DNA of 28,132 nt from a virus. A program made the position numbers and the translations under genes. Positions 1 through 28,132 of the stretch are shown one piece after another; position 1 is the first letter of the stretch; the number at the start of each line of letters is the position of its first letter. The DNA lies in the IMG/VR virus record IMGVR_UViG_3300042516_000975, positions 1-28,132 of that record; one strand, written 5' to 3'. The notes below the pieces were generated by a model. It was not told where the DNA came from. It made no database searches and was given only the letters and a program-made list of their open reading frames with translations.

Positions 1-892
1 TAGGGTGTTTGTGTTCTTGTAAAAAATTCTTTGTAAAGGATGGTGCGTGTGATTTATCAGTTCTTTCGTAGTGTAAACCAAGTTTATCAAAAACTGTGGC
101 AATTGATCTTGCAGCCCAGATCTGGGGCTCTATCCCTGTTTCTCGTTTTACTTTTAATAATATTTCTTGCTCTTGGTTTGTTAGTTGTTGTTTCAGGAGT
201 TTTGCTTTTTCTATATCGACTCGGACTCCTTTAAATTTCATATCTAATAAACATGGAAACAATTGTGTTTCTAAATCAAATACATTTTGTAAACTTTGTT
301 TTTGAATTTCACGCGATAAAACTTTAAATAATTCTAAAGTTAATACTGCATCTTTTTCTGCATAATTACCTACATACATTGCAGGAAGTTTATACATTTC
401 AGATTTAGGATCTATTCCCCAGGATTGCGCAGCTTCTATTAAAGCTTTCTCATCTTTTACTTCTCCTAAAAATTCATATGAAATACTATTTAATGTATAA
501 GATAATCTATTCTCATCAATTAATGATGCCATAACCATTGTATCTACAATGTGTCCATTTATATTGACCCCCGCCGCTCGAAGCCAGCACACGTCATACA
601 TTGCATTGTGAAATAATTTTACTGAATCAGAAGAACATACATCCTTGATCCAATCCATAACTTTATCTTTTTCTAAATTACCTCCACCTTGATGAGCAAT
701 TGGATAATAACCAGACCATCCATCAACAGCTACAGCAATACCTACAATTTCTCCATTACCAATAATTGCACCAGATCCTCTTATTTTAAGATCAGGATCT
801 CTAGTTTCTAAATCAATTGCAATATATTTATATCCTTTTAAATCAGGAAAACTTTCTGGACAAATCCATTCTTTCTGAGCTTCAAATATCAT
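1..892 (-). CDS. DNA polymerase I family (family A), N-terminal part with 3'-5' exonuclease; cut by left window edge
   Basis: Starts at ATG 892 and stays open for 297 codons to the edge, so the polymerase domain is outside the window. The visible part carries the three DEDDy exonuclease motifs: IAIDLET (D27, E29), HNAMYD (N96, D100) and YAEKD (Y177, D181). This is the proofreading domain that precedes the polymerase domain in family A enzymes, and it would act in phage genome replication. The ATG directly abuts the stop codon of the preceding 22-residue frame and no clear Shine-Dalgarno is visible, so translation may depend on coupling. It is the last visible gene of the replication operon with helicase and primase. 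A stand-alone exonuclease is possible, but the frame runs on past the exonuclease domain. Confidence 0.9.
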   Translation of the reverse strand, partial: MIFEAQKEWICPESFPDLKGYKYIAIDLETRDPDLKIRGSGAIIGNGEIVGIAVAVDGWSGYYPIAHQGGGNLEKDKVMDWIKDVCSSDSVKLFHNAMYDVCWLRAAGVNINGHIVDTMVMASLIDENRLSYTLNSISYEFLGEVKDEKALIEAAQSWGIDPKSEMYKLPAMYVGNYAEKDAVLTLELFKVLSREIQKQSLQNVFDLETQLFPCLLDMKFKGVRVDIEKAKLLKQQLTNQEQEILLKVKRETGIEPQIWAARSIATVFDKLGLHYERTDKSHAPSFTKNFLQEHKHP

Positions 893-961
893 CTATATTA
901 CCATTATTAAAAAACAATATATACACAACACTGTAAATAACCCTAAATCAAATACTGCCAT
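893..961 (-). CDS. Predicted 22-residue single-span membrane peptide
   Basis: ATG at 961 opens a 22-codon frame ending in TAG at 893-895. The product (MAVFDLGLFTVLCIYCFLIM followed by VI) is almost entirely hydrophobic, enough for one membrane span. It fills the gap between the DUF3310 gene (stop at 963-965) and the polymerase ATG at 892, leaving one base on one side and none on the other. The end of the DUF3310 gene supplies a strong ribosome binding site, GAGAGGA, 7 bases before the ATG. No family is recognised and the function is unknown. The exact fit and good Shine-Dalgarno argue for a real gene. It could instead be a leader that delivers ribosomes to the polymerase start. Confidence 0.55.
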   Translation of the reverse strand: MAVFDLGLFTVLCIYCFLIMVI

Positions 962-962
962 T

Positions 963-1187
963 TTATTTCCTCTCATTGTTATAATCTCTTTCTAAAATCA
1001 TTTGTATGTAATGAATCGCTTTTAAAAGATCTTGCTTACCACCTTTGTCTTGATGTCTGCAAATATATTTAATTGCATTACCTTCAGCGAACAGTATCTT
1101 ATTTTCATTAATAAATCTAGAAGGCTGTATTTTATATTTTTTGTAATGTGATCCACCTACTTGTTTAAAGAAAACTTTATTACTCAT
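963..1187 (-). CDS. DUF3310 family small phage protein
   Basis: A 74-residue protein with the hallmarks of DUF3310: VGGSHYKKYKIQPSRFI near the N-terminus, then GNAIKYICRHQDKGGKQDL and a final helix KAIHYIQMILE. The family is widespread in phages, and a DUF3310 segment is found in the T7 gene 1.7 nucleotide kinase. This short form has no P-loop, so no kinase activity is claimed. It may bind nucleotide or DNA. Its ATG overlaps the stop of the upstream helicase (ATGA), and it sits between the helicase and DNA polymerase, which suggests a nucleotide-metabolism or replication role. Family assignment is confident, function is not. Confidence 0.8.
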   Translation of the reverse strand: MSNKVFFKQVGGSHYKKYKIQPSRFINENKILFAEGNAIKYICRHQDKGGKQDLLKAIHYIQMILERDYNNERK

Positions 1188-2716
1188 AATATTGGATCTC
1201 CTATGTTGTAGTGAAACTCTTCAGTTGGTTGCATAATATATAGATTCTCCTTTGTTCTGGTTACACCCACAAAAAATAATCTATGTTCAGGATCAGAATT
1301 TTTTAATGCCGAATCATATATTACTTTCTCAAGATCAGTGAACAATACAACATTGTCGCATTCTTCACCTTTCACACCATGTATTGTGGATACTTTAATT
1401 CTTGCCGGCTTAAATAAATCATCACCATTATCTAATAATGATTTTATGTATAACTTACTTTGTTCTTCAATATTTAAATGTTCCCAGCTGCCCGACACTA
1501 GCAACCCGTGATCTAACATTAGATCATCAATATCAACATAGTCTACAGCATCTAATGATTTACCTGTGCCATAACCATATTTAACTAATTTATCTTTGAC
1601 ATTTAAATATTTATAAATTGATTTAGCTTCTTCAGATCCAACAGTTGCACCATCATTTAATCTCTTCCAAATTCTATACGCTTCTAATAATGAATTCGGC
1701 AATAAGTCATTGATTTTACTATCAAATCTTAGGTTTAAAGAAGTTAAAAAATCTCTTATTGGATATAACATTTTATTAGTTCTAGCTAAAATCATCCAGT
1801 TTCCTAAACTGAAATCTAAATTATCAATAGATTGATTCCAACTAACACTTCCTTCAGCATCTCTTGGCAGCCAAGCTTTAATCATTCTATTATCTATATT
1901 GTCTAAGATACTTAATGCTACTTTATGAACTGCTTTTGGAACCCTTCTTGATTCAATCCTTGGATCCATTTCACCTTTTAAACCCATGAATATATCTTCA
2001 GAAGCACCTTGGAATGTATATATTGTTTGATCGTCATCCCCTGCAATAAAAGATCTTTCACATTTTGATTCAATGTAAAAGAACATATCCCATTGCAGAG
2101 GATTCAGATCTTGTGCTTCATCAAGAAAGACAGCGTTGAGTGGGGGACACTTATCTTTCTCAATAAACTGTTTAATCATATCAGAGAATTCAACCATCCC
2201 TGTTTGCTCTTTATATGTTTTTAAATCTGCATCTATTTGTTCTGTTAACCATACATCAACAAAGTGATGTAGATCTAATTGTATTGCAGCTTCATCAATT
2301 GAAATATTTTTAGCTCTTGCATATTCAATAATCTTCATGTGTTGATTTTTATATTGTGGAACTCCAGAATCACTTATGAAAGATTCAAAAGACATATCCT
2401 TACATATTTGTGAGAAATTTTTAAATGAATTCCATTTATCATCTTTTAGTAATTGTGTAGTAGTGTCTATATTTAATTGTCTTGTTCCCAATGTGTGCAT
2501 TGTAGATACATATGGAAAATCTTTTTTAACATCAAATTTAGGAAACATATTACCAATTCTTTTTTTAGCTTCATCGGCTGCTGCATTACTAAATGTAATG
2601 TATGCAATTTTATTACTTGGAGTTTTATATTCTTCAAGTTCCTTTCTTAAATAATGATTAGTTAAGTGATATGTTTTACCTGTTCCTGGAGGCCCTGGAA
2701 TTATTACTCGTTTCAT
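1184..2716 (-). CDS. Superfamily 1 UvrD/Rep-like DNA helicase
   Basis: A 510-residue ATP-dependent DNA helicase with the ordered SF1A motifs: Walker A GPPGTGKT (8-15), motif Ia YITFSNAAADEA (39-50), TMHTLG (72-77), Walker B FLDEAQDL (197-204), motif III GDDDQTIYTFQGA (226-238), motif V VSTIHGVKGEE and motif VI FVGVTRTKENLYI near the C-terminus. It is shorter than cellular UvrD (about 720 residues), mainly from reduced insert domains, but no core motif is missing. The start overlaps the primase stop (ATGA) and the end overlaps the DUF3310 start (ATGA), so the three are translated as a coupled set. It probably unwinds DNA during phage replication or recombination-dependent replication. Confidence 0.93.
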   Translation of the reverse strand: MKRVIIPGPPGTGKTYHLTNHYLRKELEEYKTPSNKIAYITFSNAAADEAKKRIGNMFPKFDVKKDFPYVSTMHTLGTRQLNIDTTTQLLKDDKWNSFKNFSQICKDMSFESFISDSGVPQYKNQHMKIIEYARAKNISIDEAAIQLDLHHFVDVWLTEQIDADLKTYKEQTGMVEFSDMIKQFIEKDKCPPLNAVFLDEAQDLNPLQWDMFFYIESKCERSFIAGDDDQTIYTFQGASEDIFMGLKGEMDPRIESRRVPKAVHKVALSILDNIDNRMIKAWLPRDAEGSVSWNQSIDNLDFSLGNWMILARTNKMLYPIRDFLTSLNLRFDSKINDLLPNSLLEAYRIWKRLNDGATVGSEEAKSIYKYLNVKDKLVKYGYGTGKSLDAVDYVDIDDLMLDHGLLVSGSWEHLNIEEQSKLYIKSLLDNGDDLFKPARIKVSTIHGVKGEECDNVVLFTDLEKVIYDSALKNSDPEHRLFFVGVTRTKENLYIMQPTEEFHYNIGDPIL

Positions 2717-4227
2717 TTAAATGCAGGCTCCTTCATTTTATTCTCTCTAACATTTGGTTTATCTAATTTAAGAGTTTCCATTTTCATGGCTCTAACTGAT
2801 TCCTTATCTATTTTAATTGTACTTTCTTTTGCACTAAATAAATCATCCAATAGTTTTGTTGTTCTTTGTTTTTGTATTGTCCAAGATTTAGATCTTTGTA
2901 TATATTTCCAAAAATCCTTAAATTTAAAATAAGTAATTCCATCTTCTGTAAATGGTAATCCTCTTTTTAAATCATCTATTTTCTTGCCTGGAGCTTTATT
3001 AATAAAGTCAGCAAGTAAATCTTTTATTTGAACATCTATCTTAGATGAATCTGGTGCATCTAATACTTGAAGCTTTTCAAATAGTTTAACTAATTGCTTT
3101 CTCCATATAATTTTTCCTAATGGAAGCATTGGTTTAGATATTTGATTCATACATGCTACTGAAAATTTCTCAGGATCATGTAATGTAATGTCGTCTACTT
3201 CAACACTTAATCCATCTATATTAACAAAATATAAGGGAGGATCTGATGGATACTTACTTATACCAGTTATTTCTGGAGGTGGGACATTGTCTCCTACCCC
3301 AAATTCTCTTTTAGAACAAACTTTAGAATTACAAAAACTAACAATCGGTTCTAATTTACATTTATAAAGATAATCTTTTTTACCTAAAGACTCTATTGAT
3401 TTAGTCATTTCTGTGTGTTGAAGAGGTGGTTTCATGTATTGTTCATTATAAACATACATTTTTGATTCCCATTCATTTGGAAATCTTTTCTTTAAATACA
3501 CACCAATGTTATACATCATGTCATTTCTTCCACCTTCTGGCATTCCATCTTTTAATATTGTTTGCAAACAAGGTGGCGCACCTTTTAATAAATCATCTGT
3601 ATTATCTGTTTCAGAAATTTTTAAATTAACTAATTCTTTTTCAGTTAATGAATATTTGTTATATAGTTTAAAGAACTCTTCTATTTTTAAAGCTTCACCA
3701 TTATCATCAAATGCAAATCTAACTGATTTATCACTTCCATGATAAGGAACGTTTAAAAAACTTCCAGTATCTCCTCTATCTGCTCTGATATAATCTTGTT
3801 TAGGAAATATTTCTGCTTTTGCATAACCCAATGTACTTGCAATTTTTTTTAATCTTTCTCTCATTAAACTTGCAGCAACAAATTCTTTTGCAAATAAAAA
3901 TACATGCGCTCCGCCTGATTTTGATCTAAACAAAATCATAGGTATATCTTTATCTCTAATCTTTTTTATAAAATCTTTATGATCAAAAGGGTACGTGTCA
4001 ATGTCAATGCATCCCCATTTACATCTATTGTCTTCTCTTATTGGAACTATTCCTAATGCCGGTTCATCACCGTTTAAATGTTTTTGCCAAAGTAAATCTG
4101 TTACTGGTTCTTTTTTAGTAAAAGATTTAGCTTCATGCTTTCCATTTTCAGATAACTCATCTGTAATTTTTGTTTGTCCGTATGCTGTTTGTAGGCCAGC
4201 AAATACCTCTTTAAATCTTTCTAACAT
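2713..4227 (-). CDS. Archaeo-eukaryotic-type primase (PrimPol-like) with four-cysteine PriL-like C-terminal domain
   Basis: A 504-residue protein whose N-terminal third matches the AEP superfamily: WGCIDIDTY (catalytic D75 and D77), then RSKSGGAHVFLF (nucleotide-binding H108) and AEIFPKQ (138-144). It would synthesise primers for, or extend, phage DNA. Residues about 217-310 form a second domain with PPC (C220), GRNDMMYNIGVYL, and C290, C299 and C304. The order and spacing recall the iron-sulfur domain of the large primase subunit PriL, or else a zinc site. The remaining 190 residues are charged and of unknown function. The gene overlaps the helicase start by ATGA. A hairpin precedes its ribosome binding region. 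AEP family is confident, the metal type is inference. Confidence 0.85.
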   Translation of the reverse strand: MLERFKEVFAGLQTAYGQTKITDELSENGKHEAKSFTKKEPVTDLLWQKHLNGDEPALGIVPIREDNRCKWGCIDIDTYPFDHKDFIKKIRDKDIPMILFRSKSGGAHVFLFAKEFVAASLMRERLKKIASTLGYAKAEIFPKQDYIRADRGDTGSFLNVPYHGSDKSVRFAFDDNGEALKIEEFFKLYNKYSLTEKELVNLKISETDNTDDLLKGAPPCLQTILKDGMPEGGRNDMMYNIGVYLKKRFPNEWESKMYVYNEQYMKPPLQHTEMTKSIESLGKKDYLYKCKLEPIVSFCNSKVCSKREFGVGDNVPPPEITGISKYPSDPPLYFVNIDGLSVEVDDITLHDPEKFSVACMNQISKPMLPLGKIIWRKQLVKLFEKLQVLDAPDSSKIDVQIKDLLADFINKAPGKKIDDLKRGLPFTEDGITYFKFKDFWKYIQRSKSWTIQKQRTTKLLDDLFSAKESTIKIDKESVRAMKMETLKLDKPNVRENKMKEPAFK

Positions 4228-4244
4228 TTTCCACTCTCATGTTT

Positions 4245-4266
4245 GGGGTGATATTTCTATCACCCC
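4245..4266 (-). promoter_or_regulatory. Perfect 9-bp hairpin with GAAA tetraloop in the mRNA before the primase gene
   Basis: GGGGTGATA (4245-4253) and TATCACCCC (4258-4266) are exact inverted repeats around four bases. Read on the transcribed minus strand the loop is GAAA, a stable GNRA tetraloop. It starts 11 bases after the stop of the 243-residue gene and ends 17 bases before the primase ATG. No T-run follows, so it is not a classic intrinsic terminator. It may protect or process the mRNA, insulate the primase ribosome binding site, or attenuate transcription between early operon genes. Confidence 0.65.
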
Positions 4267-4277
4267 AGTTAACAGTT

Positions 4278-5009
4278 TTATTTACTTGCTAAGCTCTGAT
4301 AGAATTGTTTTGCTCTTTCATACATAGCAGGATCATTTACAGGACCAACTTTTGTAATGTTGTATCCATACCATTGATTTCCTTTTCCAGAATTCAATAC
4401 GGTATTAAGTTTGTAAATATGACTAAATGACGGTGGAGTGTATAAACCATTTTTACCCTCCAATGTAATTTGCATCATCATGGCATTCCATTTTCTACTT
4501 ATTTTACCTTGAGACGAACTCATAGATATTAAAGCAGTTTCAGTAGTACCATTGCTATCTAATATAATCACAAAATGTTGACCAACCGTAAGGATGTAAT
4601 TACCATTTGGTAATCTATCTTTACCCATTTGATCTTTTGTAGTCTTAGTCAATATATCCGAAGTATCTGGATAGATTTGTTCAGGTCTTCCTGAGCCTGT
4701 GCCAAAATCTGACCATTCTTGAAACTCCAGTTTATAATGACAAGGAATAACATCTATTCCTTTTGAGCCATCATATACTTTTTTAGTTACAGTATTTAAC
4801 AGCATTCCTGGTTCAGCACCTTCAATATACGCTTGATTGCGTTTTTGTCCTTCTGCTGATCCATTTTGTAAAAGTTTTAAAATAGGTAAAGCTACACTTG
4901 TATGCTTTACATTTTCAAAACCTGCGTGCGCATCACTTTCAAACAATATTGATGAAGGTAATGGCGCAGCTTTCTTTATTGCTACTTGTTTCTCGTCTCT
5001 CGTTTCCAT
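4278..5009 (-). CDS. Conserved phage protein of the replication operon, unknown function
   Basis: A 243-residue soluble protein with no signal peptide or membrane segment. Its central part (LPILKLLQNG, then YIEGAEPGMLLNTVTKKVYD and a KGIDVIPCHY strand leading to EFQEWSDFGTGSG) is of a kind seen in many phages next to recombination or single-strand-binding functions. I recall that pattern but cannot name a catalytic motif. The C-terminus GNQWYGYNITKVGPV is aromatic-rich. The start ATG has AGGAG 11 bases upstream, and that Shine-Dalgarno is made of the last two arginine codons of the preceding gene. Its place between the 182-residue gene and the primase suggests a DNA-binding accessory role, possibly single-strand binding. 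This is inference only. Confidence 0.75.
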   Translation of the reverse strand: METRDEKQVAIKKAAPLPSSILFESDAHAGFENVKHTSVALPILKLLQNGSAEGQKRNQAYIEGAEPGMLLNTVTKKVYDGSKGIDVIPCHYKLEFQEWSDFGTGSGRPEQIYPDTSDILTKTTKDQMGKDRLPNGNYILTVGQHFVIILDSNGTTETALISMSSSQGKISRKWNAMMMQITLEGKNGLYTPPSFSHIYKLNTVLNSGKGNQWYGYNITKVGPVNDPAMYERAKQFYQSLASK

Positions 5010-5015
5010 TTTCTA

Positions 5016-5564
5016 TTATCTCCTAGTTATTTTTGTCTGGTTACCCGCAAACGTTTTAAATAGATCAGAGGGCATATCCTGTCCAGATTCGATACGCTCT
5101 CTGACCACTGCCTTGAGTGTCTGGGCATGAACACCAACCTTCTGGACTGGTTCAAAACCCTGACCTCGTGCAAGGACAGCATATTGTGCTGCCTTGTTAT
5201 CTTCGCCACGACCAAAGGTAACAGTGATATCGTTTTTAATGATATCGCCTAGACCGTTGTTACGAAGCCATGTAAAAGCTTGTTCCTGAACTTCTGGAAC
5301 AATAGATGCACTGTAAAAAGGTTTTACTTCTACAGATTCACCATCTTTAAGCTTTAATTTTGTAATGTGCATTTCTTGCATCATAATAGGTATTTCTACT
5401 TGAGAAAGTATTCTTGCTTGTTCTTTTAATTTATTAATACTTTCTTCTGCGTTAGCAATCTCGTCTTCTAAATCTTTTAATTTTAAAACTTTATCTGATA
5501 AAGTTTTTGCAGCATCAATTTGTGTAACTGATTCTACTCGGTCTTGTTCAAAATTTATTGTCAT
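5016..5564 (-). CDS. Conserved phage protein with N-terminal coiled coil; chimeric base composition
   Basis: A 182-residue protein. Residues about 15-60 are heptad-rich and charged (KVLKLKDLEDEIANAEESIN), predicting a coiled coil. The C-terminal half (FTWLRNNGLGDIIKNDITV, then ARGQGFEPVQ and a basic QTKITRR tail) looks globular. No enzyme motif is visible and the function is unknown. It is the first gene after an exact-consensus promoter and has a good Shine-Dalgarno (AAAGG) 7 bases before its ATG, so it should be strongly expressed. By hand count the half encoded at 5041-5280 is about 46% GC, while 5281-5520 is about 29% GC like the surrounding genes. That hints at recombination inside the gene. 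Confidence 0.8.
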   Translation of the reverse strand: MTINFEQDRVESVTQIDAAKTLSDKVLKLKDLEDEIANAEESINKLKEQARILSQVEIPIMMQEMHITKLKLKDGESVEVKPFYSASIVPEVQEQAFTWLRNNGLGDIIKNDITVTFGRGEDNKAAQYAVLARGQGFEPVQKVGVHAQTLKAVVRERIESGQDMPSDLFKTFAGNQTKITRR

Positions 5565-5587
5565 ATTATTACCTTTCTATTCTGTAT

Positions 5588-5616
5588 ATTATAATCCCTT
5601 AAATTACGTTTGTCAA
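5588..5616 (-). promoter_or_regulatory. Exact-consensus sigma70-type promoter of the replication operon
   Basis: On the minus strand, TTGACA (5611-5616) is followed by a 17-base spacer and TATAAT (5588-5593): both hexamers match consensus and the spacing is optimal. The -35 box contains the TGA stop of the 118-residue gene. Transcription should start near 5581, giving a leader of about 17 bases with AAAGG before the ATG at 5564. It would fire from unmodified host RNA polymerase, which suits early expression of primase, helicase and DNA polymerase. Confidence 0.85.
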
Positions 5617-5969
5617 GTGCTCGTTTCAGATTTTTGATACAAGTCAATTTCAATTGGATAATATCTCCTTTCTTGTTTATCCCATTTTAATAATTTATAC
5701 TTGCCATTAGTAATATCAGATACAACTGAACATGCAACACCAATTATTGCAGGATCACCTGTAAGTAGTAAATAATCTTCTGAAGTGTAATCTTTTAGCA
5801 ACTGTCGTAACTTAAATACAACAGGTCCAGCACTTAATATTATTTGTGCATTTTCTGGAAGAAGAACTTTTAATGAACCATATTGAGAAGCTCCAATAAT
5901 ATTTATCTTTGGCCTACCTTCTCTTGTGCCTGGCACATCTTGAATAACGTAAACTTTATTTTTTTCCAT
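5613..5969 (-). CDS. Conserved small phage protein, unknown function
   Basis: A 118-residue protein counted from ATG 5969. An in-frame TTG three codons earlier (5978) is a possible alternative start, but ATG fits better with the sequence MEKNKVYVIQDVPGTREG. The fold looks alternating beta-alpha: VYVIQDV, KINIIGASQYG, KVLLPENAQII, then LLLTGDPAIIGVACSV. No catalytic motif is recognised. Similar small proteins are, from memory, common in marine podoviruses. It is the gene nearest the divergent promoter region, and its stop codon lies within the -35 element of the replication promoter. Its own promoter is unclear: a TATACT -10 overlaps the opposing -10 at 5994-5999 but has no good -35. Confidence 0.75.
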   Translation of the reverse strand: MEKNKVYVIQDVPGTREGRPKINIIGASQYGSLKVLLPENAQIILSAGPVVFKLRQLLKDYTSEDYLLLTGDPAIIGVACSVVSDITNGKYKLLKWDKQERRYYPIEIDLYQKSETST

Positions 5970-5971
5970 TC

Positions 5972-6001
5972 TTGACAATGTGTATATTAATGTAGTATAG
6001 T
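5972..6001 (+). promoter_or_regulatory. Sigma70-type promoter for the plus-strand helicase
   Basis: TTGACA (5972-5977, exact -35), an 18-base spacer and TATAGT (5996-6001, one mismatch to -10). The predicted start is near 6008, about 22 bases before the helicase ATG at 6030. The -35 lies across the start region of the opposite-strand gene, and the -10 overlaps a minus-strand TATACT, so the two directions may compete. Confidence 0.7.
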
Positions 6002-6029
6002 AATCAATAGAAAGAACTAACTATTATAT

Positions 6030-7463
6030 ATGAATTATAAGTTTAAGACAAAGCCATTCGCACATCAATTAAAGGCATTAGAAATGTCTTGGGATAAGAA
6101 AGTATTTGCTTATTTTATGGAAATGGGAACCGGTAAGTCTAAAGTATTAATAGATAATATGTCAATACTTTATGATAAAGGCCTTATAAATGGCGCCTTA
6201 ATTATAGCTCCTAAAGGTGTTTATAAGAACTGGTTTGACTCTGAAATACCAACTCATATGGCAGATCATATAGAGAAAAAAATGGTGTTATGGGAATCTA
6301 GTGCAGGTAAATCTAAAGAAAAAGAATTAGATACATTATTTAAATCTAGTTACGATCTTCATATTTTAATTATGAATGTAGAAGCATTGTCTACTAAAAA
6401 AGGAAAACAGTTTGCTGAAAAGTTTTTAAGTTGTCATAAAACTTTAATGGCAATAGATGAATCAACTACAATAAAAAATCCAGGAGCGAATAGAACAAAA
6501 AATATTATCGCAATAGGAAAACATGTTACATATAAAAGAATATTAACAGGATCACCAGTAACTAAATCTCCATTAGATTTATATACTCAATGTTGGTTTT
6601 TAGATCCTTGGTTATTAGATCAACAATCTTATTACAGTTTTAGAACTAGATATGCTTTAACTCGTAAAATAAATGTAAGTGGTAGACAAGTTGAGATAGT
6701 AGTTGGTTATAGAAATCTTGGTGAACTATCAGATAAAATAAAACCTTTTTCACACAGAGTTTTAAAAGATGATTGTTTAGATTTACCACCTAAAACATAT
6801 ATGAAAAGAACTATTCAATTAACAGAAGAACAAAGAAAAGTTTATAAACAAATGAAAGATATAGCATTAGCTACATTGAATGGAAAATTAACTACAACAC
6901 ATAATGTAATCACTCAATTAATGAGACTACATCAAATAACTTGTGGTCATTTTAAATCGGATGATGGTCAAACACAAAAAATAGCAAGCAATAGATTAGA
7001 TGAACTAATGGATGTTTTATCTGAAATGGAAGGTAAAGCAGTTATATGGGCTCACTATAGATATGATATAGAAGTTATTGTTGAAGCTATTAAAAAAGAA
7101 TATGGAGATAAATCTGTTGTTACTTATTATGGAGATACTTCTACAGATGATAGACAAAAAGCAATTAAGTTAATTCAAGATCCAGAAAGTTCAGTTAGAT
7201 TTATTGTTGGTACACCACAAACAGGGGGTTATGGTATTACATTAACAGGTGCCTCTACTATGATTTATTATTCTAATGGATATGACTTAGAAAAACGTCA
7301 GCAATCTGAAGCTAGAATAGATCGTATTGGCCAAGAAAAACCAATGACTTATATTGACATCATTGCAGAAGGAACTGTAGATGAAAAAATTGTAAAAGCT
7401 TTAAGAACTAAAGTTGATATTGCAACTCAAATTATGGGAGAAGATTTGAAGGAGTGGATATAA
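6030..7463 (+). CDS. SNF2-type superfamily 2 helicase/ATPase
   Basis: A 477-residue compact SNF2-family protein with all core motifs: a Q-like element FAHQLKALEMSW (10-21), Walker A MGTGKS (32-37), Walker B AIDEST (141-146), motif III TGSPVT (173-178), and in the second RecA domain GGYGITLTGAS, then a motif VI region QSEARIDRIGQ ending with the SNF2 signature of a Gln after RIG. No accessory DNA-binding or nuclease domain is fused. Such small SNF2 proteins occur in several phages and may remodel replication forks or drive branch migration. It is the only plus-strand gene in the window, with its own promoter and a hairpin that straddles its stop codon. The upstream Shine-Dalgarno is weak (GAAAGAA). 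Confidence 0.92.
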   Translation: MNYKFKTKPFAHQLKALEMSWDKKVFAYFMEMGTGKSKVLIDNMSILYDKGLINGALIIAPKGVYKNWFDSEIPTHMADHIEKKMVLWESSAGKSKEKELDTLFKSSYDLHILIMNVEALSTKKGKQFAEKFLSCHKTLMAIDESTTIKNPGANRTKNIIAIGKHVTYKRILTGSPVTKSPLDLYTQCWFLDPWLLDQQSYYSFRTRYALTRKINVSGRQVEIVVGYRNLGELSDKIKPFSHRVLKDDCLDLPPKTYMKRTIQLTEEQRKVYKQMKDIALATLNGKLTTTHNVITQLMRLHQITCGHFKSDDGQTQKIASNRLDELMDVLSEMEGKAVIWAHYRYDIEVIVEAIKKEYGDKSVVTYYGDTSTDDRQKAIKLIQDPESSVRFIVGTPQTGGYGITLTGASTMIYYSNGYDLEKRQQSEARIDRIGQEKPMTYIDIIAEGTVDEKIVKALRTKVDIATQIMGEDLKEWI

Positions 7464-7475
7464 ATTCCCACTCCT
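7450..7475. terminator. Hairpin at the convergent gene boundary, probable bidirectional terminator
   Basis: AGGAGTGG (7450-7457) pairs exactly with CCACTCCT (7468-7475) around a 10-base loop that contains the helicase TAA stop. Genes converge here, so both transcripts run into the stem. Neither side has a strong T-run (plus side CCTTGTTG, minus side TCAAATCTTC), so efficiency as an intrinsic terminator is uncertain. Confidence 0.55.
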
Positions 7476-7493
7476 CCTTGTTGTAAGGTAACA

Positions 7494-7568
7494 TTATTTA
7501 TAGTTGTTATAGATTAAATATAATACGATTATAAAACAAATAATAAAAAATAATGTAAGTGTAGTCAT
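7494..7568 (-). CDS. Predicted 24-residue single-span membrane peptide coupled to the Hsp20 gene
   Basis: The stop of the Hsp20 gene and the start of this frame share bases as TAATG (ATG at 7568). The product, MTTLTLFFIICFIIVLYLIY then NNYK, is one hydrophobic span with a short polar C-terminal tail, ending in TAA at 7494-7496. No independent Shine-Dalgarno is close, so it would be translated by coupling. The DNA is very AT-rich, which makes hydrophobic frames likelier by chance. In favour are the TAATG junction, used repeatedly in this genome, and the fact that the frame ends before the terminator hairpin. Function unknown. A lysis or membrane role is possible. Confidence 0.45.
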   Translation of the reverse strand: MTTLTLFFIICFIIVLYLIYNNYK

Positions 7569-7990
7569 TATTTTACGTCTACTTTAACGCCTTCAACTTC
7601 TTTTGGTTCTTTAAAACCAAGTTTAATTTTAAGTAGACCATCTTTCATTTCAGCTTCGTCAATTACTACATCTTTAGCAAGTTCGAATTGTTTGAAAAAT
7701 TTTCTAAATGCTAGACCTTTTTGTACATAGTCTATATTTTTATCTTCTACTTTTCCTTCTACTGTTAAGATACCATCTTTAACTTCTACAAGTATATTTT
7801 CTTTATTGTATCCAGCTAAACCGATTTCTAAACCATATTTACCTTTTGAGTATTTTACTACGTTATAGAATGGAAATGATTGTGCTTTTGACCACGTGTC
7901 AAAAATACTTTCAAAAGAATCATCAAAAAACTTTGTTGATCCATTGAATAATTGTTTGCTTAAATTATTAAAAACTTCTAAGTTTGTCAT
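7568..7990 (-). CDS. Small heat shock protein (Hsp20/alpha-crystallin family)
   Basis: A 140-residue protein from ATG 7990, chosen because AAAGGAG lies 6 bases upstream; the frame could extend 14 codons further without a ribosome site. The alpha-crystallin domain spans about residues 38-130: FPFYNVVKYSKGKYGLEIGL, then KENILVEVKDGILTVEGKV, the LAFRKFFKQFELAKDV stretch, and a final GLLKIKLG, the site where family members carry the G-L-L motif. It is an ATP-independent holdase chaperone that keeps unfolding proteins soluble. Phage-encoded Hsp20 genes are known from marine cyanophages and probably aid virion assembly or protect host proteins late in infection. It sits downstream of the decarboxylase homologue, with about 75 bases between them. 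Confidence 0.9.
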   Translation of the reverse strand: MTNLEVFNNLSKQLFNGSTKFFDDSFESIFDTWSKAQSFPFYNVVKYSKGKYGLEIGLAGYNKENILVEVKDGILTVEGKVEDKNIDYVQKGLAFRKFFKQFELAKDVVIDEAEMKDGLLKIKLGFKEPKEVEGVKVDVK

Positions 7991-8065
7991 AATTATCTCC
8001 TTTGTTAAGCAAGTTAATTGGTCCATCCACATGATGCAACCTGGAAGATATATAATGATTATTTA

Positions 8066-8638
8066 TTAATTTTCAAGTACTGATTTTTCTCTTATAATAT
8101 GACCAAGAACTGTGCCTTTATGAATACCTTCTTTAATTGTATATCCAGAAGTTCCATTACCATTAATTTCAACTTCTTTACGACTTTTCATTAATACATT
8201 ATTTTTCATTTCTATTTCTTTATTTGCATAATTTTTAGCTATTGGATCGGTATAAGTTATAGTATGTATTTCACTTAAGTTATTTTCTCTATCTAAAAAT
8301 TTGTATTCTATTTTCGTTGTATTAAAATCTTTTTTTATTTTTTCACATATTGTTTCAGGATCAAATTCACCGCATGAGTAAACATCAAACTGAAGTAAGG
8401 CGGGATCAGGTTCATCCCAAACATGCATTACTATATGAGATGTTTCAATAATAGCAGCGCCGGTAATTCCACGATTTCCAATTATATGAGAGTACTTAAC
8501 ATAAGGACCCATCATAACCTTCATACCTATTTCTTCTATAAATTTTTTAAACCACTCTGTAAGAACAGTTTCATCCACCGGAGGATTTTTAGCCTCAGCT
8601 CTTACGATAAGATGTTTATGAACTAAAATTTTATCCAT
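8066..8638 (-). CDS. speD: S-adenosylmethionine decarboxylase homologue
   Basis: A 190-residue protein with the SpeD core: YSHIIGNRGITGAAI (49-63), ETSHIVMHVWDE (65-76) and FDVYSCGEF (84-92). By alignment to bacterial class 1B enzymes, S67 would be the serine that becomes the pyruvoyl cofactor, H72 the processing base and C89 the proton donor. The reaction yields decarboxylated S-adenosylmethionine for spermidine synthesis, and polyamines help neutralise packaged DNA. Two oddities: the residue before S67 is Thr where family members usually have Glu, and about 60 C-terminal residues after the core are unlike the usual 120-130-residue enzyme. speD is a known auxiliary gene in marine phages. Homology is firm, activity less so. 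Confidence 0.83.
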   Translation of the reverse strand: MDKILVHKHLIVRAEAKNPPVDETVLTEWFKKFIEEIGMKVMMGPYVKYSHIIGNRGITGAAIIETSHIVMHVWDEPDPALLQFDVYSCGEFDPETICEKIKKDFNTTKIEYKFLDRENNLSEIHTITYTDPIAKNYANKEIEMKNNVLMKSRKEVEINGNGTSGYTIKEGIHKGTVLGHIIREKSVLEN

Positions 8639-8648
8639 AAGCGCGTCA

Positions 8649-8668
8649 TATAGTTTTTTAAAACTATA
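8649..8668 (-). promoter_or_regulatory. AT-rich inverted repeat upstream of the SpeD-like gene
   Basis: TATAGTTTT (8649-8657) and AAAACTATA (8660-8668) are perfect inverted repeats around two bases, between the stop of the membrane-protein gene and the decarboxylase ATG at 8638. As RNA it is a weak hairpin (realistically 7 bp with a 6-base loop), and as DNA it could be an operator. No T-run follows on the transcribed strand. The adjoining TAATCAATAG (8667-8676) also occurs in the divergent promoter region at 6001-6010. Confidence 0.4.
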
Positions 8669-8677
8669 ATCAATAGT

Positions 8678-8899
8678 TTATTTTATAAATTTAAAAAAAA
8701 ATGTTAGTAATAATAAGATGGTTGATCCAAGTCCACCAATGATCCACCAAGTTAATTTTTCTACTCTTCTGTCTATCTTAGAATGATTGCGACAAGATTC
8801 TTCTGTGAGATGTCTTAGATCTCTTTTAATGCCCGTAATATGGCCATAAAGAGCTACTATGTGTTCACCTGTTGTCTTTGGTTCTTTACCGTTTGCCAT
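8678..8899 (-). CDS. Small C-terminal membrane-anchored protein, possible holin-like
   Basis: A 73-residue protein with a charged helical N-terminal part (residues about 10-48, HIVALYGHITGIKRDLRHLT) and one strong membrane span at about 51-70 (WWIIGGLGSTILLLLTFFF), ending in KFIK. This layout, an amphipathic coiled region then a single C-terminal span, resembles XhlA-type hemolysin/holin accessory proteins. The start overlaps the stop of the giant virion protein as TAATG. If it is a lysis protein, its partner endolysin is not in the window. A membrane protein aiding DNA ejection is the alternative. Membrane topology is clear, function is inferred. Confidence 0.75.
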   Translation of the reverse strand: MANGKEPKTTGEHIVALYGHITGIKRDLRHLTEESCRNHSKIDRRVEKLTWWIIGGLGSTILLLLTFFFKFIK

Positions 8900-11800
8900 T
8901 AAGCTAATCCTCTTTGTTTTAACCTCATTTGTTTTTCACTTTGGCTTAATAAAGCGTTTTCAGTTGGTGTCAATCCATTTTGTAATCCTGCGAATTGTTG
9001 AACTGGAGGAGTTAAAATAGAGACATTTGGCATTGGTGTATTTAAAGGTTGAACATTTTCTGAAAGAGAAGGTATATAATTTTGTATTTGAGGTATAAAT
9101 TTTTTATCTAAACCTTGTCTACTAAAATCTTGTTCCATAGATCTTAGTGTTCCTTGCGCTTCTATAAATGGATTAGGTTGTCCTGTAGTTCTAGATATTT
9201 CTGCAAACCTATCTATAATTCCTTGCGATGGAAAGAATGGATCAAATTTATCACGATATAAATTAGTTACTGTGTCTTCTGATAATCCTCTAGTTTTAAA
9301 TAAATTAGAAAGATTATTTCTTGCAACACCTAACACTTCAGCATTTTTTAAATGATTTGACATTTTTTGTTGAACTCCAAACAATGCTTTATTTGCAACA
9401 TAGTATCTTTCAATTAAATCTTTAGGAGTTTTTATTTCTCCCGTTAATAATCCTTCTGGTCCACCGGTAAATTCTCTTCTTGAATTTCTTTCACCTTCTT
9501 GAAAGTCAGAAATATAAAAGGCCATTGTTTTTAATGGATCTATTTTTTCAGCTCTCATTCCAAATATTCCTGCAAGCTCATATGGAACTTCGTATTGTTC
9601 TCCACCTTTTCCAGGTGTTTCAGTTATTGCTTGATATGTTCTTGTAAAAGGTCTGTAACTTGGAGCTAAAGCTTGAGTAAGATGCATAGTAATTCTTTGA
9701 AGTTTTTCACCTGTAGGTGTTTCTTCTGTGTATAATATTTTACCTTCAGGTGTACGACCGCTTCTTGACCAAATATCCATAAATGCTTCAGTCCAAATAG
9801 ATGGTTCAACAAATGGACTTGATATACTGCCTGCTGCTTCAGCAACACCTTTAATAAATCCATTTAATAAGGGTTTTTCTTGATCGACACCTTCTTGTAT
9901 ATTTCTTAACAACGTAGCAAATGGTCGTGATAATGTATCGTACACATTCATTTTACTATAATCTTGAAAATATAATTCTCCTGTTTCAGAATTTCTCATA
10001 AATATTTTCATTGAATCTTTAGCCCAAGGAGGTACAAAATCGTTAGCAGCTTTTGCTTCTTCATCAGAAACTCCATTTATAGCTTGAGCTCCTTCTACAA
10101 GCCCATAAGGAAGAGCTGCAAGCGCAGTTGTTGATCCAATTAATCTTTTCATAGCAATACCTTTCATAATATTTGTACTTGTTATTGGATTAATAGAACC
10201 TGTAATTGGATCTTTTAAATCTTTTAATATTTGTTCAACAATACCACCACTTGTTCTAAATACTTCAGATGGAAATGACATAAAATTACCTATAGGTAAT
10301 CCTCTTGATAATCTTACAAACTGACCAACTCTTGAATAGTTTTGAACTGTATTTTTAACTATTTCTGCTGCTTCTTTTTCTAATTCATCTGCTGTTTTTT
10401 TAATACCTGCTTTTGCATATGCGGCACCTCTTCTTGCAACTTCAACTTCAAAATTAAATATTTTTACTAAGTTATCTGATGTTATGTAAGCTGTTTCAGC
10501 TACTTTAAGTCCTTTTTTAGCTAATTCCCCGGTTTTACCTAATGATTTAACAAAAGGGGTTAAAATACTATCTGTCCCTAAATTTCCATTTGCTGATAAT
10601 CTAGTATCCCTTAACAATGCATCTAAATCTCCTTTTGCAGCTCCAGTTTCAGCTACACCTAATCTTAAATATTTTCTATATTGTTCATTAGATATAGGAC
10701 TTCCAATTGTAAATTGAGTAGACATACCTGCTCTTTTTGCAGCTTGTGCAATTATTTGAGGACTTTCAAATATTGTTCCATTAGATAATGAAAACATAAA
10801 GTTAGCTAAAAGATTTTTTATTTGAGTAGGTACAGATAAAATTGTTTTATTATATTGAGATACTGCTTTTGGTAATAACATTAAATTTCTATACAACCAC
10901 GATGCTGTTTTTCCTAAATCACCTTTCATTTCTCCTCTCATAAAATCTTGTATACGAGAAGTGTTTGTAAATCCTTCAGCTATAGCTTCTGTTGTCCATT
11001 TACCTTGTAGTGCATTCACAATTGGACTTCCTTTAAAATCATTTTTTACATAATCATCTATTTTAACAACTTTAGTATTTGGACCAAATGCTTCTTTTGC
11101 TTCAAAAAGTGAATTATGAAAAAATCCTTTTTTTCCAACGGGAGTGTTTTTAGTTATACTAGATTTAATTATTTGATCATTTACTAACATTTCTTCATAC
11201 ATTTCATTTCTTCTTGCAATTGTAGATAATTTTGAAACACCTTCAAATATAGAACGTCTAACATCATTTACTTCTCCAAATAATTCTCTAAATGCTTTAC
11301 TTCCTCTACCAACAACTTTTAAATCTTTTAATCCACCTGCCATTTTTTCTTCTATAGTTCTTGCAAAAGTTTTTGTAATATAATCTCCTTTTTCAGATCC
11401 CACTGTTAAATTACCAAATTTAAAAGAAGGCATTCTATCTATTGTTGGAAATGAATTTTTTGCTTGTTCTAAAATATCATCCACTATAGATTGAGCTTGT
11501 AAATCAGATAATTCTTTTCCGTTTCTTGCAGCATATCTAATAAATATATTTTTTACTTTATCTACAACATCTTTTGCCGGAGTAAATTTATTAAATACAT
11601 TAGCAATTTTATTATCAAAAATTTCATAAGTAGTTCCAACCATAGTTTTTAATCTATCTCCCATTAAATTTTTTAATTGTAATGTTAACTCTGTTGGAAG
11701 TTCTCCAGATCCTCTAGATGCAATATTAATTAATTCACCATATTGATTTCTTATTTTTTCTATTCCTGTTAAAATAGTATCAACACTTTCAGGACTAGAT

Positions 11801-12813
11801 CCACGTTTTCTCATTGTATCTACAATATTATCTAAAATGTTCTTGTCTATTGTTTCATCTACTTTTCCTGAAAATAAAGCTTCATCTAAAGTTTTTAAAA
11901 AAGTTTTTTTCTCTGTATCACTAGCAGCATTAAAAAATTTATTAGTATCTGGAAATAATTTATTTACTTCTTTATCTATTCTAGCTACTTGTTCCATTGC
12001 TAAATGTTGGTCTGCTCTTACCATTGCATTTTCAGTTTCTCTTGCAAGAAATTGTTCTCTTGGTCTTTGTCCTTGAGGTGTAAATACACTTCCAACTTTA
12101 AAAAAGAATCTATCTAATGCAGAACTACTATAAGCTAATGCATCTCCTTGAGTTAATAATTTTTTTGCTCCTTCTCCTACTCCAAAAACAAGCGGTGTAA
12201 GTAATAATGATTCTGAACCAAATTTAAATCTATTCATTAATTTTGTTATAGCGTCTTCTCTTCCACCCGTTTCTTCATCTATATCTCCAAGTTGAGTAGG
12301 TCCTACTCCAAATGCTTCTCCAATAGTCCCTAGTTTCTCGATGTCCGCTACAAAAGCCTCACCTACAGCACCTCCTGCAGAGATTGCTGCATATCTTTGT
12401 ACAGTAGATAATTTATTTAATCTTTGTGCTTCAGTTGTGGCTTTTATTAAATTAGGACTAGTTAAATTAGCATAGGCTCCAGCTCTTTTTGCTTTTAATG
12501 CTGTTTCTGCAATTTTAGTTGCAACCTTAGCTCCAGCTGTCGCTGGAACACCAATCGATACTAATGCTTCAGTTAATCTTCCAGATAATCTTTCGTTCGC
12601 TACTTCTTCAAATGGATTAATACCATCAAAAAATTGTTCAACAGAAGATGCAGTACTTGTATCAAATCCAAGATCTAAAAGTTCTGCTCCTAATGAAAAT
12701 ACACCTTTTGGAATTTTAATAATTCCAGATGCAATACCTGCAACTCCAGAAGTTAATAAACCTACCTTTTGATTTTCTTCAATTGATTCAAATGGATCTA
12801 TGTATTCAGCCAT
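8899..12813 (-). CDS. Giant (1304-residue) probable internal virion/DNA ejection protein
   Basis: The largest gene in the window. The protein is mostly alpha-helical and rich in Ala, Lys and Glu. It has three hydrophobic or amphipathic stretches: about 16-46 (LLTSGVAGIASGIIKIPKGV), about 651-676 (TILSVPTQIKNLLANFMFSL), and about 885-912 (STTALAALPYGLVEGAQAI). No lysozyme or transglycosylase motif is recognised. Size, helical content, membrane-seeking segments and position at the end of a run of biased structural genes fit the ejection proteins of podoviruses (T7 gp15/gp16 type), which enter the cell envelope with the DNA. GGAG lies 12 bases before the ATG. A tape-measure-like role is an alternative. 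Confidence 0.7.
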   Translation of the reverse strand: MAEYIDPFESIEENQKVGLLTSGVAGIASGIIKIPKGVFSLGAELLDLGFDTSTASSVEQFFDGINPFEEVANERLSGRLTEALVSIGVPATAGAKVATKIAETALKAKRAGAYANLTSPNLIKATTEAQRLNKLSTVQRYAAISAGGAVGEAFVADIEKLGTIGEAFGVGPTQLGDIDEETGGREDAITKLMNRFKFGSESLLLTPLVFGVGEGAKKLLTQGDALAYSSSALDRFFFKVGSVFTPQGQRPREQFLARETENAMVRADQHLAMEQVARIDKEVNKLFPDTNKFFNAASDTEKKTFLKTLDEALFSGKVDETIDKNILDNIVDTMRKRGSSPESVDTILTGIEKIRNQYGELINIASRGSGELPTELTLQLKNLMGDRLKTMVGTTYEIFDNKIANVFNKFTPAKDVVDKVKNIFIRYAARNGKELSDLQAQSIVDDILEQAKNSFPTIDRMPSFKFGNLTVGSEKGDYITKTFARTIEEKMAGGLKDLKVVGRGSKAFRELFGEVNDVRRSIFEGVSKLSTIARRNEMYEEMLVNDQIIKSSITKNTPVGKKGFFHNSLFEAKEAFGPNTKVVKIDDYVKNDFKGSPIVNALQGKWTTEAIAEGFTNTSRIQDFMRGEMKGDLGKTASWLYRNLMLLPKAVSQYNKTILSVPTQIKNLLANFMFSLSNGTIFESPQIIAQAAKRAGMSTQFTIGSPISNEQYRKYLRLGVAETGAAKGDLDALLRDTRLSANGNLGTDSILTPFVKSLGKTGELAKKGLKVAETAYITSDNLVKIFNFEVEVARRGAAYAKAGIKKTADELEKEAAEIVKNTVQNYSRVGQFVRLSRGLPIGNFMSFPSEVFRTSGGIVEQILKDLKDPITGSINPITSTNIMKGIAMKRLIGSTTALAALPYGLVEGAQAINGVSDEEAKAANDFVPPWAKDSMKIFMRNSETGELYFQDYSKMNVYDTLSRPFATLLRNIQEGVDQEKPLLNGFIKGVAEAAGSISSPFVEPSIWTEAFMDIWSRSGRTPEGKILYTEETPTGEKLQRITMHLTQALAPSYRPFTRTYQAITETPGKGGEQYEVPYELAGIFGMRAEKIDPLKTMAFYISDFQEGERNSRREFTGGPEGLLTGEIKTPKDLIERYYVANKALFGVQQKMSNHLKNAEVLGVARNNLSNLFKTRGLSEDTVTNLYRDKFDPFFPSQGIIDRFAEISRTTGQPNPFIEAQGTLRSMEQDFSRQGLDKKFIPQIQNYIPSLSENVQPLNTPMPNVSILTPPVQQFAGLQNGLTPTENALLSQSEKQMRLKQRGLA

Positions 12814-12819
12814 GGTATT

Positions 12820-13662
12820 TTACTCCATAGTTGAAGGCGGATTCTTCTTTGCTAATGATTCGTAAAATTTTTGTTTATTCCATGATCTAGGATCATATGC
12901 TGCTCCAGGACTTTCAGCAAATCCAGTTTTTTTAACAGGTGCTTCAGCTTTTATTTCTTCTCCTGATAAATTAATTCTTTTCCAACCTTCTTTAGATTGA
13001 TCTTTAGAAACTTTTCTATAAAAATTACCATTTACATCATAAAATACGCGTCCTTCAGGAATACTTAATACAGAAGATGGACTCGGTTTTACTTTATCAC
13101 CACTTCCAATTGTTGATACAGCTCCTATAACTACTTCACCTTTTCTTTCAAGAGCTCGTTTAGTATCATATATTGAACCTGCGTTTGTTCCTAATCCTGA
13201 AGTTTTTAAAAATAATTCTTTATCTATTTGTTGTGCTCTTTGTGCTGCTTCTGCTTGTGCAGCTTGAACTTTCATTCTTTGAAGTCTTTCAGCTTCAACT
13301 GAAGATATTCCTTGTGTTGCTGCAGTTAAATTAATTTGTCTTTGGAATGCTTCTTCGTCTGCTCCACTTTTTAAATATTGTTCTACTGGTTGTTGAAATG
13401 CTCTTGCAGCAGTTGAAAATATATTTCCTGCAGGTCTTTCAGAAGCTAACCTTATACTTCCTTGTAATAACATATCTAAAAATCTGTCTCTTTCACTTCT
13501 ACCCATACCTGCGGCTTGTTGAAGTATAGGTCTTAATTCTTCTATTCTTTTTTGATAATCACTTCCTTCTTGATAATTTTTTCTAGGTTCAGCCATAGAA
13601 ACAATACCTTCATTAGTAGATCCACCTATTCTAAACATTGGTCTTTTAAGTATTCTAGACAT
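12820..13662 (-). CDS. Probable virion/ejection-associated protein
   Basis: A 280-residue protein. The N-terminus RPMFRIGGSTNEGI followed by PRKNYQEGSDYQ echoes the RIGYQEGG motif repeated in the 555-residue protein upstream in the operon. Residues about 35-170 are strongly helical and Gln/Ala/Arg-rich (ERLQRMKVQAAQAEAAQRAQ), likely coiled coil. The C-terminal part is beta-rich (GRVFYDVNGNFYRKV). No catalytic motif is seen. It ends 6 bases before the giant protein start and begins one base from the end of the Gln-rich gene. Position and composition suggest an internal virion component or its chaperone. This is inference from context. Confidence 0.65.
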   Translation of the reverse strand: MSRILKRPMFRIGGSTNEGIVSMAEPRKNYQEGSDYQKRIEELRPILQQAAGMGRSERDRFLDMLLQGSIRLASERPAGNIFSTAARAFQQPVEQYLKSGADEEAFQRQINLTAATQGISSVEAERLQRMKVQAAQAEAAQRAQQIDKELFLKTSGLGTNAGSIYDTKRALERKGEVVIGAVSTIGSGDKVKPSPSSVLSIPEGRVFYDVNGNFYRKVSKDQSKEGWKRINLSGEEIKAEAPVKKTGFAESPGAAYDPRSWNKQKFYESLAKKNPPSTME

Positions 13663-13663
13663 T

Positions 13664-14500
13664 TTATGTTATTTTTCCAAATTGTACTGGAGTTGGAGGA
13701 TTTAATTTTCCATAAATTGATGCAAGTGTTCCGGCAACTCCTAATGCAGTTTGTAATCCACTTGGTGATGGCATTTGAGTAATTGTTTCTTTTCCAGGAT
13801 ATCCAGCAATTAAAGGTGCTATTCCAGCTCCATAAATTTGCGCAGCTTCTAAAGGTTGATATGCTTGTTTTTGTGCAAGTTGTTGTTGAGCACTTAATAA
13901 AGCTTGTTGTTGAGCTTGTTGTTGTGCACCTAATGCAGAAAGACCAGAAATTTGCGATCCTAATAATCCTTGAGTTTGACCAGCTAATCCTAGTTGTTGA
14001 TTATATTGTTGTTGCGCTAACTGTTGAGCTTGTCCATAACCTTGTTGTTGTAATTGTGCTTGAAGTAAAGCTCTATTTAAATCTGATTGAGTTTGATATT
14101 CTGCTCTTTGAACTCCTTCTCTTCCTCCACCATATGCTCCAGCTCCAATTGCTTGAGCTGCAAGTGCTGGCAAACCTTTTTGTGCTTGAATATCGTATTG
14201 TTGTAATGTTGTATCAATAACTGATTGTTGATATGGAGACATGTATTGTTGATATGCCTGTGGTCCAGTTGCAGCTTGTGCAGCTTGTAAGAAAGGTTGA
14301 TATCCACCAAGTCCTGTTCCTAATTGTTCAGCTTGTTGTTGTAATTGAGAAGGTCCTGCAACAAATTGTGGACCTAATAATTTTGATACATCTAAACCTT
14401 TAATACCACCAACAGCTGATGCAAGTTGTGGAAAATATTGTTCTGCAGCTGCTTGTATAAATGGTGCTGGTAATGTTTGCGTTTGTTGAATTTCAGCCAT
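13664..14500 (-). CDS. Gln/Ala-rich probable internal virion protein
   Basis: A 278-residue protein of strong compositional bias. Residues about 137-217 are dominated by Gln, Ala, Leu and Gly (for example AQLQQQGYGQAQQLAQQQYN), and the N-terminal third is also Gln- and Ala-rich. The middle has a basic Gly patch GAGAYGGGREGVQRAEYQ. The C-terminal hydrophobic segment GLQTALGVAGTLASIYGKL could associate with membrane. Its ATG overlaps the stop of the 555-residue gene (TAATG). Small Ala/Gln-rich proteins in this position in podoviruses are often ejection proteins or head cores. No enzyme motif is visible. Confidence 0.65.
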   Translation of the reverse strand: MAEIQQTQTLPAPFIQAAAEQYFPQLASAVGGIKGLDVSKLLGPQFVAGPSQLQQQAEQLGTGLGGYQPFLQAAQAATGPQAYQQYMSPYQQSVIDTTLQQYDIQAQKGLPALAAQAIGAGAYGGGREGVQRAEYQTQSDLNRALLQAQLQQQGYGQAQQLAQQQYNQQLGLAGQTQGLLGSQISGLSALGAQQQAQQQALLSAQQQLAQKQAYQPLEAAQIYGAGIAPLIAGYPGKETITQMPSPSGLQTALGVAGTLASIYGKLNPPTPVQFGKIT

Positions 14501-16167
14501 TATACAGATCCTCCTGATTCAAGATTTTTCATTAGAGTATACATTCTTTTAGCTCCTAGATTCTCGTCACCACCACCTGCATTTCGTACAGCGTCAGCAG
14601 TGAATACAAATTCGTTATTAGATAACATAGCAGGTATATCATCTGCTCTCTCTTTTATACCAATTGGAGGAACAAATCCACCAGTATCTCTATAATCTAA
14701 TTCTTTAACACCAGCTTGATTTTTTCTTACTGGGACTTCTGAACCTAATTCATATCCCATTCTTCCACCATTAGCCATCATAGGTGTTCCAAAAAATTCT
14801 TGTTTAGTAATTTGAGAAACTAAATTTCCAATACCACCTTCTTGATAACCTATTCTTCCACCATTTGCTGCCATTTGAGTTGGAGGATAAAATGGATTAT
14901 TTGGATATTGAACAGTTGGATTTAATAAAGGAGCATATTGAGCTTTATATTGAGCAACTCTATTTTGATAATCTGCATCTAATTCTCCAGGTTGTTGTTG
15001 AGGTATACCACCTGATAATGATCCACCTAAAAATCCACCTGCTAAACTAGTTAAAGCATTTCCACCTAATGAACTTAATATTCCGCTTCCACCAAATTTA
15101 CTAGTAAGTCCACCAAGTAATGAATTTGATCCAAATAAACTTCCAGATAACGGAGCAAATTGACCAGCTGTTCCAAATAATCCTGGAGTTGCTATAGCTT
15201 CTAATCCAAATCCTCCGATTGGAGAACCAAATAAAGCACTTCCAAATGAAGTCCCAGATGTAGCTGATGCTAACATAGGTCCACCAAAATAAATAGCAGC
15301 TGCAGCTAATGCTGCTTTTCCGATAGGACTAGATGCTACAGATTTAACTGCGCTCGTAACTCCTTTAACAACTCCTGAAACTGCTTTTGCTGCACCTTTA
15401 AAAATACTTCCAAGTCCATATTGTTCTCTTCCATTACGCATACTTCCACCAAATCTTGCTTCAATTCTTTGATCTTCCATTTCTCCCATACCACCTTCAG
15501 CAACTGCTTGAACCATTTGCAATGCAATTTCTCTTGCTTGTTCAGGAGGTATTCCTTGAGCAATTAACATTTGAATAATAATATCTAATGCTTGTTGTGG
15601 ATCTTTAATATCTGGTTGTTGTCCTTCCATTCCTTGTAACGGAGGTTCCATCGTTTGTTGTGGTTGCATAGGTTGTTGCATCATAGGATCTTGCATTTGT
15701 GGTTCCATCATTTGATCCATTCCGCCTTCTTGGTAACCTATTCTTCCACCTAAATTCATTTGAGATCTTCCTGTAAATGCAGAAGTCATAGGTGACATAT
15801 TAAATTGATTATTAGAAGGAGTCCCTAATGTTTGTTCTGCTTGACCTAAATTTTGATTTAAAGTTTCTAATCTTGGAAATATAGGTTCTTCTTGTGGAGC
15901 TCCTAATTGTGTCATTCCCATTCCACCTTCTTGATAACCTAGTCTTGTAATACCACCACTACGCATTGTTAAAGGTGTTCCACCTGCTTGACCTAATTGA
16001 GATTGCCCATAATTTAATAATGGACTAGATGTTGCACTTCCTGTTGGAGTAAACATAGATTGTGGTTGTTGAGGTACTTGTAAGGATTGACCATAATCCA
16101 TTGGCAATGTGCCTATTCCACCCATTTGATATAATTGTCTATACATTTGTGCTCGCGCTATTGTCAT
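14500..16167 (-). CDS. Virion-associated protein with GGRIGYQEGG repeats and a Gly/Ala hydrophobic core
   Basis: A 555-residue low-complexity protein. Four copies of a short motif occur: ITRLGYQEGGM (near residue 75), GGRIGYQEGGM (near 140), GGRIGYQEGGI (near 435) and a diverged GGRMGYELGS (near 465). Between them are a Met/Gln/Pro-rich acidic region (about 150-240) and a Gly/Ala/Ser-rich hydrophobic region (about 255-400, GKAALAAAAIYFGG) that could insert into membranes. The C-terminus (FVFTADAVRNAGGGDENLGA) looks globular. I recall similar motif-bearing proteins in uncultured marine phages, with no known function. It heads a run of four biased proteins, so an ejection or scaffold role is plausible. 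Confidence 0.7.
   Translation of the reverse strand: MTIARAQMYRQLYQMGGIGTLPMDYGQSLQVPQQPQSMFTPTGSATSSPLLNYGQSQLGQAGGTPLTMRSGGITRLGYQEGGMGMTQLGAPQEEPIFPRLETLNQNLGQAEQTLGTPSNNQFNMSPMTSAFTGRSQMNLGGRIGYQEGGMDQMMEPQMQDPMMQQPMQPQQTMEPPLQGMEGQQPDIKDPQQALDIIIQMLIAQGIPPEQAREIALQMVQAVAEGGMGEMEDQRIEARFGGSMRNGREQYGLGSIFKGAAKAVSGVVKGVTSAVKSVASSPIGKAALAAAAIYFGGPMLASATSGTSFGSALFGSPIGGFGLEAIATPGLFGTAGQFAPLSGSLFGSNSLLGGLTSKFGGSGILSSLGGNALTSLAGGFLGGSLSGGIPQQQPGELDADYQNRVAQYKAQYAPLLNPTVQYPNNPFYPPTQMAANGGRIGYQEGGIGNLVSQITKQEFFGTPMMANGGRMGYELGSEVPVRKNQAGVKELDYRDTGGFVPPIGIKERADDIPAMLSNNEFVFTADAVRNAGGGDENLGAKRMYTLMKNLESGGSV
14741..15957 (-). repeat. Dispersed GGRIGYQEGG-encoding motif, four copies
   Basis: Copies lie at about 15923-15957, 15722-15752, 14834-14865 and 14741-14777, all in frame in the 555-residue gene. 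The DNA core CTTGATAACCTATTCTTCCA (plus strand) is nearly the same in three copies, and the fourth (GYELGS) has diverged. A related peptide NYQEGS occurs in the next-but-one gene. Conservation of the peptide between long unrelated spacers suggests selection for a binding or processing motif, not simple slippage. Confidence 0.7.
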
Positions 16168-16178
16168 ATTAATAAGTT

Positions 16179-16206
16179 ATTATAGGCAGGCACAGAGTCC
16201 TGAAAA
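16179..16206 (-). promoter_or_regulatory. Possible promoter before the internal virion gene run
   Basis: On the minus strand TTTTCA (16201-16206), a 16-base spacer and an exact TATAAT (16179-16184). The -35 matches consensus at 4 of 6 positions. The implied start near 16172 would leave only about 5 bases before the ATG at 16167, and no Shine-Dalgarno is visible there. Either the mRNA is nearly leaderless or this is a chance TATAAT in AT-rich DNA. Confidence 0.35.
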
Positions 16207-16214
16207 CGTATACT

Positions 16215-17084
16215 TTACTTGTTTTTTAATGAATCGTCAACGGTATTAACCATTTCAAGATTATCTTTTAATCTACCATTATATTGGTATTCACCAACGT
16301 GTGTTATATATTCATCTATTAAACAATAACATTTTCCACCGATTGCAGTCCATTTTCTACAGAATCCAAAGTCTTCTCCATAGTATTTTTTAGATGCTTG
16401 ATCATGAACTGTATCAAAGAAATTATACATATAAGGATTAGTTTTAGCTTCTCCATTTACTATTGTTGCTTGGTCTATAAAATCATTAGGATACGCTTTA
16501 ATCATTTTATCAAATACTTGTCTTTTAATTAACATACATCCAGTAGGAGCATGTGAAACTTCTATTAATCCATTAACTACACTAATTTCTTTTTTATCTT
16601 TATCCATTAAATTATCCATTTTTATTGGATAGATAAATCCACTTCGCATTAATTCATCTTTATTTTTAATTTTACCTTTTTGTAATCTATCCCATATTTG
16701 TTCCCAATGAACATGTTTCATAGGATAAGGAGTTGCTATTACTTCTTTATCAAGCTTTAACATCTTCATTATTGTTTCAAATTTAAAATCAATGTCAGAA
16801 TCTATGAATAACATATGTGTGTAATTACCAGGATCACCTAAAAAATTAGCGACACATAAATTTCTACCTTGTGTAACTAGTGATGATTTAAGAAGTGAAA
16901 AAGATACCATAATATTATTCATCATACATGCTTGTTGAAATTTTAATAATGCTTGTGTGTAATGAATTGAACACTCACTATGAACGGGTGTTGCTACATA
17001 TATTCTAGTTTCAGGTTGTCCAACTTTCATTCCAATTGAATGATTTTCTTTTTTAAACCAAATAGGTCTACTTGAGTCTTGCAT
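16215..17084 (-). CDS. GT-A fold glycosyltransferase (family 2-like)
   Basis: A 289-residue protein with the GT-A layout: RIYVATPVHSE first strand (27-37), SLVTQGRNLCVANFL (68-82), then HMLFIDSDIDF with the metal-binding D-S-D at 95-97, an acceptor-loop region SHAPTGCMLIKRQVFD, and YGEDFGFCRKW carrying the catalytic ED pair typical of the family. It transfers a sugar from a nucleotide sugar, probably in the cytoplasm, as no membrane span is present. The ATG has AGGAG 8 bases upstream and overlaps the end of the GT-B enzyme gene by 17 bases. The acceptor is unknown: virion protein, host surface glycan or modified DNA base are possible. Confidence 0.85.
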   Translation of the reverse strand: MQDSSRPIWFKKENHSIGMKVGQPETRIYVATPVHSECSIHYTQALLKFQQACMMNNIMVSFSLLKSSLVTQGRNLCVANFLGDPGNYTHMLFIDSDIDFKFETIMKMLKLDKEVIATPYPMKHVHWEQIWDRLQKGKIKNKDELMRSGFIYPIKMDNLMDKDKKEISVVNGLIEVSHAPTGCMLIKRQVFDKMIKAYPNDFIDQATIVNGEAKTNPYMYNFFDTVHDQASKKYYGEDFGFCRKWTAIGGKCYCLIDEYITHVGEYQYNGRLKDNLEMVNTVDDSLKNK

Positions 17085-18003
17085 TTAACACTCCTTGTAA
17101 AAATCTATTCCAAACACCTGCTCTCAGGTCCCAAGAATAATATCTGTTTGTATAATCTATTTGAAACTTTAAATGCTCCTTGACGCTCGTCTCTTGCAAC
17201 TGGTCTGCAGCTGCATCAATAACTGATGCAAATGTTTGAGCTAGTTTTACAAATTCCTTTTCATAAGGAACGTAAACTGCAAACTCTGCACATGTTTCAA
17301 ACAAAGCACCATAATCAGTTGTAATACAATATAATCCAGCAGCCATTGCTTCAATTGCCGCAATACAAGATGTTTCTTCCCAGATATTAGGATAAGCAAA
17401 CATATGGTAGTTTTTAAGATTATCTTTTATAAATTCATTAGGTTTATAGCCAACATAACTTACATTAGGCAATGAAGATGCTTGTGCATATAAATCTCTA
17501 AATTGAGTATCATTTTTAGATTTAAAATCATTTCCATATACTTGCGTTGAAGAATATACATCTAGATGTACATTTTTATTATTAACTAATTGCATGGCAG
17601 CTAATAATACATTTAAACCTCGCCACGGCGTTGAAGTATAAATTAATTTAATAGGGTCACCTTTAGTATAATCTAATGATCTTGGTTCAATTTTATCTAT
17701 AGCATTCTTAATAACTAATGATCTATCTGTTGGTATATCAAACATCATTCTAAATTTTTCATAACACCAATGGGAATTAAATACATACCAATCATATTTT
17801 TTATGATTATTTTTATCTTTAAACCAAGGCGCTAGATTAGGTTGATCGTATGAATTTTGTTGCCAAAGAATATTAGGTTTAGTTGGATGTAATGGTATTT
17901 TTTCCGGTACAGATGTAGTTATTTGAACCTTATCTAATAAAGTATTATCTACATGTTTATACAGTCCTTCTACCTGTAATTCTGTTCCGCCCCTAGGTTT
18001 CAT
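17068..18003 (-). CDS. GT-B fold glycosyltransferase (family 4-like)
   Basis: A 311-residue protein. The N-terminal GGTELQVEGLYK matches the glycine-rich opening of GT4 enzymes. The linker region has FNSHWCYEKF (75-84) and the second domain begins IYTSTPWRGLNVLL (121-134). The donor-binding signature is YPNIWEETSCIAAIEAMAAG with the EX7E pair E210 and E218, followed by ITTDYGALFE. It lacks the longer N-terminal domain of many GT4 proteins but keeps the catalytic C-terminal half intact. Its start overlaps the previous stop as ATGA. Together with the adjacent GT-A enzyme it could build a short two-sugar unit. Substrates cannot be read from sequence. Confidence 0.87.
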   Translation of the reverse strand: MKPRGGTELQVEGLYKHVDNTLLDKVQITTSVPEKIPLHPTKPNILWQQNSYDQPNLAPWFKDKNNHKKYDWYVFNSHWCYEKFRMMFDIPTDRSLVIKNAIDKIEPRSLDYTKGDPIKLIYTSTPWRGLNVLLAAMQLVNNKNVHLDVYSSTQVYGNDFKSKNDTQFRDLYAQASSLPNVSYVGYKPNEFIKDNLKNYHMFAYPNIWEETSCIAAIEAMAAGLYCITTDYGALFETCAEFAVYVPYEKEFVKLAQTFASVIDAAADQLQETSVKEHLKFQIDYTNRYYSWDLRAGVWNRFLQGVLNARLK

Positions 18004-18188
18004 TTTTGATTCATTACTTTCTCTAATAACTCTAAACCTTTGTTTGTTACTTTAACAGTAAGATCTACTATTAAATCTTCTTCTTTATTTTCTTTTAAAA
18101 ATTCTTCTTTAGATTTGTAAGTCTTTCCGGTTGTTTTACTTTTAAAACTTTCTTCTGTCTGACATTCTATCTTAACTAAATTATCCAT
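18000..18188 (-). CDS. Small conserved charged phage protein
   Basis: A 62-residue acidic/basic protein with Lys and Glu making up over a third of residues. It has a recognisable segment TGKTYKSKEEFLKENKEEDL (20-39) followed by a beta-like stretch DLTVKVTNKGLELLEKV. From memory, the same TGK-YKS-EEFLKEN pattern is common in small genes of marine phages between tail genes, with no assigned function. The ATG lies inside the end of the 113-residue gene (8-base overlap) with AGGAG 4 bases upstream. Possibly a tail assembly accessory protein, but that rests only on position. Confidence 0.7.
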   Translation of the reverse strand: MDNLVKIECQTEESFKSKTTGKTYKSKEEFLKENKEEDLIVDLTVKVTNKGLELLEKVMNQK

Positions 18189-18522
18189 TTTCTCCTGTTC
18201 TGTCTAATAATGCATAACTGATGACACCTTTAATAACATCAACAGTTGGTGTTTGAGCTAGTATAGCATCTCCTTCTTCTAAATTCAAGACTGTCTGTGC
18301 AGCATTTCCATTACATAATCCTGGAATAGATGCATGTAGAAATTGATAATTTGTAGTTGAAGATGAATCATAAACATACATATCTAATATAGCTGCCGTT
18401 GAACTATCATTTGTTACAGCAATATCTTTAACGATTGCGTTAGAAGAAGTGTTAATTGTTAACACTGTTGTTAAGTTTGTTGTTGATAAAACAAATCCTT
18501 GATTTTTATAAAATATAGCCAT
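18181..18522 (-). CDS. Small beta-rich virion protein
   Basis: A 113-residue protein of alternating short beta strands: NLTTVLTINTSSNAIVKDIA, then AAILDMYVYDSS, YQFLHASIPG, and LEEGDAILAQTPTVDVIKGV. The Thr/Ser/Asn-rich composition and lack of charge clusters fit a small structural jelly-roll or beta-sandwich such as a head-tail or decoration protein. It follows the 466-residue virion protein with a shared TAATG junction. No specific family is recognised. Confidence 0.65.
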   Translation of the reverse strand: MAIFYKNQGFVLSTTNLTTVLTINTSSNAIVKDIAVTNDSSTAAILDMYVYDSSSTTNYQFLHASIPGLCNGNAAQTVLNLEEGDAILAQTPTVDVIKGVISYALLDRTGENG

Positions 18523-19922
18523 TATGTTAAATCAAACCATTTTAATAAACCAGATACATCTCCATTAGCTGTTCCTGGTCTTACACCTAATGTTAAAGTA
18601 TCTGACACACCTGCAATAGTTTGTCCAAGTTGATTTGAAAATGCTATAAAATCTCCACCTAAAGTAAAAGGTGAAGTTTTACCACCTAAGTATCCACCAG
18701 CAATTCTTGTTCCTAATGTAGTTAAATCAATTGTAGTTAAATCATATTCTACATTATCACTAAAACTTGTATATGAAAATGGAGAGGATGGTGTAGCATT
18801 AACAAATAATCCCCATTCAAAATCTCCATTAGATATGTTTAAAACATCTATTCCAGCTGGCACTATAACTGCATATGGTCTTGAAGTCTTAATTCTAATT
18901 GTTGCAATATTATAATAAGTATTTGCTGTTGTTAAATTCACACCAGCACTAACTGTAGCTGTTCCAACCATTTGTTCTAATCCTTGTGGAGAATAACCAC
19001 CTTCAGAAATACAAGAAGAACATATTTGTTGTAATGTATAAGTACCTGCTGTTAATGTTCCAGCTCTTTCAATTTCATAACGAATTGGAAGATTAGCTGT
19101 TTGCATATAAACAGTTGTTAAATTGTTAGCATTAAGAAATGTATGTGCTGTAATTAATTGACCATTAATAACAAATCCAACTCTAACAGATCCAACCCCT
19201 AACCATTCAATATCTATAAATAATATATTAGATGTCGCTGGATCTAAATCAAATCCACTTGCACCTGTTCCATCTAATTTATCACCGTTCCAACTAGATT
19301 GTGATATTTCAGTATCAACTGCTGCACCCGATGTAAAAGTTCGTCTTACTATTTTAAGTGTTGTTCCATCTGCTGTAAAAAATATTCCGTTATTTGTATC
19401 AAATAAACCAACTTTTTGTTTTAAGTTTGTAGTAGGTTCATTCATTACAAAGGTATTAAAAATAAGCAATGATTTACCCGGTTGATAAGACATCACTCTA
19501 TTAGACTGTCTCACTGTTTTAGAACTTGCCGCTTCTGTTACATTTAAATTAACTGTTGATTTATTAGCTGTGTAAGTAACGCTTCCACCATTTGCAGTAG
19601 TTGCATTAAATAAAGTATTCTGTGACATTATATTCTTACTGTCAAAGATAGTTAAAGGATTAGAAACTCTTAATCTTCCAAATGCATCATAAGCATTAGA
19701 ACCAGATCCTCCACCTATTTGAATAGGTTGTGGCGGGCAAAAAGAGCCAGCTTGTGTTCCATATATAAATTGTGTCATAGCAGATTGTTGATTAATTAAA
19801 TCTTGTTGATATCCAAAGTTAAGTTGATCTTTAATAGTATTAAGTGCTTCAAGTATTTGTCTTTGATTATTAACATCATAATTTTGTGTTGGTTCTGGTA
19901 TATATGCACTTATCTTTGCCAT
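18522..19922 (-). CDS. Virion structural protein with AYDAFGRLRVSNP motif
   Basis: A 466-residue beta-rich protein with a short helical N-terminus (RQILEALNTIKDQLNFGYQQ, 21-40) that may anchor it to the virion. The segment NAYDAFGRLRVSNPLTIFDS (76-95) is a motif I recognise from marine viral structural proteins, including tail- and head-fibre-like proteins. The remainder is Thr/Asn/Gly-rich with repeated beta strands and few Lys, as usual for secreted or particle-exposed domains. Three cysteines cluster around ICSSCISEGG. It lies between the tail-hub-like gene and a small virion protein with TAATG overlaps at both ends. The exact particle position is unknown. Confidence 0.75.
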   Translation of the reverse strand: MAKISAYIPEPTQNYDVNNQRQILEALNTIKDQLNFGYQQDLINQQSAMTQFIYGTQAGSFCPPQPIQIGGGSGSNAYDAFGRLRVSNPLTIFDSKNIMSQNTLFNATTANGGSVTYTANKSTVNLNVTEAASSKTVRQSNRVMSYQPGKSLLIFNTFVMNEPTTNLKQKVGLFDTNNGIFFTADGTTLKIVRRTFTSGAAVDTEISQSSWNGDKLDGTGASGFDLDPATSNILFIDIEWLGVGSVRVGFVINGQLITAHTFLNANNLTTVYMQTANLPIRYEIERAGTLTAGTYTLQQICSSCISEGGYSPQGLEQMVGTATVSAGVNLTTANTYYNIATIRIKTSRPYAVIVPAGIDVLNISNGDFEWGLFVNATPSSPFSYTSFSDNVEYDLTTIDLTTLGTRIAGGYLGGKTSPFTLGGDFIAFSNQLGQTIAGVSDTLTLGVRPGTANGDVSGLLKWFDLT

Positions 19923-22099
19923 TATCTTCTACCACCTGCTTCAATATCTAGTCTCAAAGTTCCATATCTCCAAGTTTCATTTACTGCATCATTTTCTATT
20001 TTTAAACTCACTTGTCTTCCTCGCACACGTGTGTCTACCTTATCAGTTGAAGATGTAATTGTAAAAGGTCCAGTAATTAAAGGAGGTGTATTAGAAGGTA
20101 TTGAATTTGCATTTGCTGGATAGTCTCTAAAGAATAAAGTTATTTTTGCATTTCCTTCTAAACTTTTAAAGTCTGGAATAAATCGTTTAATACGCATAAT
20201 AAGCTGACCATCCCCACCTAAACCTTGTTCTGATATATCGTAATCTCCAGATTGAATATATGCTGCAATAGCTGTTGCATTACCATTTACATCTACTTCA
20301 TTAAAACCCGTTTCTTGTGCCCAGTATTTAGTTGAACCAAAGGTATTAGTTGCACCATTGATAGTTGGAAATGTTGGTATACTATTTGTGATATATTGTG
20401 TTGCATAAGGTAAATTAAAAGTTTGTGCATCAATATAAGTTGTTCTAGCTAAAGAACCAACTGCCCAAGTATTTTCAACAAAATTATATACTACATTTCT
20501 ATCTACTTGAGTTGATCCAGCTTTTGCATAATTCCAACCAACTTCATTATATAATGAATTGTGATATGCATAAGTTATTTGACTTGCATCATAATTAAAT
20601 CCTAAATTGTCTCCAATATCTGTAAATACAAAATCTTCAACAAGGGAGGGTATTTGTTTAACTGTTCCATCAAATGCAAAGAAACCACCCCCAAATCCCA
20701 TCCAAAATACAGCGCCTTGTGCGTATATCATTGCATGTTGACCAATACATCCACAATTTGTTCCAACTTGTCTTATAGAGAATGTAAATGGAGGACCAAC
20801 GAATTGAATTGTATATGCAGCTTGATCTGTAAGAACTAATATATAATCTTTACCTTGTAATGCTCCTATAATTTCATTTCCCGTATCTAGTCTAAAGGTA
20901 CCAGCAGTGTTTGTAACCGTTGGATTCCAAGTATTAATATCTTCTTGATTTGAGAATCTTATAAACATTGGGTCTTGTGTAGATGGGTCTCCAATAGTTG
21001 TTTCTGTTCCCATTAAGAATAAATGTCTATCTCGATCTGATACAACACTCATAATGGACGCCGTCGGTGCACCTGATACAATCGTTGCTCTTACTCCTAG
21101 TCTTCCAGGACTAGAAGGATTCCAAGTAAAAGTTTTTCCATTTTTAATAGTTGCAACTAGAATCTGACCAAAGTTATCTAGCGACCAAGAAGCAGGAGAA
21201 AGAGTAACTCCTATGTTATTAGATTCTTCTCCCCAATCAACCCAATCTGTTGCATTAGTTACAATTGCATTATCTAAATGAGATGCCGCTGTTGATCCAT
21301 TTACACCCCTAACACAACCTGTAAAAGTAGTTCCGGTTTTACCTGTGTAAGTAATTAATTCTGTTCCAATATCTATTCGCCCTGTTGTTGGAAATGCAGC
21401 AGTTGCATCTACAGTAATAGTTGTGTCTGAATTGTTAAGTGCTCCATCTAATTGTGTTGTAACTGAAGTTGGTATTGTTCCACCGAAATATCCTGTACCA
21501 TAACCAAATGCAGGGGTTTGAGATATAGGTCCAATTTTAATGTAAGGAGTTGTAGTAATAGTACCTCCTGCTGTTACACCTGTTCCACCTTCAACACTTG
21601 GCATTGTAACTGTAAAGGTTCCAGACGTAGGTACTGATAAAACTTCAAAAACATTTGTTGTAAAATCTGCTGATGTATAACTTGTTGTAGTAGGTCCTGG
21701 AGTTGTGACACTTGTAAATATAATATAATCACCAACCTCTAATCTATGAGCTATTTTGTTAATGGTAACAGTTGCTGAACCCGTTGTAGATGTATACGTA
21801 CAAGATGTTAAAGCTGTTCCAAGTGGAGTAATATCAAAAAATTCTGTCTCATAGTAAATAACCAATAATTTTGAAGTACCAATAGCTGCATATTTTTTAC
21901 CATCTAATGCTGTCCACGTATGCTGTTCGCGTGCGGGACCTGCTAAGGTGCTAGCAACGAGTTGTTGAAATCCACCTATTTTTTGTGGTTCACCATAACG
22001 AAATCTTATATTATCACCATCAATCCATTGCCCTTCAGCTCCGGTTGCAGTCTGTTGTTTATTGAATCCAGGTTTAAACTGTATTTTTTGTAATGGCAT
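19922..22099 (-). CDS. Tail-hub or stabilisation-type virion protein (beta-propeller-like)
   Basis: A 725-residue protein starting MPLQKIQFKPGFNKQ, followed by GQWIDGDNIRFRYGEPQKIG. That opening (a Trp, then R-F-R-x-G-x-P-x-K-I-G-G) is typical of a phage structural family placed near the tail tube or hub of short-tailed phages, comparable in role to P22 gp10 or T7 gp12. A Thr-rich insertion at about 105-185 looks like an added beta domain. The rest has repeated blocks of beta strands (DYILVLTDQAAYTIQF, AVFWMGFGGGFFAFDG) expected for propeller blades. AGAGGG precedes the ATG closely. It is the first gene after the 22.1-kb intergenic hairpins. Confidence 0.72.
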   Translation of the reverse strand: MPLQKIQFKPGFNKQQTATGAEGQWIDGDNIRFRYGEPQKIGGFQQLVASTLAGPAREQHTWTALDGKKYAAIGTSKLLVIYYETEFFDITPLGTALTSCTYTSTTGSATVTINKIAHRLEVGDYIIFTSVTTPGPTTTSYTSADFTTNVFEVLSVPTSGTFTVTMPSVEGGTGVTAGGTITTTPYIKIGPISQTPAFGYGTGYFGGTIPTSVTTQLDGALNNSDTTITVDATAAFPTTGRIDIGTELITYTGKTGTTFTGCVRGVNGSTAASHLDNAIVTNATDWVDWGEESNNIGVTLSPASWSLDNFGQILVATIKNGKTFTWNPSSPGRLGVRATIVSGAPTASIMSVVSDRDRHLFLMGTETTIGDPSTQDPMFIRFSNQEDINTWNPTVTNTAGTFRLDTGNEIIGALQGKDYILVLTDQAAYTIQFVGPPFTFSIRQVGTNCGCIGQHAMIYAQGAVFWMGFGGGFFAFDGTVKQIPSLVEDFVFTDIGDNLGFNYDASQITYAYHNSLYNEVGWNYAKAGSTQVDRNVVYNFVENTWAVGSLARTTYIDAQTFNLPYATQYITNSIPTFPTINGATNTFGSTKYWAQETGFNEVDVNGNATAIAAYIQSGDYDISEQGLGGDGQLIMRIKRFIPDFKSLEGNAKITLFFRDYPANANSIPSNTPPLITGPFTITSSTDKVDTRVRGRQVSLKIENDAVNETWRYGTLRLDIEAGGRR

Positions 22100-22130
22100 A
22101 ACCCTCTATTATACTTATAAATATAGTAAA

Positions 22131-22175
22131 TACCAGAGGAGCTTGAGGTAGAATTGGTGGTAAGCCCCTCTAGTA
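22131..22175 (-). terminator. 14-bp stem hairpin between the modification cassette and the virion genes
   Basis: TACCAGAGGAGCTT (22131-22144) pairs with AAGCCCCTCTAGTA (22162-22175) over 14 positions with two G-T wobbles and a 17-base loop. On the transcribed minus strand it is followed by TTTACTATATTTATAAG, T-rich but interrupted. It may terminate or attenuate read-through from the cassette into the tail-hub gene, or act as a processing site. Confidence 0.5.
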
Positions 22176-22198
22176 ATAGTTTTATACCATAATTCTAT

Positions 22199-22223
22199 TA
22201 AAATTAGAACTACTTTAATTTTA
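22199..22223 (-). terminator. AT-only hairpin overlapping the stop of the first-listed oxygenase gene
   Basis: TAAAATTA (22199-22206) and TAATTTTA (22216-22223) are perfect inverted repeats around 9 bases. On the minus strand the stem includes the TAA stop of the 192-residue oxygenase gene. It is all A-T, so the RNA stem is weak. With the larger stem 24 bases further on it may form a two-part terminator. The rest of 22100-22220 holds no gene I can see, only a TATAAT (22108-22113) without a good -35. Confidence 0.3.
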
Positions 22224-22799
22224 CCATACCCATGAAATAAAAGAATATCTAGTTCCTTTTTTTACAGGTTCTACTTTATGAGGATATAAAAATATAGAAG
22301 GAAATATTAACAAATCTCCTTTTTTTAATTTAATTTCTTCTTTTTCAAACATTACAAATTCTCCTCCTTCATAATTATCATTTAAAATTCCTAACACACT
22401 TAATATTGGAATACCTTTTTCTTTACCTTCAAATAAAGAATGTATATGATCGCAATGTTCTGCCATTTTTTTATTTTTTGAATATTTATTAAATCTAATT
22501 TCACTATATGCACTCCAACCATTAAACCAAGTAAATTTTAAATTACACACATAATCATGAATTCCATTCCATAATTTTTTCATAATAATTTCTTTTGTGG
22601 ATATTTCTTTTGAGATCAATGTAGACAATTCGTGATTTCCAGATTTTTTTATTAAAGTTTTTTCTATTGGATGATAAAATCTATGTTCTACCCATGAAGA
22701 TTTATGTATTGAATTTAACTCATGAACAGTTTTATCACATAATGATTTATCCAAAAAAGATTTATAATGTTTTACATAATAAGATAAATCTTTTTTCAT
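22221..22799 (-). CDS. Fe(II)/2-oxoglutarate-dependent oxygenase (prolyl 4-hydroxylase-like)
   Basis: A 192-residue double-stranded beta-helix protein. The iron triad is H115-x-D117 in MAEHCDHIHS and H174 in LYPHKVEPV, with R184 (KGTRYSFISWVW) placed to bind 2-oxoglutarate. NDNYEGGEFVMF (140-151) and KKGDLLIFPS (159-168) are further signatures of the P4Hc group. The reaction couples 2-oxoglutarate decarboxylation to hydroxylation of a substrate, perhaps a Pro or other side chain of a protein, or a small metabolite. It overlaps the second oxygenase by ATGA and is last in the five-gene cassette. Such enzymes are frequent in marine phages, with unknown substrates. Confidence 0.87.
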   Translation of the reverse strand: MKKDLSYYVKHYKSFLDKSLCDKTVHELNSIHKSSWVEHRFYHPIEKTLIKKSGNHELSTLISKEISTKEIIMKKLWNGIHDYVCNLKFTWFNGWSAYSEIRFNKYSKNKKMAEHCDHIHSLFEGKEKGIPILSVLGILNDNYEGGEFVMFEKEEIKLKKGDLLIFPSIFLYPHKVEPVKKGTRYSFISWVW

Positions 22800-23410
22800 A
22801 ATATAAGTTCGGTTAATTCTTCATTAATACCTATTTTTCCTTTAATAAAAACATTAAAAGCTAAACTAATTCTGGTGTTAGTACCTTCTTTATTTTCTAC
22901 CGCGTGAGGCAGAGAAGAGGGAAACATTATAATGTCTCCAGTTTTGACTGGAAACCACCAAGATTCAGAATTCCATAAATTCCAATCTTTAATTTCAGGT
23001 TTTATAGTTTTATAACTTTCATTAAAAAATTTAATTTTATCTAATGTTTCATGGCAGTTAATATAAAATACCCCCGATACTATAGAATTAGGATGTGCAT
23101 GTTTATGATGAAATTGATTGGTTTCAGTAAAATTTAACCAAGATTGTGTAATATAAGGTATAACTGTGTTAACAGGACATATAACTTTTTCAAAATAATC
23201 TTTTACTTTTAATTCTAATTCTTTTTTAATATTGGCAAAAGGTTTTTCATTAAGAATATAATTATTTTTTGATGTAATGTTTCCAGAATTTTTATAGAAA
23301 TTTTTTTTAGATTTATCTACAAAGTTTAATTCTAGCGGTTTTAATTTTCTATTTAATTTAGACACATAGATAGGTGTCGGAAATATACTATTAATAGTAG
23401 ACTTTATCAT
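22796..23410 (-). CDS. Fe(II)/2-oxoglutarate oxygenase-like protein of the TIGR02466 type
   Basis: A 204-residue protein with the opening typical of the TIGR02466 group: SIFPTPIYVSKL (8-19). The core has QSWLNFTETNQFHHKHAHPN (89-108), then SGVFYINCHE, VKTGDIIMFPSSLPHAVE (155-172) and NTRISLAFNVF with R180. Likely iron ligands are among H102, H104 and H106 plus H169; a clear HxD is absent, so the second ligand is uncertain. It is only distantly similar to the neighbouring 192-residue oxygenase, so the pair is not a simple recent duplication. It shares ATGA overlaps on both sides. It probably hydroxylates a substrate related to the same pathway. Confidence 0.82.
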   Translation of the reverse strand: MIKSTINSIFPTPIYVSKLNRKLKPLELNFVDKSKKNFYKNSGNITSKNNYILNEKPFANIKKELELKVKDYFEKVICPVNTVIPYITQSWLNFTETNQFHHKHAHPNSIVSGVFYINCHETLDKIKFFNESYKTIKPEIKDWNLWNSESWWFPVKTGDIIMFPSSLPHAVENKEGTNTRISLAFNVFIKGKIGINEELTELIL

Positions 23411-23751
23411 TTTAATTTATTTCTTATTTTAGTTGCTGATATTTCTTGTATTTCTTTTGGTAAAACAATTTCTTCAATCTTATAACCAACATCTCTACCA
23501 TAACATATGTTAGTAATATTTGGAACTTTAATAACTTCAAATTTTCCTACATAATCTTTGAGTTTTTCTTCAATACGTTTTTTAATATCATCAAATTGAA
23601 AAGGATTATTTTCTGATTCAGGCATAGATCGTACCATAATAATAACTTGTTCCGTCTTCTTTAATATCTCTTTAAATAAAGCTAAATGACCATCGTGAAA
23701 TGGTTGCCATCGCCCAAGCATTTGGGCAGTAGGTTTAGAGTAGTCTATCAT
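23407..23751 (-). CDS. Small HxGH nucleotidylyltransferase
   Basis: A 114-residue protein of the cytidylyl/adenylyltransferase superfamily. GRWQPFHDGH (13-22) holds the HxGH signature (H19, H22) that binds the nucleotide triphosphate, and ISATKIR (104-110) is the second signature, with Thr and Arg contacting phosphates. VIIMVRSMPESENNPFQFDD is the middle segment. It joins a nucleoside monophosphate from ATP or CTP to a phosphate- or anion-bearing acceptor. The substrate is not readable. Because it is sandwiched between an adenylylsulfate-kinase-like gene and sulfotransferase on one side and oxygenases on the other, an ATP sulfurylase-type role is a possibility, but sugar-phosphate or NMN chemistry is equally consistent with the fold. 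Confidence 0.83.
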   Translation of the reverse strand: MIDYSKPTAQMLGRWQPFHDGHLALFKEILKKTEQVIIMVRSMPESENNPFQFDDIKKRIEEKLKDYVGKFEVIKVPNITNICYGRDVGYKIEEIVLPKEIQEISATKIRNKLK

Positions 23752-24124
23752 ATATCTCCTTTATTATGTTATCATATTTAAAATTAGTTATTTCAAAATC
23801 AACTTTTTTAGGTTTCTCAAATACTTTATTGGTATCTTCAAATATTCCTTTATCAATTGTATTCATCCAAATCTTCATATCATAGAAAGATCTATAAGAT
23901 TCAAATGGACATACGAAATCTACAACTACATGATTAACTGCAAGATCACACATTGTCATCATTCTGTTTGCTTGGCGTCTTCTACCTACATCTGTAAAAT
24001 CCCAATCTTCAAATAGTTTTCTAATTTCATTAGCATTAAAATGAGGTATCTTTTTACCTTCTACTAATTTTTTAGCAAATGTTGTTTTACCAGATCCTGG
24101 TAATCCAAATATTAATATTTTCAT
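23735..24124 (-). CDS. Adenylylsulfate-kinase-like P-loop kinase
   Basis: A 129-residue P-loop protein: Walker A GLPGSGKT (7-14), then HFNANEIRKLF (28-38), where APS kinases have DGD-x-x-R, and DFTDVGRRRQANRM (42-55), like the family's S-x-x-D-R-x-E-N-x-R region. VVVDFVCPFESYR (66-78) matches the strand before the family's conserved I-x-P-x-x-x-R. It is shorter than CysC (about 200 residues) and lacks part of the C-terminal lid. The expected reaction is ATP-dependent phosphorylation of adenylylsulfate to PAPS. A different small kinase of the AAA_33 group is possible. It overlaps the sulfotransferase by ATGA and the nucleotidylyltransferase by 17 bases. Confidence 0.75.
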   Translation of the reverse strand: MKILIFGLPGSGKTTFAKKLVEGKKIPHFNANEIRKLFEDWDFTDVGRRRQANRMMTMCDLAVNHVVVDFVCPFESYRSFYDMKIWMNTIDKGIFEDTNKVFEKPKKVDFEITNFKYDNIIKEIYDRLL

Positions 24125-24858
24125 ATATCTAAATTAGAATATTGTTTAATTATATTAGCTGGTAAATAATCTTTAACATTATATTTGTTTAACTTTATTT
24201 TATCAGTTCTTATTTTGTGTAAAGGTAACTTATAAATACTGTCATTATAATCAACATTGTTAACGGAAAATTGTTTTAAATTATTTAAATCAAAATTTGT
24301 AAAAGGAATTTTTAAATAATTAAACATTGTTTTAATTTGTTTATTTGGATTTTTTATAAAATCTTTATAATGTATAATAATATGATCTTCTTTTTCTTTT
24401 ATGATGTTTTTTATACTCCAAAGACTTTTTCCAATTATACCATTACAACTCATTAATTCATAACACCTTTCTTCTACATTAGCCGGATTTTCTATTTTTA
24501 TAAAAGAAGCTAAACATTCTAAAACAGGTCTATATAAAACAATAAATTTGGGATTTTTAATTATTTCTTTTAAATATTTTAAATTACCGGGAGTACCCCA
24601 TGGGCCTCTATCAATAATGTTATCTACATTCCAATTTTCATAATAATTATTAAATACATTTTTTATAATATTATCCAATGATTTTTTATCAGGAAAATTT
24701 TTATATATTTCAATATCTTTAATTAATTGTAATTGATAAATGACATCTGTTAAAATTGTATTAGCTGTTAATTTTACAGATTCAGATTGATTTATTATAG
24801 AACCTAATAAAGTATTACCTGCTCTTGGTAAACCGCATAAAAAATAAATATTATTCAT
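24121..24858 (-). CDS. PAPS-dependent sulfotransferase
   Basis: A 245-residue protein with both PAPS-binding elements: the 5'-phosphosulfate loop CGLPRAGNTLLG (8-19) and the 3'-phosphate site FIVLYRPVLECLASFIK (105-121) with R110, S118 and K121 in the usual spacing. IIHYKDFIKNP is the conserved later strand-helix region. The enzyme would move sulfate from PAPS to a hydroxyl or amine of a sugar, protein or small molecule. No signal peptide or membrane span is present, so it acts in the cytoplasm. The gene begins 23 bases after the tail-associated gene, with no obvious Shine-Dalgarno, and opens the five-gene cassette. Confidence 0.87.
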   Translation of the reverse strand: MNNIYFLCGLPRAGNTLLGSIINQSESVKLTANTILTDVIYQLQLIKDIEIYKNFPDKKSLDNIIKNVFNNYYENWNVDNIIDRGPWGTPGNLKYLKEIIKNPKFIVLYRPVLECLASFIKIENPANVEERCYELMSCNGIIGKSLWSIKNIIKEKEDHIIIHYKDFIKNPNKQIKTMFNYLKIPFTNFDLNNLKQFSVNNVDYNDSIYKLPLHKIRTDKIKLNKYNVKDYLPANIIKQYSNLDI

Positions 24859-24881
24859 TTCTGAATAATAAATAACTTATT

Positions 24882-25253
24882 TTATGTTGTTTGTAAAGCC
24901 CAGTTTTTAATTTCTTCGTTCCAAGTATATTTGTTACCATCTGTTGGATAAGCAACAGGGGCATTCCAAAGACAAGTATCTTCGTTTAATATCCAACTAT
25001 TATAAGGCTTAGGTGGAATAAAAACATCTCTTGTTTCATCATAAGTATAACCTATACCTGCGTAATTTTTTCTAAATGGTGTTCCTCCTAATTGATGAAC
25101 TCCTCCAATTGTATTATAAGAAGTACGTTTGCAAAGTTGCCCACGAAAATTACCATAGTGTTGTTCCCAATTAACACCTTCTTCATTTTCGTTTTTACCA
25201 ACTATCACTTCTATTACTATATTGTTTTCATCTAAAAATGCGTAATGTGCCAT
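24882..25253 (-). CDS. Conserved small tail-associated phage protein
   Basis: A 123-residue protein of a type I recognise as frequent next to tail-fibre genes of marine myo- and podoviruses. The N-terminus is MAHYAFLDENNIVIEVIVG. The core is GGTPFRKNYAGIGYTYDETR (56-75), then PPKPYNSWILNEDTCLWNAP (80-99) and a C-terminal DGNKYTWNEEIKNW. The Trp and Pro content suggests a compact beta fold with repeated W-N-E elements. No enzymatic motif. It follows the glycine-rich adhesin with a one-base gap, so a chaperone or attachment component of the fibre is plausible. Confidence 0.72.
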   Translation of the reverse strand: MAHYAFLDENNIVIEVIVGKNENEEGVNWEQHYGNFRGQLCKRTSYNTIGGVHQLGGTPFRKNYAGIGYTYDETRDVFIPPKPYNSWILNEDTCLWNAPVAYPTDGNKYTWNEEIKNWALQTT

Positions 25254-25254
25254 A

Positions 25255-26136
25255 TTAATAATTTAGTTGTACGTTTCCTGTTCCGGCCGTAAAAGATGTT
25301 ATTTTATTAGGTGCTGATGTACTTGTTGAAAATGTTAAACCCCCTCCTGGATTTGAAATAGTAAATGTATCTGGATATTTTAATATAACAATACCAGAAC
25401 CCCCTGCTCCTCCATTTTGAGTTGCTAATCCTGTTCCTCCACCTCCACCTCCTCCAGTATTAACTGTTCCAGCATTATTTCCACCGTTTGCACCACCTCC
25501 TGAACCTCCTGTACCAGCGGGACCATAATTATTACCACCAGCTCCACCACCACCACCTCTTGTTGTTGAGGGACCTGTAATTGTAGAAGCTACACCTGCA
25601 CCTCCGTCTACAGTGCCTCCAGTACCTCCAGCACCACCTCCACCTCCACCCCTAAATGGACCAGCTGGACCACCAGAACCTGTGCCCCCTGAATTTCCTT
25701 GATTTGCAGTTCCTGCACCAGCTGCCGTCAGGGGAGCAGCGCCTGATCCCCCACCACCACCAGAACCACCAGAAGCTCCTGCATTATTAGCATTACCTCC
25801 TCTACCTCCCGCAGTAGAAGTAATGGTAGAAAAAATACTATCACTACCATTATTACCTCCTGGTCCACCTGCTCCAACAGTAACTGTAAAATTAGTTTGA
25901 GATTGTATTGTTTTTTTAGACTCTGCAGGTCCACTTCCTCCAGAAGTACCAGCACTAGTTCTATATCCACCAGCACCTCCTCCACCTCCAGAACGACTTG
26001 TTCCTGTAGAAGTTGAACCTCCTCCACCTCCTCCAGCTATAACTAAAAAATCTACTTGTATATCAACAATTTTTTTTGCTGTTAATAATCCAAATCCTCT
26101 GGATGATGCAGCTCCCCTTGTTGAGATTAAAGGCAT
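25255..26136 (-). CDS. Glycine-rich tail adhesin-like protein
   Basis: A 293-residue protein in which Gly dominates residues about 35-245. The rich part opens with VDFLVIAGGGGGGS (28-41) and closes with GGSGIVILKYPDTF, landmarks shared with glycine-rich phage proteins I know from marine phages. Runs of 4-7 Gly alternate with short Ala/Ser/Thr/Asn loops, as in the polyglycine-II sandwich of T-even gp38 adhesins, whose loops contact the receptor. A final segment of about 40 residues is beta-like. AAGGAG and fibre genes on both sides support a receptor-binding tip or its decoration. The Gly codons make 25400-26040 locally richer in GC. Confidence 0.75.
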   Translation of the reverse strand: MPLISTRGAASSRGFGLLTAKKIVDIQVDFLVIAGGGGGGSTSTGTSRSGGGGGAGGYRTSAGTSGGSGPAESKKTIQSQTNFTVTVGAGGPGGNNGSDSIFSTITSTAGGRGGNANNAGASGGSGGGGGSGAAPLTAAGAGTANQGNSGGTGSGGPAGPFRGGGGGGAGGTGGTVDGGAGVASTITGPSTTRGGGGGAGGNNYGPAGTGGSGGGANGGNNAGTVNTGGGGGGGTGLATQNGGAGGSGIVILKYPDTFTISNPGGGLTFSTSTSAPNKITSFTAGTGNVQLNY

Positions 26137-26148
26137 TCTTTCTTCTCC

Positions 26149-27243
26149 TTATTTAAATTGTGTTTGTGCTGCTAATACTGTGTATGTTGATGCTGCTGTT
26201 TTAAGAGCTGTGTAAGTGTAGACATCATTAGATGAAGTGTTTCCAGCTGTTGGAGCTGTTCCACCTTGCCAAACTACTGTAACGTTTGTAGATGTGCCAT
26301 CAACTAAAACAGATGTGTTATAAAATGTTGTGTTGCCTTGTTTTGTGATTAATGCAACTGTTGCAGATTCACCAGTGTTTAAAGCCGCGTTTAATGCAGT
26401 TGAAGCATTTCCTCTTAAATTAACTGTAAAGTTTGCACCTAAATTAACATTTTGAAAATATACAGCTTGTGTAAGTACATCATATGTAAATGATGTTATA
26501 AAAGTTGTAGAAATTGTTGCACCTTCAAAAATACCAAATACTTTTGATTCACCATTTAATGTAATTCTTCCAAGATCACCTTTTGGTGTCAATGTTAATC
26601 CAACATTTGTATCTCCACCTGTTGCAGAAATAACTGGACTTGATCCAGCTGCAGCATTTGCAATTGTTATTTCATTTGTAGCTGATGCAGTTGTTGAAAA
26701 TTTAATTTGTTCGTTAGCATTTTCATCTATAATTCCATATGTAGAATCAATAATAATATTTTTTGCATTAGTATCTAAGTTTGCAGATAACTGTGGGGCA
26801 GCGTCATTAGATAATTTTCCAATATTAGAATCTACAACATCAGTTCCATTTAAATATAAAAGTTTTGTTCCTTTATCTGTTGCAGAAAAAGTAACTCCTG
26901 TTTGACCATTAACTTTTACTGTTACAGTAAAAGCACCTGATGTATTATTTTTAATTACATAAACTTTTTCATCCGGTCCTGTTGAATCTGAAGGAATAGT
27001 AACATCTACGTTTCCTGTAATAGTTCCTGAAAGTTCTAATACTGCATTTTTACCATTTGAAAGAGCACCATTAGTATATGTTAATGTAACTCCTGTTGTT
27101 GCGTTTAATGTAACTGATTCATAACCAGCGATTGCTTGCTGAAGAATAACTAAATTTGTATTTGTAATATCACCCCATGTACCGGCGTTTTCGCCAGTTA
27201 CTTGTATCTCTAGTTTGAGGTCTGTAGAATAACTTGATGCCAT
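26149..27243 (-). CDS. Tail fibre protein
   Basis: A 364-residue Thr/Asn/Ala-rich beta protein. The start MASSYSTDLKLEIQVTGENA followed by GTWGDITNTNL is the usual N-terminal signature of marine phage fibre proteins, from memory. The body has stretches resembling fibre shaft strands (VYVIKNNTSGAFTVTVKVNG) and a middle region (IIIDSTYGIIDENANEQIKF) that may be a trimeric beta segment; the C-terminus is beta-rich (NVTVVWQGGTAPTAGNTSS). No endopeptidase cleavage motif was identified. TAAGGA lies about 9 bases before the ATG. It is flanked by the repeat fibre gene and the glycine-rich adhesin, so it probably belongs to the same receptor-binding apparatus. Confidence 0.78.
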   Translation of the reverse strand: MASSYSTDLKLEIQVTGENAGTWGDITNTNLVILQQAIAGYESVTLNATTGVTLTYTNGALSNGKNAVLELSGTITGNVDVTIPSDSTGPDEKVYVIKNNTSGAFTVTVKVNGQTGVTFSATDKGTKLLYLNGTDVVDSNIGKLSNDAAPQLSANLDTNAKNIIIDSTYGIIDENANEQIKFSTTASATNEITIANAAAGSSPVISATGGDTNVGLTLTPKGDLGRITLNGESKVFGIFEGATISTTFITSFTYDVLTQAVYFQNVNLGANFTVNLRGNASTALNAALNTGESATVALITKQGNTTFYNTSVLVDGTSTNVTVVWQGGTAPTAGNTSSNDVYTYTALKTAASTYTVLAAQTQFK

Positions 27244-27276
27244 AATTTTAATTCCTTATGTTATATAGTATTTAAT

Positions 27277-28132
27277 TTAAGCGGCGGTGTCAATCTCTAT
27301 CCAATTTGCCGTAGCTCCGGTATTAATATTGGACCAATTTGCACTAGTTCCAGTATTTATTTCAGTCCAAATTTGATTATTTATATTATTTAAAGCTATA
27401 GTCAATTCATTTCCAATAGGAGATATGTTTGCATTAGCTGAAATAATTACTGAATTTAATAATGTATTTAATTGTTGCCCTGTTACATTAATAATACTAT
27501 TAGGAATAACATCTACTGAATTTAAAGATAAATTTAATTGTTGCCCTGTTATATCTACATTAGCATTAGCTAGAGTTGTTACAGAATTTAATGAAGTATT
27601 TAATCTTTCTCCAGTTACAAAAACTACAGTATCAAGAAAAATATTTACTGAATCTAAAGAAAAATTTAACTGCTCCCCTGTTACATCAACATTAGCTTCT
27701 CCTCTAATATTTACAGAGTTTAAAGAAAGATTTAATTGTTCCCCTACTACATCTACATTAGCATTAGCTAAAGCTGTTACAGAATTTAAGAATACATTTA
27801 TTTGTTGACCAGTAACTTCAGCATCTGGAGAAGCATCCACAATTCCTTCAACAATACTTAACTGTTGCCCTGCTACATCTACATTAGCATTAGCTAAAGC
27901 TGTTACAGAATTTAAAGAAAGATTTAACTGTTCCCCTGCTACATCTACATTAGCATTAGCTAAAGCTGTTACAGAATTTAAAGAAAGATTTAACTGTTCC
28001 CCTGTTACATCTACATTAGCATTAGCTAAAGCTGTTACAGAATTTAAAGAAAGATTTAACTGTTCCCCTGCTACATCTACATTAGCATTAGCTAAAGCTG
28101 TTACAGAATTTAAAAAAAGATTTAACTGTTGA
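27277..28132 (-). CDS. Tandem-repeat fibre-like protein; N-terminus beyond right window edge
   Basis: The frame is open from the right edge to TAA at 27277-27279, giving 284 visible residues; the true start is outside the window (a GTG at 27840 is only an internal codon). It consists of about twelve 22-residue units of consensus GEQLNLSLNSVTALANANVD, one of them two residues short, followed by a C-terminal cap of 11-residue W-x-x-I-x-T-G repeats (IWTEINTGTSAN, WSNINTGATAN, WIEIDT). The alternating hydrophobic pattern predicts stacked beta strands. Similar TGQ-x-L repeats occur in marine phage fibre and surface proteins. Neighbouring fibre genes support a shaft or fibre role. No catalytic motif. 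Confidence 0.8.
   Translation of the reverse strand, partial: QQLNLFLNSVTALANANVDVAGEQLNLSLNSVTALANANVDVTGEQLNLSLNSVTALANANVDVAGEQLNLSLNSVTALANANVDVAGQQLSIVEGIVDASPDAEVTGQQINVFLNSVTALANANVDVVGEQLNLSLNSVNIRGEANVDVTGEQLNFSLDSVNIFLDTVVFVTGERLNTSLNSVTTLANANVDITGQQLNLSLNSVDVIPNSIINVTGQQLNTLLNSVIISANANISPIGNELTIALNNINNQIWTEINTGTSANWSNINTGATANWIEIDTAA
27373..28131 (-). repeat. 66-bp tandem repeat array encoding 22-residue units
   Basis: The period is 66 bases. Units at 27901-27966 and 28033-28098 are identical, and 27967-28032 differs from them by one base. Units nearer 27373 are diverged, and one at about 27842-27901 is shortened by two codons. The array continues past the right edge. The near-identity at one end points to recent unit duplication. 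Confidence 0.92.

Follow-up and report, generated by a model that had tools for sequence, protein, structure and literature searches.

Three overlapping genes of a SAR11-type virus probably form a self-contained sulfonation module, in which a miniature PAPS synthetase, made up of an APS-kinase-like P-loop kinase (KIN) and a minimal HxGH nucleotidylyltransferase (NT), feeds a sulfotransferase (ST). The window analyzed is the 28,132-nucleotide stretch at positions 1 to 28,132 of IMG/VR record IMGVR_UViG_3300042516_000975. In the proposed scheme, NT would use ATP to adenylylate sulfate, with adenylyl sulfate (APS) as the product; KIN would phosphorylate the 3'-OH of APS, giving PAPS; and the overlapping ST would transfer the PAPS sulfonate to a hydroxyl, which might lie on a virion glycan, on a tyrosine of a fibre, or on a molecule at the host surface. 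Since CysDN and Sat are mostly missing from SAR11-type hosts, the phage would supply the sulfonate donor itself. An initial annotation had proposed a cluster of five genes that makes and uses activated sulfate; the coupling to ST, the KIN fold, and the APS-site residues speak for that proposal, while its five-gene extent did not hold, and by sequence NT is no ATP sulfurylase.

A three-gene unit in a fibre-to-hub island

The window sequence confirmed the coordinates of all five ORFs, which lie on the minus strand: ST (24121 to 24858; 245 amino acids [aa]), KIN (23735 to 24124; 129 aa), NT (23407 to 23751; 114 aa), and two 2OG-Fe(II) oxygenases, OG2 (22796 to 23410; 204 aa; PF13759, 2OG-FeII_Oxy_5, 2.6e-21) and OG1 (22221 to 22799; 192 aa; PF13640, 2OG-FeII_Oxy_3, 1.8e-14). 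ATGA overlaps of 4 nt each join ST to KIN, NT to OG2, and OG2 to OG1, and KIN and NT overlap by 17 nt, so that ORF coordinates and Pfam matches bear out the initial annotation on the genes and their overlaps. Its placement of the island was also confirmed. On one side lie a fibre-type gene (26149 to 27840) and, at the border, a gene for a fibre-associated protein (24882 to 25253, minus strand; 123 aa; phrog_7759, 5e-41); the other border is formed by a hub/needle-type virion structural protein (19922 to 22099, minus strand; 725 aa; phrog_3287, 3e-86), whose gene has its closest cultured relatives in Pelagibacter phages HTVC023P and HTVC027P.

The extent of the conserved unit was determined from 53 homologous fibre-to-hub islands gathered by seeding on the neighboring hub gene, a control that is unbiased for KIN-NT. 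KIN-NT and ST were both present in 10 islands and both absent in 43 (P = 5e-11); the oxygenases were found in 8 of the 10 islands with KIN-NT and in 35 of the 43 without it (P = 0.72). The conserved unit is therefore ST, KIN, and NT, the oxygenases being separate island genes, and the five-gene cassette was not upheld. Chance adjacency in a gene-rich island is ruled out, since ST and KIN-NT agree in 53 of 53 islands and the oxygenases do not track with them. The sulfation targets first suggested (fibre, virion glycan, or host surface) and the suggested link between hydroxylation and sulfation likewise gained no support.

In a wider set of related viral loci, an ST-like gene lies within about 2 kb of KIN-NT in 80 of 80 cases (77 recognizable, 3 weak), making the co-occurrence essentially absolute in this phage group. 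The ST-like genes of these loci fall into four families, three of them recognized by Pfam, and the STs belong to the ordinary Sulfotransfer_1/2/3 families. Proteins designated ST3, with the motif HTSFC[G/A]ST, are weakly supported as sulfotransferases (hhalign probability of 24%; two of three without a Pfam match; PDB search empty) and were counted apart for that reason. Viewed from the transferase side, KIN is nearby for only 16 of 65 relatives of ST1. The KIN/NT overlap measures 17 or 14 nt at 82 of 93 unique loci, and both genes are under purifying selection, with dN/dS values of 0.07 to 0.19.

The window ST exceeds the Pfam cut-offs for both Sulfotransfer_3 (1.7e-8; 35.4 bits versus 27) and Sulfotransfer_1 (2e-8; 34.4 bits versus 22), and a PDB profile search returned the CurM sulfotransferase (1.7e-8) and TPST1 (1.6e-7). 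It carries a 5'-PSB-like motif, GLPRAGNT, and the Arg110-x7-Ser118 pair of the 3'-phosphate-binding motif; R12, G14, N15, T16, R110, and S118 are invariant among seven diverse relatives. Because the Arg-x7-Ser motif is retained, a 3'-phosphorylated donor should be needed, and at the level of the family ST would be expected to move sulfonate from PAPS onto a hydroxyl.

KIN resembles a lid-less APS kinase

Each of the best 29 structural matches of the KIN model (pLDDT 93.5) is an APS kinase or a chain that includes an APS-kinase domain. Their Z values run from 13.2 to 16.2, the highest being that of 5cb8 (Z 16.2; rmsd 2.0; 129 residues aligned); after these 29 comes Kti12 (Z 13.1), and gluconate kinase has a Z of 12.8. 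An APS kinase was also the top match in a PDB profile search (2e-12). Pfam APS_kinase (PF01583) gave 20.0 bits on the window KIN, just below the cut-off of 21.1, which many SAR11 relatives of KIN pass. In Mycobacterium tuberculosis CysC, APS is contacted by Arg483, Phe492, Arg497, and Phe576 (PMC4373884). The first three correspond to R35, F43, and R48 of KIN, invariant in 65 sequences, and the fourth to F95, which is F or Y among relatives.

Two catalytic features are missing. The APS-kinase lid with catalytic Lys562 and Arg559 is absent, 6 residues (Thr89-Phe95) standing in place of about 30 in CysC. At the position of the CysC catalytic base, Asp480, the window KIN has Asn32 (NANEIR, where nearly all relatives have NAD or NGD); Asp is found in 202 of 204 distinct relatives, and this particular KIN may accordingly be impaired or may use another base. 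The likeness to CysC that was initially seen in the 129-residue protein thus stands for the fold, which scores above all others, and for the phosphosulfate-contacting residues, and fails for the lid and, in the window KIN, for the catalytic Asp. On the strength of the modeled fold and the APS-site residues, the prediction that the KIN family phosphorylates the APS 3'-OH to give PAPS is well supported.

An unlikely alternative is that the donor made by KIN-NT is a 3'-phosphonucleotide resembling PAPS but bearing a different small group, such as phosphoramidate or phosphonate, and that the sulfotransferase-like gene product then moves this group, much as in Campylobacter O-methyl phosphoramidate synthesis. 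Any small anion on an NMP would fit the KIN substrate site, and such a donor would account for NT not being an ATP sulfurylase. The Campylobacter CDP-phosphoramidate kinase is a relative of CysC. That kinase has been published (reference 48 in PMC6429109). However, no phosphonate or glutamine-kinase gene was recognized near KIN-NT in the loci examined, the STs come from ordinary sulfotransferase families, and seawater contains about 28 mM sulfate. Moreover, the known nucleotidylyltransferase of the O-methyl phosphoramidate pathway is not of the HxGH type.

NT has a NadM/PPAT-type fold

NT matches Pfam CTP_transf_like (1.2e-7), and its model (pLDDT 92) adopts the NMNAT/PPAT fold (Z up to 11.8). 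Its motifs are GRWQPFHDGH, R41, NPF, N78, YGRDVGY, and ISATKIR, with residues invariant over 60 sequences. Residues 8 to 68 align with NadM-type NMNAT at an hhalign probability of 98%, compared with 2% for NT and SAR11 Sat proteins, and no Pfam match of NT to ATP sulfurylase (Sat, PF01747) was found; an ordinary ATP sulfurylase is thereby ruled out by sequence. ATP sulfurylase is not among the 50 structural matches listed for NT, an absence that is uninformative. For the 114-residue protein, then, a NadM/PPAT-type fold was borne out and a sequence relationship to ATP sulfurylase was not. The sulfate-adenylylation step is accordingly an inference, in which NT would be an unrecognized sulfate adenylyltransferase; its best sequence and fold matches are NMNAT and PPAT.

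NMNAT itself was rejected as the identity of NT, since the nucleotide-binding first half fits but the acceptor half does not. NT scores 35 bits against NCBIfam TIGR01527 (cut-off, 181), and the NMN-binding segments of phage NadM (a Trp-containing segment and GHxKDxSSYYLKxFP) were not found in it. This bears on the possibility of NAD salvage, with KIN as a nicotinamide-riboside kinase and NT as an NMN adenylyltransferase, which we regard as quite improbable. The first 70 residues of NT do match NadM-type NMNAT, NAD-making genes do occur in phages, and phages of Stenotrophomonas, Xanthomonas, and Clavibacter have a NADAR-type gene that the KIN-NT fusion overlaps. Yet KIN is APS-kinase-like, a true phage NMNAT adjoins a nicotinamide phosphoribosyltransferase, a gene that was not seen beside KIN-NT, and the coupling to ST (10/10 versus 0/43) would be left unexplained.

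KIN-NT in other phages and in SAR11 chromosomes

At almost all loci NT and KIN either overlap or form a single fused gene, and phages of unrelated hosts carry the pair as well. PHROG 10255 represents the pair as a fusion, in the order kinase and then nucleotidylyltransferase. No ST was found within 2.6 kb of fused KIN-NT at any of 23 viral loci with enough flank, and no Sulfotransfer_1 in 19 records of fused-pair viruses; Sulfotransfer_3 is present in few of these viruses. Phages with fused KIN-NT being mostly without ST, the pair works in genomes that lack a recognized phage ST.

In some viruses, fused pairs adjoin glycosyltransferases, UDP-glucose/GDP-mannose dehydrogenase, and, as judged by eye, KdsA- and HldE-like genes, and a fused pair in SAR11 lies beside a SIS-domain gene and glycosyltransferases. 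Such neighbors would suit sugar or alditol activation, in which KIN phosphorylates and NT adds a nucleotide for virion or cell-surface glycosylation, with sulfated glycans as the link to ST. We consider this doubtful, since loci of the window type lack such neighbors, KIN is closer to APS kinases than to gluconate kinase (Z 16.2 versus 12.8), and PAPS for ST would then have to come from elsewhere, although the hosts have no source of it.

SAR11 chromosomes also encode KIN-NT, adjacent or fused. KIN or NT was found in 21 of 26 SAR11 genomes with Sulfotransfer_3 and in 12 of 34 without it (P = 5e-4, ignoring phylogeny and genome incompleteness); among the 60 surveyed, 12 genomes with NT showed no Sulfotransfer_3. 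Sat was present in 3 of the 60 and full CysDNC in 5, of which 4 lacked NT. In HTCC1062 (SAR11), cysDNCHIJ and sat are reported absent (PMC5069961). A general proteobacterial pair was considered and rejected: among the matches listed from 299 genomes of the SAR11 phylum, both halves were adjacent solely in a SAR11 genome, and the other strong matches listed comprised the kinase half only and were CysC/CysNC-like.

APS could in principle be made by the host, in which SAR11 AprBA forms it from sulfite and AMP; KIN alone would then make PAPS, and NT would have another purpose. AprBA is expressed in SAR11 (PMC5069961). The near-universal overlap or fusion of NT with KIN and the occurrence of the pair in phages of unrelated hosts make this very improbable. 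Under the sulfonation reading, the chromosomal KIN-NT of many SAR11 would be the PAPS source for SAR11 sulfotransferases. SAR11 is regarded as unable to activate sulfate, having neither cysDNCHIJ nor sat, yet sulfotransferases occur in many SAR11 and their phages. It is an evenly balanced question whether NT represents a minimal sulfate adenylyltransferase family, unrelated to Sat/CysDN, that with a lid-less APS kinase makes the smallest known PAPS synthetase, serving many SAR11 as their PAPS source and carried by SAR11 phages with interchangeable sulfotransferases. If so, this would be a third, nonhomologous route from sulfate to PAPS and would account for how SAR11 sulfate anything; PHROG 10255 and a gene pair common in SAR11 would gain an assigned role, and phages would supply a whole donor-plus-transferase module.

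Comparison with known systems

Phage cysC auxiliary metabolic genes, a term used in several virus surveys, likewise place an APS-kinase-type gene in environmental viruses, but we found no description of ST-KIN-NT coupling or of the partner NT in the literature searched; one OM43 phage paper noted sulfotransferases without assigning a role. The Campylobacter O-methyl phosphoramidate pathway shares a kinase yielding a 3'-phosphorylated activated donor, whereas none of its other genes was seen here and its nucleotidylyltransferase is of a different type. With NadM-type/archaeal NMNAT and PPAT, NT shares GRxQPxHxGH, NPF, ISxTxIR, and the fold, but it is about 25 to 30 residues shorter, and an invariant N..YGRxVGY replaces the NMN-binding segments. 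Like CysC/CysNC, KIN has a P-loop, the APS-site Arg/Phe/Arg, and a YExP-like C-terminal motif (FEKP); unlike them, it lacks about 25 lid residues, has GRxRQ in place of DRxEN, and has no CysD/CysN alongside. The bifunctional animal PAPS synthases PAPSS1/2, which join APS kinase to ATP sulfurylase, offer a related kinase domain, the kinase-nucleotidylyltransferase order of fused KIN-NT, and coupling to sulfotransferases. They differ in that KIN is lid-less and NT is a 114-aa NadM/PPAT-type domain with no sequence relation to ATP sulfurylase, so that KIN-NT comes to about 245 aa in all, compared with about 600 for PAPSS1/2.

Gene content and distribution in phages

The five minus-strand ORFs, with the lengths and overlaps given in the initial annotation, were borne out: a sulfotransferase (ST; 24121-24858), a 129-residue APS-kinase-like kinase (KIN; 23735-24124), a 114-residue HxGH nucleotidylyltransferase (NT; 23407-23751) and two 2OG oxygenases (22796-23410 and 22221-22799). 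In Pfam searches of the window proteins, ST, NT (CTP_transf_like) and both oxygenases scored above the cut-off, and the APS_kinase match of KIN fell below it (20.0 versus 21.1 bits). KIN and NT align to separate parts of the 230-position PHROG 10255 ("kinase"), at 2-115 and 124-228, respectively, and thus represent halves of a protein fused elsewhere. Elsewhere in the window, a small heat-shock protein gene and an S-adenosylmethionine-decarboxylase-like gene were judged by eye (7568-8032 and 8066-8638), and a fibre-region ORF (27277-27840) is built from short imperfect repeats (VTGEQLNxSLNSV).

IMG/VR scans yielded 93 loci with distinct kinase genes, with a 17- or 14-nt overlap between KIN and NT in 82 of them; both genes are under purifying selection (dN/dS, 0.07 to 0.19). 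In 80 loci, the sequence upstream of KIN extends for 800 nt or more. A window-family ST immediately precedes KIN in 57 of these and lies within ~2 kb in another 9; 8 carry a second ST family (GLPKSGSN; the tested member is Pfam Sulfotransfer_3), 3 have a member of Sulfotransfer_2, convergent with NT in two cases, and the remaining 3 a sulfotransferase-like family that is weakly supported. Since seeding on KIN-NT is biased, the hub gene bordering the island (19922-22099, minus strand; a hub/needle-type virion protein) was used as an alternative seed. Of 53 hub-seeded islands with at least 3.5 kb upstream, 10 contained KIN-NT, all 10 with ST, and 43 contained neither (P = 5e-11), confirming the co-occurrence of KIN-NT with ST in other phages. 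Oxygenases were present in 8/10 islands with KIN-NT and 35/43 without (P = 0.72). The module is therefore ST, KIN and NT, and the oxygenases, counted as members of a five-gene cassette in the initial annotation, are separate. In the opposite direction the association is weaker: KIN lies no more than 4 kb away from just 16 of 65 relatives of ST on viral contigs, a pattern that PAPS supply by other hosts would produce. Tryptophan-halogenase and carbamoyltransferase genes were identified by Pfam in similar fibre-adjacent islands of two related loci (L072:3592-4998 and L334:4666-5733), which suggests that the tailoring enzymes carried at this position vary among these phages.

As a whole, the module most likely acts in sequence: NT would make APS, KIN would turn out PAPS, and ST would transfer the sulfonate to a putative target. 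The coupling of the genes, KIN's fold and site residues, the family to which ST belongs and the independence of the oxygenases are direct results of the analysis; the NT acceptor, PAPS as the product, the ST target and the activity of the window's own KIN are inferences. We hold this reading with moderate confidence, mainly because a recognized sulfotransferase is mostly absent from records with fused KIN-NT (from T4-like and further viruses and from phages of Stenotrophomonas, Xanthomonas and Clavibacter), where glycosyltransferases, a sugar dehydrogenase and NADAR are among the neighbors. In these phages, the product either feeds host sulfotransferases or has another use. In the Stenotrophomonas, Xanthomonas and Clavibacter phage loci (L150-L152, ~5556-6732), an upstream gene overlaps the fused gene, with a NADAR domain in L150; in three other loci (L282, L284 and L286), an S-adenosylmethionine-synthetase-like gene, judged by eye, lies ~250 to 320 nt downstream of NT near fused KIN-NT.

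Host and SAR11 chromosomes

The closest cultured relatives of the hub gene are those of HTVC023P and HTVC027P, two Pelagibacter phages infecting strain HTCC1062, so the host is probably SAR11-like. Both phages carry 2OG oxygenases at the equivalent position, and a profile search of the two found no Sulfotransfer_1 match. HTCC1062 has been reported to lack cysDNCHIJ and sat (PMC5069961), although a table in that paper gives one cysC and one cysQ.

NT occurs at 65 to 71% identity in many Pelagibacteraceae genomes, mostly with KIN adjacent or fused; in several (L160 and L161), one or two long repeat-type genes (~700 to 760 amino acids), with apparently secreted products, lie between KIN and NT. 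Among 60 drawn SAR11 genomes, 30 had NT, 26 Sulfotransfer_3, 3 Sat and 5 full CysD plus CysNC; NT was absent from 4 of the last 5. KIN or NT was found in 21/26 Sulfotransfer_3-bearing genomes versus 12/34 others (P = 5e-4), which is supportive of the link with sulfotransferases, not decisive, because the genomes are incomplete and related.

Comparison with known enzymes

For the AlphaFold2 model of KIN (mean pLDDT, 93.5), the 29 best-ranked structural matches were all APS kinases or APS-kinase-domain chains (Z, 13.2 to 16.2), followed by Kti12 (13.1) and gluconate kinase (12.8); Foldseek and sequence profiles agree, in support of the APS-kinase-like assignment. In Mycobacterium tuberculosis CysC, Arg483 and Arg497 hold the APS phosphosulfate, Phe492 and Phe576 sandwich its adenine, and the base is proposed to be Asp480 (PMC4373884); these align with KIN R35, R48, F43, F95 and residue 32, respectively, and R35, F43 and R48 are invariant across 65 KIN sequences. 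CysC has a lid bearing Lys562, whereas KIN lacks the lid. Of 204 distinct relatives, 202 have Asp at position 32, where the window (AAT, 24029-24031, minus strand) and one other sequence have Asn. Since the equivalent residue is reported to be essential in mouse APS kinase (PMC4373884), the window's own KIN may be impaired.

The NT model (pLDDT, 92; three strands) resembles PPAT (Z, 11.8) and NMNAT (Z, 11.1). By sequence, NT is not an ATP sulfurylase: profile comparison gave no match to SAR11 ATP sulfurylases (2%) versus 98% to the N-terminal 61 residues of NadM proteins from phages. The place of the Trp-containing and GHxKDxSSYYLKxFP segments of NadM is taken in NT by a shorter stretch, in which N78 and Y84-G85-R86-x-V88-G89 are invariant across 60 sequences; R41 is invariant as well. 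From its sequence, the NT acceptor would be a small anion, and because KIN and ST accompany NT, sulfate would be the natural candidate.
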